Positions 1 through 60,154 of a stretch of 60,154 nucleotides of DNA are shown one piece after another. Source of the stretch: an alpha proteobacterium SCGC AAA536-G10 (GTDB taxonomy: Bacteria; Pseudomonadota; Alphaproteobacteria; Puniceispirillales; Marisalimonadaceae). The DNA lies in assembly GCA_000384615.1 (NCBI GenBank), contig ARQU01000002.1:130646-190799 (forward strand). Direction: 5' to 3'. A program made the translations under genes and the position numbers. Every line of letters starts with the position of its first letter. Positions within the stretch are counted from its first letter, which is position 1. The notes beneath the pieces were generated by a model, which had not been told where the DNA came from, did not search any database, and saw only the letters and a list, made by a program, of their open reading frames with translations.

Positions 1-575
1 TTGTTTAAGCCAGATAAATCTTCATCTTCTGCATGTTGAATAATTGGACGATTAATCATCGCTGCATAACTCATTAAACGTCTCATAACTAAACTATTTT
101 TTATACTTTTATTTCCATTTGTAAAACCAATGGCCCCCATTTCTGACATAAGACCTATTTCACTCATTTCTAAACCATGATCGTCTTTAGTGGCAGCACC
201 ATAGATATTTACTTTAGTAAGGTTAGGGGTTTCAGACTGTCTTTTAATATGATCGATTATTGACGGGTTATTTAATTTAGGAGTTTGATTTGGAAGGATT
301 ACCATCGAAGTAATACCATTTTCAGCGGCAATTTTTTGAATAGCTGTCAAATTTTCAGTTTTTCCAATATTAACTCGCATGTCTATTAGTCCGGGCGACA
401 TAGTCAAACCATTACAATCATAGATATTAATTTGTCTATCTTGATGTGAAACTTCAGTTTTAAAATCCTTACAAATTGAAAAAATTTTGTCATTACAAAT
501 GACAACATCTGAGATGTCATTGAAATATGTCTTAGGATTTAAAACTTTAATTGATTTTAAAACTGTAAAGGTCAT
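1..575 (-). CDS. pyrC: Dihydroorotase-like protein PyrC, partial (3' end beyond window), probably non-catalytic
   Basis: The reading frame starts with ATG at 575-573 and runs open to the window edge, giving about 191 residues of the N-terminal part of an amidohydrolase-fold dihydroorotase. It starts 2 bp after the pyrB stop, as the third gene of a ruvX-pyrB-pyrC operon. The strand-1 motif that normally reads PGxxDxHxH reads SPGLIDMRVNIG here, so both metal-binding histidines of the HxH motif are replaced (R and N). A later QHAED motif, typical of the family, is present. PyrB-linked, HxH-less dihydroorotase homologues are known from other bacteria as structural partners of aspartate carbamoyltransferase; a similar role here is inference. 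A catalytic dihydroorotase would then have to be encoded elsewhere. Family assignment is firm, catalytic loss is likely. Confidence 0.85.
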   Translation of the reverse strand, partial: MTFTVLKSIKVLNPKTYFNDISDVVICNDKIFSICKDFKTEVSHQDRQINIYDCNGLTMSPGLIDMRVNIGKTENLTAIQKIAAENGITSMVILPNQTPKLNNPSIIDHIKRQSETPNLTKVNIYGAATKDDHGLEMSEIGLMSEMGAIGFTNGNKSIKNSLVMRRLMSYAAMINRPIIQHAEDEDLSGLN

Positions 576-577
576 TT

Positions 578-1561
578 TTAATTTTTCATCATATTATTTT
601 TTGTATGATTTAAAGCTTCAATTATAGACATTCTTACTGCAACACCCATTTCAACTTGAGTCTTAATCAAACTTCTGTTTGTATCATCAGCAAGTGCAGA
701 TGCAATTTCCACTCCTCGGTTCATAGGACCTGGGTGCATAATAACAGCATTCGGGTTGGCTAGAGCAAGCTTTGCTTCATCAAGGCCGAAAAACTTAAAA
801 TATTCTCTCTCAGAGGGATTTTCAGTTCCTGTCATTCTTTCATTTTGTAAGCGTAAAAGCATTACAACATCAGCATCTTTAATACCCATTTTCATGTTAC
901 TAAAACACTTCACACCTAAATTTTCTAAATTTGAGGGCATTAATGTGGAAGGAGCAACACATCTTACCTCTGCTCCCATTGTTGTTAATAAATGTATATT
1001 TGATCTTGCCACTCTACTATTAGCTATATCTCCGCATATACTAATTTTTAATCCCTCTAAATAACCTACTCTTCTTTTTATGGTTAGGGCGTCTAACAGA
1101 GCTTGTGTAGGATGTTCGTGTCTACCATCACCAGCATTTATAATGCTACAATTTAAATAATCTGCAAATAATAGCGGGGCACCACTATGAGGATGTCTGA
1201 CTATTAATAAATCTGGCCTCATAGCATTTAATGTGCTTGCAGTATCCAGCAAACTTTCTCCTTTTTTAATAGATGAATTTATAAGTGATATATTAATAAC
1301 TTCAGCACCAAGTCTTCTTGCAGCAAGTTCAAATGAAACTCTTGTACGAGTTGAGTTCTCAAAAAATACATTAAGTACCACGTAACCTTGAAGTACTTTT
1401 GTATTAGTATGTCTATCTAAATTTGCAAAATAATCAGCTCTTTCAATCAATTTCTGGATTTCAGACTTTTCCATTCCTTCAATGGCTAATAGATGATTTG
1501 ATGATAATTTTATAGGAGAAGAAAAGAAGACTTTGTTCTTATTTTTTTTTAATTTATTCAT
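578..1561 (-). CDS. pyrB: Aspartate carbamoyltransferase catalytic subunit
   Basis: This 327-residue protein transfers the carbamoyl group from carbamoyl phosphate to L-aspartate, the committed step of pyrimidine synthesis in the cytoplasm. The carbamoyl-phosphate loop FENSTRTR is at residues 67-74 and the HPTQ motif at 150-153. Length is slightly above the usual 305-315 because of a short lysine-rich N-terminal extension. It lies 13 bp downstream of ruvX and 2 bp upstream of the pyrC-like gene on the same strand, so the three are probably cotranscribed. No regulatory pyrI subunit gene is seen nearby, as expected outside enterobacteria. Confidence 0.96.
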
Positions 1562-1574
1562 TAAAAATATCTTA

Positions 1575-2042
1575 CTACATCTTTTTTTGTAATCCGTCTA
1601 GTGCAGTTTGTAATATCCAACATGCAGCAAGTTGATCTGTTCTAACACTTCTTTTCTTCCTAGTCATATCTTCCACGATCATTGGTTTTTCAATTGCCAT
1701 AGTAGACATTCTTTCGTCTTGAAAAAAAATTGGTAAATCCTTAACTCTCAAAATACTTTTTGTGAAATCACGAACAGAATCACATCTTGGCCCCAGACTT
1801 CCATCCATATTTAATGGCCAACCCATAATTAAACCTGCAATATCGTAATAATTAAATACTGACAATAGTTCATTTATGTCAGATGCAAGTTTTTTTCGCT
1901 TAATTGTTTTAATTGGTGAAGCAACAGTTAGATCAGTGTTACTCACTGCAATTCCTAGTGTTTTTGTTCCTGGATCAATGCCTATTAGCCTTTTTTTTGG
2001 CAAAATATTTAACAAAAATTCATCAAGCTTGAAGATAGGCAT
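1575..2042 (-). CDS. ruvX: RuvX/YqgF-family RNase H-fold nuclease
   Basis: A 155-residue protein of the YqgF/RuvX family, proposed to resolve Holliday junctions and/or act in 16S pre-rRNA 5'-end processing. The first catalytic aspartate is in [11 protein letters not shown] (D23). The family motifs [11 protein letters not shown] and the glutamate-containing FFQDERMST are both present, and the protein ends soon after the RTDQLAA helix with the final catalytic aspartate. It is the first gene of the ruvX-pyrB-pyrC unit and is divergent from gatC with 60 bp between the two starts, so promoters for both units must lie in 2043-2102. This divergent arrangement is common in alphaproteobacteria. Confidence 0.93.
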
Positions 2043-2102
2043 AATTGATGCTAACAGATTTCCTTATTAATTAAAAATTATCAGTGAAATGAAGGATCAA
2101 AA

Positions 2103-2405
2103 ATGTCCAATAAAGAATCAATCGTTGATATTCCTACTGTAAACAAAATAGCTAGATTATCTCGTTTAAATATTCCAGAAGCTAGTAAACAAAATCTTAC
2201 TAATGATTTAAATAATATACTAGGTTTTGTAGCACAATTAGACGAAGTTAATACTTCAGACGTAAAACCTTTAGCTTCAGTAACAGGACATAAGTTACCT
2301 CTAAGAAGCGACAAAGTAACGGACGGAAACATTGAAGATTTAGTTTTAAAAAATGCTCCCGAAAGTTCTAGTGGATTTTTTGTTGTTCCAAAGGTTATTG
2401 AATAA
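2103..2405 (+). CDS. gatC: Asp/Glu-tRNA amidotransferase subunit C
   Basis: A 100-residue GatC, which tethers GatA and GatB in the GatCAB complex that converts Glu-tRNA(Gln) and Asp-tRNA(Asn) to the amide forms. The N-terminal pattern ([14 protein letters not shown]) and the C-terminal LPLRSDKV segment are typical of the family. An AAGGA ribosome-binding site lies about 7 bp before the ATG. Its TAA stop overlaps the gatA ATG by one base (TAATG), which indicates translational coupling. Confidence 0.96.
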
Positions 2406-3868
2406 TGTCTGATTTACTCAAATTTGATTTATTAAGTGCGTCTATTGCGCTTAAAAATAAAGAATTTTCTTCATTAGAATTAACTAATGCTTACTTTGAA
2501 GCAATTGAACAGACATCAGCATTAGGAGCTTATTTAGAAATTGTAAAAGATCATTCTATAAATATGGCAAAAGCATCAGACAAAAATTTTAAAAATGGAA
2601 CTGCAAGGCCACTAGAGGGTCTTCCGATTGGTGTGAAAGATATGTTTTGCACTAAAGATATTAAAACTACTGCATCTTCAAAAATACTTGAAAACTTTTG
2701 TCCTACTTATGAAAGTACTGTTACTCAAAATCTATGGGATGATGGAGCAGTAATGCTAGGTAAATTGTCTTGCGATGAATTTGCAATGGGATCTAGTAAC
2801 GAAACGGCTGCTAAAGGAAATGTTGTTAACCCATGGCTAAAAAATAGTAAAATGTCTCCAGGAGGATCATCAGGCGGATCAGCTTCAGCAGTAGCTGCGA
2901 GGTCAGCACTTGCTGCTACTGGTACAGATACTGGTGGATCAATCCGGCAACCAGCGGCATTTTGTGGGATCACTGGCTTGAAACCAACTTATGGTCGATG
3001 CTCAAGATGGGGAATAGTTGCTTTTTCTTCTTCTTTAGATCAAGCAGGACCACTGACAAGGACAGTAAGTGATGCTGCTCTTATGCTTAATTCCATGGCT
3101 GGTCATGACAAAAAAGATTCAACTTCGGCTAATTTAGAAATGCCTGATTTAATGAATTACTTAGATAGAGGAATAAGAGGAAAAAAAATAGGTATACCTA
3201 AAGAATATACTCAAGATGGTATTTCAGACGATATTGTCTCGTTCTACGAAAAATCAATTAATTGGTTAAAAGATTCTGGTGCAGAGATTGTCCCAGTTTC
3301 TTTACCTCATACAAAGTATGCTTTACCTGTTTATTATATAATAGCTCCTGCTGAAGCCTCTAGTAATCTCGCTAGATATGATGGCGTTAGATATGGAAAA
3401 AGAAATGAAGCTGCAAGTCTAGATGAGATGTATGAAATCACACGCGGAAATGGTTTTGGTGAAGAAGTAAAAAGAAGAATAATGATTGGAACATACGTTC
3501 TATCCTCTGGATACTATGATGCATATTATCTTAAAGCTCAAAAAGTTAGGAGATTAATAAAAGAAGATTTCGAAAATGTTTTTGAAGAGGTTGATTATAT
3601 TTTAACTCCTTCAACACCAACAACTTCTTTTGAATTAGGTAAAAAACAAGACCCTTTAACTATGTACTTAAATGATATTTTTACTGTACCAGCGAGCTTG
3701 GCTGGTTTGCCAGGTATATCCTTACCGGTAGGTTTAGATAAATCAGGTTTACCTATTGGTATACAATTAATTGCAAATTCCTTCGATGAACCGGGTTTAA
3801 TAAGTACAGCTAGAGTTTTAGAAAGAAGTGCTGAATTTAATTTTATAGCTGATGGAGCTGCAAAATGA
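2405..3868 (+). CDS. gatA: Asp/Glu-tRNA amidotransferase subunit A (amidase)
   Basis: This 487-residue subunit hydrolyses glutamine and supplies ammonia to GatB. The amidase-signature Ser-cisSer-Lys triad can be assigned to K78 (GLPIGVKD), S155 (PGGSSGGSA) and S179 ([10 protein letters not shown]). Length is normal for the family. The gene overlaps gatC by one base and gatB by four bases (ATGA), so the three subunits are made from one transcript. Its TGA stop, used directly over the gatB start, also shows that TGA is an ordinary stop codon in this genome. Confidence 0.97.
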
Positions 3869-5337
3869 ATGAATCTATAAATTTAAAGCCTGGTCAAATA
3901 AATGGAGAGACAGGTATTTGGGAAATGGTTATTGGTCTTGAAATTCACGCACAAATTTCAAGTAAATCTAAACTTTTTTCTGGGGCATCTGCTTCTTTTG
4001 GAGCAGAAGCAAATTCTAATGTTTCGTTAGTTGATGCGGCAATGCCAGGGATGTTACCTGTTATTAATGAGTTTTGTGTTGAGCAGGCTGTAAAAACTGG
4101 ATTAGCGCTTAATGCAAAAATTAATAACGTTTCGATTTTTGACAGAAAAAATTACTTTTATGCAGATCTTCCACAAGGGTATCAGATAAGTCAATTTACA
4201 AAACCAATTGTTGGAGAGGGTGAAATTATAATCGATTTAGATGACGGTTTACAAACTACCGTAGGGATAGAACGTTTGCATCTTGAGCAAGATGCAGGAA
4301 AATCTCTACACGATCAGCATCCTAGTAAATCTTATATTGATTTAAATAGAACAGGTGTTGCATTAATGGAAATTGTATCTAAACCTGATATTAGATCACC
4401 TCAGGAAGCAGGTGCTTATGTTAAGAAAATTAGATCTATTTTGAGATATGTTGGGGCCTGTGATGGAAATATGGAAGAAGGTTCACTAAGAGCTGACTGT
4501 AACGTTTCAGTAAGAAAATCAGGTGAAGAGTTCGGAACAAGGTGTGAAATAAAAAATTTAAACTCTGTTAGATTTATAATTCAGGCAATTCAATCTGAAG
4601 CCGAAAGACAAGTAGAAATTCTAGAAGAAGGTGGTAAGATAAATCAAGAAACTAGGCTTTTTGACACTTCTACGGGTGAAACTAGATCTATGAGAAGTAA
4701 AGAGGATGCTCATGATTATAGATATTTTCCAGACCCAGACCTTTTGCCTCTTGAATTTAGTGATAGTTGGGTTCAAAAAATTAGAGAAACACTCCCTGAA
4801 CTTCCTGATTTGCTCAAAAAAAGATTAGTCACCGATTTTGGTATTACTCCTTATGACGCTTCAATTTTAGTCGAAGAAAAAGACTATGTAGATTTTTACC
4901 AAAAAGCTGCAAACGGTAAAGATGGAAAGTTAACTGCTAATTGGATGATTACAGAGCTATTTGGTGCTTTAAAAAAAGAAAATATATCATTATCCAACAG
5001 TCCTATTTCGCCTGAGAACCTTGGTCAATTGATTGCTTTAATTTCTGATGGTACAATTTCTGGCAAAATAGCAAAAGATGTATTTGCAGAAATGATGATA
5101 AGTAAAAAATCTCCATCAGATATCGTTAAAGAAAAAGGTCTTGAGCAAGTTTCAGATGATATAGAAATTTTAAAATTAATAGATAAAGTTATTTCAGAGA
5201 ATGAAGATAAGGTTAAAGATTATCTAGGTGGTAAGGATAAACTTTTTGGTTTCTTTGTAGGTCAGGTTATGAAATTGTCCCAAGGAAAAGCAAATCCAGG
5301 AATGGTCAACAAATTACTTAAGAATAAACTTAAATAA
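3865..5337 (+). CDS. gatB: Asp/Glu-tRNA amidotransferase subunit B (kinase/transamidase)
   Basis: This 490-residue subunit phosphorylates the tRNA-bound glutamate or aspartate and amidates it with ammonia channelled from GatA. The GatB signature around VIGLEIHAQ, the Asp-rich [10 protein letters not shown] loop, the RADCNVSVR motif and the C-terminal YqeY-like tail ending in NPGMVNKLL are all visible. It is the last gene of gatCAB and ends 7 bp before the stop of a convergent DMT transporter gene. Presence of GatCAB suggests that at least one of glutaminyl- or asparaginyl-tRNA is made indirectly. Confidence 0.97.
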
Positions 5338-5344
5338 TTTATTT

Positions 5345-6289
5345 TTAAGCTATATTTTTTGGTTTCCAATTTGCTAATATTATAGCAATCACTATTGAGA
5401 CAAACCCAATAATTAACTTAAAAGTTATTTCTTCATTAAGTATTATTGATCCAAGCAAAATAGCTGATAAAGGATTAAATCCAAGAGATATCGCGGCTTG
5501 AGTTGGTGAAATTAATTGAAGTGCTTTTCCCCAGCAATACATCATTAGAACTCCCCCAGGTATAATTAACATCAATAAAGCTGCAACTTCAAATTCATTG
5601 ATTTCTAAAAGATTATTAATAGATTTACCAAAAATTATAGATATGAAAAAATTAAATATTGTACCAATTAAAATAACATAGATCATTACAGGTATGTTCC
5701 CATATTTCTTTAAATATTTACCTGAAAATACTGTAAAACATGATGCTGATAAAACACCAATCATCATAAGAAAGTCACCTTTTAATGTAGAGGCAAAGTT
5801 CTCATCTACTTTTTCAGACATACAAAATGATACTCCTGCAATAGCAAGTAGGACAGCGATAGATTTGTTAATCGTAATTTTTTCAATATTAAAAAAATAA
5901 GCAATAATTACTGTACATAAAGGCATTGTTGCATAAAGTAATCCTGCTCTTGCAGCAGTTGTATGTTCTAGACCTAAAGCCATAAAATTTGGAAAAAGAG
6001 TAATCATAGCTAAACCAAGTAAACTCATAGGAATTAAATCTGTCTTGAAAAACTTCTTTTTCATATAGATTGACATGGATAGTAAAAATAGAATTAAACC
6101 AGTTAAACCATAACGCAAAAAACTTAATGTGAATGGATCTATGCTATCCACAACATATCTTGTAAATACAAATGTGGATCCTCCTAACATCGCAGATAAA
6201 GAAGCAAAAAATGATCCTAGCAGTAAAGTTTTGAGGATTGTTTTGTCTTTATTCATTATAGATTTTCTAATAAGTTGTAGTAAGGACAT
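5345..6289 (-). CDS. EamA/DMT-family transporter
   Basis: A 314-residue integral membrane protein of the drug/metabolite transporter superfamily. About ten hydrophobic segments fall into two EamA repeats (roughly residues 20-155 and 170-305), with the usual signature where the second repeat closes (AAISLGFNPLSAILLGSIILNEE). DMT proteins of this type export amino acids, metabolites or drugs, but the substrate cannot be read from the sequence. An internal ATG at codon 12 (MNKDKT) is a plausible alternative start, as neither has a strong ribosome-binding site. The gene is convergent with gatB and divergent from the aldo/keto reductase. Confidence 0.85.
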   Translation of the reverse strand: MSLLQLIRKSIMNKDKTILKTLLLGSFFASLSAMLGGSTFVFTRYVVDSIDPFTLSFLRYGLTGLILFLLSMSIYMKKKFFKTDLIPMSLLGLAMITLFPNFMALGLEHTTAARAGLLYATMPLCTVIIAYFFNIEKITINKSIAVLLAIAGVSFCMSEKVDENFASTLKGDFLMMIGVLSASCFTVFSGKYLKKYGNIPVMIYVILIGTIFNFFISIIFGKSINNLLEINEFEVAALLMLIIPGGVLMMYCWGKALQLISPTQAAISLGFNPLSAILLGSIILNEEITFKLIIGFVSIVIAIILANWKPKNIA

Positions 6290-6340
6290 AACTTTAAAAT
6301 TAACCTAATACAACTTTTAACAATTAAAGATAATAAGATT

Positions 6341-7321
6341 ATGAAAAAAAATAAATTAGGAAGAACAGGATTAGATATTTCGCAGGTTATACTTGGAGGA
6401 GGATGGGTAGGTGGACTTTTTATTGATCCAAAATATGAAACTATGGAAAAAGCTATAGAATTCTCAATTGAGTCAGGAATCAACTGGATTGATACAGCAG
6501 AAAGTTATAGTGATGGCCAATCAGAAAAAAATATTGGTGATTTGTTAAGTTCCCTCTCAGGTGAGAACAAGCTACAAGTCTCATCAAAAGCAAGACTAGA
6601 TCCCACAAGTTCAGAAACATTTGAATCTCAACTTGATAGAAAATTAGATAACAGTCTTAAAAGATTAAAATTAGACAAACTAGAATTATATCAGTTACAT
6701 AATAAAATAACACTCGAAGAAAGTGATGAAACTTTAACATCTGCTCAAATTTTAAAGACTAATAGTGTCTCTGAAATTATGGAAAAAATCAAAGAGGACG
6801 GTAGGGTAGATAGTATTGGCTTTACTGCTTTGGGCGACACTGTTCCCATTAAAGATGTAGTCAATACAGGTTCTTTTGATACCGTCCAAATATACTATAA
6901 TCTTTTAAATCCAACAGCTAATTTTGATGATAAAGGTTTGTGGAATGATCATGACTTTTCTGGCTTGATATCAGATTGTCAAAAACAAAATATGGGTATA
7001 ATGGGTATAAGAATTTTTGCCGCTGGTCTACTTGCAACTGATATAAGACATGGGAGAGAAATTCCTGTTACACATGTTATTGATACAAGTGAACAAGAAA
7101 AACGAGTTAAAAAAATATTTGAACTTGTAGGTGAAGCTCATGGTAATAGAGCCCAATTTTCTCTAAGGTATGGATTATCAACTAATAATTTGCATTGTGC
7201 TGTATTAGGTTTAGCATCATTAGATCATCTTGAAAACTCAATTCAAGCAGTTGAAATGGGCCCATTACCTAAAGATGTTTTAGAGGAAATTGCAAAACTA
7301 CAAAAAACAAATTTTATTTGA
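6341..7321 (+). CDS. Aldo/keto reductase
   Basis: A 326-residue NAD(P)H-dependent oxidoreductase of the AKR (TIM-barrel) superfamily. The catalytic tetrad is visible: Asp and Tyr in WIDTAESYSDG, Lys in VSSKARL and His in LYQLHNK. The C-terminal SLRYGLSTNN...VLGLASLDHLENS segment is the cofactor-binding end of the barrel. It resembles the L-galactose-dehydrogenase/YhdN-like branch, but the substrate is not determinable. The next gene, encoding a ketopantoate-reductase-like enzyme, begins about 37 bp downstream on the same strand, so the two may be cotranscribed. Confidence 0.85.
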   Translation: MKKNKLGRTGLDISQVILGGGWVGGLFIDPKYETMEKAIEFSIESGINWIDTAESYSDGQSEKNIGDLLSSLSGENKLQVSSKARLDPTSSETFESQLDRKLDNSLKRLKLDKLELYQLHNKITLEESDETLTSAQILKTNSVSEIMEKIKEDGRVDSIGFTALGDTVPIKDVVNTGSFDTVQIYYNLLNPTANFDDKGLWNDHDFSGLISDCQKQNMGIMGIRIFAAGLLATDIRHGREIPVTHVIDTSEQEKRVKKIFELVGEAHGNRAQFSLRYGLSTNNLHCAVLGLASLDHLENSIQAVEMGPLPKDVLEEIAKLQKTNFI

Positions 7322-7358
7322 GTAAGATTTAATTGAATTCAATTAGATTGAGGTGTTA

Positions 7359-8273
7359 ATGAAAATATTAATTTTAGGAGTAGGTGGCATCGGAGGCTTT
7401 TTTGGAGGTTACCTTCAACAAAGTGGTGCAGATGTAACTTTTTTAGTAAGGCCTAAAAGAAAAGATTTATTAGTAAAAAATTGTTTAAAAGTAATTAGTC
7501 CGCTTGGAAACCTTAAACTAAAACCAAATCTAGTCATAGCAAATGAACTAAAGCCAATCTATGACGTAATATTAATTTCCTGTAAAACATATGATTTAGA
7601 TAAAGCTATACTCGATTTAAAACTTACCAAAGGGAAAGGCGTTATTATACCTTTTTTAAACGGTATGACTCACTTAAAAAAGTTAGATGAGGAGTTTGGA
7701 AGTAATAATGTCATGGGAGGTGTTGCTCATATAAGCTCAACTATTAACCAAGAAGGAACAATAGAACACTTTAGTGAATTTAAAAAACTTACTTTTGGAA
7801 ACAGAATACCTAACCAAAATTATCTTTTAAAACCATTTTTAGATATGTGTGAAAAAACTAAATTTGATGCTGTTATTAGTGAAGATATAACTCTAGATTT
7901 ATGGAAAAAATGGATTTTTATTGCTACTGTTGCAGGAGCAACAACTCTTTTTGGTTCAACTTTGGGAGAGATTAGTAATCATGAAGTTGGTAAAAAAACT
8001 TTAACGGATTTGTATAAAGAATGTAGATCAATTGCTGAATTTTATGGTTATACACTTGATGATAATGAATCAAATAATGTCTTGAAAAATATTACGTTTA
8101 AAGATTCTCCTATTAAAGCGTCTATGCAAAGAGACGTTGAAAAAAATGCCTTTACAGAGCATGAGGAAATATTTGGGCATTTGATCTCTAAAGCACAAAA
8201 TTATAATTTTGATAGTCCTATATTGACTTCATGTTACTTAAAAATGAAACTATACAAAGAAAAATTAACTTAG
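7359..8273 (+). CDS. 2-dehydropantoate 2-reductase family protein (PanE/ApbA-like)
   Basis: About 304 residues with an N-terminal Rossmann motif (GVGGIGGFFGG), the family lysine in the SCKTYD region, and a helical C-terminal domain containing SMQRDVEKNAFTE. PanE reduces ketopantoate to pantoate with NADPH in the coenzyme A pathway, but many paralogues act on other 2-oxo acids, so true PanE activity is not proven. I chose ATG 7359 because GAGGT lies just upstream at a good distance; an in-frame GTG at 7353 overlaps that ribosome-binding site and is less likely. The gene ends 2 bp before the stop of the convergent aspartate dehydrogenase gene. Confidence 0.8.
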   Translation: MKILILGVGGIGGFFGGYLQQSGADVTFLVRPKRKDLLVKNCLKVISPLGNLKLKPNLVIANELKPIYDVILISCKTYDLDKAILDLKLTKGKGVIIPFLNGMTHLKKLDEEFGSNNVMGGVAHISSTINQEGTIEHFSEFKKLTFGNRIPNQNYLLKPFLDMCEKTKFDAVISEDITLDLWKKWIFIATVAGATTLFGSTLGEISNHEVGKKTLTDLYKECRSIAEFYGYTLDDNESNNVLKNITFKDSPIKASMQRDVEKNAFTEHEEIFGHLISKAQNYNFDSPILTSCYLKMKLYKEKLT

Positions 8274-8275
8274 TT

Positions 8276-9076
8276 TTATGTTCCAATTTTAAACGAAGAT
8301 TTTAATCCTCTTAAACAAGCTATAACACTTAAACCAGTAATTTTGCCTGTTCCTGGGTTCTCAGGGGTTTGAACATTTTGAATAGACATTTCAAAAACAG
8401 CGCTGTCTGAATTAACTTGAACTTTATGGGTATTTCTCTTCAAATTAGGGTCCGCCCATATTTCAAGATTTGTTTTATCTGCGCCAATTCCAGCTAGACC
8501 TACCGCTGCAGCAACATTTACATTAGCTGGAAAAGCTTTTGCACCATCGGTTGCAGACCCTTTGAATATTAATTTTGGTTCTAATAAATTATTTATTTCA
8601 ATATTATTATTAATAACATATGGAGCATTAGTCAGAGCATTAGGCGGTTTGCGTGTAATCATTGTGACAGAATTAATGTTAGATTCTGAAGCGGCTCTTA
8701 GGGCATCTAAGCCTAAAATTGCTCCTGTGGCTAAAATAATTTGAGAGTTGTTATTCTTCGCTAATTTCTCTAGGTCCAAATTATCAAGCATTCCTGAGCC
8801 ACTTACTGTTATCAATTTTCTTTGTTTATTAATACATTTAGTAGCAATTTCTCTAAAAGCCTCTTTGGGAGCGCAGTCAATAATTATCTCACAATTATCA
8901 ACAAGGTTATCTAAATCATAAATTTCTATATTTTTATCTAATTTATCAATTCTTTCTTGAGCGTTAGCTTTACTTCTTGATGTGATACCATATAAAGAAA
9001 AATCTTCTACCCCATTAATAAGTGCTTTACCAACTTCTGTTCCTATAGACCCAAATCCAACAATCCCGACATTCAT
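8276..9076 (-). CDS. nadX: L-aspartate dehydrogenase
   Basis: A 266-residue NAD(P)-dependent dehydrogenase. The Rossmann loop is GFGSIGTEVG near the N-terminus, and the C-terminal half carries the DUF108 signature (AAAVGLAGIGADKT, then WADPNLKRNTHKV with the putative catalytic His). The family oxidises aspartate to iminoaspartate, the precursor of NAD via NadA, or runs in reverse to assimilate ammonia. No nadA or nadC is adjacent, so the NAD role is inferred from family only. It follows the gamma-glutamyltransferase gene by 18 bp on the same strand. Confidence 0.85.
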   Translation of the reverse strand: MNVGIVGFGSIGTEVGKALINGVEDFSLYGITSRSKANAQERIDKLDKNIEIYDLDNLVDNCEIIIDCAPKEAFREIATKCINKQRKLITVSGSGMLDNLDLEKLAKNNNSQIILATGAILGLDALRAASESNINSVTMITRKPPNALTNAPYVINNNIEINNLLEPKLIFKGSATDGAKAFPANVNVAAAVGLAGIGADKTNLEIWADPNLKRNTHKVQVNSDSAVFEMSIQNVQTPENPGTGKITGLSVIACLRGLKSSFKIGT

Positions 9077-9094
9077 GATTTTATCCTATTTTTT

Positions 9095-10903
9095 TCATCT
9101 TCCAATTGCATATCCTTGCATAAATCTTGGATTTGCTGCGCCTTTTAAAATTCCATTTTCCTTAGAGGCGGCTGTCATTCTCCCAAGGCTCCATTCAGTA
9201 TCAACAGAAATTTTATGGCCCTTTTTCTTAAGTTCATCAATAGTCTTTGAAGGAAATCTTCCTTCAACGGCTAAGTGACCTATATCGGTTTCTCTTGGAT
9301 AAAAGGAATTTGGAAAATGAGCTGTACTAAAACCTGGGGCATCAATAGCCTCCTGAAGGTTCAATCCAAAGTGAACGTGTCTCAAAAATAAATGAAGTGA
9401 CCACTGATCTTGCTGATCGCCACCTGGTGTTCCAAAAACCATATATGGAACACCATCTTTTAATGCTAAGCTCGGAGACAAAGTCGTTCTGGGTCTCCTC
9501 TTAGGTCCTATGCAAGCAGGTGATTTATCATCTAACCAAAACATTTGACCTCTATTAGACAAACAAAAACCTAGTTCTGGTATAATAGGAGAACTTTGTA
9601 ACCATCCACCACTAGGTGTTCCTGCGATCATGTTGCCCCATTTGTCTATTATGTCAAAATGTGTGGTATCTCCTCTAGTATCCCCAAGGCTGTTTGGATT
9701 TGGTTCATCAAAACGAGCTACTGTTGGTTCGCCTATGTCAAATTTAGAGAAAGATTCTGGAGTTGTACCCTTTGGTCTTACTAACACTTCCCCTCCAAAC
9801 CCAGGAATGTTTCCGGGCCTAACTTCCATAGAGGCTTTTCCAGAAATTAGACTTCTTCGTTGAATATTATACTGTTCACTCAGTAATATATCCATCGGTA
9901 TTTCATTAAAGTTAGTATCACCATAAAAAGCTTCTCTATCTGCAAAAGCTAATTTGGTTGCCTCAACAACTAAGTGAACAAACTCTGGTGACTTTTCATC
10001 TAGAGCATCCAAATCAAATTTTTTCAATAATGCTAATTGCTGAAGGAAAGTTGGTCCTTGTCCCCATGGACCAGTTTTACAAACGGTATAGTTTTTATAA
10101 TCATAAGATAAAGGTTTTTCTATAGAAGCTGACCAATTAGCTATATCATTGGCAGTAAGTAAGCCTTTATGCTTACTTTCAGTTGTATCCATTACATGAT
10201 TATTTTTACAATAATTTTCAATCTCTTCTGCGACGAAACCTTTGCTCCATATTTCTCTCGCTTGATTTATCTGTTCTTTTTTATCTCTTGATTTACCTTC
10301 TGCTTCTTTAATGATCTTTAAATAAGTTTCGGCCATTTTTTTATTAGTAAAAAAATCACTCTCTTGAGGCAACTTGCCTCCTGGAAGATATATTTCTGCA
10401 GAGCTTGTCCATTCATTTCTAAATAATTCTTCAACAGACTTTATGGTATTAATTATATTTGGAACTAAGTGATAACCTTTCGTTGCAATATCAATAGATG
10501 GCTCCAAGACATCTCTTAATGACATGGTTCCAAAATTTGATAATAATAACATCCAAGCATCAAAAGCACCTGGGACAACAGCTGGTAACAAACCACTACC
10601 TGGGACTATATTTAATCCAAGATCATTGAAACTCTTTAACGTTGCTTGCTCTGGAGCTACTCCTTGACCACATATAACAATCGGATCTTTATTATTCGGA
10701 GCTAAGATCAATGGTACCTCACCACCAGGACCATTTAGATGAGGTTCGACAACTTGAAGAGTGAATCCTGTAGCAACTGCCGCATCAAATGCATTACCTC
10801 CTTTTTCTAATATTGACATTCCAACTGCTGAAGCAACCCAATGAGTAGATGTTACAATACCAAAATTTCCAACAATCTCAGGTCTTGTAGTAAAGTTTTT
10901 CAT
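9095..10903 (-). CDS. Gamma-glutamyltransferase family protein (Ntn hydrolase)
   Basis: A 602-residue member of the gamma-glutamyltranspeptidase family, made as a proenzyme that cleaves itself. The processing site and N-terminal nucleophile of the small subunit would be T413 in the motif DTTHFDIIDKWGN. The glycine-rich GTPSGG stretch and the later FGTPGGDQQDQ motif of the small subunit follow. There is no convincing signal peptide, which differs from classic periplasmic Ggt; cytoplasmic or cephalosporin-acylase/oxamate-type relatives are alternatives. It probably forms one transcript with nadX downstream. It is divergent from the TTT transporter, sharing the roughly 100 bp control region 10904-11009. 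Confidence 0.87.
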   Translation of the reverse strand: MKNFTTRPEIVGNFGIVTSTHWVASAVGMSILEKGGNAFDAAVATGFTLQVVEPHLNGPGGEVPLILAPNNKDPIVICGQGVAPEQATLKSFNDLGLNIVPGSGLLPAVVPGAFDAWMLLLSNFGTMSLRDVLEPSIDIATKGYHLVPNIINTIKSVEELFRNEWTSSAEIYLPGGKLPQESDFFTNKKMAETYLKIIKEAEGKSRDKKEQINQAREIWSKGFVAEEIENYCKNNHVMDTTESKHKGLLTANDIANWSASIEKPLSYDYKNYTVCKTGPWGQGPTFLQQLALLKKFDLDALDEKSPEFVHLVVEATKLAFADREAFYGDTNFNEIPMDILLSEQYNIQRRSLISGKASMEVRPGNIPGFGGEVLVRPKGTTPESFSKFDIGEPTVARFDEPNPNSLGDTRGDTTHFDIIDKWGNMIAGTPSGGWLQSSPIIPELGFCLSNRGQMFWLDDKSPACIGPKRRPRTTLSPSLALKDGVPYMVFGTPGGDQQDQWSLHLFLRHVHFGLNLQEAIDAPGFSTAHFPNSFYPRETDIGHLAVEGRFPSKTIDELKKKGHKISVDTEWSLGRMTAASKENGILKGAANPRFMQGYAIGR

Positions 10904-10930
10904 TTAAAGCCCATTAAAAATATAAAAAAA

Positions 10931-10963
10931 TTGACTCTGCGCTTGTATCTAAGCAATTATGAT
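10931..10963 (+). promoter_or_regulatory. Possible promoter elements ahead of tctC
   Basis: TTGACT (10931-10936) and TATGAT (10958-10963) match sigma-70 -35 and -10 boxes and point towards tctC, about 46 bp before its ATG. The 21-bp spacing is longer than the optimum of 17, so this may need an activator or may be coincidental. Confidence 0.3.
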
Positions 10964-11009
10964 TTCGATAATTAATCAATAATAAATAAACTAATTTGTG
11001 GAGATAACA

Positions 11010-11980
11010 ATGCCAATTAAAAATTTATTTAAAGCAAGTTTAGCTGGCGCTGCTTTATTTGCTTTATCCGTAACGGGTGCTTCAGCCGCGCCTGATATCC
11101 CTTGTGGAACAGCAAAACTCATTGTTCCTTGGGGAGCTGGTGGTGGAACTGACATCATCTTTCGTCAAATAGTCGATAAAGTAAATAAGAACGGAGCAAA
11201 ACCCCAACTACAAGTCGTTAATGTAGGTGGTCAAGGTGGAAACAAAGGTGCAAAGCAAGCGGCTAAGGCAAAACCTGACGGTTGCACTTTATTCGCAATT
11301 CATCAAAGTGCTATTACTAGTTACTTTACTGGAAGAATTGACATAACATGGGATGCTTTCGAGCCAGTATCTATGGTGACATCTACCCCTTCAATTATTG
11401 GGGCAAATGTTAATACTCCATTTAATAATCTAACTGACCTAGTGGCTGCTGCGAAGAAAAATCCAGGAACTATTACTGCTGGCGGAACATTTGGGTCAAC
11501 AAGTCAATTTGTGTTTTTATTATTAGAAGATGCCGCTGGAGTAAAATTTAAGCATGTTTCCTATGACGGAACCAAACAAAGAATGACTGCTCTTTAGCGG
11601 ATAATATTAAACTAGGTGAAATCAATTTAGCAGCTGCTATAAAATTTATTAAAGCTGGAAAGTTAAAAGCACTTGGTGTTACAAATCCTGCTAGATTAGA
11701 TCAAATTCCTGACATGAAAACAGCCAAAGAACAGGGTGTAGACGTTATTTATGCAGTTGAAAGAGGCGTTGTTGCTCCTAAAGGAACCTCAAAAGCGATA
11801 ATTGATCACTATGCGGCAATGTTAAAGGGTGCTGCTGCTGACGAAGATTTTAAAGCTGCTATGCATAAAAAAGGTATTTTAATAACTTATAAGGGTGCTA
11901 GTGATTATAAAGATCATTTTCAAGCAACTTATGATAAATGGTTACCAATTGCAAAAAAAGTTGGTGTCTACAAAAGATAA
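11010..11980 (+). pseudogene. tctC: TctC/Bug-type substrate-binding protein, frameshifted at about 11595
   Basis: Periplasmic binding protein of a tripartite tricarboxylate transporter. A signal peptide (residues 1 to about 27, ending in GASAA) follows ATG 11010, which has a GGAG ribosome-binding site. The mature part begins with CGTAKLIVPWGAGGGTD, typical of Bug proteins. The frame stops at TAG 11595-11597 inside a region that should read MTALLADNIKLGEINLAAA. The -1 frame continues without a break to 11980 and restores the normal C-terminus (DMKTAKEQGVDV and onwards). One missing T in the CTTT run at 11592-11595 explains it. The total of about 323 codons equals a full-length family member. 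It is either a real recent frameshift or a base-calling error. tctB and tctA downstream are intact. Confidence 0.88.
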
Positions 11981-11988
11981 AAATTTTA

Positions 11989-12014
11989 GTTCAGAGAGAC
12001 TTTTCTCTCTGGAC
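11989..12014 (+). terminator. Intercistronic stem-loop between tctC and tctB
   Basis: An 11-bp stem (11989-11999 pairs with 12004-12014, one G-T wobble) with a 4-nt CTTT loop sits in the 51-bp gap between tctC and tctB. The following TATTTAT is only moderately U-rich, so partial termination or protection of the upstream mRNA is more likely than full termination. This would let the binding protein be made in excess over the membrane subunits. Confidence 0.6.
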
Positions 12015-12031
12015 TATTTATCGGATATAAA

Positions 12032-12520
12032 ATGACAAACAACAAATCAGACATAATCATTGCAATTTTTTTGCTGTGCTTCTCAGGCGTTATGATAAAT
12101 GATGCATCTAATATCAGAGACCTTGGTTTTGAGGGAATGAAAGCAGACGCATGGCCAAGAGTTGTTTTGTGGCTTTTGGTGGTAATGTCTTCAGTAATGC
12201 TTGGAAAATCCTATCTTAAATTTAAAACAGTGAGCGATAAAGATAATGAAAATTTTAACATTAATCTGGCAAAGTTTAAAAATGCTTTAATCTGCTTTGG
12301 TATGTTCATGCTTTTCCTATCTACTTTGGATTATTTAGGAATGCTTATTGGTGGGATTTTATTTGTTTTTGGCCTATTGACTTTGTTAGGTGGATTTTCT
12401 CATAAATTGATCGTTAAGCATCTTTTAGTTTCAATACTAAGTATTGGATTTATGTGGATGGTTTTTACTTTTGGTTTGCGAGTTATATTGCCTGAAGGAG
12501 AAATTCTACGTGTTTGGTAA
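12032..12520 (+). CDS. tctB: TTT transporter small membrane subunit
   Basis: A 162-residue protein with about four hydrophobic segments (roughly residues 8-25, 45-62, 85-120 and 130-150), as expected for TctB-family subunits. The AWPRVVLW motif after the first loop is typical. TctB works with TctA to move carboxylate substrates across the inner membrane using the ion gradient. It lies directly before tctA (9 bp gap) and after the stem-loop that follows tctC. The substrate is not determinable; TTT systems carry citrate, tartrate, terephthalate and many other organic acids. Confidence 0.88.
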   Translation: MTNNKSDIIIAIFLLCFSGVMINDASNIRDLGFEGMKADAWPRVVLWLLVVMSSVMLGKSYLKFKTVSDKDNENFNINLAKFKNALICFGMFMLFLSTLDYLGMLIGGILFVFGLLTLLGGFSHKLIVKHLLVSILSIGFMWMVFTFGLRVILPEGEILRVW

Positions 12521-12529
12521 GTACCTCTA

Positions 12530-14176
12530 ATGTTTGATGTTATTTTACAAGCTGGTGCGTCAGTATTACTTGATCCTGTAACTTTAGGGTTAATGGGTAT
12601 AGGAACCTTGGCAGGACTTTTGGCAGGAGCTATTCCAGGATTTACAATTGCAATGGGGGTAATTTTAACTCTTCCCTTTACCTTTGGTATGAGTCCAATT
12701 CAAGGACTTGCTACCATGATGGGTGTGTTTGTTGGAGGATTCTCAGGTGGTTTGATGTCTTGCATGTTAACCGGAATTCCTGGAACACCTTCCTCTGTTG
12801 CGACTACGTTTGACGGTTTCCCAATGGTTAGATCAGGAAAACCGGGTTTGGCATTAGGTTTAGGACTTTGGTCATCATTTTTTGGCGGCATGATAAGTGC
12901 CGTTATATTAGTAGCTTTAGCTCCTCAATTAGCATTTTTAGGATTAGAGTTTGGTCCATGGGATTATTTTTCTTTAATAGTATTCGCACTTACTATAACT
13001 GTGAGCTTATCTGGCGATAATATGATAAAGGGTTTGATTGCGGGTTTATTAGGTTTGTTTGCTGCATGTGTAGGTGAGGACGAAATTAATGGTGTAGCTC
13101 GATTTGCATTTGGATCTGATCATATCAGGCAAGGTTTTGCTTTCCTTCCAGTTTTAATAGGTCTTTTTGCTTTTTCTCAATTGTTAAGTGATGTTGAGGA
13201 TAGTGCAAAAGCTAAAGCACCGCTTATGAAAAATTCAGCTGAAGCTATACGAGTAGAACATAGAAAAGCAATTGCAACAGTTTTAATGAACTGGATAAAC
13301 TTGATTAGGTCTAGTTTTATAGGGATTTTTACTGGGATTCTTCCTGCAGCGGGTGGCTCAATATCTAACATACTAGCTTACGATCAAGCAAAGAAGGCCT
13401 CTAATAATAGAAATGAATTCGGAAAAGGAGCTGTAAACGGCATAATTGCTCCTGAAGCTGCAAACAACGCTACAGCAGGTGGAGCTCTTATTATGATGAT
13501 GGCTCTTGGAATTCCAGGTGATATTGTTACCGCTATAATGATTGGCGCGTTGATGATTCACAATATTATTCCGGGCCCATCATTTATACAAGATGAACCA
13601 CTTTTAGCTTATGGTGTTTTTATAGCGTTTTTTGCTGCTCATTTTTTTATGGTTGGTTTGCAAGCATTTGCCTTGAGATTATTTTTGTTAGTAACTAAAA
13701 TTCCAATGTATATACTTGCTTCTGTTATTCTAGCCTATTGTGCAATTGGGGTTTTCGCTCTTCATAACATAACGTTTGATATTTGGGTCATGTTTGGTTT
13801 TGGTGTTATTGGTTATTTTATGAGAAAACTAGGTTTTCCACTAGCACCAATGATTTTAGGTGTTGTTTTAGGAAAGTTGGCCGAATTGAATATAGCAAGA
13901 GCAATTGGAATAAGTGATGATTACTCCTTATTTGTAACTAGACCTTGGTCATTATTTTTCTTAATAATGGCAATAGTTTCAGTATTATTTCCATTTTACC
14001 AAAATGCTAAAAAAGATACTTTATTTACAAAAATGTATGTTCCAATAAGCATGATTTTACTTGCCTTACCATTATTTTTGATGGGAAGCCCTGTCAGAAT
14101 GGTTGTGGGAGGTATATTACTTTCAGCGGGATGCTATTTCATTTATAAAAGATCTTCTATACTTAAGACTATCTAA
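12530..14176 (+). CDS. tctA: TTT transporter large membrane subunit
   Basis: A 548-residue, polytopic TctA with about twelve membrane segments. The family repeats around LAGLLAGAIPGFT, GLMSCMLTGIPGTPSSVATT and ALGIPGDIVTAIMIGAL (glycine/proline-rich re-entrant motifs) are all present. It forms the translocation pathway of the transporter begun by tctC and tctB. Its last 8 bp overlap tail-to-tail with the extended frame of the broken cupin gene on the other strand. Confidence 0.95.
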   Translation: MFDVILQAGASVLLDPVTLGLMGIGTLAGLLAGAIPGFTIAMGVILTLPFTFGMSPIQGLATMMGVFVGGFSGGLMSCMLTGIPGTPSSVATTFDGFPMVRSGKPGLALGLGLWSSFFGGMISAVILVALAPQLAFLGLEFGPWDYFSLIVFALTITVSLSGDNMIKGLIAGLLGLFAACVGEDEINGVARFAFGSDHIRQGFAFLPVLIGLFAFSQLLSDVEDSAKAKAPLMKNSAEAIRVEHRKAIATVLMNWINLIRSSFIGIFTGILPAAGGSISNILAYDQAKKASNNRNEFGKGAVNGIIAPEAANNATAGGALIMMMALGIPGDIVTAIMIGALMIHNIIPGPSFIQDEPLLAYGVFIAFFAAHFFMVGLQAFALRLFLLVTKIPMYILASVILAYCAIGVFALHNITFDIWVMFGFGVIGYFMRKLGFPLAPMILGVVLGKLAELNIARAIGISDDYSLFVTRPWSLFFLIMAIVSVLFPFYQNAKKDTLFTKMYVPISMILLALPLFLMGSPVRMVVGGILLSAGCYFIYKRSSILKTI

Positions 14177-14696
14177 TAAAATTATTTACATAATCAGCGC
14201 CTAATCCTACAGCAATAAAATGTTTTCTAGCGGCATCAACTCTATCAAAAACGTCAGTTGAATTAATAGTTTTTCCATTTTCATCACAATAAAGTAAGGC
14301 TCCAGAATTATGAAATAATGTTATCATTTCTTCACAATCCTTATCTACTACGAGAGTATGGATTTCACCTGGTGGTTCAAATAAATATGATCCTTCCGTA
14401 GCAACTCAATCATGTTCGAGGTATCGCCAAGACCCTTTGATGACAAATCCATGAACTGGGGCTGGATGTCTATGTCGAGACAAAAAGCCTCCTCCAATTA
14501 CTTTAGTCAAATGAACCCAGTATCCTTGACTTATATTAAAGCATAGAGGTCTAGACCATCTACCCGGAGCTAAAGGAACCCATAATCTTTCATCATTTTT
14601 CGAAAAGCTATCTTGAATAAATATATCAGGCATTGCACCCTGAGGTCTTGGTCCATTGTAGGGTGAAGGCGTATTAAGTTTCTTTATATCATCCAT
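14169..14696 (-). pseudogene. Cupin-fold dioxygenase-like protein (2,4'-dihydroxyacetophenone dioxygenase type) with in-frame TGA
   Basis: Starting from ATG 14696-14694 (GGAGA ribosome-binding site 7 bp upstream), the frame encodes a cupin with the metal-binding GGGFLSRHRHPAPVHG motif and WRYLEHD, then meets TGA at 14408-14406. The same frame continues as VATEGSYLFEPPGEIHTLVV and runs on without another stop to TAG at 14171-14169. A Trp codon (TGG) at the TGA position would complete a normal protein of about 175 residues, and LEHDW is the usual family reading at this point. A single G-to-A change on the coding strand (C-to-T as printed) therefore breaks the gene. The substrate is unknown; family members cleave aromatic or dicarbonyl compounds. 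Confidence 0.82.
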
Positions 14697-14747
14697 AAAA
14701 ATTCTCCATGTTCTTTTTATAATAAGAGTTTTAAAACGAATAATCAA

Positions 14748-14885
14748 AAAGAAAAGGACGAAGGATGGGGGTCCTTCGTCCTTGCTTTATCAGATGACAT
14801 GGTAGCTACCTTGGGGGAGGATTGAGTTCTAAGCTATGTCATCATCTTTAATCAATATTCGAGGGAGGAGGAACGAATATTAATT
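14748..14885 (-). ncRNA. Cuckoo-type (CcsR-like) small RNA downstream of the DUF1127 gene
   Basis: Read on the minus strand, the 3' region of the DUF1127 transcript holds three stem-loops. Hairpin 1 has a perfect 8-bp stem (14854-14861 with 14874-14881) and a 12-nt loop containing CCUCCUCCC. Hairpin 2 has an 8-bp stem (14793-14800 with 14836-14843) plus 4 bp (14804-14807 with 14832-14835), and its loop contains CCUCCCCC. The third is the terminator. C-rich, anti-Shine-Dalgarno-like loops next to a DUF1127 gene are the hallmark of the Cuckoo RNA family, for example CcsR1-4 beside CcaF1 in Rhodobacter sphaeroides, where they modulate stress responses and C1 metabolism. Processing from the mRNA 3' UTR is inferred. 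Confidence 0.8.
14754..14783 (-). terminator. Rho-independent terminator of the DUF1127/sRNA transcript
   Basis: A perfect 12-bp stem (14754-14765 with 14772-14783) with a 6-nt loop is followed, on the minus strand, by the U-rich tail TTCTTTTTGATT. The loop reads CCCCCA on the transcript, echoing the C-rich loops of the two upstream hairpins. Confidence 0.88.
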
Positions 14886-14895
14886 CTTTAAATCT

Positions 14896-15150
14896 TTATG
14901 CAGCTTCCTTATCGTCAATTTTGTTATCTTGTTTAATTGTCTTACTCACACCTAAGTTACCCGCTGGGAAGTCAACAACATCTGTTACATTATAAAAATC
15001 ACCATTTAATACTTGTTGTCTTGTATATCCAATATCGGCTAATGTACTATCATCTAAGCTAATTAGAGCTTGTCTTGTTCTATTGATAGCAATCTTTTCA
15101 AATACTGTTGCAATAAATTCATTTAGTTTAATTAAGAATGTCTTTTCCAT
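14896..15150 (-). CDS. DUF1127 small protein
   Basis: An 84-residue protein whose central segment (about residues 17-50: FEKIAINRTRQALISLDD, then STLADIGYTRQQV) is the DUF1127 domain, a short basic helix-turn module. DUF1127 proteins of alphaproteobacteria, such as CcaF1, bind RNA and help sRNA maturation. The adjacent C-rich hairpin RNA fits this. The C-terminal third (VDFPAGNLGVSKT and onwards) is not conserved in my view of the family. The gene is monocistronic apart from its 3' RNA, with a 194-bp upstream gap holding its promoter; no clear sigma-70 or RpoH boxes could be assigned with confidence. Confidence 0.85.
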   Translation of the reverse strand: MEKTFLIKLNEFIATVFEKIAINRTRQALISLDDSTLADIGYTRQQVLNGDFYNVTDVVDFPAGNLGVSKTIKQDNKIDDKEAA

Positions 15151-15344
15151 CGTCGTTTGTTTTCTTTCTAAAAGTAAGAAGGATTATTCCTTCATTAATA
15201 ATCATATACGACAAACAAGTAATAAAGAGAACATAGGTAAATGGAAAATGATTATTTCCAAAATGGAAACATTTAACAAAATTTTAACATAATTGACACT
15301 AATCAGGAATGAATATGGTAGGAGTAGGGCAAGTTAACATTTAT

Positions 15345-16586
15345 TCAACTTTGGGCTGCTTGTAGCTTTTGTTCTTTTATTGGTATATGTATTAATGTAG
15401 AAAAAACAGATACTCCAATTCCAATCCACCACACAAGAGTATAATCGCCTGTAGCGTCATAAAGCCTCCCACCCATCCAAACACCAAGAAAACTGCCTAT
15501 TTGATGAGAAAAAAATACAAGTCCATAGAGTGTTCCCATATAGCGTAATCCATAAATATGTGCGATCAAACCACTAGTTAATGGAACTGTAGCCAACCAC
15601 AGTGATCCCATAAAAAGTGAGAATAATATTACTGTTAAGGGTGTAATTGGAAGTAATATAAAAATTAAACCAATTAATGCTCTTAGAGCGTATACGCCTG
15701 CTAATAAATACTTTTTTGGAAATTTCTGACCTAGCCAGCCAGCATATATGGTTCCAAAAATATTGCTGAATGCTATCAAACCTATAGCCAACGCGCCTAA
15801 ACTCGATGTTGTTGACACGCCTATAAAATGTAATGCACTAGAAGGAGTTATTGCACTACACATTTCAGTAACCATTGCAGGAAAATGCGCTGTTAAAAAA
15901 GCTAGTTGATATCCACATGCAAAAAATCCAAAAAATATCATTGAGAAAGTTGGATCTTTAAATGCATTACATAGTACTTTTGTTAGACTTACCTCTACTT
16001 CTTTTTTTGTTGCTATAGGTACGTCTTTAAGGAAGGGAACCACCGACATCACTAAAATTATAGTTAACGCAAAAATAATAAAAACTTGTTGCCAACTATA
16101 GAAATTAAGAAGAGCTTGTGCAATTGGAGCTCCAAACATTTGACCAAAAGACCCAGCTGCGGTTACTATTCCTAGAGCCATAGATCTATTTTTTTCGCTT
16201 GAAGCCCTTCCAACTACTGCCAATATCATACCAAGGCCAGTACCAGCTATACCAAAGCCAATAATAAGTTCTAAGAATTGATGAGTTAATGGATTTTGTG
16301 CATATGTAGAAAGAACTAGACCAATAACGTAACAAAATGCACCAGCTACAATCATTTTTTTATCGCCAAATTTTTCGCCTAATGCACCAAATATTGGAGC
16401 ACCAATTCCCCATCCAAGATTTTGAATAGCTATAGCTAAAGAAAATTCAACTCTTAACCACTGAAATTCATTTTCTATTGGTATTTGAAATACACCAAAA
16501 CTACCTCTGATTCCAAAAGTGATTATAATAATTAGTGAACCCGCTAATAAAACAGGTGTGATCAGAGAAGACTTATAATTATTCAT
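15345..16586 (-). CDS. MFS transporter in the TPP-riboswitch operon
   Basis: A 413-residue major facilitator superfamily protein with twelve predicted membrane segments. The loop 2-3 motif reads GALGEKFGDKKMIVAG, and the equivalent motif in the second half is AGWLGQKFPKKYLLAG. It resembles the monocarboxylate/oxalate-formate antiporter branch. It begins 24 bp after the SDR gene and follows thiM-thiE-SDR on the same strand, downstream of a TPP riboswitch. A role in importing a thiamine precursor (thiazole or pyrimidine moiety) is therefore suggested, by context only. Confidence 0.85.
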   Translation of the reverse strand: MNNYKSSLITPVLLAGSLIIIITFGIRGSFGVFQIPIENEFQWLRVEFSLAIAIQNLGWGIGAPIFGALGEKFGDKKMIVAGAFCYVIGLVLSTYAQNPLTHQFLELIIGFGIAGTGLGMILAVVGRASSEKNRSMALGIVTAAGSFGQMFGAPIAQALLNFYSWQQVFIIFALTIILVMSVVPFLKDVPIATKKEVEVSLTKVLCNAFKDPTFSMIFFGFFACGYQLAFLTAHFPAMVTEMCSAITPSSALHFIGVSTTSSLGALAIGLIAFSNIFGTIYAGWLGQKFPKKYLLAGVYALRALIGLIFILLPITPLTVILFSLFMGSLWLATVPLTSGLIAHIYGLRYMGTLYGLVFFSHQIGSFLGVWMGGRLYDATGDYTLVWWIGIGVSVFSTLIHIPIKEQKLQAAQS

Positions 16587-16610
16587 AAGCTAACCTGTGC
16601 AGTATTTTGT

Positions 16611-17453
16611 TTAAAGTGTCAAACCTTTGTTTTTCAGCATTTCAATAGATTTATTCCATAATTGATCAGCTGAATTTTTATTTTCTGCGTATTGAGAGGG
16701 TTGTTTAATTTTGCTTTTATAATAGTATTTACCTGTTATATCCTTTACATCCTCACTATTGGCTAAATGAATAATTGTTTTTGCTCCTTCTTCAACTGTT
16801 ATAGCAAAAAAATTCATCAAAAGTTTAATTACTAAACTAATAACACCCTTATTATTTTTACCAAATTCAGTTTTGACAAACCCTGGATGAAGGCAATTTA
16901 CCGTAATATTATTTTTAGAGGTCAAGTCACTTAATTTTTTTGTAAAAAGAATATTACATAACTTTGATTTTTTATAACATTTCCAACCATTGTAGTTGTT
17001 CGACATTTCAAGATCATTGAAGTCTATGTCTATTCCTCTATGTGCACCGCTTGCAACGTTGATTATTCTACCGCCATTTTTTATAACTTTATATTTTAAT
17101 AATAAGTTAGTCAGAGCAAAATATGATAAATGATTAAGAGCAAAAGTTTTTTCTATTTGATCTATACTTTCATCTCGTGAGTAAAATAGTGCACCTGCGT
17201 TATTTATTAAAACATCAATTTTTTCTTTGATTAAATCTTTAGCAAGTAATTTAATTTCGTTAATGGATGAGAGGTCAGCTTTTATAAATCTAAGATTTTT
17301 ATTTTTAGTTTCGTAGATTAATCTTTCAACAGCTTGCTGACCTTTTTTATTATTACTACCTATTAATATAATTTTATTTTTACTTTCATGAGCCAAGATA
17401 TAAGCTGTTCTATAGCCAAGACCACTAGTACCACCTGTAATTAGAATATTCAA
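16611..17453 (-). CDS. Short-chain dehydrogenase/reductase
   Basis: A 280-residue SDR with the nucleotide-binding motif TGGTSGLGYRTA at the N-terminus, NNAG (LINNAGALF) and the catalytic YKKSK (YxxxK) pair. The arrangement resembles retinol-dehydrogenase/WW-domain-oxidoreductase-like SDRs. The substrate is unknown. It starts 4 bp after the thiE stop, so it belongs to the thiM-thiE transcript and may modify a thiamine precursor or be a passenger gene. Confidence 0.85.
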   Translation of the reverse strand: MNILITGGTSGLGYRTAYILAHESKNKIILIGSNNKKGQQAVERLIYETKNKNLRFIKADLSSINEIKLLAKDLIKEKIDVLINNAGALFYSRDESIDQIEKTFALNHLSYFALTNLLLKYKVIKNGGRIINVASGAHRGIDIDFNDLEMSNNYNGWKCYKKSKLCNILFTKKLSDLTSKNNITVNCLHPGFVKTEFGKNNKGVISLVIKLLMNFFAITVEEGAKTIIHLANSEDVKDITGKYYYKSKIKQPSQYAENKNSADQLWNKSIEMLKNKGLTL

Positions 17454-17457
17454 AAGA

Positions 17458-18114
17458 CTAATCCTTATATATTTCGTTTTTTAGTAAAAGGAAATTTCGT
17501 AAATGATTTTCGTTATTTAATATATTCGAAATAACAGCTACTCCAGACACTCCTAAATCAAATAATTTACCAACTTTAGAAGTTTCGATACCCCCTATGG
17601 CAACTACTGGGATTTTAGTCTTCAAAATTATATCCTTTAGACCATTTTCTCCAAGTGGTTTAGATGCATCATTTTTAGAGTTTGTTTTGTAAATAGGTCC
17701 TACACCAATATATTTTACACAATCTGGAATATCATTTATTTGATGTTCATTTGTAATTGATAATCCTATTTCAATTTTATGATCAATAATACTTTTAGCT
17801 TTATCTGGATGCATATCTGATTGTCCGAGATGGAGAATATCAATTAAATCGCCGACTTCAGATGCAACATTTACATTATCGTTAATACAAAGCTTTGTAT
17901 TCGTATCATTTAAAGCGTATTTAAGGTTCTTCAATAATGTAATAATTTTATTATCATCTAGATTTTTAGCTCTTAATTGAAAAACATTAAGTCCATTCAT
18001 GGCCAGTTCTTTAACTATTCTGACTAGGGCCTGTTCTTTATTTTCATCACCTATTTGATGGTTTGATAAAATATTTTCAGGTCCTGCAACCAAATAGGTA
18101 CTGTAATCAGACAT
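17458..18114 (-). CDS. thiE: Thiamine-phosphate synthase
   Basis: A 218-residue TIM-barrel enzyme that joins HMP-pyrophosphate with thiazole phosphate to form thiamine phosphate. The motifs FQLRAKN, the C-I-N-D strand (KLCINDNV), HLGQSDM, YIGVGPIYKTNSK and VVAIGGI match ThiE. Its start overlaps the 3' end of thiM by 8 bp, so translation is coupled. With ThiM it forms the thiazole-salvage branch; no thiC, thiG or thiD lies in the window. Confidence 0.94.
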   Translation of the reverse strand: MSDYSTYLVAGPENILSNHQIGDENKEQALVRIVKELAMNGLNVFQLRAKNLDDNKIITLLKNLKYALNDTNTKLCINDNVNVASEVGDLIDILHLGQSDMHPDKAKSIIDHKIEIGLSITNEHQINDIPDCVKYIGVGPIYKTNSKNDASKPLGENGLKDIILKTKIPVVAIGGIETSKVGKLFDLGVSGVAVISNILNNENHLRNFLLLKNEIYKD

Positions 18115-18925
18115 TTTTAATATTAGTGTTCTCTGAAACTTGACTTACTGATAAATTAGCCAAATTATCTAATAAATGCATTCTCAAACTACCTGGTCCT
18201 TTTGTAACTTTAGCAGCCATTTCACCTGCTAGTCCATAAATTGAAATAATAGAAGCTGTTGAAAGAAGTTTATCTTCGCCAACTGCAATGGCTGCTCCTA
18301 TCAAACATGAAAGAGCACATCCAGTAGCAGTCACTTTAGTCATTATTTCATGACCGCCTGTTATAGCATATGTTGTTTTGCCATCTGTAACATAATCAGT
18401 TTTACCGGTTACAGCCACTATAATGTTGTTTTCATTTGCAATGGATTTTGCTGCGTCAAGAGATTCATCAGATGAAGAGGTTGAATCTACTCCTTTTCCT
18501 CCTCCAGCTATACCAGAGACAGCCATTATTTCCGAACCATTTCCTCTAAGAACAGTTGGTTTAAATTTCATTAATTCTTCTACATTTTTGTTTCTGAAAC
18601 TGCTTGCTCCAGCGCCTACAGGATCTAGAACCCAGGGAACACTATTTTTATTCGCCAAACTTGATGCCTCTAGTGCACATTCCTGCCAATACGGATCAAA
18701 GGTACCAATATTAATTGTCAATGCGCCATTAATTGCTTTACAAATTTGACTAAAATCATTTGCTTCTTCTTTTGCATGAGCCATAGCTGGTGATGCTCCA
18801 ATGGCTAATAAAGCATTTGCAGCTATATCCATAGAAACAAAATTTGAAAAATTCCATACTAATGGAGCTTTTTTTCTTATATCTTCAAGTAAATTAGCTG
18901 TTTTAATAGATATTTCTTTATTCAT
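18107..18925 (-). CDS. thiM: Hydroxyethylthiazole kinase
   Basis: A 272-residue ribokinase-fold enzyme that phosphorylates 4-methyl-5-(2-hydroxyethyl)thiazole. The substrate-binding NFVSMDIAANALLAIGASP segment, LRGNGSEI, and the catalytic-cysteine motif VTATGCALS are clear. An AAGGAT ribosome-binding site lies 8 bp before the ATG. It is the first gene of the thiM-thiE-SDR-MFS unit, and its leader (18926 to about 19135) contains a TPP riboswitch. Salvage of imported thiazole is the likely role. Confidence 0.94.
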   Translation of the reverse strand: MNKEISIKTANLLEDIRKKAPLVWNFSNFVSMDIAANALLAIGASPAMAHAKEEANDFSQICKAINGALTINIGTFDPYWQECALEASSLANKNSVPWVLDPVGAGASSFRNKNVEELMKFKPTVLRGNGSEIMAVSGIAGGGKGVDSTSSSDESLDAAKSIANENNIIVAVTGKTDYVTDGKTTYAITGGHEIMTKVTATGCALSCLIGAAIAVGEDKLLSTASIISIYGLAGEMAAKVTKGPGSLRMHLLDNLANLSVSQVSENTNIKNV

Positions 18926-19054
18926 TATTTATCCTTTGGTTGAAAGATTTTTTCAAAACTCATTTAATCTTATGATATATCAAACACTTTTCTAGAAACC
19001 TAAAATTGTATTTTTAAGATATTAATTGTTTAGATTTTCGGAATTCTTTTTATG

Positions 19055-19135
19055 CTTCTCCCTCCGCTGGTTTTAATCAGATCAGGTTATAAGGGTTTAA
19101 TTCTCAGCAAGATAATCTTGCTCCCCTGGCATATA
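19055..19135 (-). promoter_or_regulatory. TPP (THI-box) riboswitch
   Basis: On the minus strand the leader reads GCCAGGGG, a variable hairpin (AGCAAGATTATCTTGCT), CTGAGA, ACCC, ACCTGATCTG, then CCAGCGGAGGGA. This is the full thi-box core in the right order, including the invariant CUGAGA and ACCUGAUC pyrimidine- and pyrophosphate-sensing elements. It ends about 130 nt before thiM. No strong U-tailed terminator follows, so translational control through the AAGGAT ribosome-binding site of thiM is more likely than attenuation. It should switch the whole thiM-thiE-SDR-MFS operon off when TPP is high. Confidence 0.95.
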
Positions 19136-19234
19136 CATATTAACATTACTAATCAAATTTTGCTAACATATTATTGTAAGAGATAATAATAGTTAAATAA
19201 AAAAATCAAGTGTTTTCATTAAGTAGGTACTAAT

Positions 19235-20629
19235 ATGGAAAGAAAATTACTAGCTATAGTTGCTGCTGATATGGTTGGCTTTTCTCGATTAGTAGAGAAT
19301 AATGAAATTGAAATTTTAAAACGTCAAAAGAAGCACTTCATAGAAATAATTAAACCGACTGTTGACAAATATACAGGTAGGATCATCAAAACAACTGGTG
19401 ACGGTTTCTTAGCGACGTTTGAAAGCTCAATGAGCGCTGTTGAAAGTAGTTTAATAATACAAAGTAAAATTAACGAATTAGAAAGTATGTTTAATAGTGA
19501 CGAAAGGATATGGTATAGATTTGGAATTAACATAGGTGATGTTGTAATTGATGAAGACGATATTTTTGGCAACAGTGTAAATATTGCTAGTAGATTAGAG
19601 GCAATTGCAGACCCAGGCGGAATATCGATAACGCATGATATTTTTAAAAATATAAAAAATTTAGACATAGATGAAATTGAGTACATAGGTGATCAGTACT
19701 TAAAAAATATTAGCCAAAAAATAGAAGTTTATAAAATTTTAGTTAATGGCAATAAAAAAGATCTCTCTTCTAACTCACATATCTTTACAGAGAGTGATCA
19801 AGAAATCAGATATTGTAGTTCGAAAGATAATACAATTATCGCCTATGCCAAAGTTGGCAATGGTCCTCCTTTGTTAAAAGCTCCTAATTTTATGAGTAGC
19901 CTTGAACATGATTGGCGAAGTCCAATTTGGAAACATATGTATAGATTTTTAGCGGAAAAACACACTTTAGTCAGGTTTGATCAAAGGGGGAATGGTTCTT
20001 CTGAACTAGATCCATTAGAAATATCTTTCGATAGCTTTGTTGATGATATGGAAGCAGTAGTTAATAATTCTAAAATTGAAAAATTTCCAATTTTAGGTGT
20101 TTCACAAGGATGTGCAGTCTCTATAGCTTACGCTATTAAAAATCCAGATAAAGTTTCACATCTAATTTTGTTTGGAGGTTTTGCTAGGGGTAAAGGACAA
20201 AGAAATGACCCTGAATACGATTCAAAAAGCAAAATGGAACAGACAATGATTTTAAGTGGTTGGGAAGATGAAAATCCTGCTTTTAGACAATTTTTTACTA
20301 CATCTATGATTCCGGAAGGTTCTAAAGAACAAATGGACTCATTTAATAAAATAATGAAAATTACAACATCTGCAAAAAATGCAGCAAAAATTTCAAATGC
20401 AAATGATCAAATAAATGTAACTGAAATATTATCCAAATTAAAAATTCCTACTATTATCTTTCATTGTACTGATGATGCAAGGGTTCCAATTTCAGAAGGT
20501 AAATTTCTTGCGGCTAATATTGAAAATAGTAAATTTGTTCCCATTAAAAGTAAAAATCATATTTTATTAGAAACAGAAGAAGGGTGGAACTTATTTAAAG
20601 AGGAAATGCGTAATTTTCTTGAGAAATAA
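19235..20629 (+). CDS. Adenylate cyclase / alpha-beta hydrolase fusion protein
   Basis: A 464-residue two-domain protein. Residues 1-170 are a class III nucleotide cyclase domain: metal aspartates D12 (ADMVGFS) and D56 (TTGDGF), K52, an adenine-type aspartate at 108/109 (DDIFG), and the transition-state pair N116 and R120 (NIASR). All catalytic residues are present, so cAMP synthesis is likely. Residues about 195-464 are an alpha/beta hydrolase with nucleophile S290 (GVSQG), an acid at D412/D413 and H441. Such fusions occur in other alphaproteobacteria, but the hydrolase substrate is unknown. No membrane segment is seen. It stands 54 bp upstream of the acyl-CoA dehydrogenase gene. Confidence 0.88.
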   Translation: MERKLLAIVAADMVGFSRLVENNEIEILKRQKKHFIEIIKPTVDKYTGRIIKTTGDGFLATFESSMSAVESSLIIQSKINELESMFNSDERIWYRFGINIGDVVIDEDDIFGNSVNIASRLEAIADPGGISITHDIFKNIKNLDIDEIEYIGDQYLKNISQKIEVYKILVNGNKKDLSSNSHIFTESDQEIRYCSSKDNTIIAYAKVGNGPPLLKAPNFMSSLEHDWRSPIWKHMYRFLAEKHTLVRFDQRGNGSSELDPLEISFDSFVDDMEAVVNNSKIEKFPILGVSQGCAVSIAYAIKNPDKVSHLILFGGFARGKGQRNDPEYDSKSKMEQTMILSGWEDENPAFRQFFTTSMIPEGSKEQMDSFNKIMKITTSAKNAAKISNANDQINVTEILSKLKIPTIIFHCTDDARVPISEGKFLAANIENSKFVPIKSKNHILLETEEGWNLFKEEMRNFLEK

Positions 20630-20683
20630 AAATTTTTTTTTGATAAAAAGTTAAATCTCTCAAGTAAAAAAATAGGAAGATTA

Positions 20684-21835
20684 ATGGATTTTAATTTATC
20701 AGAAGAACAAATAACCTTTCAAAACTCAGTAAGAAGTCTTGCAGAAAGACATTTAAGCAAAGATAGCCTTCAAAGAGCTCATGATCCGTTGTTTCCGAAA
20801 GGTGTAGCAAAATTATTTGCAAAAAATGGTTTGATGGGAATAACACTTCATGAGAAAGATGGGGGTCAAGGCGGTAAATTAATGGATGCAGTTCTTGCTA
20901 TCGAACAAGTAGCACTAGTCTGTCCAAGAAGTGCAGATGTAATTCAGTCAGGAAGTTTTGGTCCTATTAGAACTTTTGCTGAGTACGCAACAGAATTTCA
21001 AAAAGAAAAATATCTAAGTCAATTATTAAATGGAGAAATAGTTATTGGTTTAGGAATGACTGAGCCAAATGCTGGATCAGCTGTAACCGATCTAACAACA
21101 AAAGCTATCGAGGATGGAGATGGATTTAGAGTTTCGGGAAGCAAAGTTTTTACAAGTAATTCACCGGATGCTGATATTTTCTTAATATATGTTAGATATC
21201 ATGAGGGAGTAAATGGAATAGGATCTGTACTCATGGACACTTCAATGGAAGGTTTTTCAAAAGGCAAATCTTCAAAATATACAAATGGAGAAGAATGGTG
21301 TGCTCTTTACTTTGATAATGTTTATGTTCCCAAAGAAAATGTACTTTTGGGACCTGGTGGTTTTAAAAAACAGATTGCGGGCTTTAATGCTGAGAGAATA
21401 GGAAATACAGCAAGATCATTAGCCGTAGGTGAGTTTGCTTATAATGTCGCTAGAGAATATGCTCTTACAAGAGAACAATTTGGAAGAAAAATATGCGAAT
21501 TCCAAGGTATTCAATGGAAGTTTTCAGATATGAAAATCAAAATAGAAGCTGGAAGGTTATTGTTATATAGAGCTGCAATTAATGCTGACACGGGCTTTCC
21601 ATCATCTAAAGAAACATCAATTGCAAAAGCATTTTGTAATAAAGCAGGATTTGATATTTGTAATGAAGCAATGCAAGTAATGGGAGGAACTGGTTATTCA
21701 CAAGAGTCGCTTGTTGAATATTGTTTTAGAAAATCTAGAGGATGGCAAATTGCGGGGGGATCAACTGAAATGATGAAGAATAGAATAGCTGAAGATATAT
21801 TTGAACGTAGATTTTCTCAAAGACCAAATAAATAA
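20684..21835 (+). CDS. Acyl-CoA dehydrogenase family protein
   Basis: A 383-residue FAD enzyme with the N-terminal helical domain, the beta-domain motif GLGMTEPNAGSAVTDL, and C-terminal AREYALTREQFGRKI and MGGTGYSQE segments. In the loop where medium- and short-chain enzymes carry the catalytic glutamate (YEGT) the sequence reads AGGST, so the base must come from elsewhere, as in several branched or divergent subfamilies. The gene lies 8 bp upstream of an ADP-forming acyl-CoA synthetase gene, suggesting activation and desaturation of one carboxylic acid. The chain-length preference is unknown. An AGGAAG ribosome-binding site precedes the ATG. Confidence 0.9.
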   Translation: MDFNLSEEQITFQNSVRSLAERHLSKDSLQRAHDPLFPKGVAKLFAKNGLMGITLHEKDGGQGGKLMDAVLAIEQVALVCPRSADVIQSGSFGPIRTFAEYATEFQKEKYLSQLLNGEIVIGLGMTEPNAGSAVTDLTTKAIEDGDGFRVSGSKVFTSNSPDADIFLIYVRYHEGVNGIGSVLMDTSMEGFSKGKSSKYTNGEEWCALYFDNVYVPKENVLLGPGGFKKQIAGFNAERIGNTARSLAVGEFAYNVAREYALTREQFGRKICEFQGIQWKFSDMKIKIEAGRLLLYRAAINADTGFPSSKETSIAKAFCNKAGFDICNEAMQVMGGTGYSQESLVEYCFRKSRGWQIAGGSTEMMKNRIAEDIFERRFSQRPNK

Positions 21836-21843
21836 ATTTAATA

Positions 21844-23928
21844 ATGATGGATACTCATTTAACTCAACCTTTTTTGAAACCTAAATCTATTGCCATAATA
21901 GGAGCATCTGCAGATCCAAAAAAAACTGGATCGAGAATACAAAGGTTTTTAGTTGCTCACGGTTACAAGGGTAAAATATTTCCAGTTAATCCAAATAGAG
22001 ATAATATTTTTGGCTTAAAATGTTATTCAAATTTAAATAAAATTGCAGAAAAAGTTGATCATATTTTTATTGCAGTTGATGGAGATAAAATCATTGCTTC
22101 GATTAATGATGCTATTTCAATAGGAGTAAAATGTGCAACTATTTTATCCGGAGGTTTTAGCGAAACTGGTTTCGAAGGAGCAAACTTAGAAAATAAAATT
22201 TTAGATATTGCCCAAAAAGGAAATTTAAGAATTTTAGGTCCAAATAGTATTGGGATAATAAATATTTCAGACTCAGTCATTTTAAGTGCTAATGCTATGC
22301 TCGAATTACCAAATCTTAAAAAGGGTGGTTTAGGTGTAATATCCCAGAGTGGCAGTTTGATAGGTGCGCTTTTAGCTCATGGTTCCTCTCGTGGTATTGG
22401 TTTTTCTAAATTAATTTCAGTTGGTAATGAAACTGATCTGTCTGTTGGTGAAATTGGTAAAATGTTAGTAGATGACGTCAATACTGATACGATAATTTTA
22501 TTTTTAGAAACTTTGCGTAAAAGTAACGAAATTGCTGAAATGGCACGTCTAGCTTACTCTTCGGGAAAAGCAGTTATAACTTACAAACTAGGTAAATCTG
22601 ACTTAGGTAAAGAGCTTGCAAAATCTCATACTGGTGCAATTGCTGGTTCTGATGAAGCTTTTAATGCATTTATTAAATTTAACGGCATAACTAGAGTTCA
22701 TATGTTTGAAACCTTAATAGAAGTACCAAATTTATTTAAAAATAAAGTAATTGCGAAAGGGAAAAGAGTTGGGATTGCGACAACTACGGGTGGGGGTGGT
22801 GCCATGGTAGTAGAAAGTTTGTCAGACGCAAATATTGAAGTAATTGACCCAGGTCCCTCAATATCAAAAGTAATGAAAAAAAATAACATTCCTTATGATA
22901 ATAATAAGTTAGTTGACTTGACAATTGCAGGGACAAAACCTGAGGTTGTTAATGACGTTATCCAAGAATTCATGAATAACGATGACTGTGATTTAGTAAT
23001 TATGGTAGTTGGATCATCTGCCAAGTTTAGACCAGATCAAGCTATTGATCCTTTATTAAAATGGGTAAATAATTCAAAACCTCTTGCTGTGTATGTTGCC
23101 CCAGATGCCCCAGAGGCTTTAGAACTATTAAATAAAAATGGCATAACAAGTTTCAGGACTCCAGAATCCTGTGCAGAAGGTATTAAAGCTTATTTGGACT
23201 ATAAAGCACCTGAAATTATCGATCATAATATTGATGATTTAAAAATTAAGAATATAAAAAATATTTTAAAAAGTTCAAATAATAAAAACTTAACTGAGTT
23301 TGAATCTCTTAAAGTTTTTGATTTTATGGGTATTAATACAGTCAATTCTCAAGTTGTTTCCAACTTAACAAAAACTAGAGAATTGATTAAGGAAATTGGA
23401 TTTCCTTTAGTTATGAAAATTCTATCTAGTGAAATTCAACATAAAACAGACATAGATGGAGTAGAATTGAATATAAATTCAGATAAAGATTTAAAATCTA
23501 GATATGACAAATTATCTAAAGTTTTTCAAAATTTGAAAATACAAGCTGATAAAAGACATTTCATTATTCAAAAAATGGAAACAGGGTTAGCGGAGCTTAT
23601 TTTAGGTTACCGAGTTGATGAATTAGTTGGACCAATTGTAGTTATTGGATCTGGTGGAGTTTTATCAGAAGTTTACGATGATAAATCAGTAAGAATAGCA
23701 CCTGTAAATTTTAAAGAAGCAAAGATGATGATAAGCGAGGTAAAAAGTTCTATTATCTTTGACGGTTTCAGGGGACTACCAAAGACTAACATTGATATTT
23801 TAGCTGGAGCAATAGTCAATATTTCACAATTGGCTTTTGTAAAAGAAATCAAAGAAGCTGAGATAAACCCAGTCATAATAAAAAAAGAAGGTATTGTAGC
23901 AGTTGACGGGCTAATTAATTTCAGTTGA
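21844..23928 (+). CDS. ADP(NDP)-forming acyl-CoA synthetase, fused alpha-beta subunits
   Basis: A 694-residue enzyme of the acetate-CoA ligase (ADP-forming)/acyl-CoA synthetase family. Domains in order are: CoA-binding Rossmann (about 8-135, GASADPKKTG), succinyl-CoA-ligase-like domains (about 150-450), with the phospho-histidine loop SHTGAIAGSDEAF, and an ATP-grasp domain (about 475-694, VMKILSSEIQHKTDIDGV and EINPVI). It would activate a carboxylic acid using ATP with release of ADP, or make ATP from acyl-CoA. Pairing with the acyl-CoA dehydrogenase gene suggests one catabolic module. Confidence 0.9.
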   Translation: MMDTHLTQPFLKPKSIAIIGASADPKKTGSRIQRFLVAHGYKGKIFPVNPNRDNIFGLKCYSNLNKIAEKVDHIFIAVDGDKIIASINDAISIGVKCATILSGGFSETGFEGANLENKILDIAQKGNLRILGPNSIGIINISDSVILSANAMLELPNLKKGGLGVISQSGSLIGALLAHGSSRGIGFSKLISVGNETDLSVGEIGKMLVDDVNTDTIILFLETLRKSNEIAEMARLAYSSGKAVITYKLGKSDLGKELAKSHTGAIAGSDEAFNAFIKFNGITRVHMFETLIEVPNLFKNKVIAKGKRVGIATTTGGGGAMVVESLSDANIEVIDPGPSISKVMKKNNIPYDNNKLVDLTIAGTKPEVVNDVIQEFMNNDDCDLVIMVVGSSAKFRPDQAIDPLLKWVNNSKPLAVYVAPDAPEALELLNKNGITSFRTPESCAEGIKAYLDYKAPEIIDHNIDDLKIKNIKNILKSSNNKNLTEFESLKVFDFMGINTVNSQVVSNLTKTRELIKEIGFPLVMKILSSEIQHKTDIDGVELNINSDKDLKSRYDKLSKVFQNLKIQADKRHFIIQKMETGLAELILGYRVDELVGPIVVIGSGGVLSEVYDDKSVRIAPVNFKEAKMMISEVKSSIIFDGFRGLPKTNIDILAGAIVNISQLAFVKEIKEAEINPVIIKKEGIVAVDGLINFS

Positions 23929-24019
23929 TATTTTTTCGGACAATTTTTAGAAACAAACAAAATATATATTTACTTGTTAAATAATTATTTTATCATAATT
24001 TGATGATAATGAGTCTTAA

Positions 24020-24802
24020 ATGATAATCAACCACGGTGTTAGAGGATCTATTCCAAACCCGAGTAAAAATACATTAGGTTTTGGTGGTAATACCCCGTGT
24101 GTTGAAGTTAAAACTTCAAAATATCAATTAATTTTTGACTGTGGATCTGGTTTTTCAAAAGTTGATTTTTCTAATGATCTTCAGACTATTTTATTTATTT
24201 CTCATTTTCATCATGACCATATTCAAGGACTAGCTTTTAATAGTTATAATTCTGGCAAAAATAAAAAAATTATTTTAACATCAGCTCATTCTAATTCAAA
24301 AGACACTTATAATAACCTAACTAATTATTTTAAGGATCCATATTTTCCTGTCGATTTTATTAAAATTATTGACAAATTTGAATTCATAGAATTTGAAAAA
24401 GTCGTAAATATTTTTCAAGATTTAGAGATTAATTCAATAGAACTAAACCACCCAGGAAATTGTTCAGGATATAGTATCACTAGTGAAGAAAAGAAATTTT
24501 GTTATCTTTTAGATAATGAATATGAAAGTAATCAAAAAAAGGAATTGATAGAATTTTGTAACTTTTCCGACACAATAATTTGGGATGGAATGTTTTTAGA
24601 TAAAGAATTACCAGATAAAAAAGGATGGGGGCATTCTAGTGTAGAACAAGGTATTGACTTAGCTAATGAAATTGAATTTAAAAAGTTTTTAATTTCTCAT
24701 CATTCTCCCACAAGAGAAGATAATGAAATCAAACAAATTCAAAATAATTTATCAAACATAAAGATAAAATTTGCATCTGAAAATGAGGTTATAGATTTTT
24801 AA
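24020..24802 (+). CDS. Metallo-beta-lactamase-fold hydrolase, possible cyclic-nucleotide phosphodiesterase
   Basis: A 260-residue MBL-fold protein beginning with the GVRGSIPNP and GGNTPCVEV motifs seen in PhnP/class II phosphodiesterase-like branches. The metal site is complete: HFHHDH, a later His in LNHPGN, Asp in LLDNE, and a final HHSP. Its TAA stop overlaps the ATG of the cyclic-nucleotide-binding protein by one base. Because the same operon encodes a cyclic-nucleotide-binding domain and a cyclase-like protein, cyclic-nucleotide hydrolysis is an attractive but untested role. tRNA-processing or phosphonate-type activities are alternatives. Confidence 0.8.
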   Translation: MIINHGVRGSIPNPSKNTLGFGGNTPCVEVKTSKYQLIFDCGSGFSKVDFSNDLQTILFISHFHHDHIQGLAFNSYNSGKNKKIILTSAHSNSKDTYNNLTNYFKDPYFPVDFIKIIDKFEFIEFEKVVNIFQDLEINSIELNHPGNCSGYSITSEEKKFCYLLDNEYESNQKKELIEFCNFSDTIIWDGMFLDKELPDKKGWGHSSVEQGIDLANEIEFKKFLISHHSPTREDNEIKQIQNNLSNIKIKFASENEVIDF

Positions 24803-25140
24803 TGGAAAAAATTAAATTTAATCAACATCAAAGTGTATTTAAAGTTGGAGAATTACCTGACAAAATGTACTTGCTTGTAAAAGGTTCCGTAGGGATTTTT
24901 TTACCAACCAACCGAAGCAATGATCCCAATTTTATTATTCAAGAGAATGAACTCTTTGGTGAGATGGGCGTTATTGAAAATGAATTAAGAATGGCGACTG
25001 CCAGATGTTTAGTAGAAAGTGAAATAATATCTATTACTAAAGAAGAATTTAATAAACGTGTAAACAACTCGGATGTGTTTGTTAAAGGTTCACTTAAAGC
25101 CTTATCTTACAGATTAAGGTCTGTGGAAAAAAAAATGTGA
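24802..25140 (+). CDS. Cyclic-nucleotide-binding domain protein
   Basis: A 112-residue stand-alone CNB (CAP-ED) domain with no DNA-binding helix-turn-helix. The phosphate-binding cassette FGEMGVIENELRMATARC carries the conserved Glu and Arg needed for cAMP or cGMP binding. It is translationally coupled to the MBL hydrolase upstream and lies 26 bp before the giant kinase gene. It could act as a cyclic-nucleotide-sensing regulatory subunit for a neighbour protein; the partner is unknown. Confidence 0.87.
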   Translation: MEKIKFNQHQSVFKVGELPDKMYLLVKGSVGIFLPTNRSNDPNFIIQENELFGEMGVIENELRMATARCLVESEIISITKEEFNKRVNNSDVFVKGSLKALSYRLRSVEKKM

Positions 25141-25166
25141 GGACCCGTTTTTAAAGGAGTAACTAA

Positions 25167-28100
25167 ATGGATATAAACATCAAATTAGCAGAGAGCTTGA
25201 TTGATGCTTTTGATAATGAAGAGACAGCAATTGTTCTCTGGGATAAACACGACAACGTAATGTATAGAAATAAAAAAACATCCGAAAGGTGGATTAAATT
25301 TAATTTAGATTTTGAAATAGGCCAAAACTTTTTTGATAGAATACAAAAGGTTGAAGACGCAAAACTTATGACACACGAAGAATTAATTCTTAGAAGTGAT
25401 AATTTTAAATTAGCAAAGTCTTCAGGCAAGCCACAGGAGTATGTTGTTAAAGGCCCTACTGGTAGGTGGGTTCAAATTAAAGATACTCCTACATCTGAAG
25501 GAAATATGCTTACGTTAATGACAAATGTAACTCATATTGTTGAACAGGATCTTGAGAGGAAACGATTAGCAAATGCAATTGAAAATGTACCTGTAATTAT
25601 ACAATATTGGGATGAAAATGATAAATTAATTTTTGCAAATGCAAAAGCTGATGAATTACACGAACAATGGGAAGTTAATTGTAAGTTTACTAAAGGACTA
25701 GCATATGAGGATATGGTAAGAGCACAACTTGCAAGTTCAATATTTAAGATCCCTGAAGGAGAGACAATAGAAAGTGAAATCAAAAGAAGAAAAAAATATA
25801 GGGAAAAAGTTGAATCAAATTACCGGGAAGTTTTTTTAGAGAATGGCAAAACCTGGTATGTAATTGACAAAAGGTTAAATGATGGATCTTTTTTAAGCAT
25901 TTTTAGTGAAATTACTGATTTAAAAAATAAAGAAGCACAATATAAACAGTTAGCAGACGCTCTTGATAATCTTCCAATGGCGATGTTGTTCTGGGACAAA
26001 GACGATAAATTAATCACATCAAATAAACAAATCCGAAAAGAGCAGAGTAAATGGAAAATAGATTTAATTAATGGAATGAGTTGGCAAACAATGTTTAATA
26101 AACAACTCAAAGCAGGTGTTTACGACATTCCAGCTAACAAAAATATTGAAGACTTCACAAAAGAAAGATCTGAATTTAGGGCAAAATTAACTTCTGACAA
26201 AGATAGTAAGAGAGAAACAAGATTAACAGACGGTAAAATATATTTCAGCAATGAAATTCGTCTTAAAGATGGATCAATGCTTAGTGTTTTTACAGATATT
26301 TCTGAAATAAAAAAACAGGAAACTGAACTTTTAAGATTACGAGACGGTATTGAAACTCTTCCAAACGGTTTAATGTTTTGGGATGAAAATGATGATCTAA
26401 TTGCATCAAACAAATCAGCAGTGAACTTAGTAAAGCAATATAAATTTGACTTAAAATTAGGAACTAATTTTAGTCAATTAAGAAATCACTTAATAAAAAA
26501 TGGTCATTCAAAGCCTGATAAAGGTCAAACTAAAGAAGAGTATTTAATTCAAAGAAGTAAAAATTGGAAGGAGTTTACTGGACAAAATATTAGAATCTCA
26601 ACATTCAAAAATCATACTCTTCATTTCACAGATACTAGGTTAGATGATGGTAGTACAATTTGTTTGTGGACAGACATATCTGAAAATAAAAAACAGGAAA
26701 ATGAATTGTTAAGATTAAAAGACGCCATTGATATATTGCCAAATGGACTATTTTTTTGGGACGAGAATAATAAATTAATTGCGACAAACAAATCTGCTAT
26801 CGACCATCTAAAAGAATTTGGATTTGATTTGCGTTTAGGAGCAGATAGGTTTGATCATGTAAATCACTTGGTTGATCATAATTATAATGTTTTACAAAGT
26901 GGATTAGATAAAAAAAACCATATTAAACGCATGAAAGAAAGTTGGCAAAACTTTTCTGGCCAGAGAACAAGAGAGACGAAATTTTCTAACGGATTGTCTT
27001 TTCTTTTTACAGACACGAGATTAGATGATGGAAGCACGATTTCACTTTGGTCAGATATTACTGAAATAAAGCAAAGAGAAAATCAATTTAAACAGTTGGT
27101 AGAAGCAATAGATTATTTACCCAATAGTGTTATGTTGTGGGATAAAAATCATAAACTAATCATGGCAAACAAAATTGCGAAAGAAAAGCAAAAATCCTGG
27201 GGCTTCGATATGTCTAAGGGAGCTTCAAGAATTAAAATGGTTCAAAATGTTTTGAAAAAAGGTCTTGTTAAACCTCCAAAAGGTATTACGCCAAAAAAGT
27301 TTATAGAAGATAGAATAAAAAAGTTTGATGATCTAAAAGGTCAAGAAGCATTTGAGACTTTTATTAATGATGGGGGCGTTGAATTTGTGTCTACCTCAAG
27401 ATTGCCAGATGGTGGCACATTGCAAATTATTACTGATATTACAAAATTAAAAGAAAACGAAAAATCGCTTAAGCGATTAAGTGATGCAATTGAACTAACA
27501 CCAAGTTCTATTTATCTTTGGGATCAGTCTGATAATTTAATAATGGCAAATAAAGCTTCAAGAGATTTTCAAAAAAATCTCGGTTTCCAATTAAAACCAG
27601 GTATTTCCAGAAAAGAAATGATAGAGCACTCCATTAAAAATAAAAAAATAATTCCACCAAAAGGTGTCAAGCCAAATCAATGGTTAAAAGAAAGATTGAA
27701 ATCATATACTCAGGCTCAAAAGGAAACAAAATTTGAAACCATGTTTGAAAATAATGTGACCATGTTAGGAATAACTAATAGATTAGATGATGGGGGATTT
27801 CTTCAAGTTTGGACTGATATATCAGACATGAAAAGAAAAGAAAAAGACATGCAACAACTCATTGACGCAGTTGATGAAATACCAAATGTCTTTATGTTAT
27901 GGGACAAAGATCATAAATTAATTCATGCTAATAATACAGCTGTTGAAAATATGAAAAAGTTACATGGTTTTGATCTAAAAGACGGAGTAACAAGAAAACA
28001 ACTCGTTAAATCAATTATAAATAGTGGTGAATTAGCAGTTCCAAAAGGAATGACACAAAACGAATTTATAATGAAACGTGAAAATGACATACATAAATTA

Positions 28101-30221
28101 AAAGGAGTAAATCGATTTGAAACTAAGTATATGAATGGAAACACATATGCTGGTTTTTTTACTAAGCTTTCAGACGGAAATTATACCCAAATTATGGATG
28201 ATATTACTGATTTAAAAGAAAAAGAAAAGCAAGCTTTAGATGCAGAAAAACGATTACAAGACGCAATAGATAGTATGCCACACGGAATTTCTCTATGGGA
28301 TAAGAATGATAAATTAGTTATGTGCAATAAATATGCACATAATATTCATTTTAAAGCTGGCATAAAAGATTATCGACCAGGCCTTACCTTTAATGAACAG
28401 ATGGAAAGACATAAAAAATTTAATTTCATGAAGTTTAAAAATAATGAAGAAAAAGAATCATACTATGAAAATGCTTTTAAAAATAGGAAATCATTTACTG
28501 GTACAAAGACAATGAATGTACCAGAGTTCTATGATGGTTCATTTTGGAATGCCACTTATTCAAGGTTAGATGATAATAGTACATTTACAATATTCACAAA
28601 TATCACTGAATTAAAAAATAAAGAGACAGAACTAAGAAATACTATCTCTGCTCTTGATGAGGAAAAAGAAAAAGCAAATGCAGCAAATCAAACAAAAAGT
28701 CAATTTTTAGCAAATATGAGTCATGAGCTAAGGACACCACTAAATGCAATAATTGGTTTGACTGAAATGTTAAAAGAAGATGCTGCAGATGATGGTTTAG
28801 AGGATTTTGAAGAACCATTAGACAGAGTTTTCAATGCCGGTAAACATCTTTTAACTCTTATCAATGACGTATTAGATTTATCAAAAATAGAAGCAGGACG
28901 AGTCGAATTATTCAATGAAACATTTGAGTTAAATCAAATATTAGATGATGTTATGAAAACGTCGTCAACACTCGCTCAAAAAAATGATAACGAATTAGTA
29001 ATAGATTATAAAACAGATATAGATTTTGTTACTGCTGACCAAACTAGAGTAAAACAAGTGGTTTTAAACTTAATTTCTAATGCTTGTAAATTTACAGAAA
29101 AAGGAAAAATAACAGTTGGGGTTAATAAAATTACGCAATCTGGTGGTGATTTAATTTCAATTGACGTTAGTGATACAGGTATTGGAATGTCTGATGAACA
29201 AATGGCTAGATTATTTAACTCATTTGTTCAAGCTGATAGTTCAACCACAAGAAAATATGGTGGTACTGGATTAGGGCTTACAATTTCAAAACAATTAGCA
29301 ATTTTGATGGGTGGAGATGTTGTTGTTAATAGCGAATTAGGAAAAGGTACAACCTTTACTGCAACCTTTCTTGCCGATTTTATTGGAGCTTCAGATTCGG
29401 TTAAAAATTTAAACCAGCAAACAGGTTCACTGATAGAGAACGTTGTTTCAATAGAAAATAGTTCGGGAAAAACTGTTTTAATCATAGATGATGACCCTAC
29501 AGTAAGTGAGTTAATGAAAAGACAATTGCTCAAAGAAGGCTACAAAGTGATAATTGCACCTAATGGAAAAGAGGGCATTCGTTTAGCAAGAGATCTTAAT
29601 CCAAACGTAATAACACTAGACATTCTCATGCCGGAAATGGATGGCTGGTCAGTATTAAGAACTTTAAAAGCTGATCCTAAGGTAGCAAATATACCAGTAA
29701 TTATGGCATCAATTTTAGATGAAAAAAATAAAGGGTTTTCTCTCGGCGCGGCAGACTTTTTGTCTAAACCTGTTCAAAAAGAATATTTGATGAAATCAAT
29801 TAGAAACTTAATTGGTGACAGAGAAAATTTAAAAATTTGTCTTATTGAAGATGATGATAGTTTAAGATTTACGATAAGAGAAATTTTAGAAAAACAAAAT
29901 GTTAAAATCATTGAAGCTGAGAATGGTAAGATTGGCATGTCTGTTTTAGAAAAAGAAGAGATAAAGCCAGATTTAATCTTATTAGATTTAATGATGCCTG
30001 TAATGAATGGTTTTGAGTTTTTAAAGGCAATTAGAGAAACTGATTTAAGCTCAATTCCAATTTTGGTTTTAACAGGGGCTGATTTAAGTGACGATGAAAG
30101 AAAATTTTTGTCAGGCGAAACGCAAAAAATTCTTGAAAAAAGTGATGATACATTATCATCAATTATTAACGAAGTTGGCAATGTTTTAAAAGCTTCTACA
30201 GATAATGGAGATAAAAAATGA
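25167..30221 (+). CDS. Giant hybrid sensor histidine kinase: nine PAS domains, HisKA, HATPase, two receivers
   Basis: A 1684-residue protein preceded by a strong AAAGGAG ribosome-binding site. Nine tandem PAS_7-type repeats of about 126-130 residues begin near residues 1, 132, 260, 389, 515, 643, 769, 896 and 1028; each starts with a pattern like LxDAIdxlPxxxxxWDxxdkLixxN and ends RLxDGsxxxxxTDITelK. A short coiled linker leads to HisKA (phospho-His in [10 protein letters not shown], about residue 1185), HATPase_c (N box [10 protein letters not shown] boxes DTGIGMS and GGTGLGL; to about 1404), and two receivers (about 1434-1548 and 1555-1670), each with its phospho-aspartate ([20 protein letters not shown]). 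No membrane segment or signal peptide is visible, so it is cytoplasmic. It overlaps the next receiver gene by 4 bp. The sensed ligand is unknown. Confidence 0.93.
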
Positions 30222-30583
30222 CAAAAATTTTGTATGTAGAAGATAATGAAGATAATGTTTACATGTTGTCAAGACGCCTAAAAAGAAAGGGTTTTGAAAT
30301 TGTTATTGCTGTAGATGGTGAACAAGGTGTTGAAATGGCGACCTCTGAAAAACCAGATTTAATCTTAATGGATCTAAGTTTACCTAAAATGGATGGGTGG
30401 ACTGCCACTAAGCATATAAAAGGCAATGATCAACTAAAATCTATCCCAATTATAGCTTTGTCAGCTCACGCGATGGAAGAACACAAAAAAAGAGCACTAG
30501 AAAGTGGATGTAATGATTATGACACCAAACCTGTAGATATTGATAGATTATTATCTAAAATTTCTAAGCAATTAGGAAATTGA
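30218..30583 (+). CDS. Single-domain response regulator (DivK/CheY-like)
   Basis: A 121-residue stand-alone receiver domain. The acidic pocket (YVEDNEDN), the phospho-aspartate in [13 protein letters not shown], the conserved Ser in ALSAHA and the lysine in DTKPVD are all present. The ENEDN and MDGWTATK motifs are like DivK or phosphorelay shuttles. It overlaps the nine-PAS kinase stop (ATGA) and lies 1 bp before the receiver-cyclase gene, so it probably carries phosphate from that kinase or competes with its receivers. Confidence 0.9.
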
Positions 30584-30584
30584 G

Positions 30585-31625
30585 ATGATTAATAAAGAAG
30601 AAGCAAATATTTTGATTGTTGATGATATTGAAGATAATAGATACACACTTGAAAGAAGATTAAAGAAAGATGGTTATAAAAATATATTTTCTGCAGAAGG
30701 AGGTAAAACTGCACTCCAAATGGCAACTGAAAATAAATTTGATTTAATCCTTTTAGATCTAATGATGCCAGACATGAGTGGACTTGAAGTTCTTAAATAC
30801 TTAAAAGGTGACCCATTACAAAGGTCAATACCTGTAATAATGGTAACTGCATCAGATGAAGTTGAAACTGCAGCAGAATGTATAATAAATGGAGCTGATG
30901 ATTTTATTACTAAACCCTTCAATGGGACGTTATTGAAGGCCAGAGTAGGAGCTAGTCTAGAGAAAAAAAGATTACGAGATACAGAAGAAAATTATTTATA
31001 CAGAGTTGAAACAGACAAAAAACGCTCTCAGCAAATATTAAAAACAGTAATGCCTACCTCTGTTGCTAATGAATTGCAATCATCAGGAAAAGTAAGATCA
31101 AGAAGATATGATGATGTTGCAATTCTAATTTGTGACTTGGTTGGATTTACATCTTTTTGTGAGAAAAATAATCCTGAATTAGTTGTGGAGACTTTGCAAA
31201 GTCTTGTTGAGAGTTTTGAAAATGCTTTTCAAGAATTTGGATTAGAAAAAATTAAGACTGTTGGGGATGCTATAGTAGCAGTCGCTGGGCTTTCATCACA
31301 TACAATTTCACCTGTCAAATCATGTGTTGATTGCTCTTACAAGTTAAGGGAAATTGCCAATTCAGCATCAATGCCTTGGGATTTACACCTAGGTGTACAC
31401 TCAGGCTCTCTAGTTGCAGGCACCGTTGGAACCAAAACTGTACAATTTGATATACTTGGCAAGACAGTGAATGTAGCTTTTAATATTTGTGACATGTCAG
31501 ATCCAAATCAAATTCTTATTTCTAGTGATGCTTGGATGACTGCAAGAAATGAAATTAAAGTCAAATCAATTGGTCTTAAAAGATTAAAGAGTGGTCAAGA
31601 TATTGAAATGTTAGAATGTGTATGA
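30585..31625 (+). CDS. Receiver domain fused to class III nucleotide cyclase domain (divergent active site)
   Basis: A 346-residue response regulator with a REC domain (phospho-acceptor D58, switch K110), a helical linker (about 125-170) and a class III cyclase homology domain (about 172-346). Metal aspartates D184 (ICDLVGFT) and D228 (KTVGDA), K224 and the adenine-type D289 (FDILG) are conserved, and so is N296. The transition-state arginine four residues later is asparagine (N300 in NVAFN). Activity may therefore be low, altered or dependent on another residue. It is the last gene of the MBL-CNB-kinase-REC-cyclase operon and presumably its output. Confidence 0.88.
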   Translation: MINKEEANILIVDDIEDNRYTLERRLKKDGYKNIFSAEGGKTALQMATENKFDLILLDLMMPDMSGLEVLKYLKGDPLQRSIPVIMVTASDEVETAAECIINGADDFITKPFNGTLLKARVGASLEKKRLRDTEENYLYRVETDKKRSQQILKTVMPTSVANELQSSGKVRSRRYDDVAILICDLVGFTSFCEKNNPELVVETLQSLVESFENAFQEFGLEKIKTVGDAIVAVAGLSSHTISPVKSCVDCSYKLREIANSASMPWDLHLGVHSGSLVAGTVGTKTVQFDILGKTVNVAFNICDMSDPNQILISSDAWMTARNEIKVKSIGLKRLKSGQDIEMLECV

Positions 31626-31626
31626 T

Positions 31627-32442
31627 TTACCATTGATTTTCAAATTCATGAGAGAATGAAAACATTTTTAACGGCGTTGCCTCACCTCTAGGAATTTGAG
31701 CTGTAGGGTTCAACTTATATTCGTCAATACCTCTTGCAAGTTGCGTCTCAAAAAAAGGCCAAGCTTTTAAATCGCCTTTAACATTTGTGGGAGAAAATCT
31801 CATTGTAACCCCACATCTTCTTCTATTTGAATTGTTTGCCTCTGAACCATGGAGTAATGCATCATTATGAAGAGATATTTGACCTGCTTTTAAATTCAGA
31901 GATACAATTTTTGATTGATCTAATTGATCAAATGAGACTTCTTGATCTAATACTAGATTCTTTGCCTCATTTTTTTTATGAACAAATCTCCCTACCTTAT
32001 GACTTCCTGAGACTACTTTCATGGCAGCATTTTCCTCGTCTGTATCAAATACTGCAAGCCATACTGTTACTGCATTAGACGGATTAAGAGGCCAGTATTG
32101 TGCATCTTGATGCCATGGAACAACGGATCCGTCTTTTGGTTCTTTACTAAAAAACTGTCCACCCCATTGGACAAAATTTGGTCCTAAAAGATCTTCAACA
32201 TAATCTAGTATGGTTGAAGTTCTACATAGATCATGAAATTTTTTACTAGCTTTATGCCACATATTGGTTTTATTTATATCAATATGATCGGGCAACTTTG
32301 AACTTAATTCATTATACCAATTATGAAGATCCTTCACTGCACTCTCAGAAAAAACGGGTAATCCCGTGACATAACCTTCGTTCAAATATTGGTTTTTATC
32401 TGATTGAGAAAGCCTTCTGGCTTTTGAGTCTATCTCAAACAT
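31627..32442 (-). CDS. Phytanoyl-CoA dioxygenase (PhyH) family protein
   Basis: A 271-residue Fe(II)/2-oxoglutarate-dependent oxygenase of the PhyH family. The iron-binding HxD is in PWHQDAQYWP, the distal His in NDALLHGSEAN, and the 2OG-binding Arg in the NRRRCGVTMRF stretch. Related enzymes hydroxylate a wide range of small molecules, so the substrate is open. It lies 3 bp downstream of the RraA-like gene, so the pair is probably one transcript, convergent with the signalling operon. Confidence 0.88.
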   Translation of the reverse strand: MFEIDSKARRLSQSDKNQYLNEGYVTGLPVFSESAVKDLHNWYNELSSKLPDHIDINKTNMWHKASKKFHDLCRTSTILDYVEDLLGPNFVQWGGQFFSKEPKDGSVVPWHQDAQYWPLNPSNAVTVWLAVFDTDEENAAMKVVSGSHKVGRFVHKKNEAKNLVLDQEVSFDQLDQSKIVSLNLKAGQISLHNDALLHGSEANNSNRRRCGVTMRFSPTNVKGDLKAWPFFETQLARGIDEYKLNPTAQIPRGEATPLKMFSFSHEFENQW

Positions 32443-32445
32443 CTC

Positions 32446-33177
32446 TTATCCTTCCCATTTCTCATTTGCAGCTTTTTCCCATGCTTCTCTGAGTTTGTTA
32501 ATATTAAAATCGTCTTTTTTTGCGGCATCTATCAAATGCTTTTCTTTTTTTGTCATATGATTAATTCCATTTTTTATCATTGATATAGCTTCATCCGGAA
32601 TTATCACAGCCCCATGTTGATCTGCATGAATTATTTCGCCATCGCTTATATTTAGACCATGAACATTTATAGATGAACCATATTCAAGAACATGTACATG
32701 AGCATGACTAGGACCAATTCCATTAGCAAGAACTTGGTAGTTTTTGTCTATTGCATCTAAATCTCTTAGTAAACCACTTGTAATTGTTCCAGCTACACCC
32801 AGTCCTTTATGAAGAGAAACATTTACTTCACCCCAAAATGATCCTATTGGATTAGGCCAGTCTAAATCTTCAATAAGACAAACAGGAGATGCATCAGGAT
32901 ATAGTTCAGATCTCTTACTTATATATTCATAGTAATTAAGCCTTATTGATTTAACATTTTCAGGCGAAAGAACTGGTAAAGTTGATGCTTTTATTTTTGC
33001 TGTTCTTGCAATTCCAACTATAGGCTCTAATCTTGGATTTGCTGATACGAATGGATACTTGGTATATCCATCAGCAGACCTTGAACCTCTATATATGTCT
33101 AAAGCGTTAGAAATGCTGGGTGTATCAAATTTTTTTAAAAATGATATTAGTTCTTTTGTTAACAAATTAATCACCAC
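32446..33177 (-). CDS. RraA-like / HMG aldolase-family protein
   Basis: A 243-residue member of the RraA/4-hydroxy-4-methyl-2-oxoglutarate aldolase (formerly 'dimethylmenaquinone methyltransferase') family. The fold signature GTITSGLLRDLDAIDKN and the DGEIIHADQHGAVIIP segment are clear. In this family the Asp of the GxxRD motif helps bind a divalent metal. Members either cleave 4-carboxy-4-hydroxy-2-oxoadipate-type compounds or inhibit RNase E; its neighbour PhyH suggests a catabolic role, by inference. Confidence 0.82.
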   Translation of the reverse strand: MVINLLTKELISFLKKFDTPSISNALDIYRGSRSADGYTKYPFVSANPRLEPIVGIARTAKIKASTLPVLSPENVKSIRLNYYEYISKRSELYPDASPVCLIEDLDWPNPIGSFWGEVNVSLHKGLGVAGTITSGLLRDLDAIDKNYQVLANGIGPSHAHVHVLEYGSSINVHGLNISDGEIIHADQHGAVIIPDEAISMIKNGINHMTKKEKHLIDAAKKDDFNINKLREAWEKAANEKWEG

Positions 33178-33222
33178 CTAATTGAAAATTTTAATTTTCC
33201 AGTCAGATTTTAAAAACAAATA

Positions 33223-34239
33223 CTACCTATTGACAATTAATTTATCAACATAATACGGATTATTTATTGCATTTAGAGCTCCATATAATCCATTTTTATT
33301 ATCTTCAGTTAACCAAACAGGAACATTTTTTACATAATCATGTCTACGACCTTTATTTAACAGATTAATTTCAAAATCACTTATACTCAAAATTTCTTTT
33401 AATTTTGGAGTAATTCCCCCAGTTAAAATTACCCCACTTTGAGTACCATTAATTAAAATTACACTTGAGACTATAGTTCCTAAAATACTAAATAGTAATT
33501 TCACGGTTTCTTTGGCTTCCAAATCTCCTTCTAACGCTTTTTTGCCAATTTCTGGAGCCTTTAAGTTGCTTAGCTTTAATCCATTATTAACGCGGATAAA
33601 ATTAAATATTTCTTCAATACCTGATCCACTGACAAGTCTTTCATTAGATACGTGATTATATTTTTTTTTCATAAATTGAAGTAATTCTATTTCGATTTCT
33701 GAATTAGGAGCAAAAGACGAATGCCCGCCTTCACCCTCGATTGCAATAGGATTATCATTTAGTTGAAATAGGGTACAAATGCCTAAACCGGTTCCTGGGC
33801 CAGTTACTAAGAGAGGAGCTTTTTTTATTGGAACACCATTTCTAATTATTTTTAAATTGTGCTCTGAAGCAAGTTTATCGTTTAGTGCTTGATCTTCTGA
33901 TAAATTTTTGTAAAAAGAGCCAAAACATAGTGATTGAGCCACAAAATCATTTATAAAAATTAGTTTATCCAATTTAAAATATTTAAAGATTTCAGATTGC
34001 TTAAATCTCCAGTTGTTATTAATAAATTTTATTGAGTCATGTTGAGTTGATGAAGCAACTGCGATAGACATATTTTTAATATTTAAGTTATTATCATTTT
34101 TATAAAATTCTATAGCATCATGAATATTAGTGAAGTCAGAACATTTTAAAAAAGAAAAATTAGACAATTTTTGAGTGTTATCAGCTTGGAAAGCAAAGCG
34201 CGCATTTGTTCCGCCAATATCAGCAACAAGTAAATTCAT
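33223..34239 (-). CDS. glk: Glucokinase
   Basis: A 338-residue member of the bacterial Glk family (not ROK). The ATP-binding phosphate-1 motif LLVADIGGTNARFAF is at the N-terminus, the catalytic base is D98 (INDFVAQSL), and TGPGTGLGICTL and EGEGGHSSFAP match the sugar-binding region. It phosphorylates glucose to glucose-6-phosphate in the cytoplasm. The gene stands alone on its strand, with the divergent sugar-dehydrogenase gene 94 bp away. Confidence 0.92.
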   Translation of the reverse strand: MNLLVADIGGTNARFAFQADNTQKLSNFSFLKCSDFTNIHDAIEFYKNDNNLNIKNMSIAVASSTQHDSIKFINNNWRFKQSEIFKYFKLDKLIFINDFVAQSLCFGSFYKNLSEDQALNDKLASEHNLKIIRNGVPIKKAPLLVTGPGTGLGICTLFQLNDNPIAIEGEGGHSSFAPNSEIEIELLQFMKKKYNHVSNERLVSGSGIEEIFNFIRVNNGLKLSNLKAPEIGKKALEGDLEAKETVKLLFSILGTIVSSVILINGTQSGVILTGGITPKLKEILSISDFEINLLNKGRRHDYVKNVPVWLTEDNKNGLYGALNAINNPYYVDKLIVNR

Positions 34240-34333
34240 TAAATCCTCATCAAATTTTATTTAACTTTTTTAATATAAATAGTAAGAAATATCTTCAAAA
34301 TAATTATTTGCTTTGTAAAAGGGGTCATAACAA

Positions 34334-35407
34334 ATGAAATACATTTATATAATTTTTTTATTTATTTTTATATCACACTCTTCTCATTCTAAAATTATTT
34401 TAGATAAAATTAGTCCGAATCTTTCTAATTTATGGGGAATTTCTATTTTAAATAAAGAAGAAATATTATTAACGCAACGTTCTGGTAAAGTTTATAAACT
34501 TGATATTCTTAAAAAAAAATTGTTTGAAATAATAGGAGCACCTGAAGTTTTCAATTCAGGCCAAGGTGGTTTATTAGATATTGAAATAGAGCAAAAAAAT
34601 AAAATGATAAAGGTTTATTTATGTTTTAGTAAAAAGGTAAACAAATCGCAATCTGCAACTGCTGTAAATAGTTATGACTTTATAAATGATAAACTAAAAA
34701 ATAAAAAATCATTATTTGTTTCTAACAAAACATCAAGGAGTAGTCGTCATTTCGGTTGTAGGTTAGCAATTAAAAATGATCATATTTATGCTACAATAGG
34801 TGATAGAGGAAGTAGAAATACTGCTCAAAATTTTAAAAATCATTCTGGTTCAGTTGTTAAAATTCTGAAAAATGGAACATATTTTGACAATAAAGCATTT
34901 AAGAGTTCTCTTCCTGAAATTTATTCTGCAGGACACAGAAATCCTCAAGGATTAATATTTAATTCCAATAAGTCGACACTTTGGCTGCATGAACATGGTC
35001 CACAAGGAGGAGATGAGCTTAATATTGTTTTGAAAGGAAAAAATTATGGCTGGCCTTTAATTACTTTTGGAAAAGAATATGGAAGTGGAAAAAAAATTGG
35101 AATAGGCACTAGTAAAATAGGTTATCAAGATCCGGTAAAAGTTTGGATACCGTCTATAGCTCCTTCTGGAATGTTAATCTATAACGGTAAAATGTTTCCT
35201 AAATTTAAAAATAAAATAATAATTGGTTCCTTAAAATTTAAAAGATTACATATTTTAACGTTACAAAATAATAATGTAGTAGATGAAAAAATATTTTTAG
35301 AAAATAAAATTGGTAGAATTCGAGACTTAGCAGAAATGAATGATGGTTCTATAATTATAATCAATGATGAATATGATGGTGGCGTTTATAGACTATTTAA
35401 ACAATAA
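34334..35407 (+). CDS. PQQ-dependent aldose sugar dehydrogenase-like, secreted (GSDH/YliI family)
   Basis: A 357-residue beta-propeller protein with a signal peptide (about residues 1-19, ending HSSHS). The family motifs HFGCRLAI, YATIGDRGS, GHRNPQGLIF and LWLHEHGPQGGDELN are present; the first region and the GHRN segment carry the residues that bind PQQ and the catalytic His in YliI and soluble glucose dehydrogenase. It would oxidise sugars in the periplasm. The divergent neighbour is glucokinase, suggesting two routes for aldose use. Whether the organism makes PQQ cannot be seen here. Confidence 0.87.
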   Translation: MKYIYIIFLFIFISHSSHSKIILDKISPNLSNLWGISILNKEEILLTQRSGKVYKLDILKKKLFEIIGAPEVFNSGQGGLLDIEIEQKNKMIKVYLCFSKKVNKSQSATAVNSYDFINDKLKNKKSLFVSNKTSRSSRHFGCRLAIKNDHIYATIGDRGSRNTAQNFKNHSGSVVKILKNGTYFDNKAFKSSLPEIYSAGHRNPQGLIFNSNKSTLWLHEHGPQGGDELNIVLKGKNYGWPLITFGKEYGSGKKIGIGTSKIGYQDPVKVWIPSIAPSGMLIYNGKMFPKFKNKIIIGSLKFKRLHILTLQNNNVVDEKIFLENKIGRIRDLAEMNDGSIIIINDEYDGGVYRLFKQ

Positions 35408-35468
35408 TGTTGATTTACTCATTTATTCTATTAAACATGATTATTAATTTTTAATTGGTGGAGAGAAA

Positions 35469-36164
35469 ATGTTAAAATTTTACTATAATACCGGTCCTAA
35501 TCCTATGAAAATAGCACTATGTTTGGAGGAGATGGGTCTAGAATACGAAGCTATTCCCGTTGATACGAGAAAAGGTGAACAGCATGCATCATCATATATA
35601 GCAATAAATCCAAATGCAAAGGCGCCATCTATTGTTGATGAAGGAAATGTTATATTTGATAGTAATGCTATTTTACTATATTTAGCTGAAAAAACTGGAA
35701 AATTTATTCCTGATAATACTCCTAAATCTAGAGCAAATCTTCTGTCTTGGTTAATGTTTGTGGCAACTGGAATTGGTCCATATTCTGGTCAATCTGTCCA
35801 CTTTCAACATATGGCCCCTGAAAAAATAAAGTATGCTATAAATAGATACGTTTTTGAGGCTGAAAGACATTATGACATTCTTAATGATAGACTTGCAAAC
35901 AACAAATATATGCTAGGTGATACATACACTATTGTTGATATGTGTGTATGGGGCTGGACAAGAATGTTGCCTAAAGTAATTGGTGAGGGGGAGCTAGAAA
36001 AAAGAGTTAATTTAAATAGGCTTATGACAGAGATAAATGAAAGACCAGCTAGTCAAAGAGCAACAAATATCAATGTCTCAAACAATCACAATTTCAAAGT
36101 TGAGATTGATGAAGAGGCGAGTCGCTATATGTTTCCCCAGAATGAAAGACTTAAACATGTCTAA
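35469..36164 (+). CDS. Glutathione S-transferase family protein
   Basis: A 231-residue GST. The N-terminal thioredoxin-like domain has FYYNTGPNPMKIAL and the cis-proline/Glu-Ser-like motif region (NPNAKAPSIVD, then FDSNAILLYLAE), and the all-helical C-terminal domain follows (YMLGDTYTIVDMCVWGW). It resembles the YfcG/Ure2p-like disulfide-reductase branch. A GGTGGAGAG ribosome-binding site precedes the ATG. Its last 4 bp overlap tail-to-tail with the methyltransferase on the opposite strand. Confidence 0.9.
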   Translation: MLKFYYNTGPNPMKIALCLEEMGLEYEAIPVDTRKGEQHASSYIAINPNAKAPSIVDEGNVIFDSNAILLYLAEKTGKFIPDNTPKSRANLLSWLMFVATGIGPYSGQSVHFQHMAPEKIKYAINRYVFEAERHYDILNDRLANNKYMLGDTYTIVDMCVWGWTRMLPKVIGEGELEKRVNLNRLMTEINERPASQRATNINVSNNHNFKVEIDEEASRYMFPQNERLKHV

Positions 36165-37228
36165 TTTGGCCTGATTTCGTAAACAGAGTTAAGCGGATGA
36201 TCTATTTCTATTCGCTTAACTGTTTTAAACCCTACCTTCTTACAATACTCTTTTACTTTTCCTTCGGGTAACCCAACTGTTCCTAGACCCGCACCATTAT
36301 TTGCTAAAGATGTTGTCATACAAAAATGTAAACTCATGGCATACAAAAAAGGAACCATTGGCCCTTTGTTATCAGCTGGGTCATCTTCACATTTTATATC
36401 CATAAGAACAAAAATCCCATCATCTTTAACAGCACTTCTAATTGTTTTCATACCCTCTAAAGGGTCTATCATGTCGTGAACAAGATCAAAGCATGCAACG
36501 AAGTCAAATTTTTCTTCAAGTTTGTTTGAAACATCCCACTGAATAAATTTTAAATTTTTCGAAACGCCAGCTTCTTTAGCATTTCTTTGAGATTTTGTAA
36601 TGTTAGGTTCAAATAAATCAAAACCAAAAAACTGACTTTTCGGAAACTTTTTAGCTAGCTCTATTGTAGATCTTCCTGAGCCACAACCAAAATCTGCAAA
36701 AGTTACAGAACCTTTTTCAAGCCTAGATTTTAATTCTGGCATTTCATCAATCCAATCTTTCACCAAGAAATGCCTATATCTGGTACATCCTGTTTGATCT
36801 ATTCCATCCCAAAAACCTTGGTCAATTTTATCATAATTAATACCACCACCATTTTTGAAGGCGTCTAAGAGATCGTGGTATGGTAACAATGTACTATTAA
36901 GTAGTTGGATTATTCCTTTTTGTGAAAATTTACCTCCTTCTTCAACAAGTACTGGGACATACTCTGGATTTAAAGAAATTCTTCTATCTTTTTTATTAAA
37001 ATCTAGATAGCCAGATGAAAATAAACCTAGTGCCCATTCTCTTATATATCTTTCATCAAGTTTCATTCTGGACGATATTTCCTCGCTGGTTGCTGGACCA
37101 TTATGAGCTAAATTTTCAAAAATACCTAAATCTATTCCAATTGCACATAATCGTATAGCAACTGCACCAGATGCATCATCTATTATTTTTTTAATTAATT
37201 TTTTTTGAGTTAAATTGTCATCATTCAT
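36161..37228 (-). CDS. SAM-dependent methyltransferase with N-terminal winged-helix domain
   Basis: A 355-residue protein. Residues 1 to about 95 form a winged-helix-like dimerisation domain (SRMKLDERYIREWALGLFSSGYL), and residues about 165-300 the class I Rossmann domain with SAM motif FADFGCGSGRST, an acidic loop end (FFGFD) and FVACFDLVHDM. The layout matches the Rv2258c-like and plant O-methyltransferase-like group. The substrate is unknown. It has its own 153-bp upstream region, divergent from the repeat-protein gene. Confidence 0.85.
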   Translation of the reverse strand: MNDDNLTQKKLIKKIIDDASGAVAIRLCAIGIDLGIFENLAHNGPATSEEISSRMKLDERYIREWALGLFSSGYLDFNKKDRRISLNPEYVPVLVEEGGKFSQKGIIQLLNSTLLPYHDLLDAFKNGGGINYDKIDQGFWDGIDQTGCTRYRHFLVKDWIDEMPELKSRLEKGSVTFADFGCGSGRSTIELAKKFPKSQFFGFDLFEPNITKSQRNAKEAGVSKNLKFIQWDVSNKLEEKFDFVACFDLVHDMIDPLEGMKTIRSAVKDDGIFVLMDIKCEDDPADNKGPMVPFLYAMSLHFCMTTSLANNGAGLGTVGLPEGKVKEYCKKVGFKTVKRIEIDHPLNSVYEIRPN

Positions 37229-37381
37229 GTTTTCTGCCTATCACTTTGATATATAATTATTAAATAATAAATAAGAAATGTAAAACTTGGTATGTTTTTT
37301 GAAGATAATTTGAGATTATTTAAAATAATTGTATAATTTTAGCTGTTATTTGAAATATGTTGATTAAATCAAGGTAAGTAA

Positions 37382-38440
37382 ATGCAAGACTGGGATACAC
37401 GCATAAAAAATCTTAAAACGGATATTCAGATAGCACGTGAAAAATACGTTGTTCCATTTTTAAATGCAAAACCAAAAACGCCTCCAGCACCCAAAGAAGT
37501 TATTCAAACACCTGACCCAAGTTTAAGCGCTATGGTGAATAGTGAGGAAGTTGTAGGAGAAAAAATTTATGAAAATAAAGATCCTGTTTCATCCTTAGAC
37601 TTAATCGATAAAACTAATAATACAGAAAAAAATCAAAATGTGGGCTTAACAGAAGAAATTACAAACAAGATTGATAGTGCTTTAGAGACATCTGCCACAG
37701 AAGCACCAACAGTTGATATTAATGAAGGTATTGCATTAGCGGATGTATCTACAGAAGTACCAACAGTAGATACTAATGAAGCTATTGCATCAGCGGATGA
37801 ACCTCCAGAAGTACCAACAGTAGATACAAATGAAGGTATTGCATCAGCGGATGAATCTTCAGAAGTACCAACAATTGATATTAATGAAGCTATTGCATCA
37901 GCGGATGAACCTGCAGAAGTACCAACAATTGATATTAATGAAGCTATTGCATCAGCGGATGAACCTGCAGAAGTACCAACAGTAGATACAAATGAAGCTA
38001 TTGCATCAGCGGATGAATCTTCAGAAGTACCAACAATTGATATTAATGAAGCTATTGCATCAGCGGATGAACCTGCAGAAGTACCAACAGTAGATACTAA
38101 TGAAGGTATTGCATCAGCGGATGAATCTTCAGAAGTACCAACAATTGATATTAATGAAGCTATTGCATCAGTAGACAATTCAAAAGCTGAAGAAAGTCTT
38201 GAAGGAGAAGTTAAAAAAACTGAACTTGAATTGCTCGAAGAGAGAGACGAGAACGAACTTACGGAAGAAGAAGAAGATAGAATGTATGAATTGAGACGAT
38301 TAAGAGCTCAAAAAAACATGAATAATGAAGTTAGAGAAGCTGAACAAGCTGAGCTAAAAAAAGCAGATGAAGAAATTGCTCACTTAAAAACACTTCTAAA
38401 ACCAAAACCTAAAAAATTACCTAAAGGTTACATTGCATAA
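37382..38440 (+). CDS. Acidic tandem-repeat protein of unknown function
   Basis: A 352-residue protein I do not recognise. It has a basic/proline-rich N-terminus (residues 1-45), a spacer, nine consecutive 18-residue repeats (residues 107-268) of the form EVPT(V/I)D(T/I)NE(G/A)IASADE(S/P)(S/A), and a highly charged C-terminal coiled coil (about 275-335) ending in a lysine/proline tail. No signal peptide or membrane segment is present. The repeats are strongly acidic and likely extended. The gene is single on its strand. A structural, scaffolding or DNA/envelope-associated role could be imagined, but nothing in the sequence decides. Confidence 0.75.
   Translation: MQDWDTRIKNLKTDIQIAREKYVVPFLNAKPKTPPAPKEVIQTPDPSLSAMVNSEEVVGEKIYENKDPVSSLDLIDKTNNTEKNQNVGLTEEITNKIDSALETSATEAPTVDINEGIALADVSTEVPTVDTNEAIASADEPPEVPTVDTNEGIASADESSEVPTIDINEAIASADEPAEVPTIDINEAIASADEPAEVPTVDTNEAIASADESSEVPTIDINEAIASADEPAEVPTVDTNEGIASADESSEVPTIDINEAIASVDNSKAEESLEGEVKKTELELLEERDENELTEEEEDRMYELRRLRAQKNMNNEVREAEQAELKKADEEIAHLKTLLKPKPKKLPKGYIA
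37700..38185 (+). repeat. Nine in-frame 54-bp tandem repeats
   Basis: Nine head-to-tail 54-bp units encode 18 residues each. Units 3-9 are nearly identical at DNA level and alternate between two flavours (TNEGIASADESS and INEAIASADEPA), giving a 108-bp higher-order period. This suggests recent expansion by slippage or unequal exchange. Confidence 0.93.
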
Positions 38441-38502
38441 TTTACAGTTTAATTAAACCTAATTACTTTTAAAATAATACTTTATAATTTAGGTTAAGAA
38501 TT

Positions 38503-39042
38503 ATGCGAGAGCTATTTCAAGTATGGCAAAATACTATATCTAAAGAAAAAATTTCAAAAATTTTAAATATTGCAAATAAAACACCATTATCTAACGCATC
38601 TATTTTTTCTTCATACGGGCCTATGCAAAATATTAGAAGGAGTAAAATATGCTGGCTATCAGATAAATGGATTAAAATGCTATTATGGGAATATGTTTTA
38701 AAAGCAAATAAAGCTTTCCAAATTGATATTAAAAATAATTCAGAAATGCAATTTATAGAATATAGACATAACGAACAAGGACATTATGACTGGCATCATG
38801 ATGTTAACTGGAATGGTCAGGACAGTATGGATAGAAAATTGTCCGTCACAATACAATTGAGTGATAGTAATGAATATGTTGGTGGAAATTTTGAATTTGA
38901 CGAAATCAAGACTAACGTTGATTTCAAACAACAGGGTACCGTGATAATATTTCCATCATACCTTAGGCATAGGGTGTCACCAGTTACTTTTGGAACAAGA
39001 CGTTCTTTAGTTGCATGGTATTATGGTCCTAAATGGAGGTAA
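38503..39042 (+). CDS. 2OG-Fe(II) oxygenase, prolyl-4-hydroxylase/PKHD-like
   Basis: A 179-residue double-stranded beta-helix oxygenase. The iron ligands are HxD in GHYDWHHDVNW and the distal His in YLRHRVSPV; the 2OG-binding Arg follows in TFGTRRSLVAWYYGP. The small size and these motifs match P4H/PiuC-type (PKHD) hydroxylases. The target is unknown. It is convergent with the nuclease gene. Confidence 0.86.
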   Translation: MRELFQVWQNTISKEKISKILNIANKTPLSNASIFSSYGPMQNIRRSKICWLSDKWIKMLLWEYVLKANKAFQIDIKNNSEMQFIEYRHNEQGHYDWHHDVNWNGQDSMDRKLSVTIQLSDSNEYVGGNFEFDEIKTNVDFKQQGTVIIFPSYLRHRVSPVTFGTRRSLVAWYYGPKWR

Positions 39043-39049
39043 TTATATT

Positions 39050-39544
39050 TTATCGTTTAAGCTTTCGCCATCTCCAAGGAGCTATAAATTTACCAGCCCA
39101 AATACCCATTTTTTTATTTTTAGCCTCCTTTTCTTCGTCAATATAATCCCTCGAGTATTTTCTATAGGCTAAAGCCCACCCATTTTTTACCATTAGAGAA
39201 TTAATATCTACACCGTTGACATAACAGATTGAAATTGATCTACCATATCTATCTGTATCCCTTTTTTTACAAAATAATTGGCCTGAACTTATAATCTTTT
39301 TTAATTCATTAGTGGCAAACTCACCACAAGGGTATGATAAACCATTTCTATCTTTACACTTTTGTTTCTTTTCTGGAGTGTCAATCCCATAGAATCTTAT
39401 TTTTTCAGAATTTAAAATGATAGTGTCGCCATCAATTATTCTAATAGAATTATCCAAGCTTTTACAATTAGCTAAGCTAAAACTCATAAAATAAATAAAT
39501 ATTATAACAATATAATTTAGTGATTTAATCAAAACAATTTCCAA
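39050..39544 (-). CDS. Thermonuclease (SNase) family protein, exported
   Basis: A 164-residue staphylococcal-nuclease-like protein. A hydrophobic N-terminal signal or anchor (to about residue 26) precedes the OB-fold. Catalytic residues are recognisable in RFYGIDTPE (Arg and Glu) and DRYGRSIS (second Arg), and the calcium-binding Asp in IDGDTI. It would cut DNA or RNA outside the cytoplasm, possibly for nutrient scavenging. The longest frame starts with TTG at 39544; a second TTG four codons in (39532) has the better-placed GGA and could be the true start. Confidence 0.83.
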   Translation of the reverse strand: MEIVLIKSLNYIVIIFIYFMSFSLANCKSLDNSIRIIDGDTIILNSEKIRFYGIDTPEKKQKCKDRNGLSYPCGEFATNELKKIISSGQLFCKKRDTDRYGRSISICYVNGVDINSLMVKNGWALAYRKYSRDYIDEEKEAKNKKMGIWAGKFIAPWRWRKLKR

Positions 39545-39559
39545 TATCTACTTAATTAC

Positions 39560-40552
39560 TCATGAATAATTCTTATTCACCAATTTTATTGGTTTCCAAT
39601 GAGATGGTGGAAGCCCCGCTTTTTCTGATTTAAATGTAGAAATCCGATCACCAAGCAGACACCCAAGAAACACTGTTTTCAAATCCAGTCCTCCAAAAGC
39701 TATACTTGAAATATTCATGAGCTTATGACTCACAATATTATCAAGATGTTTCCTTTCTAACATTCCTTTTTGATAAGCAATTTCAACATCAGATACGTGA
39801 TCAAAATCACTGTCATCAATAATAGTTTCTTTATGGCCATTTTGATTTACGTAAATTAGTTTATTACTAACAATGCATGTCACCCAGACACCACCATCTG
39901 TATCAAAAGCAAGACCATCAGGAAATTCTCCAATTCCAAATTCGGTCACAATTTTTTTATTAATTAAGTTACCATTAGGCAAAACTTCAAATTTAGATAA
40001 GCGTCGAGAAAATGTTTCGTTTACAAATAGATCCCCAGTTATTGGATGGATAAGACATTCATTAGTAAAACCTAAATTATCTGCGACAATCCTAGGACCG
40101 TTTTGATCTATTAAAATAATAAATCCATCATTGAAATTTGGTTTACATGCTAAAATTCTAGGAATAATTCGAGTACTTACAGTTATCCAAATTCGACCAA
40201 TACTGTCAATATGGACATAATTTGTTGGTGGAAGGGGTTTCCCATTTATTTCAAGCAGAATGGGGAAAAGGTTGCCCTCATTATCTAATTTGAAAACACC
40301 TCCCTTATCATCTCCAAGATGAGTTATTAACCATCCTTTTTCTGGGTGAAGGGCTATTCCATTTGGTTTGGGTTTAAAATCACCGTTTGCTATAATTGTT
40401 TGCTGAAACCCATCTGGAAAAATTAAAGTTACTCCTCCACGCCAGTCAGCTATGTGTAATGTTTGTTCTTTATCAACTAAAACACATTCTGGTCTTGACA
40501 AACCTTTACCAATAAAACTAATTTCATTTAAATCTATTGATTTATCGATCAT
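39560..40552 (-). CDS. SMP-30/gluconolactonase/LRE-family protein
   Basis: A 330-residue six-bladed beta-propeller of the SMP-30/gluconolactonase superfamily. Propeller motifs include RPECVLVDKEQTLHIADWRGG, KPNGIALHPEKGWL, FPDGLAFDTDGGVWVT and a C-terminal GGLDLKTVFLGC. The family hydrolyses sugar lactones or other esters using a bound metal. Its start overlaps the end of the NTF2-like gene by 11 bp, so the two are coupled. No signal peptide is seen. Confidence 0.84.
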   Translation of the reverse strand: MIDKSIDLNEISFIGKGLSRPECVLVDKEQTLHIADWRGGVTLIFPDGFQQTIIANGDFKPKPNGIALHPEKGWLITHLGDDKGGVFKLDNEGNLFPILLEINGKPLPPTNYVHIDSIGRIWITVSTRIIPRILACKPNFNDGFIILIDQNGPRIVADNLGFTNECLIHPITGDLFVNETFSRRLSKFEVLPNGNLINKKIVTEFGIGEFPDGLAFDTDGGVWVTCIVSNKLIYVNQNGHKETIIDDSDFDHVSDVEIAYQKGMLERKHLDNIVSHKLMNISSIAFGGLDLKTVFLGCLLGDRISTFKSEKAGLPPSHWKPIKLVNKNYS

Positions 40553-40979
40553 TATTCATTTTAGTTCCAGCTAAAGCACTTATTGTACCTGATACAGGTA
40601 TCATTGAACGAATTTGTAGTCCCCAAATATTTCTTCTTAAAGTAGAAATCCATATTCCTTTAGCCGTACCACAACTTTTTTTATCTTTAGTTCGTCTATT
40701 AAATTCAACAAGGCATTGTATTGTCTTATCAGTCTCATTTATTATTTCACATTTATCTAATGTTGAATAATGCCAATATTCACCATTTATCATTTGATCA
40801 AATTGTATTTTTAAAGATTTCCAAAAATCTTCTCCAGTTTCGTATATTACAGGTTCATTTCCATTTGAATGAACATAATGAGGAAAATGAAGGTTATTTA
40901 TAATCTTATTCTTTTCTATACTGTTAAATGCATAAACAAAATTATATAGGGCTTTAACTCCTTTATGTTGATTATTCAT
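40542..40979 (-). CDS. NTF2-like / SnoaL-type protein
   Basis: About 145 residues with the cone-shaped NTF2-like fold pattern: N-terminal helices (LYNFVYAFNSIEKNKII), a middle helix and a curved sheet ending in WGLQIRSMI. Such proteins are small enzymes (isomerases, hydrolases, dehydratases) or ligand binders; none is specified here. I prefer ATG 40979 over the first ATG because AAGG lies 6 bp upstream of it. It is coupled to the downstream SMP-30 gene. Confidence 0.7.
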   Translation of the reverse strand: MNNQHKGVKALYNFVYAFNSIEKNKIINNLHFPHYVHSNGNEPVIYETGEDFWKSLKIQFDQMINGEYWHYSTLDKCEIINETDKTIQCLVEFNRRTKDKKSCGTAKGIWISTLRRNIWGLQIRSMIPVSGTISALAGTKMNNDR

Positions 40980-41037
40980 TATCATCCTTTTTAAGTTATA
41001 AAATATTAGCCAATATATTTAAAATAAGTCTTATTTT

Positions 41038-41988
41038 TTACCTTCTTAAAGGTGTCTCAATAGTTATTTTTTGTTTTTTTATTTCTTCTCTTATAAAAAT
41101 AAATATACCTGCGCCTACTACCAAAATTATGCCTACAAACGTTCTTAAAGTAGGTATATCGTTAAAAATAATATATCCAATAATTACTGACCATATTATT
41201 AATGAGTATTCAAATATTGAAGTAATCGAGGTAGAGTAAGAAGTGTAAGCTTTAAATATACAAGTGAAAGCGACAGATGCCAAAATTCCCATTGCTATAA
41301 TATATTTCCATGTAAAATTAGGATTAAAAAACCAATCTCGAAAAATAAATTGCATCGTTGGATCATCAAATCTATTAAATTGTCCAGAGCCAGACAATAA
41401 GAACATGGTTAAACAAATTGTAATTGTAATGATATAGAAATAAAAAAGTTGAGTATGAACATTATCTTTATCAGCAGTTTTTTTTGATATAGTCATTGAT
41501 GAAGCATAAAACAAAGCGCAAACTACAGGTAATAAATTTTTGAAGTCAAAATCTCTAAAATCAGGATTTAAAATTACAAATATACCAATAAAACCAAATA
41601 ATATAGCTAACCATCTTCTTATACCTATATCTTCTTTTAAAAATAATTTAGCTAGTATAGACATAAAAAGGGGTGTTGAAAAATATAAAGCTGTTGCGAC
41701 TGCTAGTGACATGTAGGTCAAAGAAATGAAATAAAAACTAAAAGCTAAAAAATGTAAAATAACTCTTACAATTGATAAAATAGGATAGCCAGTTTTAAAT
41801 ATAATTTTTTGATTTGTTAATAATAAATATAAAGCAGATAATATTGCAGCTATAAATGTCCTTCCAAAATAAATTTCATATAATGCTGCTTCTTTAAAAA
41901 TAAATTTAATTATTGCATCGTGCACTGAAAAAGTTGCCATTGCAATAAGGACTAATATAATACCTTTAGAGTTGTTAACGTTATTCAT
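41038..41988 (-). CDS. EamA/DMT-family transporter
   Basis: About 316 residues with ten membrane segments in two EamA repeats; the second repeat ends with TSIFEYSLIIWSVIIGYIIFND, the characteristic spot. A basic tail (EEIKKQKITIETPLRR) follows the last segment. It is only distantly similar to the DMT protein at 5345-6289, so it is not a recent duplicate. ATG 41988 is preferred over an in-frame TTG at 42003; neither has a clear ribosome-binding site. The substrate is unknown. Confidence 0.84.
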   Translation of the reverse strand: MNNVNNSKGIILVLIAMATFSVHDAIIKFIFKEAALYEIYFGRTFIAAILSALYLLLTNQKIIFKTGYPILSIVRVILHFLAFSFYFISLTYMSLAVATALYFSTPLFMSILAKLFLKEDIGIRRWLAILFGFIGIFVILNPDFRDFDFKNLLPVVCALFYASSMTISKKTADKDNVHTQLFYFYIITITICLTMFLLSGSGQFNRFDDPTMQFIFRDWFFNPNFTWKYIIAMGILASVAFTCIFKAYTSYSTSITSIFEYSLIIWSVIIGYIIFNDIPTLRTFVGIILVVGAGIFIFIREEIKKQKITIETPLRR

Positions 41989-42053
41989 ATTAAACAAACA
42001 CAAACAAGAACAACCTTTTTAATATATATATAAAACGTAACACAAACTCCTGT

Positions 42054-42728
42054 TTAAAGTTGCCAATCAATAGGCTGAATATTATTTTTTTTTAGATATT
42101 GGTTAGTTTTTGAAAAAGGTTTTGATCCAAAAAAACCATTATGAACTGAAAAAGGTGAAGGATGGACGCTTTCAATTACTAAGTGACGATCTCTGTCTAA
42201 AAAATCTCCTTTTTCTTGTGCCTTTTTGCCCCATAATATGAACACAATATTATGTTTTTTTTCGTTAATTATCTTTAATACTTTGTTAGTGAATTTTTCC
42301 CATCCCTTACCCTGATGAGAACCAGGCATACCTTTTTCAACAGTCAAACTACTATTAAGCATTAACACACCCTGCTTAGCCCAATACTCCAGATTGCCAT
42401 TTTGAGGTGAAGTTAATCTTAAATCTGTAAACAATTCTCTAAAAATATTTTGAAGTGATGGTGGAATCTTCATAAATTCTTCAACTGAAAAACTCAATCC
42501 ATTAGCTTGACCTTCTCCATGATATGGATCTTGTCCTACTATAACGACCTTAACTTTGTCTAAAGGAGTTAGATTAAAAGCATTAAAAATTTTATTCATA
42601 GGAGGATATATTTTTTTTTTCAAAAGAAGTTGTTTTTTTAAAAATACGCGAAGCTCAGACATGTATGTAGAATTAAACTCATCTATGAGTTCTATTTTCC
42701 AACTCTCCTCAATATTAATATTAGCCAT
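42054..42728 (-). CDS. ung: Uracil-DNA glycosylase
   Basis: A 224-residue family 1 UDG that removes uracil from DNA. The water-activating loop GQDPYHGEGQANGLSFS (D67 catalytic) and the intercalation loop ESVHPSPFSVHNGF (His near residue 189) are both complete, as is WAKQGVLMLNSSLTV. It is a single gene between the DMT transporter and the broken PhyH gene. Family and function are secure. Confidence 0.97.
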   Translation of the reverse strand: MANINIEESWKIELIDEFNSTYMSELRVFLKKQLLLKKKIYPPMNKIFNAFNLTPLDKVKVVIVGQDPYHGEGQANGLSFSVEEFMKIPPSLQNIFRELFTDLRLTSPQNGNLEYWAKQGVLMLNSSLTVEKGMPGSHQGKGWEKFTNKVLKIINEKKHNIVFILWGKKAQEKGDFLDRDRHLVIESVHPSPFSVHNGFFGSKPFSKTNQYLKKNNIQPIDWQL

Positions 42729-42801
42729 AAAAAATCAATACCCTTATTTCCAAAATAATGAAATAAAATTTATATCAAAATTAATTCTTTATTTTTATAT
42801 A

Positions 42802-43703
42802 TTATCTAATATGCCAATCTTCATTCAGTGGTCTTGCACTATTTAGTTCTCCATATCCAGCTCCTGTTGTCCCTCCAGGATTAGTTCCAAAATATCGAGG
42901 ATCCTTTGGTTCATTTTTTGGTTGGAAACGTATATCACAAGTTAAACGAATTTTATTATCTTTAGAGTGATTTTCAAGTGTTCCATGAACAGTATACATT
43001 CCAAATATCAGTGCATCGCCAGGTTTAAATTCAGCTGTAAGAATTTTAGTATTTCTTTTTTTGGCAAAATCAACAGGATGTGTGCTTATTGTAGCCTTTT
43101 TATTTTTGTGTTTATCAACATCAAACCCATTATACTTTTCTTTGATATCATCAAATTTATGAGAGTTTTTAATTACAAATAATGGTCCTCTATCAATAGT
43201 AACTTCAGTAAAAACGAGCCAACATGTTAAAACTTTATGAGTTTTGCGCGTAAAAAAGCCAGCGTCACAATGCATATGAGTAAATTTACCTCCTGCAACA
43301 GCCCTTAAAAATATAAAATCAAAACCTACAGACGGAGTTTTAAAAATTCTTGTAAATATATTTTCCAATTTTTTTCCATTAGTAACCCTCCTAAGTGATT
43401 TAATTGCACTTACGTTTTTCCAAAAATCCCCTCTATCATTGAATAATTTATCTCTATTTGAATTACCTGACGCTATTCCTTCAGTGAATGGATTTGAAAG
43501 TTCATCAACCTCATTTAGTTTTTTAAAGATATCTTCTCGAGCTTGTTTAATTTTTTTTTCGTCAATAATATTTCTTAAAAAATGTATCCATCTTTTTCTA
43601 AAGCAAATTCAAGGTCTAAATTGTTAGATTTATTTAAATCAGTTTCAAAGAGATTATCTAAAAGAGAAGTTGGCACCTTCATTCCGTCAATTAATGCGTC
43701 CAT
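42802..43703 (-). pseudogene. PhyH-type 2OG oxygenase, frameshifted near 43577-43582
   Basis: From ATG 43703 the frame encodes MDALIDGMKVP and onwards to LEKDGYIF, then TAA. One extra T in the T6 run (A-run 43577-43582 as printed) would give GYIFLRNIIDEKKIKQ and join the frame that stays open for about 255 further codons to 42802. The downstream part carries the PhyH iron site (HMHCDAGFF, then VHGTLENHSK) and Arg-containing KIRLTCDIRF. Total length, about 300 residues, is normal. The lesion is a homopolymer deletion, so either slippage or read error. The stretch from the frameshift to 43369 is coding-like although it lacks its own ATG. Confidence 0.83.
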
Positions 43704-43831
43704 ATCTAGCCCTCAAAAACGTTATTTAACAAATAATGAATGAATAAATAAGTAAATCAAAATAAAATATCTTGAGTAAAGTGATTTACAAAGGTTAAAA
43801 TTACAAAAAAGATAAATGAAGAGAAAATCAC

Positions 43832-44902
43832 GTGATTATCACCTCTATAAAAACAAAATTAACCTCGGTGCCTTTTACAGACCCTCCAAAAACAGGATTT
43901 TTAACTTTGGAAAAGATAGATTTATTAATTGTGCAAATTGAAACAAAAGATGGTGTAATTGGTACTGGGCATCTTCATCCATTGGCAGGAGGATTGAAAA
44001 CTTTGGAGATGTGCATCAATGAAATGTTAAAGCCGTTGCTAATAGGGGAAACAATAGAAAACATTTCGGCATTGTGGGATAAAATGTGGAAAGCTACATT
44101 TATACAAGGAAGGATGGGTATATCTGTTATGGCAATGTCAGCTATAGATATTGCCCTTTGGGATTGTTATGGCAGGTCAAAACAATTGCCTTTATGGCAA
44201 ATTTGGAATGGAAAAGACGACTCTCTGCCTATTTATGGGTCTGGTTGTTACCGAGGGTTAGGGCATGATGGTATGATTGAAAAAGCTCAAAATTATGTAA
44301 GTATGGGGTTTAGGTCTATCAAAATGCAAGTTGGTCATTGTTTTACAAATAGCGAAGATATTCAGAATGTAAAAGACATGAGAAGCACAATAGGAAATAA
44401 CATTGGATTAATGATTGATGTAAACCAAGGATGGTCCGTTGAAGAAACTATAAATGTTTGTAAAAAAATTGAAGAGTATAGACCTGAATGGCTTGAAGAG
44501 CCTGTAATGGCTGATGATTTTGAGGGTTATGAGAAAATTTGTAATTTAACTGAAATACCAATAGTTACAGGAGAAAATAATTTTACACACCATGATTTAC
44601 TTCCTTTAATGAAGAGCAAAAAAATATCTGTTTTACAACCAGATATAATGAGAGGTGGATATACTAATTTATTACATACTTGTAATTTAGCTAACAAATA
44701 TGGAATTAAAATAGCACCTCATATGTTTCCTGAACTATCTATACATATTGTAGCTTCAATAGAGAACCCTTCGTGGCTTGAATATATGGGATGGTATGAT
44801 CATCTTTGGAAAGAGCCTTTGCTACCTGTAGATGGAATGCTAAAACCAACTAATAGACCTGGCCATGGTATGGAATTCAAATCAGAAATTTGTACCTTTT
44901 AA
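43832..44902 (+). CDS. Mandelate racemase/muconate lactonising enzyme family (acid-sugar dehydratase-like)
   Basis: A 356-residue enolase-superfamily enzyme. Residues fall at almost the numbering of mandelate racemase: K164 and Q166 (KMQ instead of KxK), metal ligands D196, E222 and E248, and the D271/H297 dyad. Loss of the second lysine leaves the His/Asp dyad as the likely base, which is common in sugar-acid dehydratases and argues against racemisation. The GTG start at 43832 has a purine-rich sequence upstream. It heads a run of catabolic genes (cupin, VOC, MmgE/PrpD). Confidence 0.87.
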   Translation: MIITSIKTKLTSVPFTDPPKTGFLTLEKIDLLIVQIETKDGVIGTGHLHPLAGGLKTLEMCINEMLKPLLIGETIENISALWDKMWKATFIQGRMGISVMAMSAIDIALWDCYGRSKQLPLWQIWNGKDDSLPIYGSGCYRGLGHDGMIEKAQNYVSMGFRSIKMQVGHCFTNSEDIQNVKDMRSTIGNNIGLMIDVNQGWSVEETINVCKKIEEYRPEWLEEPVMADDFEGYEKICNLTEIPIVTGENNFTHHDLLPLMKSKKISVLQPDIMRGGYTNLLHTCNLANKYGIKIAPHMFPELSIHIVASIENPSWLEYMGWYDHLWKEPLLPVDGMLKPTNRPGHGMEFKSEICTF

Positions 44903-44908
44903 ATGCCC

Positions 44909-44929
44909 TAACACCACTATATCGTGTTA
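44909..44929 (+). terminator. Weak stem-loop after the MR-family gene
   Basis: TAACAC (44909-44914) pairs with GTGTTA (44924-44929) around a 9-nt loop, followed by TTTAATTTT. The short AT-rich stem makes this a weak terminator candidate. Confidence 0.35.
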
Positions 44930-44988
44930 TTTAATTTTGATTAATATATAATACTTTAAGATAATAAATAAATTCAGACGAGGATTAT

Positions 44989-45363
44989 ATGAAGTTTAAA
45001 ATTACAAGATCAAAAGAAAATAATTTTGAATCGGGATTAAGAGGGTTTTTTGCCTATAAAAACTTAGGAATAGAAGAAGCAACTTCTGGTGGTTTTGGTG
45101 CTAATGTAATTAAGGCGATTGAAGGAAAGCACGCTAATGGTGAGTGGCATTATCATAAGCTGAATTTTCAAATGGTTTACATTTTAAAGGGTTCTGTCGA
45201 ATTTGAGTATAAAGGAGAAGGGACTTTTACATTAAATGAGGGAGACGTTGTTTACCAACCACCTGAAATTCATCATAGGGAAATTAAACATTCAGATGAT
45301 CTTGAGTTAATAGAAATCACAAGTCCCGCTGAATTTGAAACAGTGTCTTTAAATAAAGATTAA
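44989..45363 (+). CDS. Cupin-domain protein
   Basis: A 124-residue single-domain cupin. Motif 1 (GEWHYHKLNFQMVYILKGS) and motif 2 (LNEGDVVYQPPEIHH) carry the His/Glu metal-ligand positions. Similar small cupins act as isomerases, dioxygenases or sugar-binding regulators. It precedes the VOC gene by 9 bp and is likely cotranscribed with it. Confidence 0.83.
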   Translation: MKFKITRSKENNFESGLRGFFAYKNLGIEEATSGGFGANVIKAIEGKHANGEWHYHKLNFQMVYILKGSVEFEYKGEGTFTLNEGDVVYQPPEIHHREIKHSDDLELIEITSPAEFETVSLNKD

Positions 45364-45372
45364 AAAATTTAA

Positions 45373-46185
45373 ATGAATTGGAAATTATCAAGAATTTCAA
45401 TACCGGTTTTTGATTTAGAAAAATCAAAAAAATTTTACAACTTTTTATTAAACGATAAAACTAGCAATAACGAAAATTTAGATACTGATGAAGAATGTTT
45501 TGTTTTTGGAGGAGATATAGAATTACGTTTATACAAGTTAAAAAATGAACTAGGCAAAGATAATATTTTACAAAGCAGAAGAACTTTTCCAACAATAGCT
45601 TTAAATGAATTAGATCTAATCACTAAAGACTTAGATAAAAATAATATTAATTATTCATTTAATAAATCAAGGCATTCTATAATGCTACAAGACCCCGGAC
45701 TTAATTATATTGAATTGGTTGAAAAAGACCAAACAACTCAATTACCGCAAAAAGACTTTAACTATATATAGAATTTTCATCATATAAATCTTGAATGTTA
45801 CGATGTAAGGTTATCCGTAAATTTCCTCAATAAAAATTTTAATATGACAGAGGGTAAGTGGTTGGCTCCACCTGAGCTGGGAGATGTAAATATTAATCCA
45901 AATCAATTAGCAATTTTTAATTTAGATAACAATCATTCTGGAATACACATAAATAAAGCAGATTTTTTATTTAGCTGGAGAAACAAATTCATTCATGATC
46001 CAACTATTGGTGGACACCCAGCTTTTAATATCAAAGATATTAATCAATTCTAAATAAAACTTGAAAAATTAGAAATACCTTTTACAGATGCTAAAGTTTA
46101 TGCAATGCCAGACATTCACCAAGTTTATTTATTTGATCCTAATGCAAATATAATAGAGATAAATCAAAATATTAGAAAAACGTAA
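45373..46185 (+). pseudogene. Two-domain VOC (glyoxalase/extradiol-dioxygenase fold) protein interrupted by two in-frame stops
   Basis: One reading frame runs from ATG 45373 to TAA 46183-46185 but contains TAG at 45769-45771 and TAA at 46051-46053. The first 132 codons form one VOC domain (LSRISIPVFDLEKSKKFY to LNYIELVEKD). After TAG the frame continues as FHHINLECYDVRLSVNFLN, a second VOC domain with MTEGKW and IGGHPAFNIKDI. After TAA it finishes with IPFTDAKVYAMPDIHQVYLFD and IIEINQN. All three pieces match one continuous family pattern with no frameshift. Two point substitutions (for example AAA to TAA in the second case) explain it. An AAATG start follows the cupin closely. Confidence 0.8.
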
Positions 46186-46213
46186 ATTAAATAAATTTCA
46201 TTAAGGAATTATA

Positions 46214-47590
46214 ATGAAAATCGAAGCTGCAGACTTGTTTACTAAACATATAGCAAACTCAAAATTTGAAGATTTAGATAATAAAACTATTAAAAATCTT
46301 AAAAAATTTCTATTAGACACTATTGGAGTTGGAATAGCTGGAAGTACTGGAGCAAATTTAACCGAACTTAAAAAGGTTGCAAAATCTTGGTCTAATGGAA
46401 GTGAATGTACAATTTTAGGAACATGGGAAAATTATTCAAGAGATGCAACCACTTTAATAAACGCTTACCAAATTCATTGTCTAGAGTTTGACTGTATTCA
46501 CGAGGGTGCAGTTGTTCATCCAATGGCAGCAATTTTGAGTGCAACACTTTCACATTGTGAAATTAAAAATAGAAATGGATCTCCAGTAAGTGGCAAGGAT
46601 TTCTTACTTTCTTTAGCTTTAGGAATAGATATAGCTTCATACTTAGGTATAAGTGCTAAAGGAGAATTAAAATTTTTCAGACCTGCAACAGCAAGTGGTT
46701 TTGGAGCTGTTGCAGCCTTATCAAAAATTGAAAATTTCTTGTTGGTTGAAATTAATAATGCATTAGGAATTATGTATTCTCAGACTTGTGGTAATATGCA
46801 GTCTCATGTTGAAGGAGTTCCAATTTTAGGTCTTCAAGTGGGATTTAATGCGAAAGCAGCTTTAGCCTCAATGGATTTGACTATGGCAGGGTTCCCTGGA
46901 CCCAAAAGGGTTTTTAACGGAAAACATGGATATTTCAATTTAATTGAAAATAATCAGTTTGATTTGGGATATATGAAAGAAAATATTGGTAAGTATTGGA
47001 TGGTAAATGAATTAGCGCATAAGCCATATTCAAGTGGAAGATTAACTCATGGTTTAGTACATGCAATTAAAGACTTAAAAGCAAAACATCAATTAAAAAA
47101 AGATGATATTAAATCAATTGTTTGTAATGTACCACCGGGAGTTTTCAAATTGGTATCTAGATCAGTTGTAAAAGATCTTACAACAAATTATTCAAAGCTA
47201 TGTGCTAAATTTGTTGGAGCAAGTTTTATGATCAATGACCATTTAGATATAGAAACGTTTACAAATAGAAAATACTTAGATAACCAAGAAACTCTCAATT
47301 TTTCTAAGAAAATAACAATGTTAAAAAATAAAGAGTTAGATGAAAAAGTTCTTACACCACAATTTTTTACGGTAATATTAGAAAATAATAAAAAAATAGA
47401 GATTAAACTTGATAATGTATACGGCCATCCAAAAGTTCCATTATCAGAAAAAGAATATTTAAAGAAATTTGAGATTTGCTGTCAGTCCTCAAAAAAGAAA
47501 ATTAAGACAGATAAAGTAGATCAATTTATTGATTTTATTTTGAATCTTGAAACAAAAAGTAACATTATAGATCTATTTAAAATTATTTAA
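46214..47590 (+). CDS. MmgE/PrpD family protein
   Basis: A 458-residue protein of the MmgE/PrpD (2-methylcitrate dehydratase, cis-aconitate decarboxylase, iminodisuccinate epimerase) superfamily. The N-terminal helical domain has FLLDTIGVGIAGS and HCLEFDCIHEGAVVHP (putative substrate-binding D and H), and the C-terminal lid domain holds MVNELAHKPYSSGRLTHG with the family lysine and His. It is downstream of the VOC gene and probably part of the same catabolic set. The substrate is open. Confidence 0.87.
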   Translation: MKIEAADLFTKHIANSKFEDLDNKTIKNLKKFLLDTIGVGIAGSTGANLTELKKVAKSWSNGSECTILGTWENYSRDATTLINAYQIHCLEFDCIHEGAVVHPMAAILSATLSHCEIKNRNGSPVSGKDFLLSLALGIDIASYLGISAKGELKFFRPATASGFGAVAALSKIENFLLVEINNALGIMYSQTCGNMQSHVEGVPILGLQVGFNAKAALASMDLTMAGFPGPKRVFNGKHGYFNLIENNQFDLGYMKENIGKYWMVNELAHKPYSSGRLTHGLVHAIKDLKAKHQLKKDDIKSIVCNVPPGVFKLVSRSVVKDLTTNYSKLCAKFVGASFMINDHLDIETFTNRKYLDNQETLNFSKKITMLKNKELDEKVLTPQFFTVILENNKKIEIKLDNVYGHPKVPLSEKEYLKKFEICCQSSKKKIKTDKVDQFIDFILNLETKSNIIDLFKII

Positions 47591-47614
47591 ATTTTAACAG
47601 CTTAAAATATAATG

Positions 47615-48883
47615 TTAAGTTTTATTAATATTTTGAAAAGCTAGTTTTTCAACCATTTTCCATAAAACTGCTGTCCCCTTTGATATGTCAGAAGCTTCTG
47701 CATATTCTTCTGGGCAATGACTGAGTCCATCTTTACATGGGATAAATATCATTCCAGCTGGGGCTACTCTTGATAGTTGCGCTGTATCATGACCTGCACC
47801 GCTATCCATAATATTATTAGAAAGTCCAAGTGAGCTAGCAGAATTCTTAAATAGCTGGATTAAATCTTTATTCATCTCCACAAATGGTGCAAAGGCTATG
47901 TCTTTAATGTTAATATTACAAGAAGAGGTGTCATTTAAAAATGCAATTTTTTTCTCCAAAATATTTAAAAATTCCTTCCTTGAATTTTTACTTGTTGCTC
48001 TAAGATCAATTGTCATTTCGACTAATCCCGGAATAATAGCAGCTGAATTTGGATGAACATTTATTTTTCCAATGGTAGCAACAAAATGTTGATTACTTTT
48101 TTGAGACAGTTTTATTGCAGATTTATTTACAAAAGAAATTATTTCAGAAGCAGTTACTAAAGCGTCACTTCTTTGGTTCATTAAAATAGTACCGCTATGG
48201 CCCGCTTGACCTTTGACCGTAACACTAAATCTAGAAATACTAGGTATAGATCTAACAACTCCTATATCGATTTTTCTATCTTCTAAAATTTTTCCTTGTT
48301 CAATATGTAGTTCTAGACATGCTAAAATATTTTTTGTTATTGGAAGTGGATTATTTAGGAGTTTAGTATTTCCTCCAATTTTATCAATTTCTTCGCTTAA
48401 AACTAAACCTGATGTGTTTTTTCTAGACAAAATTTCTTGATTAAGAACTCCTCCAATACCTCTGCTTCCAATACATGAAGTTCCCCAATCGTTCAATTCT
48501 TCTCCCAAATAATCATAGACTGCTAAATCAAAGGGTAAATTAATGTTATTATTAATAATATGATTCATGACACATAAAGCTGAAACAACTCCTGCCACTC
48601 CGTCAAAACGGCCACCAGATGGAACGGTATCAATGTGTGATCCCATTATAACCAGTTTTTCTGTTTTTTTATTTGTCTTTAAAAGACCAACTAAGTTACC
48701 TGCTTCATCAGTTGAAATTGATAAGCCAAGAGACTTAAATTCGTCGTTTAGCCACGATCGTCCATCATAAAATTCTTTGCTAAATACAATCCTCGTATAA
48801 GGTTTTTCTTGATCAGTAATTTGTCCTAAAGCATTTATTTTATCTTCTATAAAAGAAATATTTGATTCAATATCGAATTCCAT
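47615..48883 (-). CDS. M20-family Zn-dependent amidohydrolase (allantoate/N-carbamoyl amino acid hydrolase type)
   Basis: A 422-residue M20/hydantoinase-carbamoylase enzyme. Metal and catalytic motifs are GSHIDTVPSGGRFDG (first His/Asp), DYLGEELNDWGTS (Glu pair), CLELHIEQGKILE, and the dimerisation-domain substrate motif GQAGHSGT; MDSGAGHDTAQLS holds the last His. It hydrolyses N-carbamoyl or ureido compounds such as allantoate or ureidopropionate. It converges with MmgE/PrpD and faces the carboxylase operon across a 271-bp gap. Confidence 0.89.
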   Translation of the reverse strand: MEFDIESNISFIEDKINALGQITDQEKPYTRIVFSKEFYDGRSWLNDEFKSLGLSISTDEAGNLVGLLKTNKKTEKLVIMGSHIDTVPSGGRFDGVAGVVSALCVMNHIINNNINLPFDLAVYDYLGEELNDWGTSCIGSRGIGGVLNQEILSRKNTSGLVLSEEIDKIGGNTKLLNNPLPITKNILACLELHIEQGKILEDRKIDIGVVRSIPSISRFSVTVKGQAGHSGTILMNQRSDALVTASEIISFVNKSAIKLSQKSNQHFVATIGKINVHPNSAAIIPGLVEMTIDLRATSKNSRKEFLNILEKKIAFLNDTSSCNINIKDIAFAPFVEMNKDLIQLFKNSASSLGLSNNIMDSGAGHDTAQLSRVAPAGMIFIPCKDGLSHCPEEYAEASDISKGTAVLWKMVEKLAFQNINKT

Positions 48884-49005
48884 TTCTTATGTAATCCTTA
48901 CTTAAATTTATAACTTTAAGTTATTAAATTCACTAAAAAATGCAAAGAAATAATAATGTTTAACCTAACTTTTTATATTTAACATTGAGAAATACCATAA
49001 AGTTT

Positions 49006-49021
49006 TGTGTTATTAAACACA
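49006..49021. promoter_or_regulatory. Palindrome in the 48884-49154 divergent control region
   Basis: TGTGTT-ATTA-AACACA is a perfect 6-4-6 inverted repeat. A second, AACATT-AA-AATGTT, lies at 49082-49095, flanked by imperfect AAATTTTATG/CATAAAATTT arms. The 271-bp gap between the M20 hydrolase and the carboxyltransferase otherwise contains only AT-rich sequence and no gene. The repeats are plausible operators, but no regulator can be named. Confidence 0.4.
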
Positions 49022-49154
49022 CTTAATAGTTATCATTTTATGGAAACTTTTTTGATGTTGTTTATATTAAATTTTTATGAAAACATTAAAATGTTAAATA
49101 ACATAAAATTTATAATTTTGTGAAAAAGTAAGTTACAGGGTTTGATAATTTAAA

Positions 49155-50702
49155 ATGAGTTGGAAAAAAGAATTAGAAGAAAAATTAATTCGAGAAAAAC
49201 TTTCTGAAAATCTAGGTGGCGAAGAAAGAGTAAAAAAACAACATGATGCTGGTCGTTATACAATCAGAGAAAGAATTAATATTCTTACTGACAAGTCATC
49301 TTTTCATGAAATAGGAAAGATTTCAGGATCAGCTACTTACGATGAAAATAATGATTTAGTTAATTTCAGTGGATCTAACTTTATTTTTGGTAATGCAAAA
49401 ATTGATGGAAGAAATATTGTTGTAGGAGGAGATGATTTTACGTTAAGAGGTGGTTCTGCTGATGCTTCAATTAGAGAAAAACATTTAAAATGTGAACAGA
49501 TGGCATTATCTCTCCAACTACCTTTGATTAGAATAGTTGAAGGTTCTGGCGGAGGAGGGTCAGTTAAAACAATTGAAACTACAGGTAGAGCAAATGTACC
49601 TGAAGTGGAAGGTTGGAATTTAGTCGTAGAGAGTATGGGCACTATTCCAAGAGTAGCTTTAGGGCTTGGCTCGGTAGCAGGTCTGGGAGCAGCACACCTT
49701 GCATGCTCTCATTATTCGGTCATGGTTAAAGAAAAATCTGCTGTTTTTGTAGCCGGTCCACCTGTTGTTGAGCAGATAGGTCAAAAGTTAACAAAAAATG
49801 AATTAGGTGGTTATGAAATTCAATTAAAATCAGGAGCAGTTGACGCTGCTGTTGATACAGAAGAAGAGGCCTTTAACTCTGCAAAAAAATTTTTATCTTA
49901 TCTACCAAATTCAGTTTATCAATTGACTGAACAATTAAGCACGGAAGATAATCCAAACAGAACGTCAGAATGGTTGATTGATGCCATTCCAAGAGATATT
50001 AAATCTGTATATAAAATAAGACCAATAATTGAAGAATTGGTGGATAAGAATACTTTTTTTGAAATTGGAAAAGAATATGGTAAGTCAATTGTTACAGGTT
50101 TTTGTAGAATTAATGGATGGTCAATAGCTTTAATGGCGAGTGATCCATATTCTTATGGTGGTTGTTGGACATCTGATACATGTAAAAAGGTACAAAAGTT
50201 TGTTGATTTGGCTGAAACATTTCATTTACCTGTTATTTATTTAGTAGACTGTCCAGGTTTTCAAGTTGGTTTAGATGCTGAAAAAAAAGGTACAATTAAA
50301 GAAGGTGTTAGAGCTATGTCGGCCATCTGGCAAACTACAACACCATGGTTGTCAATAATAATGAGAAATTGTTTTGGTGTAGCCGGCGCCGCTCATAAAA
50401 GAGGTAGCAGCTATATCTCAAGATGCGCATGGCCTTCAGCTCGTTGGGGATCTTTGCCCCTTGAAGGAGGGATTGAAGCTGCCTACAGGTCCGATATAGA
50501 AAATTCAAACGATCCTAAAGCTGAATTAGAAAAAATAACTACGAGATTGAATAAATTGAGATCACCTCTAAGGTCAGCTGAATCTTTCTTGATAGAAGAA
50601 ATTATAGATCCTAGAAATACACGTAAAACTATGTGTGAATTTGCCGATTTAGCAGCACCTTTGAGAAAAATAGGAATGACTAGTAGAACAATGAGACCAT
50701 AG
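49155..50702 (+). CDS. Acyl-CoA carboxylase carboxyltransferase (beta) subunit
   Basis: A 515-residue biotin-dependent carboxyltransferase of the propionyl/methylcrotonyl-CoA carboxylase beta family. The N-terminal acyl-CoA half has RIRERINIL (reading TIRERINIL) and EGSGGGGSVKT; the C-terminal carboxybiotin half has PGFQVGLDAEKKGTIKEG and AGAAHKRGSSYISRCAWPSARWG. It transfers CO2 from biotin to an acyl-CoA. The only companion in the operon is a 71-residue biotin carrier; a biotin carboxylase must be encoded elsewhere. The exact acyl-CoA is uncertain. Confidence 0.9.
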   Translation: MSWKKELEEKLIREKLSENLGGEERVKKQHDAGRYTIRERINILTDKSSFHEIGKISGSATYDENNDLVNFSGSNFIFGNAKIDGRNIVVGGDDFTLRGGSADASIREKHLKCEQMALSLQLPLIRIVEGSGGGGSVKTIETTGRANVPEVEGWNLVVESMGTIPRVALGLGSVAGLGAAHLACSHYSVMVKEKSAVFVAGPPVVEQIGQKLTKNELGGYEIQLKSGAVDAAVDTEEEAFNSAKKFLSYLPNSVYQLTEQLSTEDNPNRTSEWLIDAIPRDIKSVYKIRPIIEELVDKNTFFEIGKEYGKSIVTGFCRINGWSIALMASDPYSYGGCWTSDTCKKVQKFVDLAETFHLPVIYLVDCPGFQVGLDAEKKGTIKEGVRAMSAIWQTTTPWLSIIMRNCFGVAGAAHKRGSSYISRCAWPSARWGSLPLEGGIEAAYRSDIENSNDPKAELEKITTRLNKLRSPLRSAESFLIEEIIDPRNTRKTMCEFADLAAPLRKIGMTSRTMRP

Positions 50703-50722
50703 AATATGAATAAGGTTAAGTA

Positions 50723-50938
50723 ATGATTTACTCTGAAGTTTCTGGAACATTAATAAAGATATTAGTTTCAAAAAATCAAATTATAGAAGAAGACACTGAT
50801 TTATTAGTGATAGAATGCATGAAAATGCATATCCCAATTACCGCTAAAAAAAGAGGAAAAATTATTGATATTTTTATTAAAGAAGGTGATTTAGTCAGTG
50901 AAGGAGACAAGTTGTTAAATATTAATTACGACATTTAA
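50723..50938 (+). CDS. Stand-alone biotin carboxyl carrier protein
   Basis: A 71-residue biotinyl/lipoyl-attachment domain and nothing more. The biotinylation site is the Lys in ECMKMH (canonical E[AS]MKM), about residue 35, with the usual GTLIKI and VSEGDKLL strands. It lies 20 bp after the carboxyltransferase gene and would shuttle carboxybiotin between it and an unlinked biotin carboxylase. Confidence 0.87.
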   Translation: MIYSEVSGTLIKILVSKNQIIEEDTDLLVIECMKMHIPITAKKRGKIIDIFIKEGDLVSEGDKLLNINYDI

Positions 50939-51071
50939 TATCAGAATATAAAATACTTTTAATAAATGTATTTCCTGATAGAGATTTATATATATATATA
51001 TGTTGAATAGATCTAAGAGTGCAGTTTTTAAATTTAATCAGTTAGAGTAATATTTTTTAAACTGTAAAAAG

Positions 51072-52433
51072 TTATTCCAAAATACTTTCATAAAGTACAC
51101 GCATAAGCATTCTTACTCCATCATCATTTTTAAATAAGTTATAATCATGTTTCCCGCTTAAATGAAATTCTCTCAAGTCAGATAATAATTCCGGATGAAA
51201 TTGAAAACTGAATGAACGCCTAATTTTATTAGTCTGATAATCTTTGTAACTTATGCATGTAGCAGCAACTTCCGTCAAAGTTTTATCTTTAAAAGATGTT
51301 GAACATAATACCTCCACAGACGAAGGTAACCGAAGAAGCCAAGATAATGGAGATATTGATATAAGATTTGAACATGAAGAAAGCGTGTCTTGTAATTCTG
51401 AGTAAGCCCAATTTGCAAATAAAATCGCCTCTTGATTAACTTCATCAGAATGAAACATCAAAAGTTCTAAATTTCTTTCATAAGATATAGACTCTTCTAT
51501 AATTCCATTATATTCAGATGATGATTTATTATGTTTAATTAAAAGCTTTTTAAAATCAGATGATGGATGAATACCGTCATGTTTAAAATGCTTTAATTCA
51601 CACTTTCCTACTTCAGTGATTTCATTCTTAGCAACGGCAAAGCATGGATCATTCCAACCAGAAGCAATCTCTGAACCATTTTTAACAATTTTTAAGTGTG
51701 CTCCAACTGTTTCAATTTCATTGCATAAAAAAACTAGTGTTTCATATTTATAGTCATCTTTTTTGATTACAATCGACAGTTGATTACGGATAGTATCAAT
51801 TGCTTTCTTAATTAGGGTTATATGTGCTTGGGCAACAAGTTGGTGGCCTAAACAAATAAAAATTGCTGGTGAACTTTTCTGTACTCGCGAAAGTAAGATC
51901 CTTTCAGATAGTATGAGCAATTCTTTCAAACTTACATCTGAATTATCAAACGTACTTGAATCACTAACAGATGGATGACCACCTTCAAAAACAATTGCAA
52001 GAGAGTTCTGAAGAACTTCAATTAACTTGTCCATATTAGAAATTCCACTTTCCCAAAGTGGAAACAAAACCGAATCACAGTCGGCGATCATTCTACATAT
52101 GTATGCTACATTTGAAGATGCTCTTACGCCTTCACCTTGATTATTTTCTCCAATATGATCTGACGGTTCTATTATGCTTACAGCGTTTTTAATAATATTC
52201 GCGTTGTTCAATATATACTGTAAATCATTTGTATTTTTCACGATTTTCTCTAGAGGCTCTACTCCCCAAGGTCCAACCAATTTTTTGGAAGACAACTCTT
52301 TTGATAACAAACTATTTGAATGTCTGTCTGCTAAAAAACTAGTTATTAATGTCTGAAATGCTTGAATAGAATTAGTATTTTCATCATAAAAAGAAGAAGT
52401 ACTTCTCCATTTTAACTTTAAATTATCATCCAT
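51072..52433 (-). CDS. Glutamine-amidotransferase-like protein of unknown function
   Basis: About 453 residues. A class I glutamine amidotransferase-like triad is visible: Cys in FICLGHQLVAQ (about residue 195) and His-Glu in FSFQFHPELLSDL (about residue 410). The two parts are separated by an unusually long insert of about 200 residues, and there is a 150-residue N-terminal region without a recognisable domain (but with EGGHPSVSDS before the nucleophile elbow). No synthetase partner gene lies nearby. I chose ATG 52433; an in-frame TTG at 52451 is possible. It may release ammonia or act as a peptidase or gamma-glutamyl hydrolase. The specific function is not recognised. Confidence 0.65.
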   Translation of the reverse strand: MDDNLKLKWRSTSSFYDENTNSIQAFQTLITSFLADRHSNSLLSKELSSKKLVGPWGVEPLEKIVKNTNDLQYILNNANIIKNAVSIIEPSDHIGENNQGEGVRASSNVAYICRMIADCDSVLFPLWESGISNMDKLIEVLQNSLAIVFEGGHPSVSDSSTFDNSDVSLKELLILSERILLSRVQKSSPAIFICLGHQLVAQAHITLIKKAIDTIRNQLSIVIKKDDYKYETLVFLCNEIETVGAHLKIVKNGSEIASGWNDPCFAVAKNEITEVGKCELKHFKHDGIHPSSDFKKLLIKHNKSSSEYNGIIEESISYERNLELLMFHSDEVNQEAILFANWAYSELQDTLSSCSNLISISPLSWLLRLPSSVEVLCSTSFKDKTLTEVAATCISYKDYQTNKIRRSFSFQFHPELLSDLREFHLSGKHDYNLFKNDDGVRMLMRVLYESILE

Positions 52434-52696
52434 TAATGCATCGTCTCCCAATATAATTAGTCTATGTCTCCATAAATGAAATCGGTCATAAAAAGACTGT
52501 TAAGACTTTCACTTAATTTACTAGTCATATTAAACAAATAAATAACTTATAAACTAATAGTTATCATTAAGAATTTTATTTAAATAGAAATACTTAAAGC
52601 TGGATAATTTTTACATAGTTTAAAGATTATTTAAAATTGAAATTTTTATAAATCTAAAATAAGTTTGATGTTAATTTTGTTATTTAAGGTAATTAA

Positions 52697-53467
52697 ATGA
52701 AAACTTTTAAAGAGTTTTTGTATGTTTTTAATTTTAAGGTTTTGTTAATAGTATTTGTTAGTTTACTGGCAACATATTTATGCGACTATTTAGAACTTAT
52801 TGGTGACATGCCTACTTCTCTGATTGGTATTGCAGTTGTATTTCCCATTGTCTTTAGTATAAACTCTGCTTTCCAAAGAAGAGACAAAGCCTTAGAACAC
52901 TATGGAATTATAAATGCTAATCTTGCGTCTATTTTTTTTACTTATAATAGTTGGAGTGAAAATAAAATAAGTAAAAAAGAAGACTCAGCTTCAATCAAAA
53001 CAATTAATGGAAAATTACTTAAACTTATCAAAAACGATTTGATAAAGGAGAATGCAGATAAAATAATTAAAAAAGAAATATATAAGTGTTTTTATTTAAT
53101 TTTCAATAAAAACGAAGAATTAAGAAATTTAGGCATAACCCCTACAGAAATCCAAACTATGAATCTATTACTCAACAATGTAATTGTGAGTTTTGAAAAT
53201 TTGAGTGCTATATCAGATTACCGAACACCAAGGGGATTGCGTGCATACAGCAAGATATTTTTAAATATATTCCCAATTATTTTCGCGCCTTATTTTGCTT
53301 ATTTAAATCAAGAATTAAGTTTTTTAGGTTATGTAGTGGCGTTATTGTTTTCCACAGTTTTAGTTATTTTAAGTAACATTCAAGATAATGTTGAGAATCC
53401 ATTTGATTTTAAAGGATTAGATGACATAGACTTAGATAAAGAGAATAGATTCAAAAACATTATTTAA
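52697..53467 (+). CDS. Bestrophin-like membrane protein (copy 1)
   Basis: A 256-residue protein with four hydrophobic segments (about 13-33, 38-58, 182-203, 207-228). The pattern SLIGIAVVFPIVFSINSAFQ followed by RRDKALEHYG resembles the second helix and Arg-rich turn of bestrophin (SLLGIAIAIFLGFRNNASYSR in Klebsiella Best). The C-terminal ENPFDFKGLDDIDLD matches the acidic EDPFG region after the last helix. It is therefore probably a bestrophin-family anion channel, though divergent. It is 34 bp upstream of the pLGIC gene and paralogous to 54740-55513; residues 42-76 are identical in both copies although the DNA differs at many synonymous sites. Confidence 0.72.
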   Translation: MKTFKEFLYVFNFKVLLIVFVSLLATYLCDYLELIGDMPTSLIGIAVVFPIVFSINSAFQRRDKALEHYGIINANLASIFFTYNSWSENKISKKEDSASIKTINGKLLKLIKNDLIKENADKIIKKEIYKCFYLIFNKNEELRNLGITPTEIQTMNLLLNNVIVSFENLSAISDYRTPRGLRAYSKIFLNIFPIIFAPYFAYLNQELSFLGYVVALLFSTVLVILSNIQDNVENPFDFKGLDDIDLDKENRFKNII

Positions 53468-53501
53468 AATATTAATTTTAGAATTACCGTGGAGAAGTAC
53501 A

Positions 53502-54596
53502 ATGAATTTCAAGTTTTTTTTATCAATATTTTTAACATTGCTATTCTCAGGAACAAACCCGTCTTTTTCTAAGGACTCCTCGCATTCTAATTCTCAACCT
53601 AAATTAGAAAAATCTGAAATAAAAACAGAGCATTTAGTTGAAACCAAAATATTATATGATGAAATATATGGAATTGACATAAGTGTAGGACAGTACAAAG
53701 TTTCTGTTGAAGTATTAATGATATGGGATGATGATAAAACTTCTGAATTCATTTCAAAATTTGGGGATGAAATTATCCATGGACCAAAACTTGATAAATA
53801 TTTAGAAACAATTTGGTATCCTGAATATTTTGTATCTAATGCAGAAAATCCTAGAACAACTCACTACAAAACATTGGATGTCTATAAAGGAAAATTTGAG
53901 TTGTTTGAGAGATTTGAAGCAGATTTAAGTATTGATGCTGAAATGCCAAGATATCCTTTTGGTAATCTCGATCTGTTTCTAGATATTGCTTCGTTTTCAG
54001 GTAATAAATCAAAAATGGTATTTTATCCTGCTGGAATTGAAATTGGACACCACGATGCTCATCACAAAATAGTAAAGGGAAATTGGAAAGTTACGAATAC
54101 GATTCTTGAGGAGCAGGGAAGAACAAGTTTAAATCATGGAGGTAAGGAAAAATTTTCATACTTAATATCACATGTAAATGTAGAACATGGTTTCATTGAC
54201 TCAGTACAAAAAATACTTTTTCCTGTTTTCGCAATAGTATTCCTATCACTGCTGATGAATCACTTTTACCCATCAGGAAATTACGATATTTTTAATTGGA
54301 GGGTAGGTGGACAACTTACATTATTTCTAACAGTGCCTGCATTAAAATTTTCACTTGGAGGAGCACTGCCAAGTACTCATTATCTAAATTTCACAGATGG
54401 ATTATTTATTTGGGCTACCTTTGTTGTAACATTTAATCTTATGATAGGGATAATCAGTCATTATAAAATGGCAGAGGAAGGGGGAAATACAAATAGGGGA
54501 ATTGAAAAAATAGCTAGGACTGCAAGCCCTTTATTTGCTTTAGGTGCCTTTACAATTTTGTATTTGTATATTTTTAAAGATGTAGTTCCACATTGA
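53502..54596 (+). CDS. Pentameric ligand-gated ion channel (GLIC-like pLGIC)
   Basis: A 364-residue channel subunit. A signal peptide (1-23) precedes an extracellular beta-sandwich with pLGIC landmarks: MIWDDD (73-78; WxD motif), ETIWYPEYFVSNAENPR (102-118; GLIC has AIWIPEIRFVNVENAR), LFERFEADL (134-142) and PRYPFGNLDL (149-158; the RYPFD Cys-loop-equivalent). Four helices follow: M1 233-253, M2 267-287, M3 298-319, M4 341-360. M2 ends in ALP before YLNFTDGLF, as in GLIC (LPKTPYMTYTG). Pore positions are R0', V1', G2', T6', L9', A13'. The Cys pair is absent, as usual in bacteria. A five-fold inner-membrane channel gated by an unknown ligand or protons is expected. Confidence 0.9.
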   Translation: MNFKFFLSIFLTLLFSGTNPSFSKDSSHSNSQPKLEKSEIKTEHLVETKILYDEIYGIDISVGQYKVSVEVLMIWDDDKTSEFISKFGDEIIHGPKLDKYLETIWYPEYFVSNAENPRTTHYKTLDVYKGKFELFERFEADLSIDAEMPRYPFGNLDLFLDIASFSGNKSKMVFYPAGIEIGHHDAHHKIVKGNWKVTNTILEEQGRTSLNHGGKEKFSYLISHVNVEHGFIDSVQKILFPVFAIVFLSLLMNHFYPSGNYDIFNWRVGGQLTLFLTVPALKFSLGGALPSTHYLNFTDGLFIWATFVVTFNLMIGIISHYKMAEEGGNTNRGIEKIARTASPLFALGAFTILYLYIFKDVVPH

Positions 54597-54739
54597 GAAT
54601 TAAGTAAATAAGAATAATAGATTTATATAGTTAGTAATGAGGCATATGTAATTTTTAATTTAATTTGTTCCCAGAACTTTAATTGAATGTAATATTTTTT
54701 TAACAAATATTTTATATACTTTCGTAGAAGGATTATTAT

Positions 54740-55513
54740 ATGAATTTTAATGTCTTAAAAGATTTTTTATATATAATTAATTTTAAAGTTTATATTATTA
54801 TAATTCTATCTGTAATTGCTACTTATATATGCACTATCATTAGTCTCGTTGGAAATATGCCAACTGCTCTTATAGGTATAGCAGTTGTTTTTCCTATTGT
54901 TTTCAGCATTAATTCTGCATTTCAAAGAAGAGACAAGGCACTTGAACACTATGGTATAATTAATGCCAATCTTACTTCAATTTATTTTGCACATTTAAAT
55001 TGGCCCAAAAAAAACCAACCTTTAAAAGAAAACCCAAATATTGTTAAAATTATAAAAGAACTTTTTTCATTTATAAAACAAGATTTAATAACAAGTAGTT
55101 CTAATAATACAAATAAAAAAGAAATCTATGATAGCTTTCTAAAAATTTCTAATAAAAATGAAAAATTAAGAAATGCAGGTGTATCAGACGGTGAAATTTC
55201 AAGAATCAATAATTGGTTGAATAATAGTATCGTTTCCTATGAAAAAATAAGCTCTATTTCTGATTATAGAACACCAAGAGGCTTAAAAGCCTACAGCCAA
55301 ATTTTTTTACATATTTTTCCTATTTTTTTTGCACCATATTTTGCAAGTCTTAACGAAGTTATTTCATATTTAGGATATATTGTAGCTATTTTATATTCTT
55401 CTGTGTTAGTTATGTTAAGTAATATTCAAAATAATATTGAAAATCCATTTGATAATGTTGGATTGGACGATATTAATTTAGATAAAGAAAACAGATTTAA
55501 AAACTTATTTTGA
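54740..55513 (+). CDS. Bestrophin-like membrane protein (copy 2)
   Basis: A 257-residue paralogue of 52697-53467, with the same four helices, the identical 35-residue core (residues 44-78), SDYRTPRGLKAYSQIF before helix 3, and the acidic ENPFDNVGLDDINLD tail. Segments between helix 2 and helix 3 (about 85-150) are diverged. It lies 143 bp downstream of the pLGIC gene with its own AT-rich upstream sequence. Two paralogues may form homo- or hetero-pentamers. Assignment as a bestrophin is by pattern, not proven. Confidence 0.72.
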   Translation: MNFNVLKDFLYIINFKVYIIIILSVIATYICTIISLVGNMPTALIGIAVVFPIVFSINSAFQRRDKALEHYGIINANLTSIYFAHLNWPKKNQPLKENPNIVKIIKELFSFIKQDLITSSSNNTNKKEIYDSFLKISNKNEKLRNAGVSDGEISRINNWLNNSIVSYEKISSISDYRTPRGLKAYSQIFLHIFPIFFAPYFASLNEVISYLGYIVAILYSSVLVMLSNIQNNIENPFDNVGLDDINLDKENRFKNLF

Positions 55514-55565
55514 TCTTTTGTTATAAATTAATAATAATATTTTTAACAAATATAAGGAAGAGCTT

Positions 55566-56435
55566 TTGTCAAAATACTTAAAAAATAGTTTTAAAATAAG
55601 AAATATTTTTTTGTTTTTTTTGATTTTTAATTTGTGTTTTAATAAACACTCGATTGCTCATTTTGATCGTGATAAATCTACAATTAGTCAAATTATCTTA
55701 ATCAAAACATTAAAAAATAATATTCATATACGATCTACAAAAAATTTTTATTTTATCAAATCTAATGGTATTCCTAATCACAAGACAGGAGTTTTTCCAA
55801 CAAGAGGTAATCCAAATAAAATATCTGAACAATTTCATAATTTAAGAGTCACTAAATTTCCTAAAAAGCAAAAAAATACTACTCCAGCTAGATTTTTTGG
55901 TGTTGGGTTAAACGGAATAATGTTTGTTCCAGAAACTGCTGGTTGTTGGGGTCAAAAAAGAAGAGGTGAAAAAAAGTGTGCTTGGAGTAAGGAAGCAATT
56001 ATAAACGGTAAGTTTACCCTTGGTCTTGATAAGAATAGTGGTCATGTTCAAAGGAGTGGCATGTATCACTACCATGGAATTCCTGAGGGACTTGTTGAGA
56101 AACTTAAAACAGAAAATTCTTTTGAAGATTTAACAAAAATTGGAATTGCAGCCGATGGTTTTGGAATATATGTAAGTAATGACAACAAATTTCAGTCTAG
56201 TTATAAACTCAAACAAGGAAAAAGACCAAATGGCCCTCTTGGATCATATGATGGAAATTATACGCAAGATTTTGAGTTTGTCTATGATTCAGGAGATTTA
56301 GATAAATGCAATGGAATTAATTTTGATAAGAAATATATTTATATAGTCACAAAAAAATTTCCATATATTCCTAGATGTTGGTCAGGTAAGCCTGATCGCT
56401 CTTTTTTGAAACGTCCTGACAACAGGAATAATTAG
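55566..56435 (+). CDS. Secreted YHYH-domain protein
   Basis: A 289-residue protein with an N-terminal hydrophobic signal segment (about 12-31, then HSIAHFD). The YHYH domain spans about 105-265: GVGLNGIMFVPETAG, SGHVQRSGMYHYHGIPEGL (YHYH at 167-170) and IGIAADGFGIYV, then LGSYDGNYTQDFEFV. YHYH proteins are secreted and of unknown biochemistry, probably metal-binding from their His-rich core. TTG 55566 is used, with AAGGAAG 8-14 bp upstream. It follows the second bestrophin-like gene by 52 bp and may belong to the same cassette. Confidence 0.8.
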   Translation: MSKYLKNSFKIRNIFLFFLIFNLCFNKHSIAHFDRDKSTISQIILIKTLKNNIHIRSTKNFYFIKSNGIPNHKTGVFPTRGNPNKISEQFHNLRVTKFPKKQKNTTPARFFGVGLNGIMFVPETAGCWGQKRRGEKKCAWSKEAIINGKFTLGLDKNSGHVQRSGMYHYHGIPEGLVEKLKTENSFEDLTKIGIAADGFGIYVSNDNKFQSSYKLKQGKRPNGPLGSYDGNYTQDFEFVYDSGDLDKCNGINFDKKYIYIVTKKFPYIPRCWSGKPDRSFLKRPDNRNN

Positions 56436-56503
56436 TAAAAGAAATCTTATTTAAAATTTATAATTATTATAACCTATTACTAGAAGTTTAAAAATTATCT
56501 ATT

Positions 56504-57979
56504 TTATCTAATTATAAATGGATTCGAGACAGTTGTTTGCTCTGCTATCCATACTGACTTTGTCTGTAAAAATTCTTTAATAGATTCTTGTCCACTTTCT
56601 CTTCCTCTTCCTGATCTTTTGTAACCACCAAAAGGGGACATAAAGCTTACGGCTCTATAAGTATTTACCCAAACAGTGCCAGCTCTGAGAGAGTCTGACA
56701 TTCTAAGCGCTCTTCCAATATTGTTAGTCCATACACCAGCTGCTAGACCAAATACAACATCATTACCTACTTTTATAGCCTCTTCTTCATCCTTAAATCG
56801 AATGATAGATAAAACAGGACCAAATACTTCTTCTTGAGCAATTCTCATTTCATTATTAACATCGGTAAAAATTGTTGGCTCAACAAATCTATTTCCTCTA
56901 ACATTCTCCCCAGAGTAAGCTTTTCCACCTAGAACACATTTTGCACCTTCTGATTTTGCAATTTCTATGTAACTCATGATTTTGTCAAATTGTGGCTGTG
57001 TTGTTACAGGACCTACATGTGTATCAAGTGACATTGGATCACCTATTTTTGCTTCACTTGCAACTTCAACAAGTCTTTTCACAAACTTTTCATAAATAGA
57101 ATCCTGAACTAACAAACGAGACCCTGCTATACAAGTTTGTCCTGTTGCTGCAAATATTCCCGATATTACACCCATTATTGCAGCTTCAAAATCAGCATCT
57201 TCAAAAACAATATTAGGTGATTTACCGCCGAGTTCTAAAGATACAGGCATAATTTTTTTTGCAGCTGTTTCATAGATTTTTTGACCTGAAACATCAGATC
57301 CAGTAAATGCAATTTTTGAAATATGTTTGTGCTCAACAAGTGGTTGTCCAACGTCAATACCCATACCTGTAACACAATTAACAACACCGTCAGGGAATCC
57401 GGCTTCTGAAATTAATTTCATAAATTCTAAAGTAGAAGCAGAAGTAAACTCAGATGGCTTAATTACTGCTGTATTTCCTGCTGCTAATGCTGGAGCAAGT
57501 TTCCAAGATAAAAGTAGTAAAGGAGAGTTCCACGCTGTAATCATTCCGATAACACCATATGGCTCATATTTTGTATAATTAAATATACCAGGTTTATCTG
57601 AGGGTAATACTGATCCTTCAACTTTATCTGCAAGACCACCAAAATACCTATACCATTCGGCAAGATATTTTGTTTGAGCACCCATTTCTGCAATCAACTT
57701 ACCATTATCTTGAACCTCTATTTCACCTAATCTTTGAAAGTCTCTTTCAACAAGCTCAGCAAGTTTTACAAGTAATTTTCCTCTTTCTGTAGGTTTGGTT
57801 TTAGACCATTTTTTTTCAAAGGCTTCTTTTGCAACATTTACAGCTATATCAACGTCATATAAATCACCTTTAGCAATTTTTGCCCATTTTTCACAGGTAT
57901 AAGGATTTTCTGTTTCAAAATATTTTTTACTATTTGGCTCCATCTCTTTGCCATTTACATAATGATTATATATTTTCAT
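56504..57979 (-). CDS. NAD(P)-dependent aldehyde dehydrogenase
   Basis: About 491 residues of a classic ALDH fold. The catalytic motifs are present: LELGGKSPNIVF (Glu) and GQTCIAGSRLLV (nucleophile Cys), with cofactor-binding ITAWNSPLLL and FTGSDVSGQ, and the C-terminal PFGGYKRSGRGRE. It oxidises an aldehyde to the acid; the specific aldehyde is unknown. I prefer ATG 57979 (AAAGGTG 8 bp upstream) over the in-frame start three codons earlier. Confidence 0.92.
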   Translation of the reverse strand: MKIYNHYVNGKEMEPNSKKYFETENPYTCEKWAKIAKGDLYDVDIAVNVAKEAFEKKWSKTKPTERGKLLVKLAELVERDFQRLGEIEVQDNGKLIAEMGAQTKYLAEWYRYFGGLADKVEGSVLPSDKPGIFNYTKYEPYGVIGMITAWNSPLLLLSWKLAPALAAGNTAVIKPSEFTSASTLEFMKLISEAGFPDGVVNCVTGMGIDVGQPLVEHKHISKIAFTGSDVSGQKIYETAAKKIMPVSLELGGKSPNIVFEDADFEAAIMGVISGIFAATGQTCIAGSRLLVQDSIYEKFVKRLVEVASEAKIGDPMSLDTHVGPVTTQPQFDKIMSYIEIAKSEGAKCVLGGKAYSGENVRGNRFVEPTIFTDVNNEMRIAQEEVFGPVLSIIRFKDEEEAIKVGNDVVFGLAAGVWTNNIGRALRMSDSLRAGTVWVNTYRAVSFMSPFGGYKRSGRGRESGQESIKEFLQTKSVWIAEQTTVSNPFIIR

Positions 57980-58022
57980 TAGGCACACCTTTACTTCATT
58001 TTTTTAAACTATAGTAAACATA

Positions 58023-59366
58023 CTATTTAATCTTATTAATTTTCTTTCGTACCATTTTTGCTATGAACCATATGAGAAGAAGAATAGTTGGAACACAAAA
58101 TGCTAGAAAAACTTGTTTGCTTAAAAACACTTTATCAAAATTTACTGGGTCAATCAAAGTGCTCAATAGACCAATAATATAGTATGTTATTGCTACAATT
58201 GACAAAGACTCTACGGTTTCTTGTAATCTAAGTTGAGCTCTTGCTCTTAATTCCATAGATTCCAATAAATTTTTATTTTGAATTTGAACACCCATTTCTA
58301 TTTGGGTTCTAACAAGATTATCCGCTCTTTGTGCTCTTGTAGCTAATGACTCCAATCTTCTTGAAAAAGCTTCACTCGTCCTAACAGCAGGTTGCAACCT
58401 CCTGCTTAAAAACTCATCATTTGTTTGAAATGATTCTAGACGGTCTTCTCGTAAATCTTTTACCCTTTGTTCTACTAGTTTGTAATAAGCGGCTGTGGCT
58501 GATAGACGGTAGTTGGTAAAAGAATCTATTTCTTCTATTTTGGCAACAACATAAGAAAGTTGGTTTAAATCTTTTTGAAAATCTGGATAAGCTATTGATT
58601 TTTTGTCTAAATTTTTCTCTGTAGTTTTAGAAACTGATTTTGTGATTTCTGTAATTTGTTTCTCAAGATTACTTAAATGAAAACTTTGTTCTCTGACTTG
58701 ACTTAAGCCCAATAAAGAAAGTACCTGGTAAGTCTCAAGTTCAACAATTCTCTGAAGAAGCCTTCCGGTTCTTCTTGTTCTAAGATTTTTATTTTGTATA
58801 AATACTCTTCTAAATCCAGAACCAAGAAAATCAGTCCTGTCAGATTTAAAAGACATGAAAACATTAGCTCCATCTTCAGCAACGTTTGAGCCTGCAAAAT
58901 TATCGTGGAAAAAAAACTTCTCAATATCAATTGGTTTGAAATTATGACTAGATTGTGCCATTTCAATCCATGATGACAAAAAATGTTGTCCAGGAAACTT
59001 TTCTAAAAAACCTTTTGGCAATAAATTTAAGAATTTTACATCAAATAATTTTGGTATATTTTTACTATCACCTTCAATTTTATCAGGATATATTAATGTT
59101 AGTGATATAAATTCTGTATGACATTCATATCGGATAATCAAATCTTTTCCCTCAGCCACCCAGTATTTTGACGGCTCTTTTGGTAAACTTTGAAAATTTA
59201 ATTTCTTTAAATATTTGCTTAGATAATTCCAAGCATTCTTTTCATCATTGTCTTTTATTAAATACGCAAAGTGAAAAGTTCTTAGATTGTTGCCTAACTT
59301 AATATAAGGTCTAGCATGAAGTTCATCTCTTAAAGATAATGAATCATTGGTTGTTAGTTTGTTCAT
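58023..59366 (-). CDS. DUF3422 family membrane-anchored protein
   Basis: A 447-residue protein with the DUF3422 signature LRDELHARPYIKL at residues 12-24, a long mixed alpha/beta and coiled-coil middle (about 195-380, including RTRRTGRLLQRIVELETY and ARAQLRLQETVESLS), and two C-terminal membrane helices (about 390-408 and 418-438) ending in a basic tail. DUF3422 proteins are widespread in proteobacteria and have no established function. It is a single gene, divergent from the hydrolase. Confidence 0.87.
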   Translation of the reverse strand: MNKLTTNDSLSLRDELHARPYIKLGNNLRTFHFAYLIKDNDEKNAWNYLSKYLKKLNFQSLPKEPSKYWVAEGKDLIIRYECHTEFISLTLIYPDKIEGDSKNIPKLFDVKFLNLLPKGFLEKFPGQHFLSSWIEMAQSSHNFKPIDIEKFFFHDNFAGSNVAEDGANVFMSFKSDRTDFLGSGFRRVFIQNKNLRTRRTGRLLQRIVELETYQVLSLLGLSQVREQSFHLSNLEKQITEITKSVSKTTEKNLDKKSIAYPDFQKDLNQLSYVVAKIEEIDSFTNYRLSATAAYYKLVEQRVKDLREDRLESFQTNDEFLSRRLQPAVRTSEAFSRRLESLATRAQRADNLVRTQIEMGVQIQNKNLLESMELRARAQLRLQETVESLSIVAITYYIIGLLSTLIDPVNFDKVFLSKQVFLAFCVPTILLLIWFIAKMVRKKINKIK

Positions 59367-59481
59367 ATTTTCATCTTATCACTTTATTGATATAGATGAA
59401 AGAATTCGAAGTTAATTTTATAAATAGATTACATTTATAAAACTTGCTAATTTTGTTTTAGGAAACTTATTACTTTTTTAT

Positions 59482-60150
59482 ATGTATCAAATTCATAAAG
59501 ATTATTATGCCCAGCATTGGGAATATAAAGAGCCTCTATTTAAAAAACCATCTAAAAGTGAGAATGATACTCTAGTTGTATTTCACGGCAATGCAGGCCA
59601 TATAGGCCACAGAGTCCAAAAATTTAAACCCTTTATGGACGAAGGTTATGGTTTGCTATTACTTGAGTATAGAGGCTATGGAGAAAACAAAGGTAAACCT
59701 ACAGAAAGTGGTCTTTACTTAGACGGTAAAGCGGCTTTAGATTTTTTAACTAATTATAATATCCCTGTAAACAAAACTATTCTATACGGAGAGTCTTTAG
59801 GATGTGGGTTGGCGGTGAAATTTTCAACAGAAGAAAGTTTTAAAGCAACTATTTTAGAGGCTCCTTATACTTCCATAGCAGACGTAGCTATGCGCCAATA
59901 TTGGTATCTTCCTGCTAGATGGTTAGTTTTAGATCGTTATGATATTATTAGTAAAGTAAAGAATATTAATTCACCATTACTTGTTTTACATGGTTTAAAA
60001 GATAAAATAATCAGTATAGAGTTTGGTAAAAGGGTTTTCAATTCTGCTCCAAAACCAAAAGAGGCTCTTTATATTCCCAATGCTGGGCATAATAATCTTT
60101 ATGAATTTGATACATATAAAAAAGTAATAAGTTTCCTAAAACAAAATTAG
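59482..60150 (+). CDS. Alpha/beta hydrolase (BEM46/YfhR-like)
   Basis: A 222-residue hydrolase. The oxyanion region VVFHGNAGHIGHR, the nucleophile elbow YGESLGCGLA (Ser in GxSxG), the acid Asp in HGLKDKI and His in NAGHNNLY form a complete triad. Relatives (BEM46, YfhR, FAM108) have an N-terminal membrane anchor. Here the frame is open upstream and encodes a hydrophobic stretch (TFIKLANFVLGNLLLFY, from about 59431) without ATG, GTG or TTG. ATG 59482 is the only canonical start visible, so the anchor may be lost, or a non-standard start or small lesion may exist upstream. Confidence 0.83.
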   Translation: MYQIHKDYYAQHWEYKEPLFKKPSKSENDTLVVFHGNAGHIGHRVQKFKPFMDEGYGLLLLEYRGYGENKGKPTESGLYLDGKAALDFLTNYNIPVNKTILYGESLGCGLAVKFSTEESFKATILEAPYTSIADVAMRQYWYLPARWLVLDRYDIISKVKNINSPLLVLHGLKDKIISIEFGKRVFNSAPKPKEALYIPNAGHNNLYEFDTYKKVISFLKQN

Positions 60151-60154
60151 CAAG

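Follow-up and report, generated by a model that had tools for sequence, protein, structure and literature searches.

A ligand-gated channel gene between two divergent bestrophin genes on a probably acquired islet of an alphaproteobacterial genome

Gene Content of the Islet

The window (the whole stretch of DNA analyzed here, 60,154 nucleotides) contains a cassette of three genes, B1, pLGIC (pentameric ligand-gated ion channel) and B2, which were identified as open reading frames in one orientation (+ strand) at 52697-55513. This agrees with the earlier note on this DNA, which had placed three same-strand channel-type genes within 2.8 kb. The cassette and its surroundings comprise the following features:

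50918..56503, no strand: islet of ~5.6 kb, probably acquired; blastn junction 50917/56504 in the relatives L082, L083 and L084
51072..52451, - strand: GATase-like gene (PF00117, E 5.1e-5) in the islet, without a known place in the channel unit
52697..53467, + strand: B1, divergent bestrophin of 256 aa (open reading frame; Bestrophin_2 match below cut-off, Foldseek, neck residues)
53502..54596, + strand: pLGIC of 364 aa with ECD and four TM helices (open reading frame; GLIC match, Foldseek)
54740..55513, + strand: B2, divergent bestrophin of 257 aa (open reading frame; Bestrophin_2 match below cut-off, neck residues)
55566..56435, + strand: YHYH-domain protein (PF14240, E 2.5e-43) in the islet, downstream of B2

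In three close relatives (L082, L083, and L084, from genomes G021, G001, and G034), blastn places window positions 50917 and 56504 only 38-42 bases apart, and the genes therefore sit on an islet that was probably acquired. The blastn match of two other relatives (L085 and L086) is restricted to the DUF3422 gene of the window. Identity of this gene to that of the window is 98-99% in L082 and L083 and 92% in L084, and this closeness of the islet-free relatives makes an insertion in the window lineage appear more likely than repeated loss. The tetranucleotide distance of the islet is greater than that of 29 of the 31 other stretches of equal length in the window, which overlap one another. No integrase is present among the five islet genes, and no clear target-site repeat was seen at the islet. 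The draft state of the genome (148 contigs) and a 98-nt inverted repeat at the right end of the contig might point to an assembly or binning artefact; this is extremely improbable, as an independent assembly (L005) carries the same three genes and both islet junctions fall between intact genes.

The intergenic gaps are 34 nt between B1 and pLGIC and 143 nt between pLGIC and B2, and the sole + strand terminator-like site found in 50900-56600 lies at 56379, which together make an operon, and with it co-expression, plausible. Terminator-like sites number 7 vs 1.5 in shuffles. Promoter-like sites are rarer than in shuffles (29 vs a mean of 36.8), and no promoter is therefore claimed.

Conservation and Distribution of the Cassette

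The earlier note made its reading depend on the three-gene order being conserved in relatives. The order B1-pLGIC-B2 recurs in L005 (MED-G100), which belongs to another genus, and is thus found in two of the four genomes with a close pLGIC, a set defined by four orthologues of at least 71% identity (window, L005, L006, and L007). Protein identities between the window and L005 are 72% for B1, 90% for pLGIC, and 84% for B2. The genes directly beside the cassette differ between the two, with no directly flanking gene in common, and L005 encodes a YHYH homologue (42%) ~4 kb downstream of its cassette. The pLGIC of L007 (SAR116 MED585) has no bestrophin in the surrounding 9.8 kb; the single bestrophin of this genome (G069/G138) is located on a different contig and adjoins a gene of voltage-gated cation channel type. 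At L019, the only bestrophin gene is transcribed divergently from a voltage-gated cation channel-type gene (PF00520, E 1.5e-41), which represents a second channel neighbour. The pLGIC frame of L006 (isolate AG-404-G18) contains two internal stops, and no bestrophin match at E<=1 was identified in its genome.

Among 40 genomes of the genus, pLGIC was identified in the window genome only, two other weak matches containing stops. Bestrophins of the B1/B2 kind are encoded in three of 136 genomes of the order, all of which also have a close pLGIC, and pLGIC matches occur in five of the 136, namely the same three strong ones, a contig-start fragment (G096), and a distant one (G049). Two genomes of the window genome's family, G071 and G069, carry the genes at places identical to those in the L005 and L007 genomes and were therefore taken as the same assemblies. 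The co-occurrence figure for pLGIC and bestrophin (2.4e-5) takes no account of relatedness, although one genus supplies two of the three genomes, and is therefore not used as a probability. No pLGIC was found in the 8-14 kb around each of seven more remote proteins of this bestrophin subfamily (L033 and L095-L100), and no bestrophin in the 6-12 kb surrounding the L021 fragment and four distant pLGICs (L022 and L035-L037) that serve for comparison only.

No relatives were confirmed in viral contigs (147 and 238 pattern matches). Plasmids yielded no match for B1 and none for pLGIC, phage records none for B2, and PHROGs nothing for the three channel proteins. A weak PADLOC Specificity_I match on B2 (E 0.0024) was taken as chance. 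L003 (27%), read as a gatC-like region, and L008, L009, L027, and L029, all with internal stops, were discarded as spurious matches.

The dN/dS ratios between the window and L005 are 0.24 for B1, 0.08 for pLGIC, and 0.31 for B2, indicating purifying selection. The corresponding dS values are unequal (0.77, 0.58, and 0.29), which may reflect recombination. In the tree, the window B2 pairs with the L005 B2, and the window B1, the L005 B1, and the L019 protein join; the duplication into B1 and B2 therefore took place before the two cassettes separated, and the L019 gene belongs to the B1 type. These results bear on the possibility that the three channel genes are simply carried together on a small islet and have no functional coupling. 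Such hitch-hiking is consistent with the presence of GATase-like and YHYH genes on the same islet, with the separate contigs of pLGIC and bestrophin in G069, and with members of the bestrophin subfamily that occur elsewhere without a pLGIC. However, B1-pLGIC-B2 is intact in two genera despite different flanks, and the B1/B2 split is older than the cassettes of both, so that we consider hitch-hiking somewhat unlikely.

Family and Unusual Residues of the pLGIC

Similarity clearly supports the middle protein as a member of the pLGIC family, which makes it a bacterial relative of animal neurotransmitter receptors. A phmmer search against the PDB matched it to GLIC over residues 46-355 (E 7.4e-11), and a profile match to GLIC gave E 1e-10. 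The GLIC-like channel described in the earlier note is thereby supported, and the motifs IWYPE and RYPFG, together with ALP after M2, are present in the sequence as listed there. Foldseek related the protein to ELIC/GLIC with E 2.8e-5 on a low-confidence model. NCBIfam LGIC_1 matched at E 1.7e-8 with 34.2 bits vs a cut-off of 500, the window protein had no Pfam match at E<=1, and its L005 and L007 orthologues matched Neur_chan_LBD below the cut-off (E 0.0017 and 0.0045); such Pfam and NCBIfam profile cut-offs are a yardstick and not a defining trait of pLGICs. The Pro-loop proline, given as the sole absolutely conserved residue of Pro-loop receptors (PMC4795631), is retained, with P152 aligned to GLIC P120 in all four orthologues. 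Similarity in the ECD and TM regions, prolines in M1 and M2-M3, and the beta-9 Trp are likewise common to the window pLGIC and GLIC/ELIC. Its N-terminus is hydrophobic and was read by eye as a signal peptide, and the protein contains no cysteine at all.

The window pLGIC is unlike GLIC and ELIC at the following sites:

53961..53963, + strand: Pro-loop codon G154 (in RYPFG), at the GLIC D122 position by alignment; invariant in 4/4 orthologues
54048..54065, + strand: HHDAHH at residues 183-188, a His cluster within loop F of the ECD and a candidate site for metal or protons; invariant in 4/4 orthologues
54186..54188, + strand: pre-M1 codon H229, at the GLIC R192 position by alignment; invariant in 4/4 orthologues
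54294..54311, + strand: M2 start NWRVGG with Arg at 0' and no acid at -2'/-1', by gap-free counting back from LP

Further differences are the bestrophin neighbours and the positions of GLIC D32 and E35, which are Ile in the window pLGIC and Gly in the three orthologues covering the site, respectively. From the M1 Pro to the M2-M3 Pro, the window pLGIC is six residues longer than GLIC.

RYPFG ends in Gly, in contrast to the Asp of the family signature F/YPxD, a substitution absent from the earlier note, and both halves of the salt bridge between the Pro-loop Asp and the pre-M1 Arg are replaced (Gly/His) in 4/4 orthologues. Over 561 sequences, the Asp of F/YPxD was reported in 93% and the pre-M1 Arg in 94% (Jaiteh et al., PMC4795631). 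After mutation of the Asp, activation was described as apparently lost in both ELIC and GLIC; the same was described for mutation of the Arg in ELIC, the corresponding GLIC mutant not being expressed (PMC4778918). The window pLGIC is a naturally occurring pLGIC that can apparently do without this salt bridge, the absence of which lowers the claim of canonical gating and leaves the family assignment unaffected. We infer that gating differs from that of GLIC, perhaps through His protonation or metal binding. Among more distant proteins, L037 has Gly and His like the window pLGIC, the L021 fragment has the pre-M1 His and lacks the Pro-loop, and the Pro-loop/pre-M1 residues are D/K in L022, D/R in L035, and L/K in L036.

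All four orthologues are devoid of an acidic residue at -2'/-1', and cation conduction is therefore not evident from this pore without an acidic ring. According to PMC4795631, residues at the M2 start do not settle selectivity in prokaryotes. The pLGIC itself might be anion-selective, with Arg 0', Gly 2', and no acid in NWRVGG, and the bestrophins would then be parallel anion paths or modulatory subunits. This arrangement fits the missing -2'/-1' acid in 4/4 orthologues, and anion-selective prokaryotic members were expected from such residues by Tasneem et al. (PMC549065). It is nevertheless distinctly unlikely in our view, because the relative L021 lacks the M2-start Arg and because MAFFT places gaps in the M1-M2 region against GLIC and aligns the M2 start differently, so that the M2 register depends on gap-free counting from LP.

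B1 and B2 as Distant Bestrophins

B1 and B2, which are 63% identical to each other, are likely distant relatives of the Bestrophin_2 family (PF25539) rather than canonical members. This profile matched B1 with 22.3 bits (E 1e-4) and B2 with 23.6 bits (E 4.4e-5) vs a Pfam cut-off of 27, a gathering score that is a yardstick and not a defining trait of bestrophins; L033, 42% identical to B1, passes with 27.5 bits. A canonical bestrophin profile built from four sequences (A4) recovered B2 at E 2.1e-9 and B1 at E 2.9e-8 when the open reading frames of 11 sequences, a small set, were searched by hmmsearch, and hhalign of divergent against canonical bestrophins gave 91% over 56 columns. An hmmsearch of PDB sequences with a six-row divergent profile retrieved no bestrophin (best E 0.19), which counts against the assignment. 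The best 20 Foldseek matches were bacterial bestrophin chains, mostly titled KpBest, at E of at least 0.01 and for a query model of pLDDT 50. The AlphaFold models, based on four-row alignments, are poor (pLDDT 50 and 41), and no argument on pentamers or heteromers is therefore made. VIA-align could not tell bestrophins from helical bundles. In a midpoint-rooted tree, 12 divergent bestrophins are set apart from eight canonical ones with support of 100/100, subject to a long-branch warning. The bestrophin-like nature proposed for the flanking proteins in the earlier note thus stands in the form of a distant subfamily, on the evidence of the canonical profile and L033, and their scores stay below the Pfam cut-off.

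B1 and B2 share distant homology, the neck position, the E-[ND]-P-F block, and their best Foldseek matches with KpBest and other bacterial bestrophins (PF25539). They differ from these in the middle Phe of the neck, in the RWWE of a conserved bestrophin segment, which has become RRDK, in a shorter C-terminus, the canonical tail being absent from the divergent proteins, and in forming tandem paralogues around a pLGIC. NPF and the acidic stretch that follows it presumably resemble the Ca2+-binding region of eukaryotic BEST1/2. B1 and B2 might alternatively be accessory or other membrane proteins that retain the fold and are not ion channels, as the change to RRDK, the missing tail, and the sub-cut-off Pfam scores would allow. 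Yet they keep the hydrophobic neck triplet and the E-N-P-F block and are under purifying selection, and we regard this alternative as very unlikely.

Neck Residues and Ion Selectivity

The TM2 neck segment of B1 and B2 aligns gap-free, and a three-residue hydrophobic neck is present in both (I45-F49-F53 in B1 and I47-F51-F55 in B2). KpBest, with the neck I62-I66-F70, was reported to conduct Na+, eukaryotic bestrophins with an IFF neck to conduct Cl-, and the KpBest mutation I66F, which creates IFF, to shift the preference towards Cl- (PMC8496536). The IFF triplet is thus common to B1/B2 and eukaryotic BEST1/2 (PMC8496536), from which the former differ in being bacterial, in their length of 256-257 aa, and in the lack of any close overall similarity found.

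A middle neck Phe occurs in all 12 divergent bestrophins, which form six clusters at 60% identity, vs one of 48 other bacterial bestrophins. Of the latter, 47 have Ile, Leu, or Val at this position, and the exception, L110, has TFF. These 48 are Pfam-level bestrophins of the phylum, consisting of 30 loci, 14 further survey matches, and L034, L038, L039, and L041; L115, a frame without the neck, was left out. In the phylum survey of 51 matches, the fragments G766:C6 and G577 (sub-cut-off) fall outside the count, and G529 and G664 are already counted among the divergent proteins, as L097 and L098. In a 34-protein subset leaning to the best-scoring matches, the middle Phe was found in 0/34, which became 1/48 after widening. 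Five of the divergent proteins, all encoded in the window, L005, or L019, have the triplet IFF; of the other seven, one has VFF, two have TFF, and four have AFI or GFI. The full IFF is thus present in 5/12 divergent vs 0/48 other bestrophins. The TFF of L110 makes the neck contrast slightly weaker; our weighting of the readings is unchanged because IFF is still 0/48.

The earlier note regarded bestrophins as anion-selective. This is not safe in general, since KpBest, the bacterial bestrophin studied, was described as a Na+ channel (PMC8496536). In B1 and B2, the neck residues favour the anion type.

Possible Role of the Cassette

Tentatively, and with less than even confidence, we read the locus as a probably acquired two-channel cassette, in which a ligand-gated channel is accompanied by anion-type bestrophins as counter-ion partners. 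The pLGIC would be an inner-membrane protein whose sensing domain faces the periplasm, and it would open on a ligand or on a pH or metal signal. B1 and B2 would assemble into pentamers, homomeric or heteromeric, whose neck is of the anion type, and would supply the path for the counter-ion. Opening of the pLGIC could then lead to a prolonged flux of salt or to clamping of the membrane potential, and not just to a short-lived change in voltage. Functional coupling of this sort had been put forward in the earlier note and, like the ligand and the selectivity, is an inference here. A more specific version, in which the cassette is a receptor-effector pair of two unrelated pentameric families that moved between marine bacteria, and in which opening of the Gly/His pLGIC drives Cl- flux through the co-inherited IFF-neck bestrophins, is unlikely as it stands; if true, it would for the first time put a prokaryotic pLGIC into a functional context.

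Both the pLGIC and the bestrophin families are already known; their pairing is unusual. No description of a pLGIC-bestrophin gene pair was found in titles and abstract openings of the open-licence literature, among the matches listed, and none of a Phe-neck bacterial bestrophin subfamily or of a Gly/His pLGIC interface in the portions of the open-licence literature covered, again among the matches listed. Tasneem et al. (2004, PMC549065) reported genes for PBP-II, Cache, and a Na+/H+ symporter as partners of pLGICs in predicted operons. The window cassette resembles the operons presented there in that a pLGIC lies beside a possible functional partner in a predicted operon, and differs from them in that the partners are channels of another family. 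As of 2016, no biological role was known for any unicellular pLGIC according to Jaiteh et al. (PMC4795631). The conservation of a genomic partner across two genera makes the role of bacterial pLGICs a testable question, and the bestrophin subfamily offers small bacterial IFF-neck proteins for studying the selection of Cl- vs Na+.

Relatives of the cassette proteins

The interface pair formed in GLIC by the Pro-loop Asp and the pre-M1 Arg is Gly/His in the distant pLGIC of L037 (5471-6160), as in the window pLGIC; because this distant protein carries the same change, the sequences suggest that both positions change together. In the AG-404-G18 locus (L006), the pLGIC frame (5902-6993) is interrupted by two internal stops, reflecting either decay or sequencing error, and no bestrophin match was identified in this genome.

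Among the divergent bestrophins, L097-L100 represent a second branch in which the neck, a three-residue TM2 triplet, reads AFI or GFI. A scan of seven genes flanking these loci gave Pfam matches for five (TPR, DnaJ-related, MCP, GGDEF/EAL, and AlgH-like), none of them to a channel family. Outside the divergent subfamily, a middle Phe was found in one of 48 bestrophins read, that of L110 (neck TFF), which scores above the Pfam cut-off. At L019, a locus of SAR116 MED585, a gene of the same type as the cassette bestrophin B1 lies about 170 nt from a divergently oriented channel-type gene:

8514-9284, minus strand, B1-type bestrophin gene
9455-10249, plus strand, voltage-gated cation channel type gene (PF00520)

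Surroundings of the cassette and contig end

The inverted repeat of 98 nt at the contig end (window 59443-59540 and 60057-60154; arms 99% complementary) and the final ~620 bases, oriented oppositely to those in three close relatives, probably represent an assembly end artefact.

Other genes were located on the islet or near the cassette:

Window 51072-52451, GATase-like protein (459 aa, weak PF00117 match), on the islet, upstream of B1 and divergent from it
Window 55566-56435, YHYH-domain gene near the cassette
L005 (MED-G100) 11920-12681, YHYH-domain gene near the cassette

A YHYH-domain gene is close to the cassette in both genomes, at different distances.
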